Assembly (NCBI RefSeq): GCF_900142475.1 | Contig: NZ_FRAY01000002.1 | Location: 124,001 to 188,000, forward strand | Source of the DNA: Fibrobacter sp. UWH4 | Lineage (GTDB): Bacteria > Fibrobacterota > Fibrobacteria > Fibrobacterales > Fibrobacteraceae | Length of the DNA: 64,000 nucleotides | Reading direction: 5' to 3' | Shown: positions 1 through 64,000 of the stretch, one piece after another | Numbering within the stretch: the stretch's first letter is position 1 | How the letters are laid out: each line of letters begins with the position of its first letter | Position numbers and translations under genes: made by a program | The notes under the pieces: generated by a model | The model's database searches: none | What the model saw: only the letters and a program-made list of their open reading frames with translations | What the model was told of the DNA's origin: nothing

Positions 1-217
1 AGAGTCCCATATTGTAGCCGTGCTTCGGGTACACAATGTTGTAAGAAGGCACTAAACGCTGCCGAAGTTCCGGGAATATCCCCCGTAAAAGCCCCGCATT
101 GGAACGCACCACGGCAAGTTCGACTTCAGCCCCCTGATTCAGGAACTCGCGGATGACGGGCACGCAACGCGTCGCATGCCCAAGCCCCCAGTCAAGTGGC
201 GCTACCAGGACCTTCAA
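1..217 (-). CDS. Glycosyltransferase, N-terminal part (runs off the left edge)
   Basis: Only the first 72 codons are in the window. The reading frame starts KVLVAPLDWGLGHATR, the glycine-rich GLGHATR N-terminus seen in MurG/UGT-like GT-B glycosyltransferases that use nucleotide sugars. The likely start is a TTG at 215-217; it overlaps the TGA stop of the upstream membrane protein gene (TTGA), which points to translational coupling. Family and start are inferred; acceptor and sugar cannot be told from this fragment. Pairing with the following membrane glycosyltransferase-like gene suggests a surface polysaccharide or glycolipid pathway. Confidence 0.7.
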   Translation of the reverse strand, partial: MKVLVAPLDWGLGHATRCVPVIREFLNQGAEVELAVVRSNAGLLRGIFPELRQRLVPSYNIVYPKHGYNMGL

Positions 218-2703
218 CGAACGGCCTCCAGCCAGACATTCGCCCAATCACCGTGGTCGCAGTCCTTGTCCTTCTTGTCACCTTCATCCAGACGGAGTTC
301 CAATACTTTCACGCCGGATACGTCAACATTGATATTCTGCTTTTCCGTCGAATACAAACGTTTGCTGCGGAAAAGTTCACGGTTGTCGCCCAGAACAATA
401 AACGAAGCACCATCGCCGCAAGCACTTTCGTCATCCAGGCCGATGGTCGCATGTAACATCGAATAACTACGCGGCAAACTGTAGCGGACAAACGCTGGGG
501 CATGGGAACCGATACCGTAGCGGAAGACTTCCTTGTCAAGCGTCAACTTGCGATGTTCAACCGTCGCATTCATCTGCGGCTGTCCCCACGCCTGTTCAAA
601 CGCATCGATTTTCAACTTCGAAAGCAGCAACACTTCCGGAGTTTCCACAAAGAAATCCTTCACGAGTTCAAGCGTATCAGAATCAGGCATCATGCATTCA
701 AACTTCACGCGGTTCATACCCGCCGTAATCTTCGCGGAATCCAGCAGCAAGGTATCGGCTTCCTGCGTAATGACCAATTCCTCCTGCAGTTCGCCATTCA
801 GCGAGTAGTTGCAGGTAATCGCCTCGGGGAAACGCTTGTTCACGACCATCGCCCCGTCGGCCATATCACCCACGAAAAAATTCTGCTGGTAAGTCGATAC
901 ACCCTTCTTCGCAGTAATCTTATATATCGCAAGAGGATAACCGAACAGCTTTGGTTCAATCAACACGCGCTCACTCTTGTAATCCTTCAGGATTTCGTCT
1001 ACCTGGTCCGTCGTCTTGAATCCCACCACACGGGACTTCCGGTTGAGTTCACCGTAGCCATCCTGTCCGCGAACCATGTAGATATTTCCACCGGACTGCT
1101 GTTGCCACTTGGCAAAGGTCTCGGTATCCCACCCCATAAAGGTGCGTTCGCTAAAGGAACTATGCCTAGAGGCAAGCATCTGCCAGGGGCGTGCATAGAT
1201 AAATATAGAGTTCTCGGGGAAAGACTCCAGAGATTTGTCCAAATAGTCTTCTTCACCCAGCAGCTTATTCTTGTAATAAAGCATATTGTGACGGAAGCTA
1301 TCCCCATGGTAAATCATGAGCCCCACCGAAAGGGCCACCGATACAGCCAAAACAATCTTTCCTGCCGCATCAGGTTTCATCTTGGTAGTAAAGGCAAGAG
1401 CATCAAAGAGTCCCAATGCCATAATCAGAGCAAACAGCGGAAGCGCCACCAGCACGTAACGTTGGTTGATGTCAATCGTAAACGTTCCCGACACGTTCAG
1501 GAGGATTACAAAAATCTGCACGCAGAAGGTAATTCCAAGCAAGGCCCCACGCCAGTAACGACGCGAATAAATCAGACGGAATAGGAGCCACGCAGTCGCG
1601 GCCAGAAGAATAATCGTAAAGGTCGTGTAGAACGGGTTCATCATGATTCCGCCAAAAGACGGATCCTCTTTTAAGTTCAACATGATTTCGATATTTGTCT
1701 TCAGGTTGAACCACAGATTCTCAAGCGAATGAGCCGCATGTTCACCCCCCTGGAAATCGTAGCCGCGGTAGGCCGCCATCGTATTCACCGAAGGCCAGCT
1801 CACCACAATCACAGATGCAACAAAAAGCGGAAGCCTATGCGCCTTTTCAAAGAAGTACTTGTAGTAATAAAGTGCAAAAGGAATAAAGGCAAAAACAGTC
1901 TCTTGGCGAGTCTGTGCAAAGAAGCCGAGCAGCGGAACCGTCAGCAGGAAATGCTTCCAGTTCACCTTGTTCGCCGGAACAAAGGCATACCACGCCATCA
2001 GAGCAGCAAGCAAGAAAATATAAAGCACTTCCGTCGATGCCGATCTGGCCTGCAACAAGTAAATCGGCATTCCACCCAAGAAAGCGGTCGCCGCAAGTGC
2101 AGCCCAGTCATTCTTGAACCACTTGGAAAGCGCAAAGAAAAAGAACAGAAGACTCAACAGGTAGAAAGGATAGTTGACCAGCAAGGCCGTGTCGCGCCCC
2201 GGTTCCATGAAGTTGAACACCAGCGAATAGACGAACCCGAGCGCCTTTCCCTTAAAATTATTCACTTCGGTCTTACAATCCAGGCCCCCGTCTTTCCAGA
2301 TTCCCTCGTTACAGATGCCTCCCGTATGATCAAAATACATCTGGAGTCCCATTGACTCCCAGCTTGTCTCGTCGCTCAGCACACGGTGCGTATTGCTGAT
2401 ATTCCCGAACATGAACACCGAGAACACAAGTGCAATTCCGGCAAAGGCGCAGATACTTTTTCCCGAAGGCTTGAAATTCTTTCCGCCGCGCAAAATCTCG
2501 GGCAAGTTCACCGCCAGCCCTACAACCAGCAGGATAAAAGTCGAAAGAATGGCGTAGTAGCCCCAGTCGATATCCCAACGTCGAGCGTACGAAACAGTCA
2601 AATTGTTGAAAATAAGGAATGCGCCCACCAATACGGCAAGTGTAATTCCCAACACAATAAAATGCCTGCGGCTGTTACCCAGGCGTTCAAGAATATTCTT
2701 CAT
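214..2703 (-). CDS. Multi-pass membrane glycosyltransferase-like protein with C-terminal NPCBM-like domain
   Basis: This 829-residue protein has about a dozen hydrophobic segments in residues 15-460, in the layout of GT39/PMT/ArnT-type glycosyltransferases that move sugars from polyprenyl-phosphate donors at the membrane. An acidic DETSWE stretch follows the second or third helix, where such enzymes keep catalytic acidic residues. After a soluble region, the last ~130 residues (YGIGSHAPAFVRYSL, then LGDNRELFRS and LELRLDEG) resemble an NPCBM/NEW2 carbohydrate-binding module. That joins an integral membrane transferase to a sugar-binding head. The gene overlaps the downstream glycosyltransferase by 4 bases. 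Family-level call only; substrate unknown. Confidence 0.65.
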   Translation of the reverse strand: MKNILERLGNSRRHFIVLGITLAVLVGAFLIFNNLTVSYARRWDIDWGYYAILSTFILLVVGLAVNLPEILRGGKNFKPSGKSICAFAGIALVFSVFMFGNISNTHRVLSDETSWESMGLQMYFDHTGGICNEGIWKDGGLDCKTEVNNFKGKALGFVYSLVFNFMEPGRDTALLVNYPFYLLSLLFFFFALSKWFKNDWAALAATAFLGGMPIYLLQARSASTEVLYIFLLAALMAWYAFVPANKVNWKHFLLTVPLLGFFAQTRQETVFAFIPFALYYYKYFFEKAHRLPLFVASVIVVSWPSVNTMAAYRGYDFQGGEHAAHSLENLWFNLKTNIEIMLNLKEDPSFGGIMMNPFYTTFTIILLAATAWLLFRLIYSRRYWRGALLGITFCVQIFVILLNVSGTFTIDINQRYVLVALPLFALIMALGLFDALAFTTKMKPDAAGKIVLAVSVALSVGLMIYHGDSFRHNMLYYKNKLLGEEDYLDKSLESFPENSIFIYARPWQMLASRHSSFSERTFMGWDTETFAKWQQQSGGNIYMVRGQDGYGELNRKSRVVGFKTTDQVDEILKDYKSERVLIEPKLFGYPLAIYKITAKKGVSTYQQNFFVGDMADGAMVVNKRFPEAITCNYSLNGELQEELVITQEADTLLLDSAKITAGMNRVKFECMMPDSDTLELVKDFFVETPEVLLLSKLKIDAFEQAWGQPQMNATVEHRKLTLDKEVFRYGIGSHAPAFVRYSLPRSYSMLHATIGLDDESACGDGASFIVLGDNRELFRSKRLYSTEKQNINVDVSGVKVLELRLDEGDKKDKDCDHGDWANVWLEAVR

Positions 2704-2730
2704 GTCCCTAATTTAGTTAATTATTTCGTT

Positions 2731-2800
2731 CAAAATTCAGAGTTCTGAATTCAGAATTGCATTTCAACTCCGAATTCCGAATTCATAATTCTGAATTATC
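2731..2800. repeat. AATTC-rich palindromic cluster
   Basis: Several near-copies of ATTC(A/C)GAATT, some fused head to tail, fill the gap between two genes on the minus strand. Similar clusters occur at 9841, 12366, 16945, 38989 and 45562. Each is built from overlapping GAATTC-centred palindromes and abuts a start or stop codon. Confidence 0.75.
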
Positions 2801-4455
2801 TACGCACTCACATATTTGTCCATAAAATCGTTAATAGGCAACGGTTTCGAATAGTAGAATCCCTGCAAGCTCTTGATCTTAAAGCGCAGCAGGAATTCAC
2901 GCATTTCAGGCGTTTCGATACCTTCTGCCGTCACCGAAGACGAGAACGAATCCGCCAATTCCGAAATAAAGCGCACCGTATTCTGGTCCGAATTGTTCTT
3001 TTCGATATTCATCACGAAACTGCGGTCAATTTTCACCGTCGTTACCGGAAGTTCTCGCAGCACGCCAATCGAACTGAAACCCGTTCCAAAATCATCAAGC
3101 GCCACCTTAATGCCATGCTTACGGAGTCGCGTAAAGATATCCTTCAGGAGCCCCATATCCAAAAGACGGCAACGTTCCGTAATTTCTAGGCACAGGTTCT
3201 GCGGCGGGAAATTCACATCCTCGATAATCGCAAGGACGTCTTCCACAAAGTCGGACTTTTCCAGCTGCGTATAAGACAAGTTTACGTTCACGATAAAGCC
3301 CGGATAACGAGCGAGGAACTTTTGGGCATCGACCAACGCCGTCCGCAAAATCCACTTACCCAATTCAGGGAACAAGTTGTCCTGTTCCAGTACATCCACG
3401 AACTGCACCGGCGGCACCACGCCATATTCATCATTTTTCCAACGGATAAGCGCTTCTGCCCCGATAATCTTTTCGGTAGTCGCATCGACAATCGGCTGGT
3501 AACAGTGGAAGAATCCTTCGCAGTTGTTCACGATACTGTTGCGAATCACGTTGATGCGTTCAATCGCAAAGCGCTTGTCATCGCCCACATTGTTCTTCAG
3601 GACAAAAAGTTCGCCCAAGTGGTTATTCTTCGATTCGTAATAAGCAAAACGCAGGCAAGAATACACAGTTTCCGCCGAGACTGCCAAACTATCCAGGTTG
3701 ATGGCCCCAGCAACAAACGAAAGAACTACGCGGGTTCCGTCCACGTTAAAGTCATGAATGGAATTATACTGAATTCGCTTATACAGGTTCTTCAGGTCAT
3801 CAACAGAAGCTTTCTGACAGACAATAGCGAACTTGGTACCGTCCATTCGATACCACGTTCCCATACCATGCGCCTCAGTCTTAATCATTTTCGAAAATTC
3901 CTGTAGCACACGGTTTCCAAAAGTATAGCCGTAAATTTCGTTCAGGCGAGAAAAATCATTAATACCCAGAATCATAATCTGCAAGCATTCTCCACGACAA
4001 CTTGCCGATTGCAGATCTTCCAGAAAACCGTACAGGCTCCTCATATTGGAAATATCGTCAAAATAACTCAGCGTATCGTTATTCTTGATTATTCCGCCAA
4101 AGAAATCCGGAGAACCATTCCCATCACGGAGCACAACACCTCGGCACGTGCAAACAATATAGCGACCATCTTTTGTCAGCACGCGATACTGAAGATTATG
4201 CTCACTTAGTTGGCCACTCATGACCTTATCGATATTTTCTTTATAAGCGGTGCGATCATCCGGATGGATACGCTCCATCCAGGTATAGGCGACCCCCTGC
4301 ATATACTCGTCAGGCAAGCCGAAATAGCGAACAGCCTCCTTGGACCAGCGGGTCCAATCCGTCCTCATATCGGTTATATAGGTATACGCACCATTCGAAA
4401 GTACAGAAAAAGCCTCGTACAAGGAATCTATTTTCGCTTTGACAACGCTATCCAT
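2800..4455 (-). CDS. PAS-GGDEF-EAL protein, cyclic-di-GMP phosphodiesterase
   Basis: The N-terminal third holds a PAS fold (WTRWSKEAVRYFGLPDEY, then RIHPDDR) for sensing. The middle is a GGDEF domain whose signature is degenerate (DGTKF), so it probably makes no c-di-GMP. The C-terminal EAL domain keeps the key motifs: EALIRW, NVNLSY, LEITE, DDFGTGFSS and TAEGIE. It should hydrolyse c-di-GMP to pGpG. Translation probably begins at the second of two tandem ATGs (4453-4455), 7 bases after GGAG. The start lies inside the end of the FIST-GGDEF gene, so the cyclase and the phosphodiesterase are translationally coupled and likely act on one signal pool. Confidence 0.88.
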   Translation of the reverse strand: MDSVVKAKIDSLYEAFSVLSNGAYTYITDMRTDWTRWSKEAVRYFGLPDEYMQGVAYTWMERIHPDDRTAYKENIDKVMSGQLSEHNLQYRVLTKDGRYIVCTCRGVVLRDGNGSPDFFGGIIKNNDTLSYFDDISNMRSLYGFLEDLQSASCRGECLQIMILGINDFSRLNEIYGYTFGNRVLQEFSKMIKTEAHGMGTWYRMDGTKFAIVCQKASVDDLKNLYKRIQYNSIHDFNVDGTRVVLSFVAGAINLDSLAVSAETVYSCLRFAYYESKNNHLGELFVLKNNVGDDKRFAIERINVIRNSIVNNCEGFFHCYQPIVDATTEKIIGAEALIRWKNDEYGVVPPVQFVDVLEQDNLFPELGKWILRTALVDAQKFLARYPGFIVNVNLSYTQLEKSDFVEDVLAIIEDVNFPPQNLCLEITERCRLLDMGLLKDIFTRLRKHGIKVALDDFGTGFSSIGVLRELPVTTVKIDRSFVMNIEKNNSDQNTVRFISELADSFSSSVTAEGIETPEMREFLLRFKIKSLQGFYYSKPLPINDFMDKYVSA

Positions 4456-6319
4456 CATTTTCTCCTTCAGACGCCACAACGCGGTTCTTGCCCAACTTTT
4501 TAGCCCTATACAGAGCTTTGTCGACACGAACGATCGCTGCATCTGCGCTTTCGCCCTTCCGAAGTTCAGTTACACCGACACTCACAGAACGACGACCTGC
4601 ATTTTCAAATGTAATATCATTGAACGCGATACGAACCCGATTAGCGAAATCTACAGCCGTTTTTAATGAAGAATCATGCAAAAGCGCCATAAATTCTTCG
4701 CCACCCCAACGGCCAATTGGCGTTTTCACGTTAAAGATTTCGAACTGCAGTGCATCTGCAAGATCCTCCACAGCCGTATCCGCATACATGCCGTCAATAT
4801 CGTCAAATGTCACATTATGGGCATTCACTCCCGAAAGACCACATTCATCAACAACCTTACGCATCACGTACGAGATGCCCTTGATGACATTGTCTCCTTC
4901 CTGACGCCCAAACGTATCATTAATTTGTTTAAAGTTATCAATATCAAGCATCACCAGGCATCCCGGAATTTTTTCGGAAACGCACTGGTTAATGCGTCGT
5001 TGAATTTCGCCACGGTTAAAGAGACTTGAGAGCGGGTCCGTAATCGCCATCAAGGATAGTTTCTGATTCGCTTCGGCCAGTTCCTGGGTAGCAGCATCGA
5101 TAAATGTCGCAAGGCGGTTGATCATCGAAACCTTGCCGGAGAAAGCCTCCTGTTCCATATCGAAATCGCAATGGTCCCCATTTTTTCCTTCGCGCATAGC
5201 AGCAACCACAAGAGTCACATTATGCTGGTTCACATATTCGCCCGTGCGCAAGAACTCGCCTGAAGTATAAAAACCCGATGTCGACGCCAGGCTTTGGAGC
5301 GGAAGTGTTTCGCTACTGATTTCTTCCCTGCCCCAAAAAGTGCGCCTGGCCGCACAAGAAAAGACCTTAATGATTTCAGGATTGAATTCGCCAATCTTCT
5401 TTCCGTCTTTTCGGACACTCGCAAGAATGGTCCACGGATCACCGTAAGCAAGGCGCGCCTTCACGTTTTCATCAATATCGGCCGTCATGACCAAGGAACC
5501 ATCTTCGTTACAGGCAATCGGGGCACGCAAGATATTGATTCCATGATGGCTATAGAAGAACGGGAACTCCAAGGAATTATTGAAGAAATGCTCGTCCTTC
5601 AGGATATTCAGATAACGATGGTAGGCGTCGTAAGCAGGCTTGCCATCCAATTCATAAAGAATTGCATTTTTTGCCTTCGTCACCTGGAATTCTCTACCCA
5701 GCGGCTTCCATCCCGTAATATGGGTCGTGTATACATTAAAATCTTCACCACCCATCAAAAGAAAAATAACCCCCTTCTCGGAATATCCCTTGACATTCGA
5801 GAAGACGCAAGCATCATTGCGGTTCAAATCCGGATTAAACGCCCCGCCACCAAAAAAGGCTACAGATGGTTCAATTCCCTTGAAAGCATCGCAGAACGGA
5901 GTCAGAGACATTCCACGAATGGTCAACTGCATTTCAACTGCCTTGACCCACGGATTTTTCTTGATTTCCTTTTTAACATCTTCAACCACATCGAGAGCCG
6001 TTTCCGAATTCAAGGTATACTGCAACAGTTTTAGCTTGGTTGTCGGATATTCAAAAATCGTACAGATGACCGAAATAGAAGCCGAAGAAAGGCGCCCCTC
6101 CACGATATTTCCGTTCGTGGAGCAGCCCATGTAAATCGCATTGGGGAAATTTTGAGAAATCACGTCGCAAACAAGGTCAATCTGCCCCCTATCCAGCGAA
6201 TCAGAATAAATTTGGAATACCACATGCGAAAAAATCTTCGACTTGCACCAAAGACTAATCTTATCCAGATCCCGTTTTAAAGACGTAATGCTATGATAAT
6301 CGAACTGGAACTGTTTCAT
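4448..6319 (-). CDS. FIST-domain sensor diguanylate cyclase
   Basis: The first ~400 residues match FIST_N plus FIST_C, a small-molecule sensory module (N-terminal YMGCSTNGNIVEGRL; later a GFYTSGEF motif). A short helical linker leads to a GGDEF domain with an intact GGEEF signature, DIDNFKQINDTFG and the C-terminal VDKALYRAKKLGKN helix, so it should make c-di-GMP from two GTP. No RxxD inhibitory site stands before the GGEEF. There is no transmembrane segment, so sensing is probably cytoplasmic. Its stop codon overlaps the start of the PAS-GGDEF-EAL gene. The ligand is unknown; FIST is thought to bind small ligands such as amino acids. Confidence 0.88.
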   Translation of the reverse strand: MKQFQFDYHSITSLKRDLDKISLWCKSKIFSHVVFQIYSDSLDRGQIDLVCDVISQNFPNAIYMGCSTNGNIVEGRLSSASISVICTIFEYPTTKLKLLQYTLNSETALDVVEDVKKEIKKNPWVKAVEMQLTIRGMSLTPFCDAFKGIEPSVAFFGGGAFNPDLNRNDACVFSNVKGYSEKGVIFLLMGGEDFNVYTTHITGWKPLGREFQVTKAKNAILYELDGKPAYDAYHRYLNILKDEHFFNNSLEFPFFYSHHGINILRAPIACNEDGSLVMTADIDENVKARLAYGDPWTILASVRKDGKKIGEFNPEIIKVFSCAARRTFWGREEISSETLPLQSLASTSGFYTSGEFLRTGEYVNQHNVTLVVAAMREGKNGDHCDFDMEQEAFSGKVSMINRLATFIDAATQELAEANQKLSLMAITDPLSSLFNRGEIQRRINQCVSEKIPGCLVMLDIDNFKQINDTFGRQEGDNVIKGISYVMRKVVDECGLSGVNAHNVTFDDIDGMYADTAVEDLADALQFEIFNVKTPIGRWGGEEFMALLHDSSLKTAVDFANRVRIAFNDITFENAGRRSVSVGVTELRKGESADAAIVRVDKALYRAKKLGKNRVVASEGENDG

Positions 6320-6433
6320 TTATATGGCATCCCCGTACAAAAATATATACATAAGATACCATATTGTCATTGGTTTTGTTCGAAAAAATTTGCGTAAATT
6401 ATTCCAACTTGGAATATTTGGGATTAAAATGTC

Positions 6434-7294
6434 CTAAATGACGAATTTATGAACAATTTCGGCAATTCCACCGTGGTTGTTATCCGCTTTTGTCACATAA
6501 TTGGCCACCGATTTCGCCACCTCGGAGGCATTTGCCATGGCAATACCAACTCCTGCAGCCTCGATCATGGGACAATCATTCTCCTCGTCACCCACTGCAA
6601 TGGTATCCGAGAGAGGGACCTTGTAAAAATCGGCCATGAACCGCACCGCATCGCCCTTATTGGACTGCATGTGCGAAAATTCAAGCATTTCGGGCTTGCT
6701 GAATACATCAAAGAGTTTGCCCGCCGTCGTCTTGCGCATCTCGGTGCGGAAATCCACCAAGCTTGAATGATCGAACGGGGTAATGATATTCACCTTGATA
6801 GGCGGCTTCACCACCACGTTGATCGGCGCAGTCGGTGCTTTTCCCGAAACAACATCCGCTAAGCCAAAGAATTCGCGGATATCATCCACGACAGCATAAT
6901 CCATCTGCATCAAGCGGCAGTAGGTCTTGAGCTGTTCCGTCTCGTATTCCGACACCACAAGGTCGCCCGCGTAGGTATGCGCATGCATCCCCCGCTTATG
7001 GGCCTCGTCCATGATGAACTTGACCGATTCCACCGGGATGCGACGAGTAAGGATAGACTGCTCGGTAGCGTAATCGTAGATGAGGCCACCGTTGAAGCTC
7101 ACTAAAAAGAAGCCCGGCTTGTCGAAACCGTACCTTTGCGCCAACTTTTTGGCACTCGTAAGCGGGCGCCCAGTGCAGAGCACCAACTTATGACCGCACT
7201 TAAGCATTTCCTCGATAGCCTTCATGTCTATATCGAGAATGGTCTTGTCGTCGGTCAAGAGCGTGCCGTCAAGGTCGGTGAAAAGAAGCTTCAT
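6434..7294 (-). CDS. Cof-type HAD-IIB family phosphatase
   Basis: The protein opens with MKLLFTDLDGTLLTDD, HAD motif I carrying the nucleophile aspartate, followed by a Cof-type cap and, near the end, GDEENDCPMIEAAGVGIAMANA, the HAD-IIB motif IV. These enzymes remove phosphate from sugar phosphates or flavin and pyridoxal phosphates. An ATG 11 codons upstream in the same frame is less likely because motif I would not sit at the N-terminus and the segment lies in an AATTC repeat. Length (286 residues) is typical. Substrate unknown. Confidence 0.85.
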   Translation of the reverse strand: MKLLFTDLDGTLLTDDKTILDIDMKAIEEMLKCGHKLVLCTGRPLTSAKKLAQRYGFDKPGFFLVSFNGGLIYDYATEQSILTRRIPVESVKFIMDEAHKRGMHAHTYAGDLVVSEYETEQLKTYCRLMQMDYAVVDDIREFFGLADVVSGKAPTAPINVVVKPPIKVNIITPFDHSSLVDFRTEMRKTTAGKLFDVFSKPEMLEFSHMQSNKGDAVRFMADFYKVPLSDTIAVGDEENDCPMIEAAGVGIAMANASEVAKSVANYVTKADNNHGGIAEIVHKFVI

Positions 7295-7360
7295 GCGTAG
7301 AATATAGTAATTCAGAATTTGGGACAACTATTGGTAGAGCCTAGAGAAGAAAGGATTGTT

Positions 7361-7472
7361 CTAAGTTCCCACCTAAAGGTGGCCATGTCCACCTAAGTGC
7401 TAAAGCACTAAGTGGCCAAAGGTAAGTTCTAAGTTCTAAACTCTAAGCTCTAAGCTCTAAGTTCTAAACTCT
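7361..7472. repeat. Tandem degenerate TAAGTTCTAA-type repeats plus hairpins
   Basis: From 7427 to 7472 the sequence iterates variants of AAGTTCTAAACTCTAAGCTCT. Upstream are two small palindromes (CCACCTAAAGGTGG and AGTGCTAAAGCACT). It fills the gap before the DHH phosphoesterase gene and has no coding potential. Confidence 0.7.
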
Positions 7473-7490
7473 TTTTCTATATTCATCGAT

Positions 7491-8450
7491 ATGAGAATCG
7501 ATGAATTTTTGAGCGAAGCAAAGACTGTAGCCATTTTCGGGCACGTGCGTCCGGACGGCGACTGCGTGGGTTCGACCACGGGCATTTACAACTACATCAA
7601 GGACAACTGTCCGGGCATTAGCGTGGACCTGTATCTTGAGAACTTCCCCGACAGCTACAAAATTCTTCGCGGGGCAAGCGACGCCCGCTCCGCCTGGACA
7701 GCCGAAAGCAACGGCGGCAAGCCCTACGATTTGGCCTTCTTGATGGACACCCCGAGCTTTGAACGGGTGGGCGCAAACGGTGCCGAATGCATCAAGGCCG
7801 CGAAAAAGACAATCAACATCGATCACCACATTTCAAACCCGCTGAACCTTTGCACCTTGAACCTGGTGGAGCCCGAAGCAAGTTCCGCAAGCGAAGTGCT
7901 TTACGTAAACCTCGACAGGAGCAAGGTTTCAAAAGAAGCGGCAAACAGTATGTACTTAGGAATCGTGCACGACACGGGTGCCTTCAAGTTCAGCTGCACC
8001 GGCAAACGCACCATGCAAGTGGTCGGTGACTTAATCGAAAAGGGCATTGATTTCGCGAAAATCGTGAACGAGACTTACTATACGCGCACCTACAAGCAGA
8101 CGCTCGTGACCGGATTCGTTATGGAAAACTGCAAACTCGGGCTCGGCGGTAAAGTGGTCTACGCCCACATCACCCCCGAAGATATGCAGCGTTTCGACGT
8201 GACGCCGGTTGAGCTTTCGAACGTCATCGACACCATCCGCGAAGTCGGCGGCACCGAAGTGGCCTTATTCCTGTACCCCGTGAACGGCAAGTACAAGATC
8301 AGCCTGCGCAGCAACTATGTAGTCGATGTAAATGCAATCGCCCGCGAATTCGGCGGAGGCGGCCACACCCGTGCCGCCGGTGGCGACACCGGCGATGCAC
8401 CCGAAGTGGCCATCGAAAAGATTCTCAAGCTGATTGAAAAGCAGCTATAG
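7491..8450 (+). CDS. DHH/DHHA1 phosphoesterase, NrnA-like
   Basis: The 319-residue protein has the DHH signatures GHVRPDGDCVGS near residue 18, LMDTPSFERVG, NIDHHISN and VHDTGAFKFS, which together bind two Mn2+ ions. It ends with a DHHA1 domain carrying GGGGHTRAAGG. Proteins of this layout act as oligoribonucleases (nanoRNases) and as phosphatases on 3'-phosphoadenosine 5'-phosphate or cyclic dinucleotide products. Several two-gene systems upstream make and break c-di-GMP, so a role in pGpG degradation is possible, but only by inference. It stands alone on the plus strand, with a REP-like element directly after its stop. Confidence 0.88.
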   Translation: MRIDEFLSEAKTVAIFGHVRPDGDCVGSTTGIYNYIKDNCPGISVDLYLENFPDSYKILRGASDARSAWTAESNGGKPYDLAFLMDTPSFERVGANGAECIKAAKKTINIDHHISNPLNLCTLNLVEPEASSASEVLYVNLDRSKVSKEAANSMYLGIVHDTGAFKFSCTGKRTMQVVGDLIEKGIDFAKIVNETYYTRTYKQTLVTGFVMENCKLGLGGKVVYAHITPEDMQRFDVTPVELSNVIDTIREVGGTEVALFLYPVNGKYKISLRSNYVVDVNAIAREFGGGGHTRAAGGDTGDAPEVAIEKILKLIEKQL

Positions 8451-8482
8451 ATCGCTTCGGGGTTTCACCCCTCGCGATGACG
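8451..8482. repeat. REP-like hairpin, ATCGC...GCGATGACG family
   Basis: The sequence starts ATCGCTTCGGGGTTTCACCCC and ends TCGCGATGACG, giving a GGGGTTTCACCCC hairpin between GCGA-type arms. A close copy is at 25919-25951. Both copies begin right after a plus-strand stop codon and separate convergent genes, so they may serve as bidirectional terminators or mRNA stabilisers. Confidence 0.8.
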
Positions 8483-8485
8483 TTA

Positions 8486-9148
8486 TTAAACTAGAAACAA
8501 GGCAACCGCAAGCAGCACGAACACGACACCGCTGAACCAGTTGAGGTTGCGGTTCGCTTTTGGGCTATTCAGCAAGAACTTTTTGACGGCACCCGCAAGT
8601 AACGCGACGGAACCGAACACAATGAACGTCGCAACGATAAATTCAGCGCCAAAAATTACCATTTGCAGGCTCGGGTGAATCGGGCGCTCCAGGCGAACTG
8701 CCGGCGGAATAAACGAAAGCAAAAAGAGAATCACCTTCGGGTTCGAAATGTTCATGAGGATTCCGCGCAGGTAAAGCTTGCGACCGGAAAGACGAGCCTC
8801 TCCCAGATTCTTCGACTCCGTCACTTCGTGACTCCGCTCAGGATGACACTCGGAAGCATCGCCAGCAGCAACCGTGCCGGCACGGACCTGAAAACTCTTG
8901 TAAGCCAAATACAGTAAGTACGCCGCCCCCAGGCACTGCATTACAAAGAACGCCTTCGGACTTGCAGCGACTAAGGCGGACACCCCAGCCACGAGCAAGC
9001 TTACCTGAATCACAATGCCGGTGCAAAGTCCCAAAATCACGCAAAAACCGGCTTTTGCGCCGTGAGTCGCACTCTGCGCCAATACAAATAGGTTATCTGG
9101 GCCGGGGGCAATTCCCACCACCAAGGCAGCAATAAAGAATTCTAGCAT
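8486..9148 (-). CDS. LysE/RhtB-family amino-acid exporter with in-frame REP insertion
   Basis: The 220-residue membrane protein starts MLEFFIAALVVGIAPGPDN; the GPDN motif in the first helix is the LysE/RhtB signature. Six hydrophobic helices are visible. LysE-type carriers export amino acids or analogues by proton exchange. The loop after helix 3 contains about 20 extra residues (ECHPERSHEVTESKNLGEA) that are the translation of a REP-like DNA repeat at 8803-8849, inserted without breaking the frame. The start chosen at 9146-9148 is the one directly before the conserved N-terminus. Longer in-frame reading upstream crosses the neighbouring gene and is not coding. Confidence 0.85.
   Translation of the reverse strand: MLEFFIAALVVGIAPGPDNLFVLAQSATHGAKAGFCVILGLCTGIVIQVSLLVAGVSALVAASPKAFFVMQCLGAAYLLYLAYKSFQVRAGTVAAGDASECHPERSHEVTESKNLGEARLSGRKLYLRGILMNISNPKVILFLLSFIPPAVRLERPIHPSLQMVIFGAEFIVATFIVFGSVALLAGAVKKFLLNSPKANRNLNWFSGVVFVLLAVALFLV
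8803..8849. repeat. REP-like element inside the LysE-family gene
   Basis: Read on the minus strand it contains TCATCCTGAGCGGAGTC followed by a mirrored GACGGAGTCGAAGAATCT, a common bacterial repeat type whose translation gives CHPERS..VTESKNL. It lies wholly within the exporter gene and keeps the frame open. Confidence 0.85.
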
Positions 9149-9207
9149 AGACGGTAGGAAGTAGACAGTAGACGGTAGGAAGTTGGCTGTAGACGGTTGA
9201 ATTCTAC
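9147..9207. repeat. Tandem TAGACGGTAGGAAG repeats
   Basis: TAGACGGTAGGAAG occurs twice and variants (GTAGACAG, CTGTAGACGG) twice more, between the start of the exporter gene and the end of the zinc-ribbon gene. The repeat covers the whole intergenic gap, so any promoter for the exporter must be inside it or upstream of it. Confidence 0.7.
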
Positions 9208-9692
9208 AGCTTATCCAGGAAGCTGTCGACATCGAGTTCGTCGAGGTCTTTCTGCAAGTCCGAAAGCACATCGTCCGAAATGACCGCCGGCTGAACCGTT
9301 TCCGGTTCACTCGGGGCCATGGCTCCAGCAATGTTTTCGGCGGCGGCATCGAATTCCGACGGAGCAGAGCCCTCACGGGGACTGGGCAGGCGTTCGCCCT
9401 TTTCGGAGCGTTCTTCAGCCAAGGCCTCGGAGGCATCGACCATCTTTTTGAGGGCCTCGGCCACAGCACCCATGGCACCACCGTGGCTGACAACCGCGTC
9501 AATCGCACGGCTGAGTTTCTTGCGGAGTCCAGCAAATTCTTCGCGATCCAACTCGGCAACTTCGCCATGGAAATACATCAAAGGGGTCTTGCAGCGGGCG
9601 CAGCAAAACACCATCATGTTGGCGCCATCCCCTTGGATTTGGGCGTCGAAAGATGTACCGCAATGGGGGCAGTCAATATGGAATTCACTCAT
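9204..9692 (-). CDS. Small zinc-ribbon protein with acidic tail
   Basis: The N-terminus has two Cys pairs, CPHC (residues 9-12) and CARC (about residues 31-34), forming a likely zinc ribbon. A helical middle (LRKKLSRAIDAVVSHGGAMGAVAEALKKMVDA) and a long acidic, Pro/Ser-rich tail end in DLDELDVDSFLDKL. No enzyme motif is visible. Such ribbons often bind nucleic acid or a protein partner; the function is not known. The gene is monocistronic by spacing, followed by the TAGACGG repeats. Confidence 0.7.
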   Translation of the reverse strand: MSEFHIDCPHCGTSFDAQIQGDGANMMVFCCARCKTPLMYFHGEVAELDREEFAGLRKKLSRAIDAVVSHGGAMGAVAEALKKMVDASEALAEERSEKGERLPSPREGSAPSEFDAAAENIAGAMAPSEPETVQPAVISDDVLSDLQKDLDELDVDSFLDKL

Positions 9693-9840
9693 GACCTATA
9701 ATTTAGCAAAAAACCGAGTTCTACAACATTATTTTTGGGGATATCGTTCCTATCGCTAACTTTATTTTTATTTTTTATCACGTCCTGCTTGTTTTTCGTG
9801 CACCTTTTTATGATTTTTCACTTTGTGAATATATCTGAGT

Positions 9841-9878
9841 TACAACTCCTAATTCCGAAATCCGAATTCTGAATTATC
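9841..9878. repeat. AATTC-rich palindromic cluster
   Basis: Variants of ATTCCGAAATCCGAATTCTGAATT sit immediately before the ATG of the mraY gene, so they lie within its 5' leader. No clear Shine-Dalgarno is seen between the repeat and the ATG. Confidence 0.7.
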
Positions 9879-9879
9879 C

Positions 9880-11028
9880 ATGCTTTGTCAGTGGCTTTAT
9901 CATTTAACTAGTATTGACCTTTTCGACGGTCGTCTATTCCGTGCGGGTGTCGCCGCCATGCTCTCCATCATCCTCGTCATGACCTTCATGCCGATCTACA
10001 TTCGAAAGCTCCAGAGCCTTGATGCAACTTCCGACTTCGATAAAGATGGAAAATCCAAGTCTCCCCCGATTATGGGTGGTCTCCTTCTGGTGATTGTGGT
10101 AGAAATCGTGTCACTCCTGGTGTGCAAGATGAACGGCTACACCATTTCGACTCTGATTGTGCTAGCCGCGTTTTCTGCCGTGGGTGCCATCGACGACATC
10201 GCAAAAGTCAAGGCCAAGCGCCTGATCAAGCTCGGCAAACTCAAGGCCGCCGACTACATGGACAAGGCCGACGGTATTTCCAGTAGCCTTAGACTTTTCC
10301 TCTATTTCTTGTTTAGCCTGGTCGTTGCCATTTTCTGCTACAAGTTCATTCCCGAACTCAAGGGCGATCTGACAATTCCCTTCTGCCCCATCGACGTGTT
10401 CCAGATTCACCTGCCCAACTGGGTTTTCGTGGGTTTCATGACCTTTGTAATCGCCGCCTCAGCCAACGGGACCAATTTTACCGACGGTCTCGACAGTCTT
10501 GTTTCGGTGCCGATTCTTTCGAGCATGATTTTCGTAGGGCTCGTAGCTTACGTGAGCGGCAACTTTATCTTTAGCCAGTACCTGAGCGTTCCGTACCTGC
10601 CCGGCTGCGACGAACTGTTCCCGCTCGCCATGTCGATTGCAGGCGCACTCCTCGCCTACTTGTGGTTCAACAGCCCTCCGGCCGAAATCTACATGGGCGA
10701 CGCCGGTTCCGTAGGCTTTGGAGCCGCTATCGGTATTATGTTTATTCTGGTGCAGGCAGGGCTATTCCTCCCCATCGTCTGCATCATCATCATCGCCGAA
10801 GCATGCTCCGTGTTGCTCCAGATCAGCTGGTTCAAGTTCACCAAGAAAACCACCGGCGAAGGCAAGCGCATCTTCCTTTGCGCGCCTCTCCACCACCACT
10901 ACCAAAAGAAGTGGGAAGGCCGTTTCCCGAGCAAGCCGCTCATGAATTCCAAAATCGTGTGGCGCATGCACCTCATCAGCATTTTCGCGCTCATCGTAAG
11001 CATGGTGATTTTCTTCGGCATTAGGTAA
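9880..11028 (+). CDS. mraY: Phospho-N-acetylmuramoyl-pentapeptide transferase
   Basis: MraY joins UDP-MurNAc-pentapeptide to undecaprenyl phosphate to give lipid I, the first membrane step of peptidoglycan synthesis. The 382-residue protein has about ten transmembrane helices and the family motifs: SPPIMGGLL near residue 66, AIDDIAKV, NGTNFTDGLD near 196 (catalytic and Mg2+ aspartates), EIYMGDAGS near 272 and the uracil-site loop HHHYQKK near 338. It is next to a sugar-nucleotide gene (4 bases apart) instead of the usual mur-fts cluster. Whether it is the only mraY in the genome cannot be told here. Confidence 0.88.
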   Translation: MLCQWLYHLTSIDLFDGRLFRAGVAAMLSIILVMTFMPIYIRKLQSLDATSDFDKDGKSKSPPIMGGLLLVIVVEIVSLLVCKMNGYTISTLIVLAAFSAVGAIDDIAKVKAKRLIKLGKLKAADYMDKADGISSSLRLFLYFLFSLVVAIFCYKFIPELKGDLTIPFCPIDVFQIHLPNWVFVGFMTFVIAASANGTNFTDGLDSLVSVPILSSMIFVGLVAYVSGNFIFSQYLSVPYLPGCDELFPLAMSIAGALLAYLWFNSPPAEIYMGDAGSVGFGAAIGIMFILVQAGLFLPIVCIIIIAEACSVLLQISWFKFTKKTTGEGKRIFLCAPLHHHYQKKWEGRFPSKPLMNSKIVWRMHLISIFALIVSMVIFFGIR

Positions 11029-11031
11029 AAT

Positions 11032-12366
11032 ATGGACATTATCGAAACTTTGAATGCGGCGGGGCAGCAAGAGCTGGTCGCCAAGCTTGAATCTTTGAGC
11101 GGCGATGCCCGCAAGAATTTGGAACGCGACATAGCCAGCCAGGACTGGGAAGAACTGAAGGCGCTTTATACCGAAAAATCGAACGCCTCGCTTGACGACA
11201 ACGTGTCGGGAGACTTGAAACCGATGCCGTTCAAAACCGCGATTGACGACTTGCGCTACGACTTTTGGAAAGAGACCGGCGAAATACTTTTGGGCAAGGG
11301 CCAGGTTGCCGCATTCCTGGTTGCAGGCGGTCAAGGTTCCCGCCTCGGCTTCGATGGCCCGAAGGGTATGTTCGATATCGGACTCCCGAGCCACAAGAGT
11401 CTGTTCCAGCTGCAGGCAGAACGCTTGCAGAACTTGGCCGCACAAGTCGGGCACCCCATTCCGTGGTGCATTATGACGAGCCCGCTGAATCACGAAGCGA
11501 CCGTCAACTTCTTTACCGAGCACAACTTTTTCGGTTACGCCCGCGAAAACATCCGTTTCTTTGAACAAGGTACGATTTGCGCGCTCGACCCGAACGGGAA
11601 GGCCGTCGTCGACGAGAACAACCGTCTGGCACTGGTGCCCGATGGCAACGGCGGTTGCTTTAGGGCGCTCGCCCAAAGCGGAACTCTCGCCTGGTTGATT
11701 GAAAAAGGCGTTCGCTACGTATTCCTTTACAGCGTCGACAACGCCCTCTGCCGCATTTGCGACCCCGCCTTTATTGGCGCACTCGCGAGCGAAGGCCGCA
11801 GCATGTCGGCATCCAAGGTGGTACACAAGGCGGGGCCCAACGAAAAGGTGGGCATCTTCGCCTTGCAGAACGGCAAGCCCGGTGTCGTCGAATACAGCGA
11901 CTTGCCCGAAAGCTACCGCGATATGACCAACGCTGATGGAAGCCTGACATTTGACGGCGGAAACATCGCCATTCACCTGTTCAAGCTTGAGGGACTGCGC
12001 AAGTTGCAGACAAGCAAGCTCCCGTGGCATACGGCAAGGAAGACCGTTTGCGGCATCGAAAAATGCTGGAAGTTCGAGCAGTTCCTGTTCGACGCCTTCC
12101 CGCAGCTGGGCACGATGATGCCGTTTGGCGTGGTGCGCGAAGAGGAATTTTCTCCGGTGAAAAACGCCGAAGGAAACGACTCCCCGAAGACTGCACGTAC
12201 CATGATTGGCCGACTTCACCGTGAATGGTTGCGCAAGGCCCATATCGAAGTAAATCCGAACAAACTGTACGAAGTCTCGCCCACGCTGAGCTATGCAGGC
12301 GAAGGTCTCAGCCGCCGCGTGTTCGAACGTGAACTCGGAAGAAATATTCTGGAATTCGATGAATAA
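11032..12366 (+). CDS. UDPGP-family uridylyltransferase (eukaryote-like UDP-GlcNAc/UDP-sugar pyrophosphorylase)
   Basis: The signature FLVAGGQGSRLGFDGPKGMFDIG near residue 95 is the nucleotide-binding loop of the UAP1/UDPGP family, not of bacterial GlmU or GalU. The enzyme joins UTP to a sugar-1-phosphate, probably GlcNAc-1-P or Glc-1-P. Further motifs are CIMTSPLNHEAT, FFEQGTICALD, PDGNGGCFRAL and a late lysine-containing loop. At 444 residues it has the normal length. It starts 4 bases after mraY, so one transcript would supply both the UDP-sugar enzyme and a user of a UDP-amino sugar. Which sugar it prefers is not decided by sequence alone. Confidence 0.82.
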   Translation: MDIIETLNAAGQQELVAKLESLSGDARKNLERDIASQDWEELKALYTEKSNASLDDNVSGDLKPMPFKTAIDDLRYDFWKETGEILLGKGQVAAFLVAGGQGSRLGFDGPKGMFDIGLPSHKSLFQLQAERLQNLAAQVGHPIPWCIMTSPLNHEATVNFFTEHNFFGYARENIRFFEQGTICALDPNGKAVVDENNRLALVPDGNGGCFRALAQSGTLAWLIEKGVRYVFLYSVDNALCRICDPAFIGALASEGRSMSASKVVHKAGPNEKVGIFALQNGKPGVVEYSDLPESYRDMTNADGSLTFDGGNIAIHLFKLEGLRKLQTSKLPWHTARKTVCGIEKCWKFEQFLFDAFPQLGTMMPFGVVREEEFSPVKNAEGNDSPKTARTMIGRLHREWLRKAHIEVNPNKLYEVSPTLSYAGEGLSRRVFERELGRNILEFDE

Positions 12367-12393
12367 TCTAGAATTCAGAATTCAGAATTGCCT
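12366..12393. repeat. AATTC-rich palindromic cluster
   Basis: Three overlapping copies of AGAATTC begin at the stop codon of the uridylyltransferase gene and end one base before the ATG of the acyltransferase gene, so the whole spacer is repeat. Confidence 0.7.
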
Positions 12394-12394
12394 T

Positions 12395-13324
12395 ATGCAA
12401 GTAAAGTTCATCGCATATAATACATTGGTGAACATCCTGTTGCGAATGCCGGATATTTTTTATTCGGCACTTTTTGCAGTTGCTTTTCCGATTTACAAGG
12501 CGCTGCATACCGAGCGCGCTTACGGGCGCACGGTAAAGCACCTTGCAAGCGCGAAGAAATATGCAACTGTGGATTGCTTCGCCTCCGCATCGGAGGCTCG
12601 CAATGACGTGGGAGCCGTAACAGCGAAAGATGTATTCAAGGGAATCTTCTGGAACGCGCTGGATTCGTACCGGGGGCTCGCACGCTTCAAAAGTGTCGAA
12701 AGCCGAATCGTCTACGAAAACGAAGAAATCATCCGCGAAGCTATAGCGGAATGCGCCAAGAACGGAAAGCCCATCGCAGGCATCAGTATCCATCAAGGAG
12801 CATTTGAATTGCTGCACCGCGCTCTTTGCCGCTACAGCGAGCATGTGCACCTGATTACCGATTCCGTTGGCAACGAATCCTTCCGCGAAGTTCTCAAGGA
12901 TCTCCGCAGCGATCCGCATCTCACCGAATACCACCCCGAAGAAACGGGAAAACTTATCCGTGACCTGTTCCATACCAAGGGAATCCTCGCGATGGTTTTT
13001 GACCAGGGCAAGAACACCAAGGGCAATTCCGTCGAACTCTTTGGACAAAAGAGCACGCTGTACTTGCGCCTTCCGCAAAAGGTGAACGAGATGGGCGCAG
13101 GCATCGTTCTTTTCCGCACCTGGACCGAATACGCACCACAAAAGCACATCGTCATCCGATTCGAAAAATACTATCCACCCCGATTCGACAAAACGCTCGT
13201 GGGCAACAACTTGCAAAAAGACGGGCGCAGTGCGCTCGTTTCAAGTATCGCAAAGGAAATGGAATCCTGGATATCCGAGCACCCAGAACAATGGAGCTGG
13301 AATTACCACGGAAATTTCCGCTAA
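12395..13324 (+). CDS. Lysophospholipid/lipid A acyltransferase (HtrB/LPLAT family) with in-frame REP insertion
   Basis: The centre carries SIHQGAFELLHRAL, an HxxxxE version of the LPLAT HX4(D/E) catalytic motif, followed by MVFDQGKNTKGNSVELFG and the LP.KVNEMGAGIVL stretch typical of late acyltransferases. It would acylate a lipid A precursor or a lysolipid at the inner membrane. The hydrophobic N-terminus (about 25 residues) is a membrane anchor. Residues around 60-72 (DCFASASEARND) are the translation of a REP-like repeat at 12571-12608 that lengthens the region between anchor and catalytic fold. ATG at 12395 is chosen; earlier in-frame codons overlap the preceding gene. Confidence 0.78.
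   Translation: MQVKFIAYNTLVNILLRMPDIFYSALFAVAFPIYKALHTERAYGRTVKHLASAKKYATVDCFASASEARNDVGAVTAKDVFKGIFWNALDSYRGLARFKSVESRIVYENEEIIREAIAECAKNGKPIAGISIHQGAFELLHRALCRYSEHVHLITDSVGNESFREVLKDLRSDPHLTEYHPEETGKLIRDLFHTKGILAMVFDQGKNTKGNSVELFGQKSTLYLRLPQKVNEMGAGIVLFRTWTEYAPQKHIVIRFEKYYPPRFDKTLVGNNLQKDGRSALVSSIAKEMESWISEHPEQWSWNYHGNFR
12571..12608. repeat. REP-like element inside the acyltransferase gene
   Basis: GGATTGCTTCGC..., a GCCTCCGCATCGGAGGC hairpin, then CTCGCAATGACG. This is the widespread GTCATTGCGAG...GAAGCAATCC bacterial repeat type. It is in frame and contains no stop codon. Confidence 0.85.
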
Positions 13325-14154
13325 TCTCCGAACAGGGTGTCCTTGATGCGCTGCAAGGTAGACTCTTCTTCGCCGCTACGCACAATCACCACGATTTTTG
13401 ACTTCGCATAATGGTCCGTAAAGTTTACGATCCGTTCGCGTTCTTCCGTGACCGAAAGTGCGGCAAGCCCAATATCGGCCTTACCTGAATCGACCGCGGC
13501 AATAATTTCATCAAAATCAATATCGACAATTTCAAGCGGACGTTCCATAAAATCCGCAATATAGCGCGCAATCTCGATATCAATTCCCTGGGGGCCTTTT
13601 TCGGTACGGAACTCGTACGGAGGGAACTCGGCATTGGTCGCAATCCTCAATACTGGGCCACTCGCAGAATCAAGTTTATAATGATAATCGCCCGTACCAC
13701 CGATATACGATGCAAAAATAGAATCATAGACGCCCATCGTCCGCATCTGGATGAGCGCCATATTCACAGTATCAAGCAGGCCCCAATTCTTCTTGGCAAC
13801 AATTCCCGCATATGATTCTTCCATAAAGACTTCATCAAGAATACGCAGGGACTGGTACTTGCCTTCAAAGACAGAAGCCGGAGCGTCGTCACCCAACACC
13901 GCATCTACATCGCCACGACGAAGCGCCTGGACGGCCTCTTCCAGGGTCGGATACTTTTCCACCTGAATCTTGGCTGTATCGCCACCAAAATCGGCTGCAT
14001 AAACTTCAGCGGTACTCGCCTCCAGTACACCAACCTTCTTATTCGCTAAATCATTAATTGCAAAGACACGATTTTCTGGGACATTGGACTTTCCGCATCC
14101 CGTAAAGCAAATGCAAAACGCAATCAGTACCCCCCAAAACCACTTCGCTCTCAT
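13321..14154 (-). CDS. Periplasmic solute-binding lipoprotein, family 3
   Basis: A lipoprotein signal peptide with lipobox FTGC is followed by a bilobal family-3 solute-binding fold. The second half carries RIATNAEFPPYEFRTEKGPQGIDIEIARYIA and DIGLAALSVTEERERIVNFTDHY, the classic amino-acid-binding motifs. The first half looks like a second, weaker copy of the fold (KKVGVLEASTAEVYAADFG; DAVLGDDAPASVF). No permease or ATPase gene is adjacent, so it may work with transporter genes elsewhere or act as a sensor. It ends 4 bases into the acyltransferase gene, in a convergent overlap. Confidence 0.82.
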   Translation of the reverse strand: MRAKWFWGVLIAFCICFTGCGKSNVPENRVFAINDLANKKVGVLEASTAEVYAADFGGDTAKIQVEKYPTLEEAVQALRRGDVDAVLGDDAPASVFEGKYQSLRILDEVFMEESYAGIVAKKNWGLLDTVNMALIQMRTMGVYDSIFASYIGGTGDYHYKLDSASGPVLRIATNAEFPPYEFRTEKGPQGIDIEIARYIADFMERPLEIVDIDFDEIIAAVDSGKADIGLAALSVTEERERIVNFTDHYAKSKIVVIVRSGEEESTLQRIKDTLFGD

Positions 14155-14196
14155 CGTTACATAAACCTCACAATATACTTACATCAGTTTCAATAT

Positions 14197-14223
14197 AGTA
14201 AAAGAAGCCCCCAAAGAGGCTTC
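14197..14223 (-). terminator. Likely intrinsic terminator of the alpha/beta-hydrolase-like gene
   Basis: On the minus strand GAAGCC (from 14223), an 9-base loop, GGCTTC, then CTTTTACT. It lies just after the hydrolase-like gene's end and before the solute-binding protein gene's start. Confidence 0.5.
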
Positions 14224-14272
14224 GATGGCATCATAAAAAGCAATTCCAGCCTAATTTAGTCAGGATTTGCCG

Positions 14273-14914
14273 CTAAAATAAGAGCATCGGGGGCCAATGT
14301 CCCGCCTTCGGACGTTCCTTGAACTCCGCTCCAGGCATAAAATCGGCCAAGGCCATCGTCATCGACGGAGGAATCGCCCGGTCCATGCGACCATAGAGGA
14401 CCTGTACGCCACCACCTGCCGTATCAACCGAGGATTCAATGCGATTCTTTGCCATGTACTCCAGTCCCAAGCGCAACGCCTCAGGTTTTATGCGTTTGGC
14501 ACATTTCAACCAGTCGTCCTGCCATTCCCCCAGTTCATCTTCAAGCAACTCATAAAACGCATTGATCGTCGCATCCGACGCAGTCAGTGTCTGATGAGCA
14601 ATAAAGGAGAGGTTTTCTGCAGTCCACTCGCTTTCTTCGGAACAGTAATCCGCAAAAGGAGACAACAGAATCCAGCGTTGTCCCTTAGGCCGGGAAGCAG
14701 CATTCTTCAACAAGGCAAAAGCACCCAGTCCCCACCCCACGACAGTCGATGCCGAGGCAAGGTCCGGTTCTCCATACAAATGATCTAAATACGAAACCAT
14801 TTTTTCGTAAGGAACAAAAAGATGGTCCGCCTCTGGCGACACCGTCGCCAGTTCGTCTTCCCACAACCCCATATCCGAGGCAAAATCCGGGAGCCATATC
14901 CATTTTTCTTTCAT
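14273..14914 (-). CDS. Alpha/beta-hydrolase-like protein lacking the serine nucleophile
   Basis: At 213 residues it is the size of BioH/BioG-like carboxylesterases. The fold is recognisable from WIWLPDFASDMGLWEDEL, a nucleophile-elbow position TVVGWGLGAFAL, a VLYGRMDRAIPP strand carrying the acid, and GHWPPMLLF with the catalytic-type histidine at the C-terminus. The elbow reads G-W-G-L-G: the serine expected in GxSxG is glycine (GGA codon). Hydrolase chemistry by the usual mechanism is therefore unlikely, although a divergent enzyme or a binding protein is possible. It is monocistronic. A methyl-ester or biotin link is speculation. Confidence 0.65.
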   Translation of the reverse strand: MKEKWIWLPDFASDMGLWEDELATVSPEADHLFVPYEKMVSYLDHLYGEPDLASASTVVGWGLGAFALLKNAASRPKGQRWILLSPFADYCSEESEWTAENLSFIAHQTLTASDATINAFYELLEDELGEWQDDWLKCAKRIKPEALRLGLEYMAKNRIESSVDTAGGGVQVLYGRMDRAIPPSMTMALADFMPGAEFKERPKAGHWPPMLLF

Positions 14915-15097
14915 AACACGTTCCTAGAATTCTGTTCGTAATACATTCCTAAATATACAGAGTTTTTTAGAAATGGAACAATTCTCAGAAAAAAAATTCA
15001 AATTCGTCCATTTTTCATATTCCAATGTGGAATATTCTGAATGAAAAATAAAGTTCATAATCCACTTTTTTGCGATAAACATTATATTTTCAAGGTG

Positions 15098-15967
15098 ATG
15101 TTTCAGAGAAATAAATTCATTTTTCGTTTTTTCATTTTTTTCTGCTTGAGCCTTGCGCTTTCCGCATGGGCAGAAACATCGACCGAAGCCCCTAGATACC
15201 CGCAAAGGCCCTCCGAAAGCAACATCTACGACGACAATCACTTATTAAATGCATCCGAGACTAGCCTTTTCAACAGCCTTGCGGACGAACTCTACCGAAA
15301 GACAGGCATCGAACTCACCTGCGTCCTGCTAGACGACATCGGACACGTGAACCAGTTCGAAAAAAGTGAACGCTACGCCCAGAATACCGCCAAGGAATGG
15401 AACCTCGGCAGGCAAACCGCCGAAGGAATCATGATCTTTGTCGCCCAGAAGCAGCGTTGGAAGAACATTGTCGTCACGCCAGCTCTAGAAAAAAACTTTG
15501 ACGAAAAGACACTCGCCAAAATTCAGCAAAAGACACTGATTCCGGCATTCCGTGAATACAACTATGGCGAAGGAATTCTTTCCCTGTCTTACGCACTCGC
15601 CCAGATGGGCGCCAAAGCCAAGGGGAAACAACTCGACATCGATGCCACCCCCTACAAGCTGAGCGAAAACAGCGTTCCCGCACTCATGATCCTGTTCATC
15701 CTCTTTGTATTCTTCTTGCTCCTCATGGCCAAATTCAGCGGAGGCCGTGGCAACGGCATTCTCTGGTTCCTGTTCGGAGGCGCCATCAAGAACAAGAAAA
15801 AAGATGAAGCAGAAGTCGGGTTCGGCGGAGGATTCGGCGGCTCCCCGAAAGGTTTCGGAGGCGGTTTCGGAAACGGACTCGGCGGAGGATTCAGCAGCGG
15901 AATGGGCGGAGGATCTTCGTTCGGCAACGGAATAGGACGATTCGGAAAAAGGGATGACCTTTGGTGA
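15098..15967 (+). CDS. TPM-domain protein (YgcG-like), secreted with membrane anchor
   Basis: A signal peptide (FFIFFCLSLALSAWAE) precedes a TPM domain of about 140 residues: YDDNHLLNASETSLFNSLADEL, then GRQTAEGIMIFVAQKQRWKNIVV. A single transmembrane helix (VPALMILFILFVFFLLLMA) and a Gly/Phe-rich tail follow. TPM proteins of this kind sit in the inner membrane facing the periplasm; phosphatase activity and photosystem or respiratory assembly roles are known for some relatives. ATG at 15098 directly follows AAGGTG and gives a normal signal peptide; an ATG at 15041 adds 19 residues without a Shine-Dalgarno. It is followed within 8 bases by a second gene. Confidence 0.75.
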   Translation: MFQRNKFIFRFFIFFCLSLALSAWAETSTEAPRYPQRPSESNIYDDNHLLNASETSLFNSLADELYRKTGIELTCVLLDDIGHVNQFEKSERYAQNTAKEWNLGRQTAEGIMIFVAQKQRWKNIVVTPALEKNFDEKTLAKIQQKTLIPAFREYNYGEGILSLSYALAQMGAKAKGKQLDIDATPYKLSENSVPALMILFILFVFFLLLMAKFSGGRGNGILWFLFGGAIKNKKKDEAEVGFGGGFGGSPKGFGGGFGNGLGGGFSSGMGGGSSFGNGIGRFGKRDDLW

Positions 15968-15975
15968 GGTAGATT

Positions 15976-16665
15976 ATGAAAAAGAACTTGAGCATCGTAG
16001 AACTGCAAAGATCCAAATGGCCGGGCATGTTGATGCAGGCTCTGGGCGACAACCTGATTTCAGCTTTTATCCACGGCGACGGGCTCGTGGAAGGTTTCAA
16101 TGCACTTGAAACCCCCTGGACAGTGAGTTTTATCCTTCGCGACAATTCCACCGAAAAAATCAAGCCGTTGCAGGAATTGCTGAATGACGCAAAAAAAGAA
16201 AACGTGGAGTTCCGTTACTTTTTCACCCTTAAAGAAATCCAGACCTCCGAAGACGTCTTCCCGCTAGAATTCCTGCACATTGCAAACAGGAATGTCGCTC
16301 TCGCCGGTGCAAAGCCGCTCCCCAACTACGAACCGAACCTGGAATGCCTGCGCCTGGAATGCGAACGAGAACTGCGCGGGCTCCTGATCCATCTGCGCGA
16401 AGCATTCCTCTACATCCAGCAAAGCAGGAACCCGCTCGGATTTTTCGCCCGTGCCAATGCAACGCTGCTCCCGATTATGTACGGGGTTCACTACCTAAAC
16501 CACCGCACCTACCCCGAAAACCACCAGCAGATCTTTAACGAATACCCTTCGCTCAAGGCTCCTATCAGTAGCCGAAACGAAAAGGCTTTCCTCGACAGCA
16601 TAAATAACTATATTGCGACCGTCACCGACATCGTGAACCTTGTGGACTCGATGGATGTAGTGTAA
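15976..16665 (+). CDS. Conserved-looking protein, possible inactive nucleotidyltransferase fold
   Basis: Not recognised with certainty. The 229-residue protein starts with a basic helix, then ALGDNLISAFIHGDGLVEGFNA, which resembles the hG[GS]-X9-13-D region of polymerase-beta-type nucleotidyltransferases but lacks the GS pair. The C-terminal half is helical (LECERELRGLLIHLREAFLYIQQ), as in helical partners of such domains. GAGGTAG precedes the ATG by 5 bases. It lies 8 bases after the TPM gene and 11 bases before a small gene, so the three form an operon. Nucleotidyltransferase ancestry is inference. Confidence 0.6.
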   Translation: MKKNLSIVELQRSKWPGMLMQALGDNLISAFIHGDGLVEGFNALETPWTVSFILRDNSTEKIKPLQELLNDAKKENVEFRYFFTLKEIQTSEDVFPLEFLHIANRNVALAGAKPLPNYEPNLECLRLECERELRGLLIHLREAFLYIQQSRNPLGFFARANATLLPIMYGVHYLNHRTYPENHQQIFNEYPSLKAPISSRNEKAFLDSINNYIATVTDIVNLVDSMDVV

Positions 16666-16676
16666 ACGAGGAAAGC

Positions 16677-16946
16677 ATGATCTGCAACAGCATTCTAGGT
16701 ACCACCCACCACGGCACCTACAAAAAAGTTATCGATGTTCTGTTCGAACGGCACGAGCTCAAGGAACATTCCATCCGCCGCATCGCCAAAGACGGCGTCG
16801 AAATCGAAGTGGAAGTCAACGAAGACCTACAAGAAGGCGACATCCTCGTCGAAACGGACCACTATGTTTATGCGGTGAAGATCTATGTTCCGAAGCCGCC
16901 AAAAGAAAATCTTGACCCCGTAAACAAGGTCAAGCATTACTTATAA
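16677..16946 (+). CDS. Small protein resembling the UreE N-terminal domain
   Basis: The 89-residue product has a beta-rich stretch with RHELKEHSIRRIAKDGVEIEVEVNEDLQEGDILVE, reminiscent of the peptide-binding N-terminal domain of the urease nickel chaperone UreE. The metal-binding C-terminal domain and His tail of UreE are absent, and no urease gene is in view. GAGGAAAGC stands just before the ATG. It closes the three-gene TPM operon. The resemblance is by eye; a structural role unrelated to nickel is equally possible. Confidence 0.55.
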   Translation: MICNSILGTTHHGTYKKVIDVLFERHELKEHSIRRIAKDGVEIEVEVNEDLQEGDILVETDHYVYAVKIYVPKPPKENLDPVNKVKHYL

Positions 16947-17025
16947 TTAATTCAGATTTTTTTGTTAGGCGGCTTCGCCGCGATTATAAACAACTCAGAA
17001 ATCTGAACTCCGAATTCTGAATTAT
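16945..17025. repeat. AATTC-type cluster with central GGCGGCTTCGCCGC hairpin
   Basis: ATTCAGA- and TCAGAAATCTGA-type palindromes flank a GGCGGCTTCGCCGC hairpin between two convergent genes. The hairpin is followed by no long T-run on either strand, so termination is uncertain. Confidence 0.65.
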
Positions 17026-18798
17026 TTATCTACTGAGCATCTTGCCGTTAAGAGTCGCAATCCAATGCCTGTTCATCGCCTTGGCTGGAACCTTCAAGGT
17101 CGTGAGGCCCTTACCAATTCGCGTCTTGTACAGCACCGTTCCGTTCAAGTCGACAAGGGCAAACATTCCGCCCAGACTCGTCTGGATTTCGAGATGGTCG
17201 CCATTCACTGCAAAGTAGTTCGTCGGAGAAAGTCTGCTCAGATTTTCCATCTGAACATTCCTGTAATTTGACTGCGTTATGGTATCCTTCTGCCAATCCG
17301 GATCATGAATCACGGGCTCAGTCACAATGGGCTGCGAAGGTTCGGTAAATCCGAGTTGCTGGTCCATCCACTGCATTCTTTCTTTCATCTTCTTGCGAAG
17401 GTGTTCGAACTCGCCGTCCCAAGTGCTTGCATTATTGCCACCCATGGTGATGCCGCCACCCATGCCGCCACCCCACATTCCCCACGGGTTCTGGTTTTGG
17501 CCACCCTGGTTCTGGTTGTTGCAGTATTTCATCGGCTCCGGATCGGGATCTCCCTGTCCGCTACCCTGTCCCAGGTTAGGCCAACGCTTGAAGTTGCGGT
17601 CAGCCGCCTTGGTGATGTAGAGCTTCATGGAATCCAGGTACGCATCCATCGTCTTGGTATGCCACACTCCGCTGCGGAGTTCCGCCCAGCGCTTCTTCAA
17701 TTCACTCTGATAATGGCTGTCCTTCCACATGCCGATAAGCCAGTTCGGAGCTTTCAGGCCACCACCCATCATCATCATTCCACCCTGGCCCTGTTTCTGA
17801 GGATTCTCGATTTGCCAGCCATCGGTCGTTGTCGACCCCATGCCGCCACCGTTACTCATGGCGAGGTTAAAGTCCCAAGCCGGGCCGAGAGTCACCTTGC
17901 CCCCCTTGCTGTCCTTGGGCTTGTGCAAGAAGAAACTGCACCAGTAGGAGTCGGAATTGTTGGTGACCTCTTCGTGCAGCACATAGTCAAGCGCAGAAGT
18001 CATATCCACATAATTTTCATAGCCGCTACCATTCTTACCGTTCTTGAACAGATTTTCGAGATCTTCCAGGTACTTTTTCAGGTAGGCCTGCTGCTGAGTT
18101 TGCAGGTTTTCCTTCTTGGGGTAGTGCATAATGACATTCAGGCCGTCAGCCGTGCTGAAACCTTCCTTGTTGATATCTTCCATGCCCATGCCACCGGTAT
18201 TGGTACCCGTCTTGTCGAAAGCCCAGATGTAGCCGCCAGTCACGTCGTCGCCACTGATGTCGGTTTCCTTGAGTTTGCTCACGTTTACACGATACTTGCC
18301 GCGCTTGATTTTTTCGATGAGCACGTAGACGCCGCGGTACACACCGTTGATATACAAGTCGAAATGCCTGGTGCGGGGGCTGTAATGCCCAGCCTGCCTA
18401 AACAGCCAATGGGCAAGGGCGTTGCGCATCATGCTCTTGTCCACATACGGGCCATGCAAGACCCAGTCATCACCAGGAGGAAGCCCAAACAGGCTCACGT
18501 CCATGCCTTCGCCCTTCTCGTCGCGGACTTCGATGCTGTAACCCGGTTTCGGGAACTTGGCCGAGGACTGCCCACGAACCTTGATACCGATGTCATAGCG
18601 GGTTCCCTTGGCACTGTCGGCCACATTGTTCGTGGCGCCATCAAGAACCTTCATGGTGGCAGGGATTTTCTCGGTCACATTCTGATCGAGGCACTCGCCC
18701 TTGGTATCAATGAATACAATCGGCAGATCGTAGGTCTGCGCTAGCGAAAAAGACGCCAATAGCGCCGTGGCAGAAATGACTTTAGCCCAATAGCCCAT
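17026..18798 (-). CDS. CotH-kinase-like surface protein with C-terminal sorting-type tail
   Basis: A 20-residue signal peptide (AKVISATALLASFSLAQ) leads into a CotH-like domain: YDIGIKVRGQSSAKFPKPGY, a GVYRGVYVLIEKIKRGKYRVNV strand pair and AWDFNLAMSNGGGMG with the metal-binding DFN. CotH homologues are protein kinases or carbohydrate-surface proteins. A Met/Gly-rich low-complexity segment and a long helix follow. The last ~70 residues (EIQTSLGGMFALVDLNGTVLYKTRIGKG) resemble the tail of the surface protein at 28376-30623 and Por-type sorting tails. GGAGG precedes the ATG at 18796-18798. Expected location is outside the inner membrane. Confidence 0.82.
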   Translation of the reverse strand: MGYWAKVISATALLASFSLAQTYDLPIVFIDTKGECLDQNVTEKIPATMKVLDGATNNVADSAKGTRYDIGIKVRGQSSAKFPKPGYSIEVRDEKGEGMDVSLFGLPPGDDWVLHGPYVDKSMMRNALAHWLFRQAGHYSPRTRHFDLYINGVYRGVYVLIEKIKRGKYRVNVSKLKETDISGDDVTGGYIWAFDKTGTNTGGMGMEDINKEGFSTADGLNVIMHYPKKENLQTQQQAYLKKYLEDLENLFKNGKNGSGYENYVDMTSALDYVLHEEVTNNSDSYWCSFFLHKPKDSKGGKVTLGPAWDFNLAMSNGGGMGSTTTDGWQIENPQKQGQGGMMMMGGGLKAPNWLIGMWKDSHYQSELKKRWAELRSGVWHTKTMDAYLDSMKLYITKAADRNFKRWPNLGQGSGQGDPDPEPMKYCNNQNQGGQNQNPWGMWGGGMGGGITMGGNNASTWDGEFEHLRKKMKERMQWMDQQLGFTEPSQPIVTEPVIHDPDWQKDTITQSNYRNVQMENLSRLSPTNYFAVNGDHLEIQTSLGGMFALVDLNGTVLYKTRIGKGLTTLKVPAKAMNRHWIATLNGKMLSR

Positions 18799-18831
18799 AA
18801 AACCTCCAAATTGGATAATATAAAAATACAC

Positions 18832-19045
18832 CCAAACGTGTAAAAATTATCGTTAAAATCAATTTACGCGTTGTGTAATTTTACAACACCACGGCATTTG
18901 TTGTGTAAAAACTTTTATATCCACCTTGGATAAATCTGTTTAGGGCAACTATCAGGGCGGTCTAGGCATCAAAATAGGCGTATACAAGCCAACAATGTAA
19001 AATTTTTGTATAATAGTAGCTGATAAAAGCTACAGGAGGTAAATC
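18832..19045. promoter_or_regulatory. AT-rich divergent control region with GTGTAA repeats
   Basis: This 214-base gap between divergent genes contains several GTTGTGTAA-like words (around 18890 and 18900), one in an imperfect inverted repeat GTTGTGTAATTTTACAACAC, and a second GTTGTGTAAAAA further on. Such sites could bind a dimeric regulator serving the CotH-like and DUF3300 genes. No exact -35/-10 pair is firmly assigned. Confidence 0.4.
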
Positions 19046-20173
19046 ATGTTTACCGAATCAAAGGCTCAAAAAGTTTTCGCCTTTCCATTCAACGCCAGTC
19101 TTACCTGGCTGTGTTTTTTGATTGCCGCCATTCTATGCCTGCCGGGCACAACCCGCGCACAGGAGCAGTTTACGCCAGCGGAACTCGATACGCTCGTTTC
19201 GACCATCGCCCTCTACCCGGACCCGCTCCTGGTGCAGGTACTTGCCGCCTCTGTTCACGGTGACGAAATTCCGGGAGCATCCGACTGGGCAAACCAGCAT
19301 AAGAACCTCAAGGGGCAGGAACTTGCCGAAAGAATCAAACTGGAAGACCTCCCCTACGACGAAAGCGTCCAGGCTCTTATTCCATTCCCGACGGTCCTTG
19401 CCACCATGGCCAGGTATCAGATATGGACCGATCAGCTAGGTGACGCCGTCGCCACCCAAAAGGAAGCCGTGATGGACGCCGTGCAGCGTATGCGAAACGC
19501 CGCCTACAACCATGGACACCTGCAAAGTAACGAGCAGGTCAAGATTATTAAAGAAAAGACCATCATCATCGAGCCCGTGCAAAAAGAATACATCTACGTG
19601 CCAGTCTACAATCCGCACGTCGTCTACTACACCTATTCCAGCGGCTATTCGGGACTGCGTTACCGCTCCGGCGTATGGATCGGCAGCTACTACGATCCCT
19701 GGGGCTGGAACAGCAGCCGGTTCGAATGGGATACGCACCTGATTTACGTTCACGACTACCGCTGGTACCACAACAGGCCCCGTCCACACCACCCGCCGCG
19801 TCGTTACGCACCGCCCCCTCCGCGAACCGACCGCCACACTCCGCCACCGCCCAGGGGCGACCGCTACGCGGTCCCACCTAGCAAACCGGCGAAGACCCCA
19901 ATGAACCACCGCAACGCGCCCGTAAGCCACTCCTACGTTCCTCAGCCGCAACACACCTACAGCCAGACGAACGCACCCGTTCCCAGAACGGCAACCATCA
20001 AGAGCAACAACACCAACTGGCAGGAAGATTACCATAACCAGAGCCGCGGACAAACGTACGGCAACGTCACCGCCACTCGCAGCAGCGACAGGAACAGCGA
20101 CCGCAACAGTTCAAACCGTAGCAGTTCAAACGGAAGCTCACGGGGTGGCTTCGGAAGAAGTATGAGAAAGTGA
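19046..20173 (+). CDS. DUF3300 family exported protein
   Basis: After a signal peptide ending near TRAQEQ comes the DUF3300 domain: FTPAELDTLVSTIALYPDPLLVQVLAAS, then IPFPTVLATMARYQIWTDQLGDAV and EPVQKEYIYVPVYNPHVVY. The C-terminal third is low-complexity, rich in Pro, Arg, Tyr, Ser and Asn, with His-Pro stretches. Function of DUF3300 is unknown; relatives are envelope proteins. AGGAGG lies 6 bases before the ATG. A strong intrinsic terminator follows the stop. The gene is monocistronic. Confidence 0.82.
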   Translation: MFTESKAQKVFAFPFNASLTWLCFLIAAILCLPGTTRAQEQFTPAELDTLVSTIALYPDPLLVQVLAASVHGDEIPGASDWANQHKNLKGQELAERIKLEDLPYDESVQALIPFPTVLATMARYQIWTDQLGDAVATQKEAVMDAVQRMRNAAYNHGHLQSNEQVKIIKEKTIIIEPVQKEYIYVPVYNPHVVYYTYSSGYSGLRYRSGVWIGSYYDPWGWNSSRFEWDTHLIYVHDYRWYHNRPRPHHPPRRYAPPPPRTDRHTPPPPRGDRYAVPPSKPAKTPMNHRNAPVSHSYVPQPQHTYSQTNAPVPRTATIKSNNTNWQEDYHNQSRGQTYGNVTATRSSDRNSDRNSSNRSSSNGSSRGGFGRSMRK

Positions 20174-20201
20174 TCCTGTCGCGAAAACAGGACTATCGCA
20201 G

Positions 20202-20235
20202 GTGACGCCCTAATCCAAGGTGCGTCACTTTTTTT
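20202..20235 (+). terminator. Intrinsic terminator of the DUF3300 gene
   Basis: GTGACGC (20202-20208), loop, GCGTCAC (20222-20228) and seven T. It overlaps the 3' end of the convergent ArsR-methyltransferase gene. Confidence 0.8.
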
Positions 20236-21172
20236 GGATAATCAGGCAAATGACGGGGAGTTTCTTGTCGACCTCGTTTTCACTCGGAATGATTTCGCTA
20301 GAAACAACTTCACAGTTGAGTTCCTTCACGAAAAACTCGAGCTGGCTGCGTTCAAAGCCGAGCCAAATGTGACCGTGCGTGGTGCGGAAAGATTCTTCTT
20401 TGTGCTGCGCCAAGTCAAGGAGAGCAAGAGTTCCCCCGCGCTTGAGGATTCGCACCGATTCCTTAAGGGCCAAGCGCGGATCCGTTGCATGGTGAAGCAC
20501 CTGGCTCATCAGGACGAGATCCGCAAAATTGTCGGGAAGTCCCGTGTTCACCATATCGGCCACCTTGGGCGTCACATTCAGGATGTTTTTCTGCTTCAAG
20601 ATTTTCTGGAGGCCGCTCACCACCTTCGGGTCGTAGTCGAGCGCCGTCACATGCTTACAACGGAGACAAAGCATCAGCGTGAGGTCGCCGCCTTCGCCAC
20701 AGCCCACATCAACCGCATTCTCAAAAGGATACATAAGGTGACCGAACAGGCTGATTTGCGCCTTGAGGCTTCCGCCGGCCTGGTCCAGCTTATGGATCTG
20801 TCCCTTGGTCTTGTCGGTGCGGTCTTCGAGCACCTGGGCGGCGCGACACTTGAGAATATCCTTATCCGGAAGAGCCTCGTAAGCATCGCGAATCATTGAG
20901 AGCATTCGGGTGCTCAGGTAAAGTTCTTCGCTCAGGCGGTAATACGCCTTGATGCCATCGCGACGGTCCTTGAGAAGGTTGCACGCAGAAAGCTTCGCCA
21001 AATGTCGGCTCGCATTACTCTGGTGAATATCCAGAATGTCCTTGATTTCGTTGACGGTAAATTCTGCCTGGTCCAGAAGCAACAGGATTTTGAGGCGCAT
21101 TTCATCGGAAATGGCTCCAAACAGGTCCATGCTGGGTACAATCGGTTCGCGAGTATTTAAAGAATCTGCCAC
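20225..21172 (-). CDS. ArsR-type regulator fused to a SAM-dependent methyltransferase
   Basis: Residues 12-100 form a winged helix: FGAISDEMRLKILLLL, FTVNEIKDILDIHQSNASRHLAKL and KDRRDGIKAYYRL, the ArsR layout. Residues ~150-315 form a class I methyltransferase with AVDVGCGEGGDL (SAM loop), ALDYDP, LVLMSQVLHHA and GGTLALLDLAQHKEE. Such fusions, first noted near methionine and metal genes, may methylate a metabolite and regulate transcription in response. No cysteine metal site is seen in the helix-turn-helix. It diverges from the PAP2 gene, whose promoter region it could control. Target and substrate unknown. Confidence 0.85.
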   Translation of the reverse strand: MADSLNTREPIVPSMDLFGAISDEMRLKILLLLDQAEFTVNEIKDILDIHQSNASRHLAKLSACNLLKDRRDGIKAYYRLSEELYLSTRMLSMIRDAYEALPDKDILKCRAAQVLEDRTDKTKGQIHKLDQAGGSLKAQISLFGHLMYPFENAVDVGCGEGGDLTLMLCLRCKHVTALDYDPKVVSGLQKILKQKNILNVTPKVADMVNTGLPDNFADLVLMSQVLHHATDPRLALKESVRILKRGGTLALLDLAQHKEESFRTTHGHIWLGFERSQLEFFVKELNCEVVSSEIIPSENEVDKKLPVICLIIQKK

Positions 21173-21227
21173 AAAAGCTCCATTCGTTTTCTTTGAAGCA
21201 ATATAATTTTTTTAGCTTAGGGGCTGT

Positions 21228-22049
21228 ATGCGTTTTTTCAAAAGGTCACTGATTGTAGGCATTCTGCTCCTGACTGGTTTCGCCCAGGCTTCCGAAGCAG
21301 AACGCCCTACATACAAACTGAGCCTAGAAAACGATTTACCGGCGACCTTGGCCGCAGGCGGTATGTTCGGGATAGGGATGTTCCTTTATTCCCGCATGGA
21401 TACCCCCGAAACCCTGAAAGACAAAAACGACCTTTTGCCCTGGGACAAGCCCCTGGCCGGCCGCTACAGCGAAACCGCCGACAAGGCCAGCGACATCGGT
21501 TCCGTTTTGGCCGTTGCTCCGCTAGCGATAGGGGGAATCGCCTGGTACAACGGAAACTCTACCGGAGCTGAATTCGCCACCTTTACCGTGATGTTTTTGC
21601 AGGCCGTCGGTATCGGGAACGGGATCAACGTGGCCATGCGTTCGCTCGAAATCTGGCCACGCCCCTACATGTACGCCCCTTCGACAAGTTCGGGGACCGA
21701 AGCCGGCAAGGAAAAAGCCGAAAAAGCAAAGCCGGAAGCCTACGGGTCGTTCTTTTCGGGGCATGCCACCGCCGCCTTTACCGTCGCCACTTTTACCGAC
21801 GAATGGTTCAGGACAACTTACCCGAATTCACCATACAAAGGAATCGTGAGAGCAACCGCCTACTCTCTTGCCGGCCTCGAAAGCATGTTGCGAGTCGCCG
21901 CCGGTAAACATTACTTAACCGATGTCATCGTAGGAGCACTCGTGGGAACGGGTGTGAGCATCGGAATCCTGGAATTGCACCGGGACCGTAACGAAAACTT
22001 TTCAGTTTGGGCCGGTCCGGGTGTAGCGGGAATCACATTTCGTATATAA
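21228..22049 (+). CDS. PAP2-family phosphatase with in-frame REP insertion
   Basis: A signal peptide or first helix (GILLLTGFAQASEAE) is followed by the PAP2 catalytic set: RSLEIWPRPYMY (motif 1), SFFSGHATAAF (motif 2, histidine general acid) and LRVAAGKHYLTDVIVGA (motif 3, nucleophile histidine). It should dephosphorylate lipid phosphates such as undecaprenyl pyrophosphate or phosphatidate on the periplasmic side. Between motifs 1 and 2 lies a segment beginning PSTSSGTEAGKEKAEK, whose first part is encoded by a REP-like repeat at 21676-21698. The gene diverges from the ArsR-methyltransferase gene. Confidence 0.82.
   Translation: MRFFKRSLIVGILLLTGFAQASEAERPTYKLSLENDLPATLAAGGMFGIGMFLYSRMDTPETLKDKNDLLPWDKPLAGRYSETADKASDIGSVLAVAPLAIGGIAWYNGNSTGAEFATFTVMFLQAVGIGNGINVAMRSLEIWPRPYMYAPSTSSGTEAGKEKAEKAKPEAYGSFFSGHATAAFTVATFTDEWFRTTYPNSPYKGIVRATAYSLAGLESMLRVAAGKHYLTDVIVGALVGTGVSIGILELHRDRNENFSVWAGPGVAGITFRI
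21676..21698. repeat. REP-like element inside the PAP2 gene
   Basis: CCCCTTCGACAAGTTCGGGG plus ACC: the common CCCTTCGACAAGCTCAGGGACC-type palindrome, translated here as PSTSSGT. Members of this type are also at 32648 and, twice, near 47458-47587. Confidence 0.85.
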
Positions 22050-22133
22050 CATAAAATTGTAAGATTCGCTTTCAGAAACTCCTGTATATATTCAATAATG
22101 TAGGCGGGAAAACCGCCACAAGGAGTGCGAGTA

Positions 22134-22829
22134 ATGTTTGGAATTAACTTCAATCGACTGGTCGCTGCGGCTGCCGTTATGGCATTCTGTTGCGGCACGT
22201 CCTTCGCCGCAGGTCCCAAGATGGGCCTGCACAAGGTCGCCAAGATTTCTGCCAAGAAATCCCACATGACACACTCCAGCAAGAAAGCGAAGATTGAACC
22301 AATCGAACAGAACCTTTCCGAAGAAGAACTTTTCGCCATTGCTCTCGAAAGCAAGAACATTTCCAAAGACGGCAACACGCTGACCGACAAGCGCGACGGC
22401 AAGACCTACAAGGTCGAAATCAAGGGCGACAAGGCATGGATGAAGAACAACCTCGCCTTCAGCCTTTCTACTCCCAAACAGTGCCTGCTCGAAGACGAAG
22501 GCAACTGCAAAAAATTCGGACGTTTCTACAGCCACAAAGAGGCCACCAAGGCATGCCCCAACGGTTGGCACCTTCCCAACGACGGTGAATGGCGCGACTA
22601 CCAGAAAGACCAGTCCAAGCTCGACTGGAACAACCTGGGTAAGGGTGGCTGCAAGGACTGGGATGGCTACTGCGAAGGCGACAATACCGGTCACTACTGG
22701 TCCGCCTCCAAGGTGAAAAAGAACACCGCCCGTTCCTGGGAATTCCGTAGCGTCGCCCACAGCATCAACCGCACCGACGAAAGTCTCTCCAAGGGTCTCT
22801 ACGTACGCTGCGTGGCAGACCTCCGCTAA
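22134..22829 (+). CDS. Exported FISUMP-domain protein
   Basis: A signal peptide ends near FCCGTSFAA. The mature part has one FISUMP domain: LTDKRDGKTYKVEIKGDKAWMKNNL, then CPNGWHLPNDGEWRDY, GHYWSASK and a C-terminal VRCVADLR. The domain is a hallmark of Fibrobacter, carries conserved cysteines and resembles C-type-lectin-like folds of surface proteins; its function is not settled. A lysine/histidine-rich linker separates the signal peptide from the domain. AAGGAG lies 8 bases before the ATG at 22134 and decides this start over an upstream in-frame GTG. A strong terminator follows. Confidence 0.88.
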   Translation: MFGINFNRLVAAAAVMAFCCGTSFAAGPKMGLHKVAKISAKKSHMTHSSKKAKIEPIEQNLSEEELFAIALESKNISKDGNTLTDKRDGKTYKVEIKGDKAWMKNNLAFSLSTPKQCLLEDEGNCKKFGRFYSHKEATKACPNGWHLPNDGEWRDYQKDQSKLDWNNLGKGGCKDWDGYCEGDNTGHYWSASKVKKNTARSWEFRSVAHSINRTDESLSKGLYVRCVADLR

Positions 22830-22850
22830 CGATCTTTCAAATCCCTCCAT

Positions 22851-22880
22851 AAAGAAAGCCTCCCAAGGGAGGCTTTCTTT
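22851..22880. terminator. Bidirectional intrinsic terminator
   Basis: A 14-base perfect stem (AAAGAAAGCCTCCC with GGGAGGCTTTCTTT) separated by two bases, rich in T on the plus strand and A before it, between the FISUMP gene and the convergent lipoprotein gene. Confidence 0.85.
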
Positions 22881-22894
22881 ATACGTTTCCGTTC

Positions 22895-22925
22895 TGTCAT
22901 CCAGCCCCTTAAGGGGTTGGACTCA
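22895..22925. repeat. REP-like palindrome CCAGCCCCTTAAGGGGTTGG
   Basis: A near-perfect 20-base palindrome preceded by TGTCAT, like the GTCATTC.. starts of other REP-like elements in this window. It lies directly before the stop codon of the convergent lipoprotein gene. Confidence 0.6.
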
Positions 22926-22926
22926 G

Positions 22927-23904
22927 TTACTTAAGTCCGTCGACCACCAGCTTCACGACACCGCGGGCAAAATCAGCAGACTTGATCGACTTTGTCGTCG
23001 GAATACCCTTTTCTTTCTTGAGGTCCAGAATCAGGTAGTCAAGGCAATACTCGTCATCTTTGCCGGTGTAGGTCACATCGAAGTAGTAATCGTCGAAATT
23101 AAACTTCGGGGCCGCCTTGGTATCATTCTTGAAATCTTCATAAGCGGCTTCGCAATCCTTCTGTTCGTACGCATAACGCAGCTGGAAAGAAACGTTACAG
23201 GTCCGCTTGGCATAAGTAACCTTGATCGTACCCGAAGACGACTTGAAGTTTTCAGCCTTCAGCTTTACGAGGCCGTCGTACATCGAGAGTTCGCTACAGT
23301 TCAGGGCGCGGATATCCGAAAGCATCTGCTTTTCTTCGACCTTCGCTCCGTCTGCCTGGAAACGTTCATAGAAAGCGGCAAGCGTCGCATCCATATTTTC
23401 CAAGGCAGGAACACCGTTGCGGAACAACGAGTAGTAGTCCTTCATCAGGCAGTTGCCGTCATAACGGACGACATTCTTGAACAAGTCCTTTTTTTCGAAG
23501 CGAAGCCCGTTCTGGATGCGTTTGGAATCGTAATCAGGATCTGCCCAGAAGCCCCTCGGGAAAGCACCGTCATCCAAGCTGTACTTGATTTCTTCGGCAC
23601 CCTTTTTAAGAGTGATGATTCCCTTGTTCTCGTAAGCCTTGTAGGTCACCGTATCCCATTCGTCGGCATCCTTAGGGCCCACCAGATTGCCGAGAGTACC
23701 TTCCTTACAGACGGGGTAAATCTGCTTGAGCGTGGAATCCTTCTTGTTGTAGGAATACTTCGCCTTCGACAATACCATTTCAAAGGAACTTTCCATGCTG
23801 AAAACGCCAGAGCTGGAGCTGTCGTCGCCGCAAGCCACCAAGGCCGCAGACGACACCAGGGCGAAGGCGCCCAGGATTCCGAAATTAACAAGGTGCTTGA
23901 TCAT
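22927..23904 (-). CDS. Fibrobacter-type lipoprotein of unknown function
   Basis: The signal peptide ends in LVACGDDSSSSG: lipobox VAC-G plus the Asp-Asp-Ser-rich start typical of Fibrobacter lipoproteins. The remaining ~290 residues have no recognised domain; they are acidic, with four or more cysteines (CKEGT, NCLMKD, LNCSEL, RTCNVSF, KDCEAA) that may form disulfides. GGAG is 5 bases before the ATG at 23902-23904. It follows the HAD gene by 19 bases, so the two may be one transcript. Likely attached to the outer or inner membrane. Confidence 0.75.
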   Translation of the reverse strand: MIKHLVNFGILGAFALVSSAALVACGDDSSSSGVFSMESSFEMVLSKAKYSYNKKDSTLKQIYPVCKEGTLGNLVGPKDADEWDTVTYKAYENKGIITLKKGAEEIKYSLDDGAFPRGFWADPDYDSKRIQNGLRFEKKDLFKNVVRYDGNCLMKDYYSLFRNGVPALENMDATLAAFYERFQADGAKVEEKQMLSDIRALNCSELSMYDGLVKLKAENFKSSSGTIKVTYAKRTCNVSFQLRYAYEQKDCEAAYEDFKNDTKAAPKFNFDDYYFDVTYTGKDDEYCLDYLILDLKKEKGIPTTKSIKSADFARGVVKLVVDGLK

Positions 23905-23923
23905 ATTTTCTCCATTTATAAAA

Positions 23924-24724
23924 TCAGATTTCACCCTTGAAGAAGGATTCAAAGTCTATATCACTTACCATATCGACGACAATCTCGGGTTTGTCAATCA
24001 ACTTATCCAAATCCTGCTGTTTGGTTTCGCCGCAGAGCGGAAGCACAAAGCGACAACCGCTGCGCTTGGCGAGTTCAAAGTCGGTATACAGGCGGTCGCC
24101 CACAAACAAAATCTCTTCGGGCTTAAACTTTTTCAAAAGACCCGATAGCATGGCAGGGTTCGGCTTGCCGAAGCTGCGTTCCGGTTCTACGCCGTAAGCG
24201 GTCTTGAGGAGCGCCATGAAACTTCCGATGTCCGGCACAGGGCCGTTGGCATCGGGGCAGACAAAGTCGGTGTGCGTGACCCAGAACGGAATCTTGCGCT
24301 GCACGCGGAACGAGAGTTCGCAAAGTTCGCGGTAGTCGAAGCTGTTATGGTAGGCAATCAGCACGAGTTCGGTATCGGCAACGTCCGGGCGCAGGTTGAG
24401 CGTCGGGTCTTGCGCGGCAAACCATTCCGTGACTTCGGGGTTTGCAAAGAAGAATACATTCTTGATGCCTTCTTCATGGATGGCATCGAGCGACAGGTAC
24501 AGCGCCGAGATAATGGCATCGTCGGTGAGCGGGAGTCCCATGACCTTGAGGCGGTTTTCGTAGAAGACCGGCGACTTGCTGGTATTGTTGCTCAAGTAGT
24601 AGACTGGCACCTGCTTTGCCACGCGGCAAACCGTCTTGACCGCCTTCGGGTAAGGGCGGCCACTCAGGTAAAGGGTTCCATCGAGATCGAATACGACGGC
24701 TTTTACGGGGCAACGCTTTTGCAT
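23924..24724 (-). CDS. HAD-IIA family phosphatase (NagD-like)
   Basis: Motif I VVFDLDGTLYLSGRPY, motif II YYLSNNTSKSP and motif III/IV GKPNPAMLSGLLKKF with FVGDRLYTDFELAKRSG match the HAD-IIA group (NagD, 4-nitrophenylphosphatase, PLP phosphatase). The C2-type cap sits between motifs II and III. Substrates are usually small phosphoesters such as nucleotide monophosphates or phosphoglycolate; the exact one cannot be told. It is the first gene of a likely two-gene unit with the lipoprotein gene. The region upstream holds the TACCTATAAA palindrome series. Confidence 0.85.
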   Translation of the reverse strand: MQKRCPVKAVVFDLDGTLYLSGRPYPKAVKTVCRVAKQVPVYYLSNNTSKSPVFYENRLKVMGLPLTDDAIISALYLSLDAIHEEGIKNVFFFANPEVTEWFAAQDPTLNLRPDVADTELVLIAYHNSFDYRELCELSFRVQRKIPFWVTHTDFVCPDANGPVPDIGSFMALLKTAYGVEPERSFGKPNPAMLSGLLKKFKPEEILFVGDRLYTDFELAKRSGCRFVLPLCGETKQQDLDKLIDKPEIVVDMVSDIDFESFFKGEI

Positions 24725-24795
24725 GTGAGTGAATATAGTAATTCAAGGACAATGTTAAAAAGAACAGGAGTTCAAAGACCCTTTTTCATCGACCT

Positions 24796-25068
24796 GTACC
24801 TATAAATAAAGAACTTACAGCTGTTTTATAGGTACAAAACGGATGTATTTTGCAATAAAAAACGGAGAGCAACAAATAAAAGACATTCTGCTACCTATAA
24901 ATGCTGCTCACCGGCACGGTTTTATAGGTATTTTTATATTAATTTGTACATAAATTATAAAAAGAGTACCTATAAACAAAGCGTTTTTATGTTTTTTATA
25001 GGTACGGTCGAAAAATACAATCTTTGTCGGACCTATAAAAGTTCTATATCACCCCGGTTTATAGGTAC
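24796..25068. repeat. Four-copy inverted-repeat array GTACCTATAAA...TTTATAGGTAC
   Basis: Four units lie in the 430-base gap between the HAD and rsmE genes: 24796-24835, 24892-24930, 24966-25005 and 25029-25068. Each has a left arm (G)TACCTATAAA, an 18-19 base centre of unrelated sequence and a right arm TTTATAGGTA(C). Arms are perfect in units 1 to 3 and have one mismatch in unit 4. Spacers between units shorten from 56 to 35 to 23 bases. No gene is seen in the gap. They could be hairpins in RNA or paired protein-binding half-sites. Confidence 0.85.
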
Positions 25069-25154
25069 CTTTGAAGGCTTCCAAGACACTTCATCTCTAC
25101 TTTACGCCATTCAACTGATGATGCTTCGCATAAAACATTTTTATTTTTACAACT

Positions 25155-25916
25155 ATGAAGACTCCTGATAGCCGCTTTTATTGCCCGCTGATTTCAGTCG
25201 GCACCATTACCCTTGACGAGAACGAGAGCAGCCACGCCGTGCGCGTGTGCAGGGCGTGCGCAGGCGACACTTTGCAGCTGTCCGATGGCGTGGGGCATTA
25301 CGCGGATGCGCTCATCGAGGTGGCCGACGCCAAGGCATGCCAGGTGCGAGTCGATACGGTAATCGAGGCGGAGAGAGCGCGGCCCAAGGTGTCGCTCGGG
25401 ATTGCATGCCTCAAGGACGACGCCTTGGAAGAAGTCGTATTCCATGCGGCTCAGACCGAAATAGACAAGATTATCTTCTTGCGCACGGACTTTTCACAGG
25501 AGCCCAAGAACTCCGACTTGAAAAAGACCGTGCGCCGCGCCGAGCTCAAGAGCCTCGTGAGCCTCAAGCAATCGAAGAAAGCCTGGATGACCGCAATCGA
25601 AGGCCCCATCGAATTCGACAAGTGGCTCGAATCCTATAAAGGCGACTTGATTCTCTGCGACATTGACGGAGAACGCCAGCTGAATTTAAGCGGCACGGAC
25701 AACGCTTCGGCTAGCGACGGCTCGGGCGCAAACGAGAGCTCCAATGAAAACGTAACGCCGATTACTTTGTTAGTAGGCCCCGAAGGTGGATTCTCGCCAC
25801 GCGAAATAGAAGCAATAAAGGCCTTCCAAAACGGGAAGGTCCACTTGCTGAATCTCGGCAACACGCGCCTGCGTGCGCGCACTGCCGCGATTATTGCTTT
25901 AGGAAAAATACTGTAA
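25155..25916 (+). CDS. rsmE: 16S rRNA m3U1498 methyltransferase
   Basis: RsmE methylates N3 of U1498 in 16S rRNA using SAM. The protein shows an N-terminal PUA-like domain (FYCPLISVGTITLDENESSHAVRVCRA) and a SPOUT knotted domain with LLVGPEGGFSPREIEAI and LLNLGNTRLRARTAAI, the SAM-site and knot motifs of the family (usual form LGxRILRxETA). At 253 residues it is normal in length, with a short acidic Ser/Asn-rich insertion (GTDNASASDGSGANESS) before the knot. No Shine-Dalgarno is seen. It stands downstream of the palindrome array and is followed by a REP-like hairpin. Confidence 0.88.
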   Translation: MKTPDSRFYCPLISVGTITLDENESSHAVRVCRACAGDTLQLSDGVGHYADALIEVADAKACQVRVDTVIEAERARPKVSLGIACLKDDALEEVVFHAAQTEIDKIIFLRTDFSQEPKNSDLKKTVRRAELKSLVSLKQSKKAWMTAIEGPIEFDKWLESYKGDLILCDIDGERQLNLSGTDNASASDGSGANESSNENVTPITLLVGPEGGFSPREIEAIKAFQNGKVHLLNLGNTRLRARTAAIIALGKIL

Positions 25917-25918
25917 TG

Positions 25919-25951
25919 GATCACCGCGGGGTTTCACCCCTCGCGATGACG
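25919..25951. repeat. REP-like hairpin, second copy of the GATGACG family
   Basis: GGGGTTTCACCCC hairpin followed by TCGCGATGACG, differing from the copy at 8451 mainly in the first arm (GATCACCGC). It lies between rsmE and the convergent purT. Confidence 0.8.
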
Positions 25952-25957
25952 TGATTT

Positions 25958-27142
25958 TTACAAAGACACTTTAACTTTTTCGCGCATGGCCATAACTTGC
26001 GCCTTGGCTTCTTCCACCGTGTCGCGGCGGGCAAGCAGCACGCCCAAGCGACGGTGGCCCTTGAGTTCGGGCTTACCAAACAGGCGAAGCGCAGTGTCAG
26101 GTTCTGCAAGCACTTCTTCGAGGCCACCGAACTTCACGTGGTCGGAATTGCCGTCCACGACGATAGCCTTCGAGGCGCTCGGGCCGTGGAATGCAATGTT
26201 CGGAATGGGCAAGCCAAGAATGGCGCGAGCGTGTAATGCGAATTCGGAGAGGTCCTGCGAAATCAAAGTCACCATGCCGGTATCATGCGGACGCGGAGAA
26301 ACTTCGCTGAACAGGACTTCGTCCTTGCATACGAAAAGTTCCACGCCAAAGATTCCGCGACCGCCGAGGGCGTCGGTAACCTTTTTCGCAATCACCTTGG
26401 CCTGTTCCAACAGTTCCGGCTTCATCGGCTGCGGCTGCCAAGATTCCTGATAGTCCCCGCCCACCTGATGGTGGCCGATAGGTTCCAAGAAACTCGTGCC
26501 CGCTACATGGCGCACCGTGAGCAAAGTAATTTCGTAATCAAACGGTACGAAGCCTTCCACAATCACGCGGCTGGCGTGGCCCGTGCGGCCTTCGTGCTGG
26601 GAAATATCCCAGGACTTCTGGATGTCGGCTTCGGTCTTGATGACGCTCTGGCCGTGACCCGAGGAACTCATGACCGGCTTGATCACGCACGGGATGCCGA
26701 TTTCAGCGACAGCCTTCTTGAAGTCCTCAAAATTGTCGGCGAAGCGGTACGGGCTCGTCTTGATGCCGAGTTCTTCGGCGGCGAGTCGACGAATACCTTC
26801 GCGGTTCATCGTGAGCTTGGTGGCCTTCGCGGTCGGAATGACGTTGTAGCCTTCCTTCTCGAGTTCCACGAGCGTGTCGGTCGCAATGGCTTCGACTTCG
26901 GGAACAATATAGTCCGGCTTTTCCAGTTCAATCACACGGCGAAGTTCGGCACCATCGAGCATGTTAATCACGTGGCTACGATGAGCCACCTGCATACCGG
27001 GAGCGTTGGCATAACGGTCCACGGCAATGACTTCAACGCCGAGACGCATCATCTCGATGATGACTTCTTTGCCGAGTTCACCTGCTCCGCAAAAAAGAAC
27101 CTTAGTTGCACTAGAACTTAGAGGTGTACCGATTTCTGCCAT
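25958..27142 (-). CDS. purT: Formate-dependent phosphoribosylglycinamide formyltransferase
   Basis: PurT makes formyl-GAR from GAR, formate and ATP in purine synthesis. The 394-residue ATP-grasp protein begins with [30 protein letters not shown] (GAGELGKE nucleotide-binding start) and shows [24 protein letters not shown] (ATP-grasp loop) and [23 protein letters not shown] (metal and substrate site). AAGGAG lies 8 bases before the ATG. It allows purine synthesis from free formate instead of formyl-THF, which fits a fermenter that makes formate. It is followed by no co-directional neighbour within 50 bases. Confidence 0.93.
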
Positions 27143-27194
27143 AAATTATGCTCCTTGGTTTACAGGAATAATATAGGTAAAGTTTGCAGGCCCT

Positions 27195-28130
27195 TTACTT
27201 GCGACGCATCCAGAAAGCGAGGAACGCAAGCACCGAGAGAATACACACTGCGATAATCAGCCAGAATGCCATGGGCGAACCGACCATGGCGTCGCCGTTC
27301 ATGCCAAAGGGCAGCTTCACGTTCATGCCGAACAAGCTTGCGAAGAACGTCGGGAGAGAAATAGAAATCGTCACGATGGTGAGGTTCTTCATCAGCGTGT
27401 TCACGTTGTTGCTGATAACGCTTGCGCGGGCATCCATCATGGACGTCAAAATGTTGGCGTAGATTTCAGCTTGCTGCAGGCTCTGGCGGTTTTCAATGAC
27501 GATATCGTCCAGCAGTTCCCGTTCGCTTTCGTTCCAGTTCAGGCTGCGGCCAATCTGCAACTTTTTCAGGAGCGTGTCGTTGCTATTCAAGGCGCTCACG
27601 TAGTAAATCAAGCCCTTGTTCAAGCTGAACATGCTGAGCAGGTACTTGTTTTCCATGGCCGTACGCAGTTTCTGTTCCAACTCGTCGTTGATACGGTTGA
27701 TAATCTTCAAGTGTTCGTTAAAGTGGAAGATGGCGTAGCTCAACACGCGCAGCACAAAGGTGTTCAAGCTGTCAATTTTGGAGAAGCGCTTTTCGTCCAT
27801 TACCGGAATGTCGGAGTCGGTCAGCAAAAGCACCCAGTCCTTGAAGATGAAGATGCCGAAAGATTCCACGCGGAACTGGAAGTTGTCACTCGCGGAATAG
27901 TTCTTCGGCTTCTTAAACACGATGGTCGTAAAGTCGTCGTCGTACTCGATACGGGAAAGTTCGTCCGAGTCGAATGCAGAGGCTATGGTATGTTCCGTAA
28001 TCTCATACTCTTTAACGAGCACGCTACGTTGCTCTTGGCTCAAGGAACCCATCATCACGATGTCGGCGCTGTCTTCGTTCGGGGCACTAGCGAGGCGACC
28101 CGATTCGATCTTGTAGTACTTCTTGAGCAT
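27195..28130 (-). CDS. CorA-type divalent cation channel
   Basis: A long cytoplasmic alpha/beta and helical part is followed by two C-terminal transmembrane helices with the signature FGMNVKLPFG between them, the GMN motif of CorA Mg2+/Co2+ (or Zn2+) channels. The first helix is FASLF- preceded by LTIVTISISLPTF and the second is AFWLIIAVCILSVLAFLAF, ending in a basic tail (MRRK) as expected for the basic sphincter. At 311 residues it has normal length. It acts as a pentamer in the inner membrane. Confidence 0.9.
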   Translation of the reverse strand: MLKKYYKIESGRLASAPNEDSADIVMMGSLSQEQRSVLVKEYEITEHTIASAFDSDELSRIEYDDDFTTIVFKKPKNYSASDNFQFRVESFGIFIFKDWVLLLTDSDIPVMDEKRFSKIDSLNTFVLRVLSYAIFHFNEHLKIINRINDELEQKLRTAMENKYLLSMFSLNKGLIYYVSALNSNDTLLKKLQIGRSLNWNESERELLDDIVIENRQSLQQAEIYANILTSMMDARASVISNNVNTLMKNLTIVTISISLPTFFASLFGMNVKLPFGMNGDAMVGSPMAFWLIIAVCILSVLAFLAFWMRRK

Positions 28131-28214
28131 AGGAGCCCCCTTTATCGAACGGGGGTAAAGATAGTAAATAGACGAAAGACTTGAGACGAAAAACGAAAGA
28201 AAAACGACAAAAAA

Positions 28215-28369
28215 GGGGGAAGATTCCCCCTAACTTTAGCCCCGGCTTCACCAGATCCGCACGCTCACATGGCCTCGGGCTTCGCCCGACGAATGTTCGC
28301 TTTGCGGACTGGTCATCGCCGTGTCTGCCGTTACCCCTTCGCCTAGGGGGGCCAGCCCCCTAAAACCCC
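28215..28369. repeat. Composite intergenic repeat (hairpin GGGGGAAG..TTCCCCC plus ACCCCTTCGCCTAGGG)
   Basis: Left part GGGGGAAGATTCCCCC (28215-28230), right part starting ACCCCTTCGCCTAGGG with CCCTAAAACCCC (28333-28369), with ~100 bases of hairpin-rich sequence between. A second, shorter copy with the same two ends is at 50008-50086. Both lie next to the 3' or 5' end of surface-protein genes. Confidence 0.75.
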
Positions 28370-28375
28370 GGAATT

Positions 28376-30623
28376 TTACCTAACGCTCACCCTCTGCGTC
28401 GTACTTTCAATCTTCAGAAGGTAGCTACCGGCCCTCATCACAGGGATTTCAAAGTTCGCTGTCCGCACACGTCCCTGCAACAGAACCTTGCCCTGCATAT
28501 CGAAGAGCGCATAGGCCGCCCCGATGCGAGCAGCCGAAATCTGCAAGCTACGACCGTTCACCATCACCGAGAACTTCGGAACTACCGTTGCGACAATAGC
28601 CTCGGTTTTTGCGCTAGAAGACGAATTAATCCTTGAACTCGACGAGCTGGACTTGTCATTGCGAGAGCTCGAAGAGCTCGTGGCAATCTCCTGCTGACTA
28701 GAACTACTCTTGGGATTCTCAATGTACTTCGCAGTAATGGTAATGTCTGCGGTCACAGAGATTTCATCACCCGCTACACCAAGTTTCTTATCGCCATCGT
28801 AATATGCATCAAAGGTGTAGCCCTCTTTTTTCGGAGCTTCAGGCAGCGTGAACTTTTCGCCATCTTCAATAGTAGTGTTAACAATCTTATCGCCATCAAC
28901 ATCAACAACATTGACAGTGCGAATAATCAGTTCTTCAAACAAAGCCTTGACCGTCAAGGCCTCCGTCACCGTCGCAAAAGACGTATTCCAGCCTACAAAT
29001 TTGTAACCTTCACGAGTCACATTAATCGGAGCAACGGCGGGATTACCATACGGAACCATCTGTTCATCAATGACGGTCGTGCCGTTCATGAACGTCACCT
29101 TATACTTAACCTTGCTAGAATCATAGATTGCAGTATAGGTTGCAGCCTCGGTGACATAATCTAAAGCAGGTTTCCAGCCCTTGTGAGAATATGTCCATTC
29201 AGCAGTTGCCACACGCGTCGGAGTCTTGCTGCAGCTAGGCATTTTTCCATATTCAAAGGTAGCACTTTCAATTTTGGAGCCATCTGCATTATTGAAAGTA
29301 ACCGTGTACGAACGAATCGTAGAATCATAAACGGCATGATAATCAAAATCTTCTACGGCATTCGTGGGTTCTACATTCCAGCCCTTGAAAGTATAGGTGT
29401 ATTTTGCTGTGGGAGCAAGTGTCGGAGCGACACCACCATAAGCAACAATGCTACCATGCTGATAGGACTTGGATTCCAACACAGTATCGGCAGGAGCTGC
29501 ATTATAGAAGTTGATTGTCCAGAAAACATCACTTGCATCAACATAGACGGCATTGACAGTTTGATCAGCCGTAAACACCGTCGTCGGCTTGACCTTGATA
29601 TCATCGGAGTTATACCATCCACTAAAAACATATCCTTCAGCAGGTTCAGGATTTTCAGGGAATGTCACAAGGCCCTTGTAATTCGTATAGCGATTACTTG
29701 TGGTTCCATCATCATCAAACACCACCTTGCGAATCGCCAAGGAATCTTCATTTGCAAAAGTCGGATAGCCATCCGTTCCGCGAGTCCACACTCCGCTATT
29801 TTCTTCGGCTCCGTTTGAAGTGTTTAGAATCCAAGCAAACTGGTCTCTCTGCATGTTTTCAGCGGTAGATTGGATTTTTTTATTGTTCAGCCAATATTCA
29901 TTTTTTGACGTACTATAAGACCATTGAATGGATCCATTTTGTGAGCTGCCATTAACAAAATTGTTAGTTGAATTTCCGTCATATATGCAATATTTAATAG
30001 TGCCGTTATTTTCAATACCAATAATAGTACCAAAACCACCATCAGAACTGCCACCTGAGACTTTGCAATATGATATAAGACCAGAGAGATAATTTCTATA
30101 GACCAAAGACTTCGACTCTACATTTCCATAATAGGTACAATGATCAATAGTTCCGTAATTTTCATTTACAAACAAATTTACATCTTTTTCATTGGCATAC
30201 GCAGTAACGTATTCTATTCTTCCTCGATTCACTCCCACCACAGAGTTAAATCTTCCCTGTTTGAAAAATATTTTTTACTACTCCGTTGTATTTTAATGTA
30301 TCTATAAAGTAGCCTGCTCCATAACAGTATAATCCCCAAATAGTATAGCCGTTTCCATCAAAAACACCTTCATAATTATTAAAAAGTTGTCCTCTAAAAT
30401 ATCCTCCTTCAAATACAATATCGTTCGATAAAATTGCATTTATTGTCATTTTTCCGCTATTTACCTGCTCTGCAAACCAGGCCAACTCATCCGCCTTAGT
30501 AATTACATAAAACGATATACCATCAATTTTCCTCGTATTCTCTGGTTCGGATACAGATACCCACTCGCCAGCTAGCAAGTTTGTCACAAAGAAAAACAAA
30601 ATCAGAACTAAAATGTTTTTCAT
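28376..30623 (-). pseudogene. Surface protein with InlB/Flg_new repeats, frameshifted (two pieces)
   Basis: The reading starts at 30623 with a signal peptide (ILVLILFFFVTNLLAGE) and a GLUG/beta-helix-like region (GYFRGQLFNNYEGVFDGNGYTIWGL), stops at 30246, and continues in the +1 frame from about 30260 to 28376. The second piece has ~5 repeats of the InlB_B/Flg_new type (TFKGWN, YTFDAYYDG; each ~55 residues), a Ser-rich linker and a C-terminal tail (ALFDMQGKVLLQGR) like that of the CotH-like protein. Joined, it is ~750 residues. The break lies in AAAAAATATTTTTC. It could be a true mutation, a sequencing error or a slippage site. The strong AAGGGG before the ATG shows it is or was expressed. 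Confidence 0.75.
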
Positions 30624-30640
30624 TTTCGCTTCCCCTTCGT

Positions 30641-31114
30641 TTATCCGTTGTCGTTTAAAACATGATTGTCTATCAAAATCCGCTTGACTACAGCTAAGTC
30701 ATGGTCAAGAGATCTGCGAATTCTTTTAGATTCACCAAAATCCTTGTATTGAATGACAACGAGCTTTATTCCATTTTTCGGAAGCACCTTTTCTCTGCGT
30801 TGATCGTATTTTTTTCGTTGCTCTCCACGGGAGATTCCACAACGGGTCATCTTGTTGTCAAAATACGGAGTTGGTTCCGTGTGTTGACGTTCCCAATACT
30901 CAATGACGAGATTCAATTCATCATAGTAGGCATCTACAGGAAGTGGACGACCTGAATTTTCTTCAACAACTCCATCCTTCAGGATATCGCCCCTCAAAAA
31001 ATCAAAATGGTATTGTCTTTTTGCTTCCAACCCCAAAATTTTGTCGCAAAGGTCGATAACATAATGTTCGTCGGCCTTGTCCTTTCTCTTCAAAATTCTT
31101 TTCTTAAAACCCAT
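30641..31114 (-). CDS. Putative PD-(D/E)XK-type nuclease-like protein
   Basis: The 157-residue protein is basic at the N-terminus and carries PVDAYYDELNLVIEYWERQH followed by a basic helix EQRKKYDQRREKVLPKNGIKLVVIQYKDF. The spacing of the acidic residues (D then E, then a downstream QYKD) and the strand-helix order resemble PD-(D/E)XK restriction or homing nuclease folds, but the classic ExK is replaced by EYWE. AAAGGAG is 6 bases before the ATG. It lies 17 bases before the surface-protein gene. Assignment is inference; it could be a housekeeping protein of another fold. Confidence 0.5.
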   Translation of the reverse strand: MGFKKRILKRKDKADEHYVIDLCDKILGLEAKRQYHFDFLRGDILKDGVVEENSGRPLPVDAYYDELNLVIEYWERQHTEPTPYFDNKMTRCGISRGEQRKKYDQRREKVLPKNGIKLVVIQYKDFGESKRIRRSLDHDLAVVKRILIDNHVLNDNG

Positions 31115-31421
31115 AAAAGACTCCTTTCTCGACTATTTCTAGCGGAAATGAGATATGTTAATTTTTTCACACCAAATGTAAACAAAAAAAAATAAAGTCA
31201 AGGGTAATTGAGGACTTCAGCCATTTTTTTACATAATAGGCTCCCCTTTTTGTCCAAAATCACAATTTTGAAGAGGAAACAGACACATTTTGCCGCTAGA
31301 ACGGAAGACTTTTGGATTCCGTCGGTCCTACGGACCTCCAGAATGACAAAACGACAACATACGCAAAAGGCGGTCATTTCAATCGACCGCCTTACATAGA
31401 ATTTTTCAAAAATAATTAGAA
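31115..31421. other. Intergenic stretch with promoter-like AT tracts and one REP-like element
   Basis: No open frame with a start signal was found. The first 80 bases are AT-rich and would carry the promoter of the minus-strand nuclease-like gene. 31313-31348 is a REP-like repeat (next entry). The remainder, close to the small coiled-coil gene, contains no feature I can name. Confidence 0.5.
31313..31348. repeat. REP-like element of the TGGATTCC...GAATGACA family
   Basis: TTGGATTCCGTCGGTCC mirrored by GGACCTCCAGAATGACA with a GGTCCTACGGACC hairpin at its centre. Confidence 0.8.
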
Positions 31422-31622
31422 CTACAGCTTGCCAAGTTCGCGAAGCATTTTCTCGAACCTATCGGCACGGGCTTCAGCCTTGTCAGCACGCGCCTTTTCT
31501 GCGTCAGCGAGATTCTTCGCTTCGAAAAAACGCTTTTCAGCATCATCAGCACGAACTTTCTCTTCGTCTGCACGTCGACGTTCACGATCTACAGCGATAT
31601 CGATTTCCTGTTGCCAAGTCAT
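31422..31622 (-). CDS. Small coiled-coil protein
   Basis: The 66-residue product is almost wholly a charged, alanine-rich heptad coil (AVDRERRRADEEKVRADDAEKRFFEAKNLADAEKARADKAEARADRFEK). GAGGAAACGC precedes the ATG, so translation is plausible. Similar coils form the C-terminal tails of PD-(D/E)XK family putative transposases; this one may be a remnant of such a gene, or a small partner protein. It follows the GNAT toxin gene in the same orientation by ~30 bases. Confidence 0.55.
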   Translation of the reverse strand: MTWQQEIDIAVDRERRRADEEKVRADDAEKRFFEAKNLADAEKARADKAEARADRFEKMLRELGKL

Positions 31623-31652
31623 ATAGCGTTTCCTCGTTTCGTTGTCCGTCTA

Positions 31653-32210
31653 TTACATTTTCAAATTCTTCAGGTCGTAGTACATAAGTCGTGTATGCGG
31701 ATCATTGTCATCAACATTCATGAAGTTGAATTTATTTTTGATGTAGAACGGGACCGCATCCAGATACGCGTCAACAGTCAAGAAACGGCAACCTGCTTTA
31801 TTCTCGACTACGAACATTGACTTGATGTAATTCAACATCGTCGTTCCAATCCGATGATTTTTGACATTTTCATCAACTCCCAAGCGACACAACTTTACTG
31901 CAGGGTAGCTCTTGAGACGTTTAGAATTCGGAAACCCCTGCTCCCTGCGAAAACGGTTAAATTCGGTCTTGTCCTTGAAATCGGTAATCGCCACCTTGTC
32001 ATTGGCAAGGCTGCAATAAGCCAGAATCCGACCTGAACCTGCTTCTGCACAAGCATAACTGACAGAAAGCAAGTTCTTTTGAAAATCCGATGCGCGATTG
32101 ACTATAAAATCATTTAAATCCTTATCGCCGCAATCAAAATTTTTCACTTTGTTATTCGGATTCAACCGAACGAATGTCAAATTCTGCTCATCTATACATT
32201 GTCGAACCAC
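31653..32210 (-). CDS. GNAT-family acetyltransferase, likely toxin of a toxin-antitoxin pair
   Basis: The protein has the start FVRLNPNNKVKNFDCGDKDLNDF, the acetyl-CoA loop NHRIGTTML (RxxGxG/A type) after KLCRLGVDENVK, and VPFYIKNKFNF near the end, like GNAT toxins (TacT, AtaT type) that acetylate aminoacyl-tRNA. The reading frame overlaps the antitoxin-like gene by 19 bases if the GTG at 32208-32210 is used. A TTG at 32178-32180 places the conserved N-terminus better and would leave a 14-base gap. The gene pair order antitoxin-toxin is typical. Confidence 0.78.
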   Translation of the reverse strand: MVRQCIDEQNLTFVRLNPNNKVKNFDCGDKDLNDFIVNRASDFQKNLLSVSYACAEAGSGRILAYCSLANDKVAITDFKDKTEFNRFRREQGFPNSKRLKSYPAVKLCRLGVDENVKNHRIGTTMLNYIKSMFVVENKAGCRFLTVDAYLDAVPFYIKNKFNFMNVDDNDPHTRLMYYDLKNLKM

Positions 32211-32410
32211 GGATCCACCCCTCCATTTGCTGCTTCGCGGGCACGCTTTTCAGCCATGCCGATTTCATAAGCCTTTTTCATGAATTCGTAATCCTTCAAA
32301 CGCTGTTCACGTTCTTCCGGTGTTTCCGGTTCAGGATTTTGCATACGCTCAAGAAACCGACGAGCATCTTCGCCGAAAAGTATAGGTGTTTCCCTTATAG
32401 GTCTAGCCAT
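32192..32410 (-). CDS. Putative antitoxin of the GNAT pair
   Basis: The 72-residue protein starts MARPIRETPILFGEDARRF and continues as an acidic/basic helix (TPEEREQRLKDYEFMKKAYEIGMAEK). Small proteins with the MARPI(K/R)ETPI start are seen next to GNAT genes in gut Bacteroidetes and Fibrobacter, which fits an antitoxin that both binds the toxin and represses the operon, although no clear DNA-binding motif is visible. AAAGGATGTTAT precedes the ATG. Toxicity is not shown by the sequence. Confidence 0.7.
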   Translation of the reverse strand: MARPIRETPILFGEDARRFLERMQNPEPETPEEREQRLKDYEFMKKAYEIGMAEKRAREAANGGVDPWFDNV

Positions 32411-32448
32411 ATAACATCCTTTGTTATATATCGTTCATATACCAACTT

Positions 32449-32503
32449 GGGGTGGGCATAGCCGCTTTTCTGGACCCGGCAACACACCTAATGGGGGTGG
32501 TAT
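32449..32503. other. GC-rich folded segment before the toxin-antitoxin genes
   Basis: GC-rich patch in an AT-rich gap. On the minus strand GGTG-N4-GCCG-N12-CGGC-N6-CACC can pair into one hairpin, flanked by CCACCCC on both sides (direct repeats). On the plus strand the segment ends GGTATTTTT. It may be a terminator, a repeat or a small RNA; I could not match it to a known class. Confidence 0.4.
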
Positions 32504-32600
32504 TTTTAATATAGATTCTTGCAAAATCAAAAACAAGGGGTCGAGCTGTTCACCGTTCATTTAGCAACTTACAGTTGACAAAACTTTCATTTCCATGGGA

Positions 32601-32632
32601 ATAAAGAAGAAGCCCCGGTTTTGAACCGAGGC
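32601..32632 (-). terminator. Intrinsic terminator after secDF
   Basis: On the minus strand GCCTCGGTT-CAA-AACCGGGGC (9-base stem, one G-T pair) followed by TTCTTCTTTATT, 57 bases after the secDF stop. Confidence 0.8.
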
Positions 32633-32647
32633 AATATCCTAATCATC

Positions 32648-32672
32648 GGTCACTTCGACACGCTCAGTGACC
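32648..32672. repeat. REP-like palindrome GGTCACTTCGACACGCTCAGTGACC
   Basis: Palindrome of the CCCTTCGACAGGCTCAGGGACC type, 7-base arms, between secDF and its terminator. Confidence 0.75.
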
Positions 32673-32688
32673 TTGACTATAGTCTAAA

Positions 32689-35349
32689 TTACACACCCTT
32701 CTTGAAGCGCTTGCTCCACCAGAGAACCACCGGAGAGCAGATGCACACAGAAGAGTAGGTACCGATAAGGATACCGAAGCACTGGACCAAGCCGAAGTCG
32801 CGGATGGAAGAACCACCCATCACAGCGAGGATCACGCACACGAACAAAGTCGTGAGAGAGGTCACCATGGTACGGCTAAAGCACTGGTTCAGGGACTTGT
32901 TGATGGTTTCGGCGAAGTTGCTGGAACCATACACGGCAGTGTTTTCACGAATACGGTCGAAGTTCACGATGGTGTCGTTCACAGAGTAACCGATCATGGT
33001 GAGGAGCGAGGCAATCAAGGCGCCGTCGAAGGAAAGACCGAAGGCAGAGATGAAGCCGAGCGTAATCACGGTATCGTGCACCAGGCCGAGCACGGCCGCG
33101 ACACCGAAGCCGAGACCGAACTTACCGAAGCGGAACCACACGTAAATCAAAATGCCGAGCCATGCGAGAATCACAGAAAGGATTGCGTTAAAGCGGAGTT
33201 CCTTACCGATGGTCGGACCCACATTGTCCTTAGCGACGATTTCGCACTTCTGACCGGCCTTTTCGAAGGCCTGAGCCATCTTGAGTTCGAACTGGGCGTC
33301 GTCAGAGGCGCGCATGCTAATCTGGTAGGAGTTAGCAGAAGTACCACCGAGCGTACGAACCTTCGTGCCAGAGATACCGGCAGCAGAGAGCGCCTTGCTC
33401 AAGTCCTTTTCGTGCTTAGCATCGTCCTGGTACTGCACGGTATAAACCTGACCACCAGTGAAGTCGATGCTGAAGTCGAAGCCCTTGACAGCGATGAAGG
33501 CAATGGATGCCACAATGAGGATCATCGAAATGAGGCCGAATCGACGGCGGTTCGGAATAATCTGAAGGTTCGCTTCGTTGATGGCCTTGAAGCCGGAACC
33601 AATCGAAAGCGTGGTACGATCAGCCTTGGCAAGACGCCAGTCAAGAATAGAGCGAGTCACCGTGATTGCGCAGAACAAGGAGGTCAAGATACCGATCGTA
33701 AGAGTAAGACCGAAACCCTTCACAGAACCCGTACCAATCTTATAAAGGATAAGGCCGGTAAGCACGGTGGTCAAGTTGGAGTCCAAGATGGCACCGAAGG
33801 CGCGTTCGTATCCCTTGGCCACGGCGGCGCGGGCGGTCAGGCCGTTCTTGAGTTCTTCACGGATACGTTCGTAAATAATCACGTTGGCGTCGAGAGACAT
33901 ACCGACCACGAGGATGAAACCTGCGATACCCGGCAAGGTCAACGTAGCGTTAAACACAGACATCACGGCGGCGGTCACCAAGGTGTTGATCACCATACCG
34001 AAGCTAGCGATAAGACCACCGAGGCGGTAGTAGGCAACCATGAACACCAAGCAGAGGATAAGGCCGATAGCACCGGAACCGAAGCCCTGCACAATGTTTT
34101 CTTCACCGAGGGTTGCACCCACGCTGCGGCTTTCAATAATCTTCATCGGAGCCTTGAGGGCACCGGCGCGGAGCACCACGGAGAGGCGGTTAGCTTCGGC
34201 CATGTCGTCGAGACCCGTAATCTGGGCTTCGCCGTTCGGGATACGGTCGCGGATCACCGGAGCAGAAATCACCTGGTTGTCAAGAACGATAGCCATCTGC
34301 TTGCCGATGTTAGCGGCAGTCACGGCAGAGAACTTCTTAGGACCAATGCCACCGAACTTGAGGCTCACGGCCACTTCACCGGCGCTCACACCATCAGACA
34401 CGCGGTAGGGGCGAGCATCGACCACATCGTCACCGGCCATTTCGGCACGGCGCTTGAGGAGGTAAAGACGCTTGGCCTTAATCTTGGAATCACGCTGCAC
34501 CGGTTCGAGACCGCTGCCGAAAGCGAAAGCGACATCGCGCGGAATCAGCTTCTGCACACCGTCAGTAGCGAGGAGCTTCTTGACCTTTTCGACATTTTCT
34601 TCGGCGATAAAGCCACCGTTACCAAAACTCAGGTAGTAAGCGGAAAGAGCAACGCCGACCTCAGATGCCGGTTGAGCCTCGACTGCAGCAGAATCCTTGG
34701 CGGAATCGGTAGCAGCGACTTCAGCGGCAGGAGCCTTACCGAGCAATTCGTCATCGGAAAGGGTCTTGGTAGCTTCCTTAGGAAGCGTATCCTTGGCGGA
34801 ATCAGCCTTGGCGACCGTAGAATCCTTGGCGGTAGAATCCGTAGCGGCGGAATCAGCCACGATGTCGGTCGTCTGGCGGGTCAGGTACTGGTCGATGAGG
34901 CCAACCACCTGCGTAAACTTTTCGGCTTCGGCCAGAATCTTGAATTCGAGCTTAGCGGTCGAACCCACGAGAGCCTTTGCAGTGGAGTCATCCACGCCTG
35001 CCAGTTCAACCACGATTCGGTCGTCGCCGGACGGGGAAATCTGCGGTTCAGAAAGACCGTACTGGTCAACGCGGTTACGGATGATTTCGAGGGACTGTTC
35101 CTGAATGTCCTTGATATCGTCGCCCTTGATATTGGTTTTGTCAATTTCAAGGGTAATAGCCGTACCGCCAGCAAGGTCAAGGCCGAAATTGATGGATTTT
35201 GCACCCATCTTCGGATTTTCCTTGAGGAAGGTCTGCTTTTCTTCGCCCTTCTTGGTGTGAACCTGGATAGAAGGCCATACCGTGTAGGCAGACAAAACAA
35301 TGACGAGGAGAATAATCAGTTCTCGCATGCCGAATTTATTTTTTTTCAT
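32689..35349 (-). CDS. secDF: Fused protein-export membrane protein SecDF
   Basis: SecD and SecF, which use the proton gradient to complete Sec-dependent protein export, are one 886-residue chain here, with 12 predicted transmembrane helices. The SecD half has NFGLDLAGGTAITLEID and GFILVVGMSLDANVIIYERIREEL; the SecF half has GFDFSIDFTGGQVYTVQY and GYSVNDTIVNFDRIREN. Between the first periplasmic strands and the P1 head lies a ~75-residue Ala/Asp/Ser/Thr/Lys-rich insertion (residues ~160-235) that is atypical. ATG at 35347-35349 follows AAGGGA by 6 bases. The gene stands alone, with a terminator downstream. Confidence 0.93.
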   Translation of the reverse strand: MKKNKFGMRELIILLVIVLSAYTVWPSIQVHTKKGEEKQTFLKENPKMGAKSINFGLDLAGGTAITLEIDKTNIKGDDIKDIQEQSLEIIRNRVDQYGLSEPQISPSGDDRIVVELAGVDDSTAKALVGSTAKLEFKILAEAEKFTQVVGLIDQYLTRQTTDIVADSAATDSTAKDSTVAKADSAKDTLPKEATKTLSDDELLGKAPAAEVAATDSAKDSAAVEAQPASEVGVALSAYYLSFGNGGFIAEENVEKVKKLLATDGVQKLIPRDVAFAFGSGLEPVQRDSKIKAKRLYLLKRRAEMAGDDVVDARPYRVSDGVSAGEVAVSLKFGGIGPKKFSAVTAANIGKQMAIVLDNQVISAPVIRDRIPNGEAQITGLDDMAEANRLSVVLRAGALKAPMKIIESRSVGATLGEENIVQGFGSGAIGLILCLVFMVAYYRLGGLIASFGMVINTLVTAAVMSVFNATLTLPGIAGFILVVGMSLDANVIIYERIREELKNGLTARAAVAKGYERAFGAILDSNLTTVLTGLILYKIGTGSVKGFGLTLTIGILTSLFCAITVTRSILDWRLAKADRTTLSIGSGFKAINEANLQIIPNRRRFGLISMILIVASIAFIAVKGFDFSIDFTGGQVYTVQYQDDAKHEKDLSKALSAAGISGTKVRTLGGTSANSYQISMRASDDAQFELKMAQAFEKAGQKCEIVAKDNVGPTIGKELRFNAILSVILAWLGILIYVWFRFGKFGLGFGVAAVLGLVHDTVITLGFISAFGLSFDGALIASLLTMIGYSVNDTIVNFDRIRENTAVYGSSNFAETINKSLNQCFSRTMVTSLTTLFVCVILAVMGGSSIRDFGLVQCFGILIGTYSSVCICSPVVLWWSKRFKKGV

Positions 35350-35465
35350 TTGCAATCCCTTAATAAGGCATTATTCACTAAGTTTTGCGCGCAAAGATAG
35401 AAAAATAGACGAAAGATTAAGGACAACCGCCGGCAGAAAGCGGCCGAACTCGCCTAAAAAAGGCT

Positions 35466-37625
35466 CTATTCGGTAGGAGAATCCTTAATGCAGCGGACAG
35501 GTTGGGCATAATACTTAGGCGCCGCACCCATTCTCACGCGATCATTCGTACCTATAGCGAAGCAATACGAATCCCGTTGCACACCACCTAAATCCAAGCC
35601 CCACTCTTCTTCAGAGCTCCAAAAGCACGCGCTACGGCCACCCCCGTAGAACTCAAGTTTTGAAGTGGAAAGGTTTTCGCCAGCAGGAAACGCAGAAAAA
35701 CCATAGGCATCGGATCCATTCATTTCATTTGCCCAACCAGTCGATGATTTGAGGATCCACCCCGCAATGGAGGCTCCTCCAACAAAAGAATACAACGTAA
35801 ACCATTCTTCGTTATTGGGTAAATGCCAGCCGCTGGGGCAAATCCCCTTGAGGTTTTCAAAGAAACACTTGTTATTTCTATAGCCACAATATTGCGGATT
35901 ATCGGCATCCGTCGCCAACATTACAGAATCTATGGTCGCGGCCCAAGTATATAGACGTCCCCATGAGTCGCAGTTTTCCGCAAGATCGTCATAACACCAA
36001 GTTTTGCCTTTAAGAGAAGGCGTTGCAACACTATCATCGTAATTCAGATTTTCCGCCATCCAGGTCTGTTCGCCAATTTTTACCGTCTTGTAAACTTTGC
36101 CATCGCGTTCATCGACCAGAGAGCCGTAGGTAACATCCGTTTGTATGGTATTTGTCTTGATTTCCTCAATCGTGCCATCCTTGATGCAACGGACACTGTT
36201 AACATCATCTTCTTTCTGAGTAAGCCAATAAGCATCGCGTGCAAAATCAACAGAGTAGATATCAGAATTCCAGGAAGTACTCCAATAACTGACGCTCAGC
36301 GCGGAAAAGCCCGTAGCATTGGAACCTTTCTCATCACGAGGAAATCCACTTTGAGACTTAACATCATTTTTCACTTCGTATCCGGAGCCATCCTCAAACA
36401 AATCCCACCATTCCGATTCCTCAGGCAAACGCCAACCAGCAGGGCAGCCAGAATCAGCAGCATTGAAAGTATACAATCGACCCAATATTTCGCAGTTTCC
36501 TTCATCATCATTAAAGCACTTACTTTTGCCGTCATCGTAATTCAAATTATCAGCCATCCAGACCAACGCACCGATTTTCACAGTCTTGTAAACATGACCA
36601 TCGCGTTCGTCAATCAAGCTATCGTAAGCCACATTTGGATTCAGACGAGTTTCTTCTGTCTTGGGAGCGGGACCATCGTCCTTGAGACAGCGAACAGATG
36701 CATAAACTTCTCCACCCCATCTACTATAGGAGGCATATGACAAATCACCTCTCCTAACATAGATTTCGATATAACCCGAACCATATCCATCAACCTTCGC
36801 GGCTTGAAAAACAGCTCTTTCGCCAAAACCACCCCAAACATATCTTTCTTTATCACCTGCAAAACTAGAATCTTCCTTACTACCAAAAGCTACCGCCGAA
36901 AAGCCATAGGCATCGGTACTTTTACAAGAATCATTCGAGAAACAACTTATGTTAATCCAGCCACTATTCGACTTAAGATTTCCAGTATTTCTCACCGTTG
37001 CTTCTAGGGTACGCCACTCATCGAAATCTGGCAAGTGCCAACCATTGGGACACACCCCCTGCACTCTAGGAGGCAAGCAACAATCACCACAATACTGCGG
37101 GTTTTCCTTATTGTGAGACAAAGCCACAGAATCAATGGCTGCAGTCCAGCCATACATGCGACCAGCCACGGCGCAATTTCCAACTTTGTTGCCACAATCC
37201 AGCATTTTCCCCTTAAGACTGGGCATCGCAATGCTATCATCATAATTTAGGTTTTCTGCCATCCACACTTGATTGCCGATTTTCACCGTTTTATAGACTT
37301 TTCCATCACGGTCATCCGTCATGGTCCCATACTCGACATTCGGATTAAAGAAGGATTCCTTGGCTGCACCCCAAACTAATTCTATCGTATCGAGAGATTG
37401 TTCAGACGAGGACGATTTCACTTCTCTTTCGCTAGAATTGCCCGATTCAGTCCCCTCTCTACTGGAAGACAATTTGCTTTCCGACGTTAACGAGTCCGTT
37501 GAAGCATCATGATCAATCTCTTCGGCCCCATCATCAAGCCCCATGTCATCGATAACATCAGCGCCATTACCACTGCAGGCAACAAACAAAACGGCAACAG
37601 CAAACAACGCAAAAAACTTTTTCAT
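35466..37625 (-). CDS. Lipoprotein with three FISUMP domains
   Basis: The signal peptide ends FVACSGNG (lipobox), followed by an acidic, Ser-rich linker. Three FISUMP domains start near residues 97, 330 and 495, each with DERDGKVYKTVKIG, W(L)VWMADNLNYDD, C..WHLP or GWRLPEESEW, and a final VRCIKD. The middle copy is shorter. Cysteine pairs (CGDCC, CKSTD) suggest disulfides. GGAGG lies 6 bases before the ATG. It is the longest member of the FISUMP family in this window, and its three copies likely arose by tandem duplication. Surface role (substrate binding or adhesion) is inferred from the family. Confidence 0.9.
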   Translation of the reverse strand: MKKFFALFAVAVLFVACSGNGADVIDDMGLDDGAEEIDHDASTDSLTSESKLSSSREGTESGNSSEREVKSSSSEQSLDTIELVWGAAKESFFNPNVEYGTMTDDRDGKVYKTVKIGNQVWMAENLNYDDSIAMPSLKGKMLDCGNKVGNCAVAGRMYGWTAAIDSVALSHNKENPQYCGDCCLPPRVQGVCPNGWHLPDFDEWRTLEATVRNTGNLKSNSGWINISCFSNDSCKSTDAYGFSAVAFGSKEDSSFAGDKERYVWGGFGERAVFQAAKVDGYGSGYIEIYVRRGDLSYASYSRWGGEVYASVRCLKDDGPAPKTEETRLNPNVAYDSLIDERDGHVYKTVKIGALVWMADNLNYDDGKSKCFNDDEGNCEILGRLYTFNAADSGCPAGWRLPEESEWWDLFEDGSGYEVKNDVKSQSGFPRDEKGSNATGFSALSVSYWSTSWNSDIYSVDFARDAYWLTQKEDDVNSVRCIKDGTIEEIKTNTIQTDVTYGSLVDERDGKVYKTVKIGEQTWMAENLNYDDSVATPSLKGKTWCYDDLAENCDSWGRLYTWAATIDSVMLATDADNPQYCGYRNNKCFFENLKGICPSGWHLPNNEEWFTLYSFVGGASIAGWILKSSTGWANEMNGSDAYGFSAFPAGENLSTSKLEFYGGGRSACFWSSEEEWGLDLGGVQRDSYCFAIGTNDRVRMGAAPKYYAQPVRCIKDSPTE

Positions 37626-37675
37626 AGAAAGCCTCCGGTAACCTCATGAATTCAGACTAAGCAAATTTAGTTTAT

Positions 37676-37702
37676 TAAAACAGGAATCACGTTAGTGATT
37701 CC
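37676..37702 (-). terminator. Intrinsic terminator after the GH13 gene
   Basis: Minus strand: GGAATCAC-TAAC-GTGATTCC then TGTTTTAATAAAC, 27 bases after the stop of the GH13 gene. Confidence 0.6.
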
Positions 37703-37728
37703 CAATCCGTGTGGCAACTATAGCGGTT

Positions 37729-38988
37729 TTATACTATGTTGAACTTAAAATCAGTGCCGTCTTGCAGCACAACGAGCGTCATCGTCTTTCTGCCGAGGGT
37801 TCGTTCGATGGCAAAGCCGTTGTCGGCAGAGCGAATTTCAAGAGCGCCCTCGCGAAGCACCGCATTCTTGTTACGGAGCGCAATCATCTGCTTGATAAAT
37901 TCGTACAGCGGTTTGGCCTGCATTTCGGAGAGTTTACTCCACGGTACGCTACGGCGGTTATCGGGATCCTTGCCGCCCTTCATCGAAAGTTCTTCGCCGT
38001 AATAAATGCACGGCGCCCCCGGCAAGAAGAACAGAATCGTATACGCGAGCTTGATCCGTTCGAGGCTTGCGCAGGGTTGCGACATCAGGCGCGTGGTATC
38101 GTGGCTCCCGAGCAAGTTCATGGGAATGTCGCCGCGGCCTTCGGGGAAAGCCTTCTGCAAGCGCTCGCCGAATTCCTTGATCGAAATCGGATTCTCGTCG
38201 AACAGGAACTGCATCGCCGCCTTGCGGAACACGTAATTCATCACGCCGTCGAACTGGTCGCCCTTGAGCCAGCGAGAAGGCTCATCCCAAATTTCACCCA
38301 CAATGTAGGCATCCGGATTCACCGCCTTCACGCGGCGGCGGAATTCCTGCCAAAAGCTATCATCGTCAATTTCATTCGGAACATCGAGGCGCCAGCCGTC
38401 AATGCCGCGTTTCATCCAGTACTCGCCTACCGAGAAAAGGTATTCGCGCACATCGGGGCAGTCCGTATTGAATTTCGGGAGCACCGGGAAGTTCCACCAA
38501 CATTCGTAATTGGGCTTGTCGGTATAGGCGTTCAGCGGCCAGCCCTTCACATGGAACCAATCCACATACGGCGAATTTTGCCCAAGTTCCATCAGGCTAT
38601 TGAACTGGAAGAATCCGCGGGAGCAATGGTTGAACACGCCATCCAGAATCACACGGAGCTTCAGTTTATGCGCCTTCTTGACCAGACGGTCAAAATCTTC
38701 GAGCGTGCCGAGCACCGGGTCAATCTCGAAGTAGTCCACCGTGTGGTAGCGATGGTTCGAATTGCTCTTGAAAATCGGGCACAAGTAAATGGCATTGACA
38801 CCGAGGCCCGCAATGTATTCCAGCTTGTCCTCGATACCTGCGAGGTTTCCGCCGAACATATTTTCACGGGTAGGCTTGCTCCCCCACGCGACAAACTTGC
38901 CTACGGCATGATAACGCTCCGAACGGCAGAACCGGTCGGGGAATATCTGGTAGAAGATAGCGTCTTTAACCCAAGCAGGAGCGAACAT
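37729..38988 (-). CDS. GH13 alpha-glucan hydrolase (neopullulanase/maltogenic amylase-like)
   Basis: Glycoside hydrolase family 13 cleaves alpha-glucosidic bonds. The 419-residue protein has no signal peptide, so it acts in the cytoplasm on maltodextrins. Motifs: VILDGVFNHCS (residues 113-123), GWRLDVPNE with nucleophile D202, IVGEIWDEP with acid/base E232 and LLGSHDTTR with D297. The starting FYQIFPDRFCRSE and short beta domain match the neopullulanase-like subfamilies. It lacks the N-terminal domain of classic cyclodextrinases, so the usual dimer is in doubt. The malQ-like gene directly upstream supports a maltodextrin pathway. Confidence 0.9.
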   Translation of the reverse strand: MFAPAWVKDAIFYQIFPDRFCRSERYHAVGKFVAWGSKPTRENMFGGNLAGIEDKLEYIAGLGVNAIYLCPIFKSNSNHRYHTVDYFEIDPVLGTLEDFDRLVKKAHKLKLRVILDGVFNHCSRGFFQFNSLMELGQNSPYVDWFHVKGWPLNAYTDKPNYECWWNFPVLPKFNTDCPDVREYLFSVGEYWMKRGIDGWRLDVPNEIDDDSFWQEFRRRVKAVNPDAYIVGEIWDEPSRWLKGDQFDGVMNYVFRKAAMQFLFDENPISIKEFGERLQKAFPEGRGDIPMNLLGSHDTTRLMSQPCASLERIKLAYTILFFLPGAPCIYYGEELSMKGGKDPDNRRSVPWSKLSEMQAKPLYEFIKQMIALRNKNAVLREGALEIRSADNGFAIERTLGRKTMTLVVLQDGTDFKFNIV

Positions 38989-39075
38989 AATTCAGATTTC
39001 AGAATTCAGAGTTCGGAGTTGAAATATTCTATTAAAATCAATTCATCATTCCGAAATCCGAATTCCGAATTGTTT
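38989..39075. repeat. AATTC-rich palindromic cluster (long copy)
   Basis: Two clusters of ATTCAGAATTC- and CCGAATTCCGAATT-like palindromes flank an AT-rich middle between the malQ-like stop and the GH13 start. Confidence 0.75.
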
Positions 39076-41048
39076 TAGATTTTCCACATGGGGCGGCGCT
39101 TGCGGACATCCACGAGCATGCGGATATCGGAGCTAAGCGATGTGTAATCCATCAGTTCGTCCACCGAGCAAGGCATACGATAGCACCAGTTAGAACCGCC
39201 CACCGTTCCCGGGACATTCACGCGTTCCGATTCCGGAGACCCCTTGGAAAGGCTTGCCGACAGCGCCAGGTAATCCTGCAACGGCAGAATACAGAACAAA
39301 CTATTAGCCGAATAGACATGCGCCAAGATCTGGCGCACGACAGACGGGGTAATTTCTTCGGGGGCCTTTCCCGGCAAATGGGCATGAGACCAATACAGGT
39401 CGCGGTCGAAATCCTTCTCGTACCAAAGTCCACGGAGCGTCGAGGAATCGTGGCAGCTCGTCGCACACACGGACATACGCGGATATTCACCCATTTCGTA
39501 GTACGGAGAATACGGGGCATTCCAGTTGCGTGCCCAGCGTTCGATACGCAACGAAAGAATGTTCAACTTATGCAGCACTGAAGGAACGCAAGGAGGCACG
39601 GCTCCGAGATCTTCGGCGCAAACAAGCATATCGGTTTCCTGAGAAAGGACCGTCAAAAGCTTCGTCGCATTTGCATCCCACAAGTCGTTCTGGGAATTTT
39701 CGTTTTCCTTGATCAGGTTACGCAGTTTCTCTTGTTCATATTCCGGCAAGGTAAAGAACACCGGTGCATTGTACCAGTACCAGTACGGGTAGAACGTATT
39801 TTCATCGCCCGACGGAACAAATACGCGGTTCCAATAAACCTTCAGCAGTTTGTCCTTGACTTCCTGCGGTTCATTCATTCCGAGAATTGCCTTTTCGGAA
39901 GAGTATTCCGGCTTCAGGATAAGGCGGTCTGGGTGACCTTCGAGCTGGGTAAAGCATACCGGAGCCAGACGGTCGGTATCGTTCCCCAAGAATTCACGAA
40001 GTTGGTCATAGCCGTAATTCGGACGACGCAGATATTCAAGCGTTTCACGGATAAAGCCCGCGGAGCTGAGCTTTTCCCAAGTGAGCGGCACGCACGGGTT
40101 AAAGTAACCCAAAATACCAGTGACCTCTTGCTGCGGAATCGACCAAATGCGGAAGAATCCGAGCACGTGATCAATGCGATAAGCATGATAGAACTTGCTG
40201 GCCTGCGCGAGGCGGCTACGCCACCATGCAAAATCATCCTTCTCGATAACATCCCAACGGTAAGTCGGGAAACCCCAGTTCTGGCCGCTATAGCTGAACA
40301 TGTCAGGAGGAGCGCCCGCACGATCATCCAGAGAGAAGTACTTGCGGTCCGCCCATACATCGGCGCTATCTTCGTTAATCAAAATGGGAATGTCGCCCTT
40401 CAGGCGGAGGCCCATCTTCGAAATCTCTTCAATCACGGCGCTAAACTGCTTTTCGGCTTCGAACTGCATCCAGGCCTGGAACAGGTTGTCCTTCTCGAAC
40501 TTTTTCCAAAGCTTATCGATATCCTTGGCCGACGGATCGCGGAATTCGGGCCAATCCTTCCAACTGGCTTCGCCGTTCATCGCTTTCAGAGTACAATAGA
40601 CGCAATAAGGCTTTGACCACGGATTATCGTCAATCCATCGCTGAAGCAGCTTGTCCTTTTTGAGTTCGCTATAACGATTATCAAAGATCTTGCGGAGAAC
40701 AAAACGCTTCCAAGAAGATATATGGTAATAGTCAATCTTTCCCAACTTGTCAAATTCGAGCTTCGCCGTGCGAATCTCATCTTCGACATCTGCAGAGCCT
40801 TCGACCGTCTGTACATTGATGAACACCGGATTCAATGCAAAAGCACTACGGGCACTGTACGGGCTAGATTCCGCCCCAGTGTCATTTACCGGCAACAACT
40901 GGATGATATTGAAATCGCAGAACTTTGCCCAACGGGCAAACGGAATCAAATCCAGGAACTCACCGATCCCGATACTCTGCTTGCTATAGAGGCTAAAGAG
41001 AGGAACGGCTACGCCACTTTGAAAATAAGAAATGTCACCATATCGCAT
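39075..41048 (-). CDS. malQ: 4-alpha-glucanotransferase (GH77)
   Basis: Amylomaltase moves alpha-1,4-glucan chains between glucans and releases glucose. The family shows in VAVPLFSLYSKQSIGIGEFLDL, NIIQLLPVNDTG, RIDHVLGFFRIWSIP (nucleophile Asp), VCAEDLGAVP (acid/base Glu) and TSCHDSSTLRG (third Asp). Its 657 residues and extra segments before and after the first barrel strands resemble DPE2-type enzymes more than the short bacterial MalQ, but the N-terminal starch-binding domains of DPE2 are absent. It is cytoplasmic, and its partner is the GH13 gene 86 bases downstream. Confidence 0.9.
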   Translation of the reverse strand: MRYGDISYFQSGVAVPLFSLYSKQSIGIGEFLDLIPFARWAKFCDFNIIQLLPVNDTGAESSPYSARSAFALNPVFINVQTVEGSADVEDEIRTAKLEFDKLGKIDYYHISSWKRFVLRKIFDNRYSELKKDKLLQRWIDDNPWSKPYCVYCTLKAMNGEASWKDWPEFRDPSAKDIDKLWKKFEKDNLFQAWMQFEAEKQFSAVIEEISKMGLRLKGDIPILINEDSADVWADRKYFSLDDRAGAPPDMFSYSGQNWGFPTYRWDVIEKDDFAWWRSRLAQASKFYHAYRIDHVLGFFRIWSIPQQEVTGILGYFNPCVPLTWEKLSSAGFIRETLEYLRRPNYGYDQLREFLGNDTDRLAPVCFTQLEGHPDRLILKPEYSSEKAILGMNEPQEVKDKLLKVYWNRVFVPSGDENTFYPYWYWYNAPVFFTLPEYEQEKLRNLIKENENSQNDLWDANATKLLTVLSQETDMLVCAEDLGAVPPCVPSVLHKLNILSLRIERWARNWNAPYSPYYEMGEYPRMSVCATSCHDSSTLRGLWYEKDFDRDLYWSHAHLPGKAPEEITPSVVRQILAHVYSANSLFCILPLQDYLALSASLSKGSPESERVNVPGTVGGSNWCYRMPCSVDELMDYTSLSSDIRMLVDVRKRRPMWKI

Positions 41049-41150
41049 GCTGCAAATTTAACAAAGTGCGTAAGCATCCGTAAACCGAAAAAAGTGAACT
41101 TCTTTCTGTTTTCTTTTTATATTTTGTTATAATTTTATTAAATTAAAATT

Positions 41151-41315
41151 ATGAGCTACGAATGCAGACATTTGCGGAATACCTTCTGCAACAAACGCAA
41201 AAAAGAATGCGACCCGGGCGCCCCCGGATGCGTTCTGCGCGGACGATTCGTATTCCCCTTCAGCGAGTCCGCTAACGCACCCTCAAATACCGAAAAATCA
41301 GAAAAAAAGAAATAA
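41151..41315 (+). CDS. Small cysteine-rich protein (54 residues)
   Basis: The frame from ATG 41151 gives MSYECRHLRNTFCNKRKKEC, continuing DPGAPGCVLRGRFVFPF and a lysine-rich tail. Four cysteines (residues 5, 13, 20, 27; spacing 7, 6 and 6) could bind zinc or form disulfides; there is no signal peptide. A TATAAT-like box lies at 41128-41133. Codon use fits neighbouring genes. It ends 14 bases before the convergent RND gene stop. The small protein may well be real because the frame is clean and the pattern CX7CX6CX6C is regular; function unknown. Confidence 0.6.
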   Translation: MSYECRHLRNTFCNKRKKECDPGAPGCVLRGRFVFPFSESANAPSNTEKSEKKK

Positions 41316-41329
41316 GCCGAGCGGTCTTG

Positions 41330-44300
41330 TTAAGCCATTTTTGAAGCGTCGGTGCTCTTCATCGCGTCAAGCCTGACCTTCCCCGCAAAGAAGCTGTAAG
41401 CGGCAGGCACAATAAAGAGGGTCATGAACGTCGCGAAGGTGAGTCCACCGGCGATAGCGATACCCATCGCAATGCGGCTCGGGGTGCCGGTCATAATGAG
41501 CGGCACCGCGCCCAATACCGTCGAAAGGCTCGTCATCAAAATTGGGCGGAAGCGGCGTTCCGCCGCCATCCGAGCCGCCTCTAGCTTGCTACAGCCGGTA
41601 CTCGCCGCAATTTGGTTCGCAAATTCCACAATCAGAATACCGTTCTTCGTCACAAGTGCAATCAGCAGAATCAGCGCAATTTCACTGAAGATGTTCAGCG
41701 TCTGCCCCGTCAGGAACAAGCAGGTCAAAGCACCCGCCAAAGCGAGCGGCACCGTAAAGAAGATCACGAACGGCGCACGGAAACTTTCGAACTGCCCCGC
41801 AAGCACCAGGAACACAAGCGCCAAAGCCAGCAGGAACACGATGTAAAGACCGCTGGAGCTTTCCTCGAATTCCTTCGAAGATCCGCTCAGCGCCGTACTG
41901 ACATTCGGATAATCCTTCAGCAAATGCTTCGCGATGCGGCGCATTTCTTCGACGCCGTCGCCAATCGTCTTGCCGGGCACAAGGCCAGCCTGAATCGTCG
42001 CGGCACTGAATCGGTTATAACGCGGCAGCGACGGCGATGCCGACTGCTCACTATAAGTGATAAAGTTATCGAGGCTCACAAGCTCGCCCTTGTCGTTCTT
42101 GACCGTAAGCATCGAAATGTTTTCGGGCATGCTGCGGTACTGATAACCAACCGCACCAATGATATCGTACTGGCGGCCGTCCTTGTAGAATTCACCATAA
42201 CTCTGGTCACTAATCGCAAGCTGCACCGCCTGGGCGATATCGTTCACAGACACTCCTTCTTCGTTCGCCTTGTCACGCAGAATTTCAATATGGAGTTCCG
42301 GCTTGGTAAAGCGCAAGTTGCTATTCACCACGCTAAACACAGGGCTCTTGCTCGCTTCTTCTTCGAACTTGGGCACAAGGGTTCGCAAGATTTCGATATT
42401 CGGCGCCTGCAACACAAACTGCACCGGGAGGCCGCCGCGCTGCGTACTGATACTCTGCGGTTCAAACACCATCACGCGCAAGTCGGGGTATTCGTTTCCG
42501 AGAATCTGAATGGCATGAGCGATTTCACTCTGCGGCCGACGAGCCTTTTTGTCGTCATTCAGCGTAATGCGCATTCTGGAATTGCCCGCATTCCAAGCAC
42601 CCGCCTGGATTTCTGAATATTCGTTGCTATCCATGAGCGCAATTACTTCTTCGGCAAAGGCATCGGCCATGCGCTTGGTGCGAGTAAGCGTGACACCTTC
42701 GGGCATGTTCAAGTTCACCATGACCGCGTTGGAATCTTCGGTCGGAGCCATTTCGCTACTCATGTTGTTGAAGCAGAAATAGGCTGCCACCAAAAGCCCC
42801 GCCACCACCGGGAACAGGAGAATTCGCAGTCGAAGGAATCCGCCGAGCAACACGGAGTAAATACGGTTCAGCCAATCGAAGAACGGCTCCGTGACGCGGA
42901 AGAACCAGCCCTGCTTTTGCTTTCTCAAGAACTTGGAACAAAGCATCGGCGAAAGTGTCAAGGCGCATAAGGTAGAAAGGAACACGGTACCGATCATCAC
43001 CGCAACAAATTCACGGAACAGAATCCCCGTCGTGCCACCCAAAGCAAGCACCGGGACAAACACGGCCATCAGCACCACCGAGGTCGCAATCACCGCAAAA
43101 AAGATTTCATTCGTTCCCGCAACAGCAGCCTGCTTGGGCGTCATGCCGCGTTCAATCTTATGGTAAATGTTTTCGACAATCACAATGGCATCATCAACCA
43201 CAAGGCCAATGGCAAGCACCATCGCCAAAAGCGTCAGCACATTAATCGAGAATCCGCAAAGGTAAAGTACAAAGAAGCTACCGATCACAGACACCGGCAC
43301 CACCACCATCGGGATAAGTGTCGTGCGGCCCTCGCGCAGGAACGCAAAGATAATGGCAATCACCAAAAGGAACGCAATAAAGATTGTCTCCACCACTTCT
43401 CGAATGGAGGCGCGGATATTCACCGAAGTATCGCGACCGTAAAGAACATCAACTCCTTCAGGAATTTCACGGCGGATATCTTCGACGCGCTTGTAGAACT
43501 CGTTGGCAATTTCCACATGGTTTGAACCGGGCTGAGCCATCAGGGCCAGGGTAATGGAGTTCTTGCCGTTACGGCGGAATCCCGTGCGGGTATCCTTGGG
43601 TTCGTAATGAACATCCGCCACATCCGAAATGCGGATCACGGTTCCGTCGGCGGCGGTCTTTACCGCAATATTTTCGAAAGCCTTTGGGTCCAGGATTCGT
43701 CCCAAAGTGCGGATAGAAAGGGTGGTCTCGCTGCCCTCGATAGTGCCCGAAGGCAATTCCAAATTGCCACGGCTGAGGGCCGCCGACATCTCAGCCCCCG
43801 ACACGCCCAGGGCCTGCATACGCACCGGGTCTATCCACAGGCGCACCGTCGGCCGCTTTTCGCCCCAGATGGCCACTTCCGACACTCCGGAGATAGTCTG
43901 CAGGCGTTCCTTCACCTGGTTGTTCGCAATTTCCGAAACCTCCATGGGGTCCAGGTTGTCACTCACCAGGCTCACCATCAGAATCGGGTCATTATCGCTA
44001 TCGGACTTATAGACCGTAGGTTCATCGACATCGTCTGGGAGCCTGCGGCGCACGCGACTCACGCGGTCACGAACCTCATTGGCGGCCGCCTCCAGATCCA
44101 TGCCCGTTTCGAACTCGATGTTGATAGACGAAAAACCGTCACGGCTCGTAGAGGTAAGCGCCTTGATTCCCGAGGCACTGTTAATGGAGGCTTCCAGGAT
44201 TTCGGTAACTTCGGCTTCGACCACGGCAGCGTTTGCACCCGGGTACGAAGTACGCACCTGAATCAGCGGATAGTCCACGTTCGGATATTCGCGCACGCCC

Positions 44301-44395
44301 AAGTTCGACGCGCCAAAGGCGCCAAGCAAGATGATGACGAGCGCCATCACGGTCATGAGCACCGGGCGACGTACGGAAAGGGTAGCGACACTCAT
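41330..44395 (-). CDS. RND efflux transporter, HAE1/AcrB-like
   Basis: The 1021-residue inner-membrane pump has 12 helices and two large periplasmic loops, with the RND signatures GVREYPNVDYPLIQVRTSYPGA, AIGLVVDDAIVIVENIYH (proton-relay aspartates), and PEITKLNFATFMTLFIV-type ends. It would export hydrophobic drugs or bile acids using the proton gradient, with the adaptor encoded 7 bases upstream. No TolC-like outer-membrane gene is adjacent. It follows the adaptor on the same transcript. Confidence 0.92.
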   Translation of the reverse strand: MSVATLSVRRPVLMTVMALVIILLGAFGASNLGVREYPNVDYPLIQVRTSYPGANAAVVEAEVTEILEASINSASGIKALTSTSRDGFSSINIEFETGMDLEAAANEVRDRVSRVRRRLPDDVDEPTVYKSDSDNDPILMVSLVSDNLDPMEVSEIANNQVKERLQTISGVSEVAIWGEKRPTVRLWIDPVRMQALGVSGAEMSAALSRGNLELPSGTIEGSETTLSIRTLGRILDPKAFENIAVKTAADGTVIRISDVADVHYEPKDTRTGFRRNGKNSITLALMAQPGSNHVEIANEFYKRVEDIRREIPEGVDVLYGRDTSVNIRASIREVVETIFIAFLLVIAIIFAFLREGRTTLIPMVVVPVSVIGSFFVLYLCGFSINVLTLLAMVLAIGLVVDDAIVIVENIYHKIERGMTPKQAAVAGTNEIFFAVIATSVVLMAVFVPVLALGGTTGILFREFVAVMIGTVFLSTLCALTLSPMLCSKFLRKQKQGWFFRVTEPFFDWLNRIYSVLLGGFLRLRILLFPVVAGLLVAAYFCFNNMSSEMAPTEDSNAVMVNLNMPEGVTLTRTKRMADAFAEEVIALMDSNEYSEIQAGAWNAGNSRMRITLNDDKKARRPQSEIAHAIQILGNEYPDLRVMVFEPQSISTQRGGLPVQFVLQAPNIEILRTLVPKFEEEASKSPVFSVVNSNLRFTKPELHIEILRDKANEEGVSVNDIAQAVQLAISDQSYGEFYKDGRQYDIIGAVGYQYRSMPENISMLTVKNDKGELVSLDNFITYSEQSASPSLPRYNRFSAATIQAGLVPGKTIGDGVEEMRRIAKHLLKDYPNVSTALSGSSKEFEESSSGLYIVFLLALALVFLVLAGQFESFRAPFVIFFTVPLALAGALTCLFLTGQTLNIFSEIALILLIALVTKNGILIVEFANQIAASTGCSKLEAARMAAERRFRPILMTSLSTVLGAVPLIMTGTPSRIAMGIAIAGGLTFATFMTLFIVPAAYSFFAGKVRLDAMKSTDASKMA

Positions 44396-44402
44396 CGTTT
44401 AC

Positions 44403-45515
44403 CTACTCCACTTCGTAATCAGTGTTATGGCGAATTTCACGGATGCGGACAGATGTTCCTTCGCGAAGGCTAATCAAACCGGACGTTATCACCGTATCGC
44501 CTTCGTTGAGGCCTCCCGTCACATTGACCGAAATCGGCGTACGGAGACCCGTCTCGACATGCTTGATCTTTGCCTTGCCGCCGGTCGCCACAAACACGTA
44601 GGCGCCATCTTTATCGAGAGTAAATGCTTCGGCAGGAACCGGGATACTTTTAGCAGCGCCCGCCTGCATGGTCACATTCACCTTGGCGTAAGAGCCTGCC
44701 AGAAGTTCACCGTTCGCATTGTCAATTTCAACAAGGACCTGGCGCGTGCGGCTGCTTTCGGAAAGGGATGCTTCCAGGGCCTTCACCTTGCCAGACTTGG
44801 CCATGTTACGCTCTTCGTCCTTAACGTCTACCGCGTCGCCCACCTTAAGCGTAGTGGCATAGCGCTGCGGAAGCGCAAACTTTGCCTTGAGCTTTTTCAC
44901 TTCGCTAAGCGTTGCAATCGATGTACCCGTCGTAAGCCAGGCGCCCACAGAAACATTCACAAAGCCGAGCTTGCCTGCAAACGGGGCACGCACTTCGGTC
45001 TTCGCGATTTGCGCCTTGATAAGTTCCACCGAAGCTTCCGCCGACTTGAGCGAAGCCTCTGCCGCTTCCATATCCGCCTGAGTGGCACCATCCTTTTCGT
45101 GAAGGGTCTTGGTGCGGTCAAATTTTTGCTGGGCCAGCTGCTGGTTCGACTCCGCCTGCTTGAGCTGCGCTCTCAATTCGGAATCGTCAATTTTAGCGAG
45201 AAGCGTACCCTTCTGTACCGAGGCGCCATCCTTCGCGTAAAGGTTCATGAGCCGGCCCGAAGTAGCCGCCGTCAGCTGCACGCTGTTCAGCGGTTCGAGC
45301 GTCGCCATTGCAGAAAACGTCTTGCCCGATTCATGGGCTTCGGCAATGTAACCTTCTACCGCGATTTCACGAGCGGGCCTGCCACCCGGACCACCTTTGC
45401 CACCAGGGCCGCCCTTGCCAGTAGCACCCTTACCAGGCGCCCCTGCACCGGGAGCGGAATCGTTACTGCAAGCAACCAATAGCAACGCGACAGATAAAAA
45501 TGCAAATTTTTTCAT
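44403..45515 (-). CDS. RND efflux periplasmic adaptor lipoprotein (HlyD/AcrA-like)
   Basis: Lipobox LLVAC is followed by a Gly/Lys/Pro-rich linker of several GKGGPGG units. The body has the adaptor layout: barrel-sandwich (LAKIDDSELRAQLKQAE), a ~60-residue coiled-coil hairpin (QQLAQQKFDRTKTLHEKDGATQADMEAAEASLKSAEASVE), a lipoyl-like return (TEVRAPFAGKLGFVNVSVGAWLTTGT) and beta-barrel/membrane-proximal domain. It bridges the RND pump and an outer-membrane channel. ATG at 45513-45515 is chosen because it starts the signal peptide; a longer reading frame adds 18 residues of repeat-derived sequence. Confidence 0.9.
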   Translation of the reverse strand: MKKFAFLSVALLLVACSNDSAPGAGAPGKGATGKGGPGGKGGPGGRPAREIAVEGYIAEAHESGKTFSAMATLEPLNSVQLTAATSGRLMNLYAKDGASVQKGTLLAKIDDSELRAQLKQAESNQQLAQQKFDRTKTLHEKDGATQADMEAAEASLKSAEASVELIKAQIAKTEVRAPFAGKLGFVNVSVGAWLTTGTSIATLSEVKKLKAKFALPQRYATTLKVGDAVDVKDEERNMAKSGKVKALEASLSESSRTRQVLVEIDNANGELLAGSYAKVNVTMQAGAAKSIPVPAEAFTLDKDGAYVFVATGGKAKIKHVETGLRTPISVNVTGGLNEGDTVITSGLISLREGTSVRIREIRHNTDYEVE

Positions 45516-45561
45516 AAACTTTAGATGATTAAACTGTATAAGGCGTTGCAAATTATTTGTC

Positions 45562-45600
45562 ATTTCCAATTCCGAATTCTGAATTCCGAAATCTGAAATT
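45562..45600. repeat. AATTC-rich palindromic cluster
   Basis: CCAATTCCGAATTCTGAATTCC-type palindromes, ending one base before the stop codon of the next minus-strand gene. Confidence 0.7.
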
Positions 45601-45601
45601 T

Positions 45602-46312
45602 CTAGAATTTCACATTCATGATCAAACCGCTGCCATCCTCGTAGAATTCAGGCACAAATTCCATTCGTTCGGTAAAGGACTTTGAAGAAGTGGCACGGTA
45701 GACGCGGATGGTGTTCAGCATCGAGACCACGCGGTTCAGGAGGAGCGCACCGACCGACACTTGGAAAACGATGCGGCTCACGCGGTAATGACGCAGGCGG
45801 CTCTTGTATTCGTCGATATGTTCAGTCGTCTCGGGATTGTCGCTGGAGCCCCAATCCCACTGGATGCTGGCATTGAGGTCTTCGTCGATTTTCTTGCCGG
45901 CGCGCAGCTGCGCCTGGTTGTAGTCCTCGTCCATGTCAGGCGACGAGTTCTGCCCCGCGACACCCCCACGGCTGCGGTAATCGCCAACCGTATTGAGCAT
46001 GTCCACATCCCGGCTATTCGATGTTAGCCCCGCATGACGCACCGCATAATTGTGCGCCGAGGTTATGTAGCGTTCACCGATGGCATACGAACCGATGGCG
46101 GTAAACCAGAGGGCAATGTCCGTCCACACGAAAGGCCGCACGAACTGCCGTTCGCCCAGGTAAAGTTCACCCATACCCGGCAACAGGGCCGAGGCGCCCA
46201 TGCCCAGGTACCATTTTTTCTCGGAATTCTTGCTCACGCTTTCATCGACCGAAACCACCACCTGCGAAAAGGCGGTCGCCACGGCAAAAAGGAGCACTAC
46301 AAGGAACTTCAT
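45602..46312 (-). CDS. Membrane protein, paralogue of the adjacent Ser-rich protein (DUF5683-like)
   Basis: A signal peptide (FLVVLLFAVATAFSQ) precedes WYLGMGASALLPGMGELYLGERQFVRPFVW, a short hydrophobic helix and a charged middle. The second hydrophobic helix (RIVFQVSVGALLLNRVVSMLNTI) corresponds to HIVSAVDALF of the neighbour. The GxGELY/GSGQLY motif plus transmembrane pair resembles DUF5683-type proteins. ATG overlaps the neighbour's stop (TGATG), so the two are translationally coupled. Function unknown; the pair likely forms one complex in the envelope. Confidence 0.7.
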   Translation of the reverse strand: MKFLVVLLFAVATAFSQVVVSVDESVSKNSEKKWYLGMGASALLPGMGELYLGERQFVRPFVWTDIALWFTAIGSYAIGERYITSAHNYAVRHAGLTSNSRDVDMLNTVGDYRSRGGVAGQNSSPDMDEDYNQAQLRAGKKIDEDLNASIQWDWGSSDNPETTEHIDEYKSRLRHYRVSRIVFQVSVGALLLNRVVSMLNTIRVYRATSSKSFTERMEFVPEFYEDGSGLIMNVKF

Positions 46313-47826
46313 CAGAATCCCCAACTAGCCTGCACGTTCACACCGAAGCCGTCCACAAAGGACACTCCGCTATCGAAATGCAAATGGTCATACCAAGACA
46401 AGTCTTCTTCGTAGAGTGTCTTGTTATGCGCGTTCGCCGTAAACAGGGCGTCCACGGCCGAAACGATATGGTTCAGAATCAGGCCGCCAAAGAACCACGC
46501 CTGCATGTCGGCATAATCGTTCGCCTTGCTGCGCAGCGAACGGTATTCCTTCTGGCGAGCGGACTTGCCCAGACCCACCGTCGCAGAATTCGGATCTTCC
46601 AAATCGAGTGCCGTCGCAACAGCAGGATCTTCGACATCGTCCCAACCCAGCACATACGCATTGTCGGCAATCAGCTGGTAGACTTCGGAAGGATTATCCA
46701 TCTTGACCGTCTTCATTTCTTCGCCGAGGCTCTTCGGATCTGCCACAAAATCATTCACGTAGTCCACGTCATTGTGATACAGCTTGTCGCGATCATAGCA
46801 GCCGTGGCGTGTCGCATCGCCGAAGATTCCTTCGCAGAACGACTCGCGAGACCCCAGGTAACGACGACGGAATTCCGATTCGTAGTTCAGGCCATCGGCA
46901 TTGTACAGGTCGCGCATTTCGCTTTCATAGCGACCGATGGAGTAATGCTTCTTCGCAAAGTCCTTGTACTTGTCCACCTGCTTGTCGTACTTGTACACCG
47001 AGTAGTAATACCAGCTACCCCACAGCGCCGCTTCGAGCGCCAGGTAGACCACCCCACGGGCGTACGTGAACGTGGAACCGCCCACATAAAGTTGACCCGA
47101 ACCCGGAATCACGAGAGAGAGGAACATCGCCTTGCGCGGGCTCTTGTAACGGCCCCTCATTTCATCGATGCCGTTCACCTTGGATACCTTGACGGGGCCA
47201 AGCAACTCGCGACGACTCATGCTACTGGAGGAAGGCGCTTCTGCGACAACCGAGGAACTGGAAAGGGCGGCAAGCGAATCGCGCTTTTTGGCCTCTTCAA
47301 TCGCCGCATTGATAGCGGCTTGCTTCTGGGCAGCATAATCTACGACCGCCGAATCAGCTGTCGAGGCCGAATCAACCACCGCAGAATCGGAGACAGCAGC
47401 CAGAGCCGTATCGGCACCGGCGACGACAGAGGAATCGAGTTCCGCGCCGCTCGACAGCCCTTCGGTAGATTCAGGGACATTTGCGCTGCTAGACGCGGGC
47501 ACTTCGGCAGGTACAGCGACCTGAACGCTGCTGGAGCTTGCGACCTTCGCGCTACTTGAAACAGGCCCTTCGGCAGGCTCAGGGACCTTTGCACTGCTGG
47601 AGCTAGCGGCTTTAGCGCTGCTAGAAACTGGCGCCGGTGCTGCAGGGGTGACCGCGGCGCTTGAAACCGGAGCGGGGGCAACACTACTGGAAGACGCAAC
47701 CGCGGCAGAGGACTGCTCGGCAGCCTCGGCCTCCGCCTCGAATTCCGCAAAAAGGTCACGCGGCTGAGCAAAGGACTGCACCGCCAAAAGACTTGCCACA
47801 CAGGCTATAAAAGAAAACTTGCGCAT
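46312..47826 (-). CDS. Exported protein with Ser/Ala/Pro-rich region and DUF5683-like C-terminal domain
   Basis: A signal peptide (FIACVASLLAVQSFAQ) leads to ~190 residues of Ser-, Ala-, Val- and Pro-rich low complexity, where SSSS runs alternate with VPEPAEGP and VPESTEG. The latter two are the translation of REP-like repeats. The C-terminal domain begins KAMFLSLVIPGSGQLYVGGSTFTYARG and has a helix pair like its downstream neighbour. ATG at 47824-47826 gives the signal peptide. It precedes and overlaps the paralogous gene by one base. Cell-envelope location is likely, function unknown. Confidence 0.75.
   Translation of the reverse strand: MRKFSFIACVASLLAVQSFAQPRDLFAEFEAEAEAAEQSSAAVASSSSVAPAPVSSAAVTPAAPAPVSSSAKAASSSSAKVPEPAEGPVSSSAKVASSSSVQVAVPAEVPASSSANVPESTEGLSSGAELDSSVVAGADTALAAVSDSAVVDSASTADSAVVDYAAQKQAAINAAIEEAKKRDSLAALSSSSVVAEAPSSSSMSRRELLGPVKVSKVNGIDEMRGRYKSPRKAMFLSLVIPGSGQLYVGGSTFTYARGVVYLALEAALWGSWYYYSVYKYDKQVDKYKDFAKKHYSIGRYESEMRDLYNADGLNYESEFRRRYLGSRESFCEGIFGDATRHGCYDRDKLYHNDVDYVNDFVADPKSLGEEMKTVKMDNPSEVYQLIADNAYVLGWDDVEDPAVATALDLEDPNSATVGLGKSARQKEYRSLRSKANDYADMQAWFFGGLILNHIVSAVDALFTANAHNKTLYEEDLSWYDHLHFDSGVSFVDGFGVNVQASWGF
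47458..47587. repeat. Two REP-like elements translated as VPESTEG and VPEPAEG
   Basis: CCCTTCGGTAGATTCAGGGAC at 47458-47478 and CCCTTCGGCAGGCTCAGGGACC at 47566-47587 (plus strand) are members of the CCCTTCGACAAGCTCAGGGACC type. Both lie inside the Ser-rich segment of the minus-strand gene and are in frame. Confidence 0.8.
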
Positions 47827-47851
47827 ACAACGATAAAATAGAAAAAACACT

Positions 47852-47880
47852 AAAAAAGAACCGCCCCCGAAGGAGCGGTC
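47852..47880 (-). terminator. Intrinsic terminator of rpsF-rpsR-rplI
   Basis: Minus strand: ACCGCTCC-TTCG-GGGGCGGT then TCTTTTTTAG, 42 bases after the rplI stop; TTCG loop. Confidence 0.9.
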
Positions 47881-47921
47881 CGAAAGATTTCTAGTGATTT
47901 AGAAAGGGTTTAAGCCGGAAC

Positions 47922-48371
47922 TTAAGCCTTCTCCGCAACCACCCAAACCTTGACCTGAGCTTCAACGTCGCTGAAGACCTTGATCGTCACGGTGTAAACA
48001 CCGAGCTGCTTGATCGGTTCTTCGAGAGCAACCTGAGCACGGGTAACCTTAACGCCCTGCTTGGTGATGGCGTCAGCGATGTCGGCAGCGGTCACAGAAC
48101 CGTACAGACGTTCGCCTTCCACAACGCGGCGTTCGAGGTTGACAGAAACCTGAGAAAGCTTGGCAGCCACGTCACCAGCGGCAGCGAGTTCCTTCTGGAA
48201 CTGAGCTTCAACAGCAGCGCGGTTGTTTTCGATTTCGAGCTTGGCTTCCTTAGTTGCGCGAACAGCGAGCTTACGCGGGAAGAGGTAGTTACGGGCATAG
48301 CCGTCCTTAACCTTCACGACGTCAAGCATCTTGCCCAAGTGGGGAACGTTGGCCTTAAGAATAATTTCCAT
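47922..48371 (-). CDS. rplI: Ribosomal protein bL9
   Basis: Large-subunit protein with the N-terminal 23S-rRNA-binding domain (MEIILKANVPHLGKMLDVVKVKDGYARNYLFPRKLA), the long connecting helix and a C-terminal domain. At 149 residues it is of normal length. It is the last gene of the rpsF-rpsR-rplI operon and 14 bases downstream of rpsR. Confidence 0.97.
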   Translation of the reverse strand: MEIILKANVPHLGKMLDVVKVKDGYARNYLFPRKLAVRATKEAKLEIENNRAAVEAQFQKELAAAGDVAAKLSQVSVNLERRVVEGERLYGSVTAADIADAITKQGVKVTRAQVALEEPIKQLGVYTVTIKVFSDVEAQVKVWVVAEKA

Positions 48372-48385
48372 AGTCTAGTTCCTCC

Positions 48386-48637
48386 TTAGCGCAGACTGTC
48401 CGAAACGAACGGGAGAATAGCCATCTGACGGGCACGCTTGATAGCTTCGTTCAGCATACGCTGATACTTGGCGGAGGTGCCAGAAATGCGGCGAGGAATG
48501 ATCTTACCACGTTCAGAGATGAAGCGACGAAGGGTCTTTTCGTCCTTGTAGTCAATGAACTTGATGTTGTTTTCCGTGAACCAGCAAGTCTTCTTGCGGC
48601 GGATACGCGGAGCCTGCTTCTTATCTTCAAAAGCCAT
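48386..48637 (-). CDS. rpsR: Ribosomal protein bS18
   Basis: Small-subunit protein, 83 residues, with [45 protein letters not shown] typical of bS18; it binds 16S rRNA with bS6. Its start overlaps the rpsF stop by one base (TAATG), so S6 and S18 are translationally coupled. Confidence 0.97.
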
Positions 48638-49008
48638 TATTCAGCCTCCCCTTCTTCTGCGTCAACCGGGATGATTTCTTCGGTGGACTGGGTCTGAGTT
48701 TGGTCGTAAACAATTTCGCTCATCGGATAATCAGCGAGAGTCATCCAGCGGAGAACGTTTTCGTTCAGCTTGAGAGCGGCTTCCACAGAGGCGACCGTAG
48801 CGGCTTCAGCCTTGTAGTAGAAGATCACGTAAAAGCCATGCTGGCGCTTCTTGATGGAGTAGGCGAGCTTGCGCTTGCCCCAATCGTCGCGGCGGAGGAT
48901 TTCGCCGTTGCCTTTGGTGATGTTGGCGGCGATAGTCTCGATTTCGGCCTTGATAGCGTCGTCAGAGATCATAGCGTCGATGATCACCATCGTTTCGTAT
49001 TGTCTCAT
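48637..49008 (-). CDS. rpsF: Ribosomal protein bS6
   Basis: Small-subunit protein, 123 residues: [45 protein letters not shown] and an acidic C-terminal tail (DAEEGEAE). First gene of the operon; its leader could hold an S6:S18 control site. Confidence 0.97.
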
Positions 49009-49090
49009 ATAATGAGTCCCTTTGGTCTATCGCCCGGGAGACCGACATTGGCCCCGGGAGGGTTCCGATAAAAATCGGTGCACCAAATAT
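49009..49090 (-). promoter_or_regulatory. rpsF leader, possible S6:S18 autoregulation site
   Basis: The leader contains CCCGGG (near 49066) and a second CCCGGG (near 49033) that can pair around a 14-base loop, upstream of the AAGGGA ribosome site. Ribosomal S6:S18 leaders are known in many bacteria and often include a structured stem near the start; this one is suggestive only. Confidence 0.35.
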
Positions 49091-49145
49091 AGAAAATCAG
49101 GAAAAAATGTCAAACTGCGGGAGGCAGTCCGCCCCAAAACAGTCC

Positions 49146-50033
49146 CTACGCCCCGAGCTGGAGCCCCAGGAAAAAGGTGTTCGACCACCCCTCGACACCC
49201 CCGTGGACGTATCTTTGCCCACCCACTTCAAAAGAAATCCATGTAGAACGGAGCGCACCTTTCGCCCAGGGCCACACTTCCAGCAGGTTGAAAGCCACCC
49301 CCGGCACAAGGCTCAACATCACGTCCTTCGAAAAATTGTATTCGACCTGGACAAGCCCCGTTACCGCGAACAGCCTAGACACGTTATAGCCGCCCCCTAG
49401 GCCAAGCCCGATAGAGAAACCGTCCATAGCGAACAGCTTTCCGCAGTTCGTCTCCGTTTTAGAGGAATCGTCCGTTTCTTCAAGATCTTCGTCATCCGCC
49501 TGCTGCCACCAGAAACGGGCACGCGTTTTTTTTGAATCCGCCTCTTCCCGGTCCACCACCTGCTTGCGGAATTCCGAGATGCTCGTATTCTCCAGCCCCA
49601 GGAACGGCCCCGCAAAAAGAGCAAATTCATCGTAAGCGGAATGAAACCTCACATGAATCCGATAGCGCTGGAACATGACCATCTTGTCGCGGTCCAGGTC
49701 GCCGCCGAAAAAACGCACCTCGAAACTCCCACTCACCAAATCCGAATAAAAATACTCCAGCTGGCCCTGCCACGAGCCCATGCAGTCACATTCTTCAATC
49801 GGGCTGAAGACACCTGCCGCAAGTCCGATCGAAAGCCCCGCACCCGTGTAGGCGGACTGCCCCGGAAGCGCCACCGATTCCCGTTTCGGAACCGATTCGG
49901 CATCATTCGCCGAAGACTCCCCCGCGAGTGAATACGACGGGAGCAAAAGGACAAAGGCGATGAAAATAAAAAGATGCGGCACGAGAAACAAACTAGAAAA
50001 AAAAGAAGGGGGAAGTTTCCCCCTCGCTCGCAC
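49146..50033 (-). CDS. Predicted outer-membrane protein of unknown function
   Basis: After a hydrophobic signal region (HLFIFIAFVLLLPSYSLAGE) the ~255-residue chain has alternating strands such as YTGAGLSIGLAAGVFSP, GSFEVRFFGGDLD, FAVTGLVQVEYNFSKDV and TFFLGLQLGA, ending in an aromatic-poor strand: a small beta-barrel pattern. A disulfide pair (ECDC) and an acidic, Lys-rich loop are present. The start is uncertain: the outermost GTG (50031-50033) lies in a terminator-like repeat but gives a positively charged signal peptide; GTG at 49980-49982 or TTG at 49989-49991 would omit it. Function unknown. Confidence 0.6.
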   Translation of the reverse strand: MRARGKLPPSFFSSLFLVPHLFIFIAFVLLLPSYSLAGESSANDAESVPKRESVALPGQSAYTGAGLSIGLAAGVFSPIEECDCMGSWQGQLEYFYSDLVSGSFEVRFFGGDLDRDKMVMFQRYRIHVRFHSAYDEFALFAGPFLGLENTSISEFRKQVVDREEADSKKTRARFWWQQADDEDLEETDDSSKTETNCGKLFAMDGFSIGLGLGGGYNVSRLFAVTGLVQVEYNFSKDVMLSLVPGVAFNLLEVWPWAKGALRSTWISFEVGGQRYVHGGVEGWSNTFFLGLQLGA

Positions 50034-50086
50034 GACGCACGCTAGTCGCTCGCTACCCCTTCGCCTAGGGCTCCGCCCTAAAACCC
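50008..50086. repeat. Composite intergenic repeat, second copy
   Basis: GGGGGAAGTTTCCCCC (50008-50023) and ACCCCTTCGCCTAGGGC...GCCCTAAAACCC (50055-50086), as at 28215-28369. On the minus strand the first hairpin is followed by TTCTTTTTTTT, so it can act as a terminator. Confidence 0.75.
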
Positions 50087-50128
50087 GGATAGTTTATCGC
50101 GGCATTCGGCTCCTCTGTGAGCAACAAA

Positions 50129-50151
50129 GCCCCCAGGTGTTAACTGGGGGC
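50129..50151 (-). terminator. Possible terminator, hairpin GCCCCCAG...CTGGGGGC
   Basis: 8-base stem with a 7-base loop, followed on the minus strand by TTTGTTG. It is one of three hairpins in the 50034-50299 gap; the others are GCCCTTGAT...ATCAAGGGC (50218-50242) and CGAAAGTGC...GCACTTTCG (50265-50284). The gap has no gene. Confidence 0.5.
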
Positions 50152-50299
50152 GGTTGCGAGAGCGAGCGCTCAGGGCACGTACTTAGTACGATTGGGCGCG
50201 AGCGGTCTTTAATCGTGGCCCTTGATTTTTCAAATCAAGGGCGCGACTCGTCGGCTCACCAATACGAAAGTGCGAGCACTTTCGTGCTGGATTCGCCTC

Positions 50300-51241
50300 C
50301 TAGTCGTTCATCATATGATTATAGAACTTGCGGTAGTTGTCGCGGTCTTCGGTTTTGCGGACGGCGATAGCATCCTGCGGGTGGCGGTTCAGCATACCCG
50401 TAATCATCTGCGGGATGATGTAACCCCATTCATACTTTTCCTTGAGCGGCAAGAACAGTTCCTGGTAGGCATCGAGCACCGGACGCAGGTCGTACTTCGG
50501 GTTCTTGAGGAAACCGAGGAGCAACTCGGTGGTGCAGTTGCCAGCGCCACGGCCCATGCCAGACACGGAACCGTCGAGGAAATCCACATGGTTAATAATT
50601 GCCTGGATCGTGTTGCTGAAGGCAAGCTGCTGGTTGTTGTGGCCATGGAAACCGAACTTCTTGTTCTTCACGATTCCCTTGTAACGAGTCAGTTCCTTGT
50701 CAATGTCTTCCTGGTAGAAGGCACCGAAGCTGTCGACGAGGTAAAGCACGTCGGCCTTGCACTCTTCGTTCACCTGATGCAGGGCTTCGTCAAGTTCCGG
50801 ACCACGGTCACGGCTCACGGCCATGATGTTGAGGGTTGTTTCGTAACCCATGTCGTGGAAGGCATTCACCATCTCGATACCCTTGTCGATGTTCTTCACG
50901 TAGCTTGCCACGCGGAACATCTGGTACGGGCTTTCGCTGGCGGGCTTCACGGCGTCCATGTTCACGCGGCCCACGTCAGCCATCACGGCCATCTTGATGT
51001 TGGATTCGATGCCGTCTTTCACCTTCCACAGGAGATCGTCTTCGCAGAACTTCCACGGACCGTATTCCTTGGGGTCGAAGAGTTCCGGAGAATTCTTGTA
51101 ACCCATTTCCATATAGTCCACGCCGGCGGCAGAAAGGAGTGTATAGAGGCGACGCACAAATTCGAGGGAGAAGTCGTGCTTGTTGACGAGACCGCCATCG
51201 CGGATGGTGCAGTCGAGGACCTTGATGCTTTCGTAGTACAT
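50300..51241 (-). CDS. DRE-TIM metallolyase-like protein (HMG-CoA lyase/aldolase family)
   Basis: The 313-residue protein begins with VLDCTIRDGGLVNKHDFSLEFV, the DxTxRDG(G/C) metal-binding signature of the DRE-TIM metallolyases, and shows GFHGHNNQQLAFSN with the metal-binding HxH and GSVSGMGRGAGNCTTELLL. Members include HMG-CoA lyase and 4-hydroxy-2-oxovalerate aldolase, which cleave or form C-C bonds with a divalent metal. It differs from the long isopropylmalate synthases in length. No neighbouring pathway gene fixes the substrate. Confidence 0.82.
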   Translation of the reverse strand: MYYESIKVLDCTIRDGGLVNKHDFSLEFVRRLYTLLSAAGVDYMEMGYKNSPELFDPKEYGPWKFCEDDLLWKVKDGIESNIKMAVMADVGRVNMDAVKPASESPYQMFRVASYVKNIDKGIEMVNAFHDMGYETTLNIMAVSRDRGPELDEALHQVNEECKADVLYLVDSFGAFYQEDIDKELTRYKGIVKNKKFGFHGHNNQQLAFSNTIQAIINHVDFLDGSVSGMGRGAGNCTTELLLGFLKNPKYDLRPVLDAYQELFLPLKEKYEWGYIIPQMITGMLNRHPQDAIAVRKTEDRDNYRKFYNHMMND

Positions 51242-51640
51242 AGTGGTTATGAGGTCGCTTCGCTTTGAGGTATGAGCGTCGCCGCGAGCGGCTAGTGGTT
51301 AAGGTTAATTGTTTCGCAGGCAAAGATAGGTTATGCAAAGGCTTCGGTCAAGAAAAAAAGTTAACCGTCTACAAAAAAGCTAATTTTTAACGCAGATTTT
51401 GCGTAATTAGTTGAAAATTCAATCAAAAATAGAGTAAAACAAGGAACCTGACACAGCAAGAATTGTTCGCTACGGCAAATTCTAGAGCTTAGGAGCACTA
51501 ATTTCGGGTCAATCCGAGGCAATTCCGTCCACCACGCCAAAACCTATCACTCTATTTTTTCCGCAGATTTTGCGTAAATAAATAAAGCGGTATGTTATAG
51601 ATAAAAACTATCTTTAATCAAAGAAAAATTGTATAACCAA
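51242..51640. other. Long AT-rich intergenic region with direct and inverted repeats
   Basis: No gene was found in this ~400-base stretch upstream of the attenuator. CGCAGATTTTGCGTAA occurs at 51391-51406 and again at 51562-51577, each with a CGCA...TGCG palindrome. AAAAATAGAGT (near 51427) and ACTCTATTTTT (near 51549) form an inverted pair between them. These may be regulator sites for the adjacent promoter or a decayed mobile element. Confidence 0.5.
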
Positions 51641-51655
51641 ATAACCCGATTTCGG

Positions 51656-51684
51656 TTGACAGCGTTATTGTTTTTGTCTATATT
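51656..51684 (+). promoter_or_regulatory. Sigma-70-type promoter of the cysteine attenuator
   Basis: TTGACA at 51656-51661 and TATATT at 51679-51684, separated by 17 bases, both close to consensus. Transcription would start near 51692, before the leader peptide. Confidence 0.8.
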
Positions 51685-51714
51685 ATTCCTACACAAACGA
51701 TAGGAATTAAAAAA

Positions 51715-51777
51715 ATGACTCAAAAAATGATGAACAAGTGTTGTTTCTGTTGGGGTCGATGTCGAACGGGCGACTAG
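51715..51777 (+). CDS. Cysteine-rich leader peptide
   Basis: A 20-codon frame from ATG 51715 encodes MTQKMMNKCCFCWGRCRTGD, with four Cys codons (TGT) in residues 9 to 16, three Met codons and one Trp. AGGA lies 9 to 10 bases before the ATG. It sits between a promoter and an intrinsic terminator, just upstream of genes that make cysteine. This is the layout of a transcription attenuator in which ribosome stalling at scarce Cys-tRNA prevents terminator folding. The alternative is a conserved small protein without a control role. No such leader is recorded here by database search, which I could not run. Confidence 0.7.
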   Translation: MTQKMMNKCCFCWGRCRTGD

Positions 51778-51838
51778 TTTTTAGGCTTTTATCTAAAACA
51801 GATTCCCGCTCGGTTTTGTCTCCGGAGCGGGATTTTTT
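51778..51838 (+). promoter_or_regulatory. Attenuator: competing hairpins and intrinsic terminator
   Basis: TTTTAG and CTAAAA around 51778-51796 form an upstream hairpin. A second hairpin, TCCCGCTC (51804-51811) with GAGCGGGA (51825-51832) and a 13-base loop, is followed by TTTTTT. It lies 50 bases before the mccB-like gene, so it would stop transcription unless prevented. Confidence 0.75.
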
Positions 51839-51887
51839 ATTCGAATTTTAACAATAAATGGCGCATGGCGCTAAAGGACTTCAAAAA

Positions 51888-53048
51888 ATGTCAATTTCCA
51901 AGTATATCGAAACGAAACTCATCCACGGCGGCATCGATGGTGACAAGGTCACCGGAGCCGTTAACGTGCCCATCTACCAGACTTCTACCTACAAGCAGGC
52001 GGGTCTCGGCGAAAATACCGGCTGGGAATATTCCCGCACGGGTAACCCCACGCGCGCAGCCCTCGAAGCGCTGATTGCCGACCTTGAAGGCGGTGTCGCG
52101 GGCTTTGCTTTTGGTAGCGGCATGGCGGCTACCTCTACGGTGCTTTCGCTTTTCAAGCAGGGCGACCGCATCATTATCTCTAGCAATGTTTATGGTGGTA
52201 CCTTCCGCGTTCTGGATAAAGTTTTCAAGAACCTCGGCATTACCTATTCTATTGAAGATACGACCGACTTGGCAACGCTCGATACCAAGGTGACGCCCGA
52301 TGTGAAGGCCTTCTTTATCGAAAGCCCGGCGAACCCGCTCCTGACCGTGACGGACTTGGCGGGAGTCGCCGCGATTGCGAAGAAGCATGGAATTCTGACC
52401 ATTGTCGACAACACCTTCATGACTCCTTACTTGCAGCGCCCGCTGGAACTTGGCGCCGACATCGTGGTGCATTCCGCGACCAAGTACTTGGGCGGCCACA
52501 GCGATGTGGTGGCAGGCCTCGCCGTAACGAATAACAAGGAAATCGCAGAAAAGCTTGCGTTCAATCAGAATGCCGTGGGTGCGGTGCTCGGCCCCTTCGA
52601 TTCGTTCCTCCTGATTCGCGGTATCAAGACGCTTGGCGTGCGCCTCGATCGCCATACCGAAAATGCGGAACGCATTGCCCGCTACCTGGAACAGCATGAA
52701 GCCGTGAAGCGTGTTTATTATCCGGGACTCCCGACCGCTCAGGGCTACGAAATCAACAAGAAACAGGCCAAGAACGGCGGCGCCATGATTTCGTTCGAAC
52801 TTTACGAAAACTACGACATCAAGAAATTCTTCAAGGCACTGCAGCTGATTTCGCTGGCCGAAAGTTTGGGCGGTGTTGAAAGCCTCGTATGCCATCCGGC
52901 CACCATGACCCATGCCTCTATTCCGAAGGAAATCCGCGAAAAGGTGGGCATTACCGACGGACTCATTCGTTTGTCTGTAGGTATCGAAAAAGTCGATGAC
53001 ATTATCTTGGATTTGAACGCCGGCATTAGCGCCGCAAAGGAAGCATAA
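51888..53048 (+). CDS. mccB: Cystathionine gamma-lyase/synthase family PLP enzyme (MccB-like)
   Basis: This trans-sulfuration PLP enzyme shows KLIHGG, VPIYQTSTYKQ, YSRTGNPTR, GSGMAA and SATKYLGGHSDVVAG with the PLP lysine. The family includes cystathionine gamma-synthase, beta-lyase and gamma-lyase. Coupling to the cysK/CBS-like gene one base downstream matches the reverse-transsulfuration pair mccA-mccB that turns homocysteine into cysteine, so gamma-lyase/homocysteine desulfhydrase activity is likely. ATG at 51888 follows AAGGAC by 8 bases; an ATG 30 bases upstream is less likely. The gene is behind the Cys leader. Confidence 0.83.
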   Translation: MSISKYIETKLIHGGIDGDKVTGAVNVPIYQTSTYKQAGLGENTGWEYSRTGNPTRAALEALIADLEGGVAGFAFGSGMAATSTVLSLFKQGDRIIISSNVYGGTFRVLDKVFKNLGITYSIEDTTDLATLDTKVTPDVKAFFIESPANPLLTVTDLAGVAAIAKKHGILTIVDNTFMTPYLQRPLELGADIVVHSATKYLGGHSDVVAGLAVTNNKEIAEKLAFNQNAVGAVLGPFDSFLLIRGIKTLGVRLDRHTENAERIARYLEQHEAVKRVYYPGLPTAQGYEINKKQAKNGGAMISFELYENYDIKKFFKALQLISLAESLGGVESLVCHPATMTHASIPKEIREKVGITDGLIRLSVGIEKVDDIILDLNAGISAAKEA

Positions 53049-53049
53049 T

Positions 53050-53961
53050 ATGCATTACTACGAATCGATGCAATCTTTAATCGGGAAGACTCCGCTTGTA
53101 AAGCTTAACCATGTCGGACTCCCCGAAGGCGTAAACCTGTTTGCTAAACTCGAACTCTGGAACCCCTCGGGCAGTGTGAAGGACCGCACCGGCCTTTACA
53201 TGGTAAACGACGCGATTGAAAAGGGTCTCCTGAAACCGGGTGGAACCATTGTGGAAGCCACCGCAGGCAACACCGGCCTCGGCATCGCCTTCGCGGCACT
53301 CAACCGCGGCATCCGCGTGATATTCGTGGTGCCCACCAAGTTCTCGCAAGAAAAGCAGACGCTCATGCGCGCCCTCGGTGCAGAACTCATCAACACCCCG
53401 CGCGAAGACGGAATGCTCGGCGCCGAAAAGAAGGACGAAGAACTCCTGACGCAAATTCCGGGCTCTGTTTCGCTAAGGCAGTTCCGCAACATGGCAAACC
53501 CGCTGGCCCATTACGAAACCACCGGCCCCGAAATCTACGAGGATCTGGACGGACAAATCGACTACGTGGTCGCAGGCGCAGGCAGTGGCGGCACCTTCAG
53601 CGGAATCCTTAAGGCGCTCAAGGAAAAGAACCCTAACATCAAGGGCGTACTCGCAGACCCCATCGGCTCTACTATGGGCGGCGGCGAACATGGCGACTAC
53701 AACATCGAAGGAATCGGCAACGACTTTATCGCCGACACCATGGACATGTCGCTCGTAGATCAGGTCATCAAAATCAACGATGACGACGCCTTTGGCGGTG
53801 CCCGCGAACTCGCCAAGAAAGAAGGAATCTTCGCAGGCTCCTCTTCGGGTGCCGCGTTCACCGCTGTCAAGAAACTCATCGCCTCGGGCGCCCGCGGAAA
53901 CATCGTGTTCGTAGCACCCGACCGCGGCGACCGTTACTTTAGCAAGGGATTGTATGAGTAA
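53050..53961 (+). CDS. mccA: Cysteine synthase/cystathionine beta-synthase-like (MccA-like)
   Basis: The 303-residue fold-type II PLP enzyme has LIGKTPLVKLNHVG, NPSGSVKDRTGLYM with the PLP lysine, EATAGNTGLGIA, GAGSGGTFSGILKALKE and EGIGNDFIADTMD. The EGIG(N/Y)DFI motif is characteristic of MccA-type enzymes, which combine homocysteine with O-acetylserine to cystathionine. With the preceding gene it completes reverse transsulfuration. The start codon is one base after the mccB stop. Plain cysteine synthase activity is possible. A convergent gene ends 12 bases away. Confidence 0.83.
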   Translation: MHYYESMQSLIGKTPLVKLNHVGLPEGVNLFAKLELWNPSGSVKDRTGLYMVNDAIEKGLLKPGGTIVEATAGNTGLGIAFAALNRGIRVIFVVPTKFSQEKQTLMRALGAELINTPREDGMLGAEKKDEELLTQIPGSVSLRQFRNMANPLAHYETTGPEIYEDLDGQIDYVVAGAGSGGTFSGILKALKEKNPNIKGVLADPIGSTMGGGEHGDYNIEGIGNDFIADTMDMSLVDQVIKINDDDAFGGARELAKKEGIFAGSSSGAAFTAVKKLIASGARGNIVFVAPDRGDRYFSKGLYE

Positions 53962-53973
53962 AGTGCGCTGTAC

Positions 53974-54552
53974 CTAAAATACGGAGTCCTGTTCGTCTTC
54001 AATTTTATCCGCATTTTTGAAGAAATAATAAAGAATCAGGAATCCCTGGCGGGAAGAAATCTCGCTTGCGGAACATTCGAGAACAACCATATCAAGATTG
54101 TCGGCGAGTTTTCCTCCCTTACCCCAGATGGCGGCCAAAGTGCGTGCGCCACCTTTTAAGGTGTGCATCCAATAATAGCCTTCTTGAAAAACAGATTCCG
54201 GATCAATTTCATCACGAATCGTAGCTTCGCCGTACTTCTTTGCGATACGGTCTTTGGTGGTATTGAAAGCGCCCTGCAATTCTGTTCCATAGTCGTTTGT
54301 ACTGATGGCCGAAGATAATGCCTTAATCTGGTATAAGCCCTTATTTTTGTCGACAAAAACAAAATAATACTCAAATGACGGGTGACTTTTCTTAGGCTTG
54401 ATTATGTAAGCGTCATTTTTTACGAATTCGGGCTTGCCCTCGCATTCCTTGGCAATCTCCTTAATCGACATACCCATCTTTAAACCAAAAGGCGACGCCA
54501 TGGCAAGAGTGGGAAATATCGCCATAATCATAAAAAAAAGAATCTTTTTCAT
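53974..54552 (-). CDS. Exported protein of unknown function
   Basis: A signal peptide (ILFFMIMAIFPTLAMA) precedes a 170-residue domain: SPFGLKMGMSIKEIAKECEGKP, YYFVFVDKNKGLYQIKALSS and KDRIAKKYGEATIRDEID. The GLKxGMsxxEI start and KYG motif resemble small bacterial exported domains with a repeated phosphate-binding-like helix, but no family name is certain. AGGAGG lies 6 bases before the ATG at 54550-54552. Convergent to the mccA-like gene. A disulfide pair is possible (CEGK, ECSA). Confidence 0.7.
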   Translation of the reverse strand: MKKILFFMIMAIFPTLAMASPFGLKMGMSIKEIAKECEGKPEFVKNDAYIIKPKKSHPSFEYYFVFVDKNKGLYQIKALSSAISTNDYGTELQGAFNTTKDRIAKKYGEATIRDEIDPESVFQEGYYWMHTLKGGARTLAAIWGKGGKLADNLDMVVLECSASEISSRQGFLILYYFFKNADKIEDEQDSVF

Positions 54553-54661
54553 ATTATGCCTCCTGAAAAGAGTGTTTCTGCCCACAAAGATACATTCTTC
54601 GAGTGTCAAAAGATGACAATCACGAAATTTTTCGTAAAAAAGCGAAAATTCAGACAGGTAT

Positions 54662-55505
54662 TCAACAATAATTTTCTTGAACTTTGTCGACTTTTATCGA
54701 CGTTTTAAGCATTTTTCGCCACTTTTCGGATTCTCTTTCACAATGTCTAGAATCTGTTTCTGGCGTTCGCTGATTTTTACTGTGACATTTTACTGTGACA
54801 TTTTTTGATTTTTCAATCACAGCTTTGTCCTTGACTCCCTTGTAATCAACATGCAAGTAGCGGTTTCTCAGTTCGTTGTGTTCGCCCATCAGCAAATTAC
54901 GGAAGAACTTTTCGAGGTGTTCCGGCTCTTGCTGGATTCCCTTCCGCACATTCTTGTAGTTCGCACGGACAAGGGCATTCCTGAAATACCACGAATTTTT
55001 GGCGAAAATGTCGTTCCCGACTTTAAAGCCCATGGAACGCAGATACTTGATGGTAAAAACCGCAGTCGTGCGAGTATTGCCCGTTCAGCACCCATTCCTT
55101 TTTCGAAATATTGTATTTGCGGATTTCTCCAGCATGTTTGAACACCCCCTCGAAAAGCCGCTTGTGAATTGCAATCAAAAAAGAGGGTGAAAAATTGAAC
55201 GACTTTTCACTCAATATTTGCGCAATGCGGGCAGAAACTTTGTCAGCTTCTTCAGTATCGTCTTTGTCGTCGGAACGCTCCGTCTTCGATTCGTAATAAG
55301 AATCAATGAGCTCCTGAGCCTTGTTCAGGGAAATCTTCCCTTCAATGTTCTTCTTGGCGACTTCGAGCAGATAATCCGAAGGCGTCAGGCCATCAACCTG
55401 CTGCAAGCCGATAGCCGTGGACCACGCGTAGGACTTTTCCCGCTTGGCGGGCTCGACCTGACGGATGTATTCTTCAAAATCCAGTTCTGACGGTTTCTTT
55501 CGCAT
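54662..55505 (-). pseudogene. Fic-family gene, inactivated by a deletion and a 13-base duplication
   Basis: The 5' part encodes a normal Fic N-terminus (PSELDFEEYIRQVEP; later FSPSFLIAIHKRLFEGVFKHAGEIRKYN, EWVLNG). The 3' part reads NTRTTAVFTIKYLRSMGFKVGNDIF in another frame. Between them the HxFxxG half of the active-site motif is missing (junction near 55080, at a GGGC shared sequence). Near the 3' end, TTTACTGTGACAT at 54776-54801 is duplicated in tandem, which shifts the frame out of the expected KISERQKQILDIVKENP C-terminal helix-turn-helix. Both lesions remove AMPylation function. Fic genes are common toxins or effectors. Confidence 0.85.
54776..54801. repeat. 13-base tandem duplication in the fic pseudogene
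   Basis: TTTACTGTGACAT occurs twice back to back. Removing one copy restores the frame through the C-terminus. Confidence 0.9.
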
Positions 55506-55563
55506 CGGAGTTCTGCCGTTTATGTTTGATATAACTTTTATTTACTATGTTACTATAAGAGAG

Positions 55564-58500
55564 TTAAACGCCTTTCGCTGGTAAAGTCGGTTTAAATTGG
55601 ACTTTTAAATTTAATGCACTAGCAATTTTTTGTTTTTTTGAAATATCAATATTGTTTGTATAAACATAATTTCGTACTATGTCGCAAAGTAAATTATGAA
55701 CAAGCATATTTTTCTTATAAAACTCTTTGTGAAGTTCTTCAAGTTTTTTCATATTAAATCTTCCTGATGATAACGCTACAGAAAAAGCTGTTAATTTAGC
55801 GATAGGAGAATTGTTTTCTGAATTGATTTTAAAAGCGACTTCATCTGCAATCAAGGATATGTTTTTTTGAGCAACAGCATTCGCGATCTTGTATATCATC
55901 ATATGGCAAATAAAATACGACAACATTCTCACAAAATTATTTGCCGCTAGTTTTATTTTTTGAGGGTCATTCTTTTTATGATTCTTTTTTTCTAGTTCTT
56001 TTGTTACTGCTAATGTCAAATCATCTTTTGCCCGAATTAGATCTTGACAAAAAAAGTCTAATGTTCTGAAGCCGCATTCAAAAACATTTTGCATCATTTC
56101 CTGAATTTTTTCTTTTGCAATCGATGCATATCGGTTCTTTATTATTTGACCAACAATTTCAATTGATCTAAAAGACTGTAAGATTGGAGCGAGGACATCC
56201 GATGAGTCAACATTTTCCTCTTTTTCAAGGCTGATTTCCTCGTCAACTTTATCTATATTGTCTTGAATAACTTTATGGGTTTCATAAGGATCTACGTCGC
56301 CTTGAATAACAGAGGATGATATTTTTTCAACAACTTCATTTATGAAATTAAAGTACTCGCTTTTAGCATCAAGAGTTGCTGGTTTATAATGCTCAAAAGG
56401 CAACATTGTTGCAAAAGAAACCTCATCCAGCAGGTTTTCACTTTCAGTATAACTAGAAATAAAAATTAATATATTTGCATTTTCTAGTGAATTTAAATTA
56501 GAACACAGATCTTCAACAATTTTCTTCCCCTCATCCCTATCTATGGTCTTTGCTATTTTTCCTGCAACTAGATAATAATAAATGTATTTATAAGAAAATG
56601 AGTAAATTTCGTCATCTTTTTTCAAAAGATTTGCTTTTAGACAAGTAGATAATAAGGCATCTGGAGAACCAAGGATGTATTTATTAGCGTATTCTCGAGA
56701 AAAAGCGTCGAAATCTTCTTTTGTAAATCGAGTATCCTTCTTTTTATAAAGAAAAAAAGAAAATTCTTCTAAAAATTTAATATGCATATTAAACTCATCG
56801 TCTTTGACGCATCCATTTTTCATCAAAGACAAATAAATTAGCGTCCTGTAACATTCTGAATATGATGTTTTTTCGAAATTTCTTGCAGGGAAATTCTTTT
56901 GAGCCTGCAATATTATCAGCATATATAAAGGATACGATGGAACGATTTTGTTTTGTACAACTCGCCTTAGCAAAAGACAATTATTTTTTAGGAAGTCCAA
57001 ATCATCATTTTGATCTTTGTCAAAATCTTTGTCTTCGTAAAATGCGTAATATTTTTCACATAATTCGCTTCTTCGGTTATTATTGAACGGAAGAATTCTA
57101 AAAAGAGAAATTTTATCACCAAATATGCTCTTTAACTTAATTTGCCAATTCAAACTTGAATTAGTAAAAATAATTATTTTTTTGAATACGCTTTTCAAGT
57201 AATCAAAAAATATTTGGAAGTTTTCTTTTCCCAAAGGGTCTAGAGAGAAATCATCTATAAATATAATTTTATTTTCATCCTGTCTAAATTCATCAAAAGA
57301 AGAACAAGCAGAAACGTACTGTAATCCATATGTTTTTTTTATAATTTTTTCAAAATCGTCTATTTCTCTTTTTTTTCGGACTAATAGGTCCTTGTTTTTT
57401 ACGTAAAGAGATAGATTTGAAGTTTTTTCTGTGTCAAAAAATAATTTTAACGCAAGAGATGTTTTCCCGCTTTGAGCGTCCCCCTCTATAACAATTATTT
57501 CCGAATCATCATCTAAGACTTTTTCTGACGAAATATGATTTTTGACTTCGTTTGATGTCGTTTTTTCCAAATCTGGATAAACAAATATGTCATTTATTAC
57601 GGCTTGCTTTCCATTCTTATTTGGTAACGTAAAATTGATTTTTTCAATACTATTGATAAAATCTTTTGAGTGGCTTTTGCTTAAAAGCCCTGATTCCGTT
57701 TTTTCAGCAATAAAAGAAGCTTTATTTTTTTCACAAAATAAATCATCCGCATAAAAATATGTTTTCAGCCTTATATCTTTCGTATTTGAATCAAATACAA
57801 TCGTTTGAAATTCTGAGCAGTCTTTGCCATCTTTTTGAAAATTGAACGCCGCTCCGCAAATATCAATAAATCCATTTGCTGTCAAATCATTATTTTCTTC
57901 TCTAACAGTAAGATTATGTTCATGACCGCAAAAGGCAAAATCAAAATTATTTTGCAAATATGTCCTAAACTCATTTCTATTATTTTCTTGATTTTGCGAA
58001 GTTAACCAAGATAAAGGATGGTGAAAAATTGCTATTCGAATTGTCCCGTTAGAATCAAAACGAGGAAATTTTTTTACAGGAATAAAAAGACGGGATTCAT
58101 TTAGTGATGATGTTAACGCTGTGTTTATTTCATAAAAACCTAAATGACAATCCGCTGTTTCTTCAGTTTCATAAAAAACAAACTTCTCAAATTCATGAGA
58201 TGACTGATTTATTTTTCTATAAAAATCCCAATAATCAGATTGAACGCTTGCACAAGTTTCAATTATACTATTGTCAAGATTATTGTATCCGTTATTTTGA
58301 ATATGTTGTAAGGTGATATTACGAATTCCTGAATTTTTATTGAAATCGCAATCATGATTTCCTGGAACTAAATAAACACCTGTCGGTTTCTTTATTTCTT
58401 CTTGTATTAGTAGCAAAACAGATTGAATCCAATCTTCAGCTTTTGCGTACTCTTCCTTTTTCCCTGAGAAAGCGATATCCCCGGAAAAAAGTACATATAT

Positions 58501-58617
58501 ATGGCTAACATCAATCCAGTCACTTTTAATGGCTAAAACGATCTTTTCTGCTGGTTTAAGCACAGAATCTTCTTTTATGTGTAAATCTGAAATATGAAGA
58601 AATCCGATTTTTGCCAT
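55564..58617 (-). CDS. Metallophosphoesterase-STAND NTPase fusion (candidate defence protein)
   Basis: Residues 1-290 are a calcineurin-type phosphoesterase: HISDLH (9-13), SGD (45-47), GNHD (86-89), HH (199-200) and GHEH (231-234). Residues ~340-620 are a STAND-type NTPase with Walker A GDAQSGKTS (379-387) and Walker B IIFIDDF (451-457), followed by a winged-helix-like region with FSYKYIYYYLVAGKIA. The C-terminal ~350 residues are helical and probably sense a target. This effector-switch-sensor layout is that of Avs/NACHT-type antiphage NTPases. It is AT-rich, like its three co-directional neighbours. Whether the phosphoesterase attacks nucleic acid or nucleotides is unknown. Confidence 0.8.
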   Translation of the reverse strand: MAKIGFLHISDLHIKEDSVLKPAEKIVLAIKSDWIDVSHIYVLFSGDIAFSGKKEEYAKAEDWIQSVLLLIQEEIKKPTGVYLVPGNHDCDFNKNSGIRNITLQHIQNNGYNNLDNSIIETCASVQSDYWDFYRKINQSSHEFEKFVFYETEETADCHLGFYEINTALTSSLNESRLFIPVKKFPRFDSNGTIRIAIFHHPLSWLTSQNQENNRNEFRTYLQNNFDFAFCGHEHNLTVREENNDLTANGFIDICGAAFNFQKDGKDCSEFQTIVFDSNTKDIRLKTYFYADDLFCEKNKASFIAEKTESGLLSKSHSKDFINSIEKINFTLPNKNGKQAVINDIFVYPDLEKTTSNEVKNHISSEKVLDDDSEIIVIEGDAQSGKTSLALKLFFDTEKTSNLSLYVKNKDLLVRKKREIDDFEKIIKKTYGLQYVSACSSFDEFRQDENKIIFIDDFSLDPLGKENFQIFFDYLKSVFKKIIIFTNSSLNWQIKLKSIFGDKISLFRILPFNNNRRSELCEKYYAFYEDKDFDKDQNDDLDFLKNNCLLLRRVVQNKIVPSYPLYMLIILQAQKNFPARNFEKTSYSECYRTLIYLSLMKNGCVKDDEFNMHIKFLEEFSFFLYKKKDTRFTKEDFDAFSREYANKYILGSPDALLSTCLKANLLKKDDEIYSFSYKYIYYYLVAGKIAKTIDRDEGKKIVEDLCSNLNSLENANILIFISSYTESENLLDEVSFATMLPFEHYKPATLDAKSEYFNFINEVVEKISSSVIQGDVDPYETHKVIQDNIDKVDEEISLEKEENVDSSDVLAPILQSFRSIEIVGQIIKNRYASIAKEKIQEMMQNVFECGFRTLDFFCQDLIRAKDDLTLAVTKELEKKNHKKNDPQKIKLAANNFVRMLSYFICHMMIYKIANAVAQKNISLIADEVAFKINSENNSPIAKLTAFSVALSSGRFNMKKLEELHKEFYKKNMLVHNLLCDIVRNYVYTNNIDISKKQKIASALNLKVQFKPTLPAKGV

Positions 58618-58749
58618 TTTGCATTCCTTTTTTATAAAAATAATAAAAGTTAAATGGTAAAATCAAAATATTGTTTTATAGTTTTATAAATATAGAACGA
58701 TTTTAAGGCAATGATATTCGCCTATTCGAGAAAAAGAGTGTGCAAAAAT

Positions 58750-59529
58750 TCAATTTTCAATAAATCCTGCATTCAATCTAAACTGATTAGGATCTATTGT
58801 CATCTTATAAATTTTCATTTCAGGATTAAGCCATCGCGCCACTTTCAAAATTTCATCCTGCTTGTCTTTTTCCACATTGACGCCGAGATAGAGTTCGCAA
58901 AAACATTCTCGACCTATAACCGGATAAAAGCGAACATCTTCGTAATCAACCGAACCGTCTTCCTTTTTAGCACTTTCTGAATATTCTGAAGGAATTGTTC
59001 CAACTAATGGATCTGTCAGCAACAAGCGAACTTCTTTTTCATGCTCCCATTCCTTAGCTTTTGTTGACAGCTGGTAACGGGTGTAATTAATCATGTCGAT
59101 TTTGTGAAAGAAATCCGGTTTATTGACAATGTCCTTGTACTGCACTTCTAATTGTTGTACGCCCAAATAGACTCCGTTCATTACTCGAGAAAGATACTTC
59201 TCTGCTTTTTCCATGTCGATACCGATACAGACACCGCTGTAACTGCTGTAAAAGCACCACATAAGCAAGGAATCATAGACCTTTGAAAGACTACAAATCC
59301 AAGTACGTTTTCGCAAGTTCTTATATTGGCAAGACTCCAATTCCTCAATTAAATGTGCCGACCATATCTTGCATTTTTCTGCAGGAACTTTTGAAAAGTC
59401 TATCAAACTGGGATGACAATCAAAAGGGTCGTTTAATCTTGTGGCGTTAACGAATCGAAGATTGTGGCATTTCATCATCTTCAATCCGCCATAGATATCA
59501 AGATATTTGTATAATTTAGAAGCGCTCAT
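58750..59529 (-). CDS. DUF2971 family protein
   Basis: The 259-residue protein has the DUF2971 marks LYKYLDIYGGLKM, LRFVNATRLNDPFDCHP near residue 30, ICSLSKVYDSLLMWCFYSSYSGVCIGIDM and WEHEKEVRLLL. The function of DUF2971 is unknown; members are frequent in defence islands. It is cytoplasmic. It lies 16 bases downstream of the HEPN-like gene and 132 bases upstream of the metallophosphoesterase-STAND gene, all in one orientation. Confidence 0.85.
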   Translation of the reverse strand: MSASKLYKYLDIYGGLKMMKCHNLRFVNATRLNDPFDCHPSLIDFSKVPAEKCKIWSAHLIEELESCQYKNLRKRTWICSLSKVYDSLLMWCFYSSYSGVCIGIDMEKAEKYLSRVMNGVYLGVQQLEVQYKDIVNKPDFFHKIDMINYTRYQLSTKAKEWEHEKEVRLLLTDPLVGTIPSEYSESAKKEDGSVDYEDVRFYPVIGRECFCELYLGVNVEKDKQDEILKVARWLNPEMKIYKMTIDPNQFRLNAGFIEN

Positions 59530-59545
59530 AAAATTTATTTCACCC

Positions 59546-60712
59546 TTATTTGTATTTTAGATCGCCTCTATCTATAATCAATTCACAATACCCTTCATTA
59601 AAAGCTTTTATTTCTCTAAGTCTATCAAATTGATAGTCCAACTCCATTCCTGCCATTATTCCGGCAGAATCTATTTCCTGCTGAATGTTTTCTGTAGTTA
59701 GTTCAGATTCTTGCTTGTGAGGATTCATTTGTCGAATCCGTCCGTTAAATTCGTCGCAACCAACAAATAATCTTTTTCGTTCCTCAAATGGTAAGGTGCT
59801 TGGAATTTTTTTATTTATCCTATACTTACATAATTCCCAAGATAGTATAACTTTTTGACGAGGATCCATTTTTTCTTTTTCTAATGCTTGGTTTAGTTGA
59901 TTTATAAAAGCGACTTCTTTAAATTCCTCTTGCGATTCAAAATACCGTTTTCTTTCTGCTACAATTTTTTTATTCGCTTCTAGCACCTCCTTATAAATTG
60001 AATCCGTATATTTTAAAATATATGGGGATTCGTTTGAAGTTAAAATTTCTGATATTTCTTTTCCATTTACCACATCAATGACATAGCGTTGATCAGGCTT
60101 CTTCAATGAAAAAATTTTGGATCCAAACGAAAAATCCAATTTATTGACTTCTAAGTATTTTGAATATATTTTTTCATTTCTATAATAAATATTTAATAGG
60201 AATAAGGCGCCTAAAGCACGAATAAGATTTTTTACAGTGCCCCTACTAACAGACGAATATCTATCATGTTTTACTGCTTGATACGCGCTTTCCCAGTCAG
60301 TTCCCTGTCTTTTATGAGCTTCTCTCAGAGGTCTAAAAACCTTATTACTATCTTCGGTTAAATTGAACGACGGACAAGTTACCATCACTATCTTCTTAGA
60401 CGAATTACATTTTATATCTAATATTTTCAAGCAATCTTCATCAAAAAATAAATCTTTATCCCCTCTTTTTTTTGAGCCTCCTAAGTCAAAATACAATTCC
60501 TTTGATATGGCTTCAATTTCGACACATGTTCTAACAATCAAATCTGCAATATGCGGAGAAAAAGTTTCGATTTGCGTTTTACACGATTCTCGGATCAAGG
60601 AACCTTTTGAATAAACATATTTCTCATCTGTAATGTAAATGTATTTAGACAGTTCGAGAAGTTCTCTTTCGAGATTTAGATATGTTTGCCAATACATTTC
60701 AGCTTTTTTCAT
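59546..60712 (-). CDS. HEPN-like helical protein, unknown function
   Basis: The 388-residue chain is largely helical. The stretch WESAYQAVKHDRYSSVSRGTVKNLIRALGALFLLNIY matches the (W..AYN.VKHxR) region of HEPN-like domains, which can act as RNases when RxxxxH is complete; here the order is K-H-x-R, so the classic pair is not seen. A Cys/acidic N-terminal half (DLIVRTCVEIEAISKELYFDLGG) fits the same helical fold. The C-terminal ~150 residues are unrelated helices. GGAG lies 9 bases before the ATG at 60710-60712. It is placed between the SEFIR and DUF2971 genes, 34 and 16 bases from them. Confidence 0.6.
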   Translation of the reverse strand: MKKAEMYWQTYLNLERELLELSKYIYITDEKYVYSKGSLIRESCKTQIETFSPHIADLIVRTCVEIEAISKELYFDLGGSKKRGDKDLFFDEDCLKILDIKCNSSKKIVMVTCPSFNLTEDSNKVFRPLREAHKRQGTDWESAYQAVKHDRYSSVSRGTVKNLIRALGALFLLNIYYRNEKIYSKYLEVNKLDFSFGSKIFSLKKPDQRYVIDVVNGKEISEILTSNESPYILKYTDSIYKEVLEANKKIVAERKRYFESQEEFKEVAFINQLNQALEKEKMDPRQKVILSWELCKYRINKKIPSTLPFEERKRLFVGCDEFNGRIRQMNPHKQESELTTENIQQEIDSAGIMAGMELDYQFDRLREIKAFNEGYCELIIDRGDLKYK

Positions 60713-60746
60713 TGTCAAGTTCTCCATAAGCAAAAACCATTTTTTT

Positions 60747-62177
60747 CTAAGGCAAGGAAGCGATGTCATAATTGCCAATTGTTAAAGGAATTTTCGGAAC
60801 TTTACTTAAAGAACCGGGATATCCATAGCCAGCTTCAATCGGATTATTTTGTATCTTGCACTTTAGTTCTTCAATGGTTTTTGCGTTAAATAAAGGTAGA
60901 ATCTTCAAACAATACTGTTTCGAAGGCAATTTTTTCCACACATTTATTGAACTTTCGCCAAAAGGATTTATGTTTGCATAAACATATGAAGTAGGAAACC
61001 AAGCACCATCTTTTATATTCAAGACAGCCGACATTTGACAAATAAAAATATCTGTTTCTGCAAAAGATTCTTGAGTTATTAAAGGCTCCTTGATTCTTTT
61101 AACAGCAACATCTGCTGTAAATGAATACATTCGCGAATTTTCTTTAGAATATTCAAGATTTTCACAATAACACCCAAAATTCATAATAGAAGCGGGAGAA
61201 ATGCTTCTTAGAGGAGATATTTCTTTTTGCAAAAAATAAGTATGAGTCAAAACCAAATACAGTTCTTTATATTTTTCATAATGAAGTAAATAAGTGACAG
61301 TACAAACAAATGTTTCCCATATAAAAAAATGATAGTGCTCATAATGAGAATTACTCCAGGAATTCGTGTGAGGGGGCAAAAGCATTAGTTCATTATATAC
61401 ATTTTCAAAGAAACGACACACGAACTCAGCTAAATCCCGTTCAGAGAATATAATTTCTTTTAAAAAATCTAAATATGAATCTCTTAATGGTTTCATAGCT
61501 CCTTTTTTCGACAAGATTTCTTGTCCGATATTATTTGAGTCCTTAATAATAAATTCTTTCGCTTTGCTTGAAAATTCTTGGTAAAAATCCGCAACAGCAG
61601 CATTCTTTCGAGTTTCATTGGCGGAAGATTTTAAAATTGATATCGACTTTGACAAGGAGGACAAGCTTACTTTATTTTCGTTCAACCATTCTGGCATACT
61701 TCCTAATTTTGGTTTAGGAATTAACGGCTTATTATAAATGTGTCTTAATAGTCTTTCATATTCATTTTCGTAATTATTTTCATCGGTAAAATCAAAATAT
61801 ATTCGAGATTTTATATATACAGGTCGGGTAGCTTCGTCTTTTTCATCTGTTTCTAAAACTAAAGGCAAAAATTTTGTTTGAGACGATTTCCCATAAAGTT
61901 CTGATGTGATAATGACGGTTTCGTCACCAACACCTCCAGTTCTATCATTAGCCTTTTTGGTATAAGTTTCATCGCAAAGAATCAATACATAATCAATGGA
62001 TTGGTCTGCCACCATCGATTCCATAAATTTGTATTTATCTTGCCCCTCTTTTAAATCCCAAAAATCGACTTTGGTCTCTACACCGTCATTCATTAAACGA
62101 GTAGCAAGATTAACAGTCCAGTCTTTTACAGCCCAAGAGTACGATATAAAAACTTTCGGTTGTCCTACTTCATTCAT
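60747..62177 (-). CDS. SEFIR/TIR-like domain protein
   Basis: The N-terminal ~150 residues form a SEFIR domain: PKVFISYSWAVKDWTVNLATRLMNDGV, DFWDLKEGQDKYKFMESMV and DYVLILCDETYTKKA. SEFIR and TIR domains are immune signalling or NAD-cleaving modules. The ~320-residue rest is helical and of unknown type, perhaps a sensor. ATG at 62175-62177 follows GGAAG; a second ATG is five codons upstream. The longer reading frame above it runs through a GC-rich region and is not part of the gene. First gene of the four-gene island. Confidence 0.78.
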   Translation of the reverse strand: MNEVGQPKVFISYSWAVKDWTVNLATRLMNDGVETKVDFWDLKEGQDKYKFMESMVADQSIDYVLILCDETYTKKANDRTGGVGDETVIITSELYGKSSQTKFLPLVLETDEKDEATRPVYIKSRIYFDFTDENNYENEYERLLRHIYNKPLIPKPKLGSMPEWLNENKVSLSSLSKSISILKSSANETRKNAAVADFYQEFSSKAKEFIIKDSNNIGQEILSKKGAMKPLRDSYLDFLKEIIFSERDLAEFVCRFFENVYNELMLLPPHTNSWSNSHYEHYHFFIWETFVCTVTYLLHYEKYKELYLVLTHTYFLQKEISPLRSISPASIMNFGCYCENLEYSKENSRMYSFTADVAVKRIKEPLITQESFAETDIFICQMSAVLNIKDGAWFPTSYVYANINPFGESSINVWKKLPSKQYCLKILPLFNAKTIEELKCKIQNNPIEAGYGYPGSLSKVPKIPLTIGNYDIASLP

Positions 62178-62354
62178 TTTACACACTTCCATTTTGGATT
62201 TCTTTTCAGTATAAATATATATCATGGGAATGTCATAAAATTTCAGAAAAAATTTCGGAAGCGCTATTTTGGGCAAATTTTCGGCTCTTTGTCTAGGATG
62301 TCTGGAGAGCCTTGCCACCAAGGGTGCAAAATTTGCTCTTATGTGACGGTGCAT

Positions 62355-62383
62355 TTGACACAAAAAATTCGTATTTATATATA
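62355..62383 (+). promoter_or_regulatory. Sigma-70-like promoter before the folded RNA
   Basis: TTGACA at 62355-62360 and TATATA at 62378-62383 with a 17-base spacer, directed toward hsdM. A start near 62391 would give a ~210-base transcript ending at the T-tract. Confidence 0.6.
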
Positions 62384-62390
62384 TTTTCCA

Positions 62391-62602
62391 CTGACATAGC
62401 CCTTTGCCACCCGGCATTGGGCGACCGGAAATTTTGAGATTCGTCTCTTATTCTCGCTCTGAAACTACCACTTTCTAATGACTCGAGAGTAAGACGAACG
62501 CTCACGTCCCATCTGGGGCGTGGGTCGTTTGTGCTTATTGAGTCAAGGGTGTGGTAGCCCGCAGAGCGATAGGCACGCTAAGCGACTCCACGCCTTTTTT
62601 GT
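62391..62602 (+). ncRNA. Candidate structured RNA upstream of hsdM
   Basis: GC-rich stretch with nested pairings: CTACCAC (62465) with GTGGTAG (62551); TGACTC (62479) with GAGTCA (62540); ACGAACG (62494) with CGTTTGT (62526) and CACGTCCC (62503) with GGGGCGTG (62515) enclosing an ATCT loop. A downstream CCACGCCTT (62588) can instead pair with AAGGGTGTGG (62545), followed by TTTTTT. The two foldings are mutually exclusive at GTGTGG, as in a regulatory RNA or attenuator. I could not match it to a known RNA family. It ends ~70 bases before the hsdM ATG. Confidence 0.55.
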
Positions 62603-62673
62603 TTTCCCGACATCTTAGGCCAACGTCTCCGTGCGAATGAGGACGGATTTCGCCACTTTTGCTTGGAGATGTT

Positions 62674-64000
62674 ATGGCGAAGGAAAAGAAGCAGGTGTCG
62701 CTCGAAGCGGGTCTTTGGGCTGCGTGTAATAAGTTGCGCGGAAGCGTGAGTGCCACGGATTACGTGAACGTCGTGTTGGGGCTATTGTTCCTGCGGTTTG
62801 CCTATGACAAGTTTGAGGCACAACGTCAGGCTCTCCTTGCAAACGAAGACACGAAGGATTTCGTCAACAATCCGCGTTTTTACTCCAAGGAAAACGTGTT
62901 CTATCTCGAAGAGACGGACTGCTGGAACTACTTGCTCAAGAATTCCAAGAAGAACGACATCTACAAGCAGATTGACGATGCGTTCAACAATATGGAAAAG
63001 AACAATCCTTCGCTCAAGGGCGCTCTCCCGATAGGCTTCTATCGCGACCTGCATATCGAGGCGAACAAGTTCTCTTCGCTGATGGACGAAATCAACAAGA
63101 TGCAATACAGCACCGATGAAACGGACGATGTGATCGGTCGAGTTTACGAATACTTCTTGCGTAAGTTCTGCATTGCAGCAAAGTCCGAAAAAGGCGAGTT
63201 CTACACGCCGGGGAATATTGTTGAACTGATGACTGAAATCGTGCAGCCCTATACGGGTTCCGTTTTTGACCCGGCCTGCGGTTCGGGTGGAATGTTCGTG
63301 CAGTCGGCCGAATTTATCAAGCGCCACAAAGGCAACAAGAAGAACATTACCATTTATGGTCAGGAGTCGAATGACAAAACTTATAAACTTGCCCGAATGA
63401 ACCTGGCCATTCGCGGCTTGAATTGCAACTTGGGCGATGCCGACGCTTCGAGTTTTACGAACGATAAACATAAGGACTTGAAGGCGGACTTTATCCTGGC
63501 AAATCCGCCGTTCAATCTGAAGAACTGGCGAACGGAAGAAGAGTTGAAAAATGATGCCCGTTGGAAGGGCTACGAAGTTCCGCCGGTAAGCAATGCGAAC
63601 TATGCGTGGATTTTGCACATGATTTCGCACTTGAGCTATAACGGGACGGCGGCGTTCCTTTTGGCAAATGGCGCTTTAAACGCCGATGGCGATGAATACA
63701 AAATCCGCAAGAAATTAATCGAAGAACACAAGGTAGAGGCAATTATCGTACTGCCGCGAGATATGTTCTATGCGACGGATATTTCGGTGACGCTTTGGAT
63801 TGTGGGCAATCACAAGAAAGAAAAGACCGTAAAACGCGACGGCAAGAATGTCAAGCTTCGCAACCGCGAAAACGAGATTTTGTTCATTGACGCTCGCCAG
63901 CTTGGTGATGGTGGCGCAAACGAAGACGGCTTTACCCTTTTGACGGAAGAAAGCAAGCAACGCATTGCGCAAACGCTTTTCAACTGGCAATCCCCTGATT
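62674..64000 (+). CDS. hsdM: Type I restriction-modification methylase subunit HsdM (runs off the right edge)
   Basis: The frame from ATG 62674 opens AKEKKQVSLEAGLWAACNKLRGS, an HsdM N-terminus, then CIAAKSEKGEFYTPGNIVELM, FDPACGSGGMFVQS (SAM motif) and ILANPPFNL (NPPF catalytic motif of N6-adenine methylases). About 442 codons are present; the gene continues beyond 64000. HsdM forms a complex with HsdS and HsdR and methylates host DNA. GGAGAT lies before the ATG. Subunits S and R are expected downstream. Confidence 0.93.
   Translation, partial: MAKEKKQVSLEAGLWAACNKLRGSVSATDYVNVVLGLLFLRFAYDKFEAQRQALLANEDTKDFVNNPRFYSKENVFYLEETDCWNYLLKNSKKNDIYKQIDDAFNNMEKNNPSLKGALPIGFYRDLHIEANKFSSLMDEINKMQYSTDETDDVIGRVYEYFLRKFCIAAKSEKGEFYTPGNIVELMTEIVQPYTGSVFDPACGSGGMFVQSAEFIKRHKGNKKNITIYGQESNDKTYKLARMNLAIRGLNCNLGDADASSFTNDKHKDLKADFILANPPFNLKNWRTEEELKNDARWKGYEVPPVSNANYAWILHMISHLSYNGTAAFLLANGALNADGDEYKIRKKLIEEHKVEAIIVLPRDMFYATDISVTLWIVGNHKKEKTVKRDGKNVKLRNRENEILFIDARQLGDGGANEDGFTLLTEESKQRIAQTLFNWQSPD

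Follow-up and report, generated by a model that had tools for sequence, protein, structure and literature searches.

Can a short stretch of DNA ahead of two cysteine genes adjust their expression to the cell's supply of charged tRNA-Cys? The question is raised by a 64-kb window of the Fibrobacter sp. UWH4 genome (the whole stretch of 64,000 nucleotides analysed here), where mccB and mccA are preceded by a promoter, a small cysteine-rich reading frame and a terminator. An earlier note on this DNA had proposed that the region follows the classic logic of leader-peptide attenuation. We conclude from sequence and its comparison among relatives that the leader is very probably a ribosome-mediated (trp-type) transcription attenuator sensing charged tRNA-Cys. 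All window coordinates below refer to the forward strand unless stated otherwise.

Promoter, leader frame and gene pair

The leader begins with a sigma-70 type promoter, TTGACA-17-TATATT (51656-51684), whose consensus score of 11/12 matches its earlier description as near-consensus; most relatives have TTGACR or TTGCCA with TATATT or TAAATT. Counted from the transcription start expected for this promoter, the 5' UTR ahead of the leader ORF would be about 25 nt long, and it contains a Shine-Dalgarno AGGA (51702-51705), 9 nt 5' of the ATG, kept as ATAGGAAA or AGTAGGAA in most leaders. The ORF, MTQKMMNKCCFCWGRCRTGD, has 20 codons, from the ATG at 51715 to a TAG that ends at 51777, and its Cys codons are numbers 9, 10, 12 and 16 (51739, 51742, 51748 and 51760), so that the 20-residue peptide with four Cys codons in eight positions is present just as claimed. 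Promoter, AGGA, ATG and stop follow one another in that order, and translation of the frame is predicted from them. Four Cys in eight codons occur in the leader ORF and in one other among the 734 short ATG ORFs of the window. The other, at 37647 on the minus strand, was set aside as a chance frame; it runs across the beginning of a lipoprotein gene in a different reading frame.

The genes downstream both belong to PLP enzyme families. The mccB gene (51888-53048, with an alternative in-frame ATG at 51858) is of the cystathionine gamma-lyase/homocysteine desulfhydrase type (Cys_Met_Meta_PP), and mccA (53050-53961) is of the CysK/CBS type (PALP); the two are adjacent and co-directional in every relative whose locus is long enough to tell. 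Among solved structures the mccB product is nearest to 4l0o, which is named a cystathionine gamma-synthase, then to 7d7o, a bifunctional cystathionine gamma-lyase/homocysteine desulfhydrase, and then to cystathionine gamma-lyases. The mccA product is clearly nearest to 5xw3, named an O-acetylserine lyase (E 6e-94); a cystathionine beta-synthase comes second, at 5e-77. Taken by itself, the sequence of the pair is also compatible with forward enzymes. Elsewhere in the genome, however, there is a separate cysK that scores well above the curated cut-off, which the window's copy does not reach, and there is also a cysE. The separate canonical cysK and cysE, together with the structure matches, favour reverse transsulfuration by enzymes of the MccB and MccA types, and in this way support the proposal that the two genes make cysteine from homocysteine.

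Upstream of the promoter lies a further conserved element, GAAAAATTGTATAAC (51623-51637), which has a mean identity of 94% among 21 species, vs about 45-70% for the sequence around it. One clade has 29-30 nt between the start of AATWGTATAAC and the -35 hexamer and the other has 19 nt, a difference of one helical turn, and this shift in spacing suggests a site for an activator; the element is a candidate activator or UP site. No second exact copy of it was found in the four genomes searched. Initiation is probably controlled as well, besides attenuation, given how strongly conserved and helically phased the element is.

Two mutually exclusive structures

The intrinsic terminator occupies 51804-51838. 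Its stem pairs 51804-51811 with 51825-51832 (plus GG:CC) and is followed by six T, the whole reading TCCCGCTC(GG...CC)G-GAGCGGGA-TTTTTT. With a loop longer than 8 nt it escaped a simple terminator scan, but the alignment leaves the earlier note's clear terminator well founded: 94% of cells are paired, and two species have a compensated change of one pair, from C-G to T-A. Folding gives an average of -17 kcal/mol and a mean z of -4.3 (34 distinct sequence pairs).

The terminator's 5' side has a second possible partner. An upstream arm, GTCGAACGGG (51761-51770), pairs with CCCGCTCGGT (51805-51814), which serves as the 3' arm of an antiterminator and also as the 5' arm of the terminator, as judged by folding and by the count of pairs. 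In the examined leaders the partner of the terminator 5' arm is 51761-51770 or its homolog; 90% of cells in this helix are paired, vs 30-54% for slid versions. When the transcript is folded as it would be present before the terminator 3' arm is made, the antiterminator segment has an average of -18 kcal/mol (range about -11 to -27) and a mean z of -3.0 over 34 distinct pairs, and beats shuffled sequence in nearly all species. Its covariation is weak, as the arms differ little among members of the genus: in 15 of 500 shuffles the paired percentage is as high as observed, and just 4 cells have changes on both sides. The antiterminator of G000 itself falls below the average strength, with a z of only -1.1 (24 of 200 shuffles did equally well) and one A-C mismatch. 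Taken as a single fold, the whole leader shows no unusual stability (z -0.64); the structural signal emerges only when both competing structures are scored separately, across species. Another register, CGGGCG:CGCTCG, fits nearly as well and was ranked second, because the longer one is contiguous, with more variable pairs. An upstream structure proposed by RNAalifold for alignment A2 was unconvincing; G018 was misplaced in that alignment and was afterwards treated apart.

Two small hairpins accompany the long helix. One, GTCG(AACGGG)CGAC (51761-51774), is an alternative to the antiterminator and is kept among 22 sequences, as GTCG:CGAC in 17 of them (one with a G-U pair) and in a shifted register, GATG:CATC, in the other five, which are the clade carrying ATC. 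By analogy it may act like the protector of trp attenuators. The other is an AU-rich hairpin within the antiterminator loop (51779-51798), seen in the fold of the pre-terminator transcript. The earlier note had cast an upstream hairpin as the competitor of the terminator; small upstream hairpins do exist, but the main competitor is the long antiterminator 51761-51770/51805-51814.

From this arrangement we infer that ribosome stalling sets readthrough, in the following direction. RNA polymerase would start about 25 nt 5' of the leader ORF, with a ribosome translating close behind. With ample Cys-tRNA the ribosome would reach the stop codon (51775-51777) and cover 51761-51770, an arm that begins inside the last Cys codon; the antiterminator would then be blocked, the terminator would fold and transcription would end before mccB. 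With scarce Cys-tRNA it would stall early in the Cys run, at 51739-51750, and its front would reach about 51751-51761, so that all or most of 51761-51770 could pair with 51805-51814 once that segment emerged. The antiterminator would thereby prevent the terminator, and mccB-mccA would be transcribed to make cysteine from homocysteine. The footprint of a ribosome extends some 15 nt beyond the first base of the P-site codon. On that assumed footprint, stalling at codons 9, 10 or 12 would leave the arm essentially accessible, and a ribosome at the stop codon would cover it.

Constraint on the leader across Fibrobacter

The upstream regions of mccB orthologs of at least 88% identity were inspected in 22 related genomes, and a Cys-rich leader was found 5' of mccB in all of them, the divergent G018 included. 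A covariance model of the leader has strong matches (E < 1e-12) in 48 of 80 genus genomes, and the same model run on 168 phylum genomes adds one more, G156, from another genus of the family; a second leader model matches in 49 of 111 family genomes. Genome-wide, the strong matches precede either mccB or a methyltransferase and cysK operon. The closest matches in another sequence collection are labelled mostly Fibrobacter succinogenes or Fibrobacter sp. Weak matches (E > 1e-4), in other genomes and on contig 3 of G000, look like CCCGC-type terminators without a poly-Cys leader and were rejected.

The earlier note had suggested an alignment of the leader among relatives as a check, with free variation of frame, Cys codons and hairpins counting against attenuation. 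These do not vary freely. The 53 leaders from the genus and its sister genus comprise 36 distinct peptides, and every one keeps 3-6 Cys codons; leader calling demanded at least 3 Cys, and such an ORF was present in every strong model match. The terminator and the mutually exclusive antiterminator are both kept, so the attenuation logic put forward earlier fits. What does vary is the N-terminal half of the peptide, the residues between the Cys (F, W, S, M, V, H), their spacing and the position of the stop, and the indels in the Cys region are multiples of three. Among the 172 Cys codons of the distinct leaders 154 are TGT and 18 TGC, vs 77 and 151 in the window's long ORFs (n=228): the leaders prefer the less used Cys codon.

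Past the Cys run, the DNA TGTCGNNCGGGC(GAC/ATC)TAG is nearly invariant. In several genomes a premature in-frame stop follows directly after the Cys run (TAA in G068; TGA in G035, G067, G099, G062 and G063), just ahead of this DNA or within it, and beyond these stops the antiterminator arm is non-coding yet nearly unchanged. Since the arm is conserved even where it is untranslated, the Cys codons appear to be retained because they are translated, and the arm because of the RNA structure that it forms.

Any explanation of the locus has to accommodate what sequence and comparison establish: the ORF, the conservation of its Cys codons, the two exclusive structures in their order, and the gene pair. 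Nascent-peptide sensing has been proposed for some Cys-motif uORFs, and a peptide as rich in Cys as this one, with a highly conserved C-terminal CRCR(A/T)G(D/I), might bind a metal or react to redox and so stall or release the ribosome. We consider such a sensor very unlikely. The number and spacing of the Cys vary (3-6; CCCC, CCFC, CCVC, CCW), the downstream genes make cysteine, as far as enzyme-type matches indicate, and the premature stops remove the conserved C-terminus in several species while the DNA stays, which argues that conservation there concerns the RNA rather than an arrest peptide.

It is just as improbable, in our view, that a fixed, unregulated partial terminator happens to follow a chance Cys-rich ORF and sets only a basal level, with regulation exerted through the conserved upstream element. 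The strong conservation and helical phasing of GAAAAATWGTATAAC 5' of the promoter would suit such an arrangement, as would the CCCGC-type terminators found elsewhere in these genomes, but a fixed terminator has no need of a competing antiterminator, which is kept, and would not account for Cys codons retained across 36 different peptides. Control of the terminator by a metabolite riboswitch or a tRNA-binding T-box would share its terminator and antiterminator logic with ribosome-mediated attenuation. The Cys T-box and S-box of Firmicutes likewise govern sulfur amino-acid genes through transcription termination; they bind tRNA or SAM directly and do not need an ORF. However, neither was detected in the window: Rfam covariance models (T-box, S-box and known amino-acid leaders) gave no family at gathering score across the 64 kb. 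The leader is also short for a T-box, and direct binding would leave the in-frame indels and the Cys codons unexplained. We regard this as the least probable of the three alternatives, scarcely to be entertained beside an attenuator that reads Cys codons through the ribosome.

Two leaders depart from the common type. G018 (MFYSKKIQCCMRGRC) and the second locus of G089 (MTIQFANICCMNDRC) are divergent and shorter, and their structures use other stems, ACGGGCG:CGCCCGT vs GCCCGTG:CRCGGGC, with exclusivity retained. G089 also has a paralogous leader of the common type, which precedes an LCM/TIGR00027 methyltransferase and then a different cysK (L063:389-2620); this is an independent association of the leader with a cysteine gene. 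The leader of G156 precedes an LCM/TIGR00027 methyltransferase too (L061:1144-2165), whose frame is divided between two overlapping ORFs.

The leader is not universal in the genus. Ten nearly complete genomes are without it (G009, G025, G026, G033, G036, G065, G066, G075, G078 and G079); these have at least one canonical cysK, some near other PLP genes of Cys/Met metabolism. Leaders 5' of canonical cysK were sought in genomes without the element and none were found. Cysteine supply seems to differ within Fibrobacter. Two mccB loci labelled Fibrobacter, L140 and L143, also lack such a leader. In L143 (1170-1512), promoter-like and Shine-Dalgarno-like remnants run directly into mccB; leader ORF and terminator are both absent, and the attenuator was apparently deleted by nature. 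Conversely, a Fibrobacter-type mccB, 98% identical and with the leader, stands on a contig labelled Clostridiales bacterium Firm_16 (L135, LVAV01000030.1), which is probably a misbinned MAG contig.

Cysteine leaders in other bacteria

The upstream regions of mccB relatives from other organisms were inspected at 66 loci. A Cys-rich ORF followed by a terminator is present in a rumen spirochaete (L146:1285-1500, with a near twin, L225) and in Clostridia (L168:560-777, and L256 on the minus strand), and three of these loci (L146, L168 and L256) also have an antiterminator that pairs with the 5' arm of the terminator; L199 (1300-1500) has CCCCC and a terminator, with no clear antiterminator. All are unrelated in sequence to the Fibrobacter leader. 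At this window's composition about 0.05 such Cys-rich ORFs are expected by chance per 400 nt, so that a few of 66 loci would show one by chance alone. The Cys leaders of L146 and L168 are likely to be real on account of their paired structures. T-boxes were sought 5' of mccB in a sample of clostridial and spirochaete genes, and none were found. We tentatively hypothesize, with slightly less than even confidence, that attenuation of mccB by Cys leader peptides evolved on several separate occasions in gut bacteria from different phyla (Fibrobacter types I and II, a rumen spirochaete and Clostridia), and that duplication in Fibrobacter brought the module to a second operon, of LCM-type methyltransferase and second cysK, to give a small cysteine attenuation regulon.

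The principle itself is already known. The Fibrobacter leader resembles the trp, his and leu attenuators of Proteobacteria in its ORF of cognate codons, its antiterminator opposed to a terminator and a stop codon placed for masking of the arm; it differs in amino acid (Cys), in genes (MccB-MccA) and in phylum (Fibrobacterota), and no sequence relation is known. Nor are cysteine leaders new. In Rhodobacterales (Alphaproteobacteria), uORFC-8-2 before cysS has tandem Cys codons and a terminator with a U-run, and is predicted to be a ribosome-mediated attenuator; it controls cysteinyl-tRNA synthetase and has two Cys codons, mostly TGC (PMC8632094), whereas the Fibrobacter leader has mostly TGT and, by gene position, lies before mccB-mccA rather than cysS. 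Leader peptides with Cys runs have been described for cys operons of Mycobacterium and Propionibacterium (P. acnes) and for cbs of Bifidobacterium (B. longum), where no conserved terminator hairpin was found and Rho was suggested (PMC1262725). They share with the Fibrobacter leader a Cys-rich peptide before cysteine genes, and the B. longum cbs product is an enzyme of a similar pathway. The polycysteine sORFs of mycobacteria are called leaderless in the title of Canestrari 2020, as cited by PMC13236596; the Fibrobacter ORF has a Shine-Dalgarno sequence and a predicted 5' UTR, and may differ in this respect. It also differs from the mycobacterial leaders, which by PMC1262725 lack conserved terminator hairpins, in being followed by an intrinsic terminator. 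The earlier note had held that such an attenuator was not described. For Fibrobacter this stands, as we found no description of attenuation for the phylum or of cysteine attenuation for the MccB-MccA pathway in the literature searched, but Cys leader peptides as such were known in Actinobacteria (PMC1262725) and Rhodobacterales (PMC8632094).

What is new here is the phylum, the pathway and the recurrence of the solution. The MccB-MccA pathway joins the predicted targets of cysteine attenuation, and the repeated occurrence of unrelated Cys leaders ahead of mccB in other bacteria of the rumen would offer a useful example of convergent regulation. In practice, the leader sequence can aid the annotation of cysteine genes in MAGs. 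For the Fibrobacterota, major cellulose degraders of the rumen, the leader provides a concrete predicted RNA mechanism for the control of amino-acid genes.
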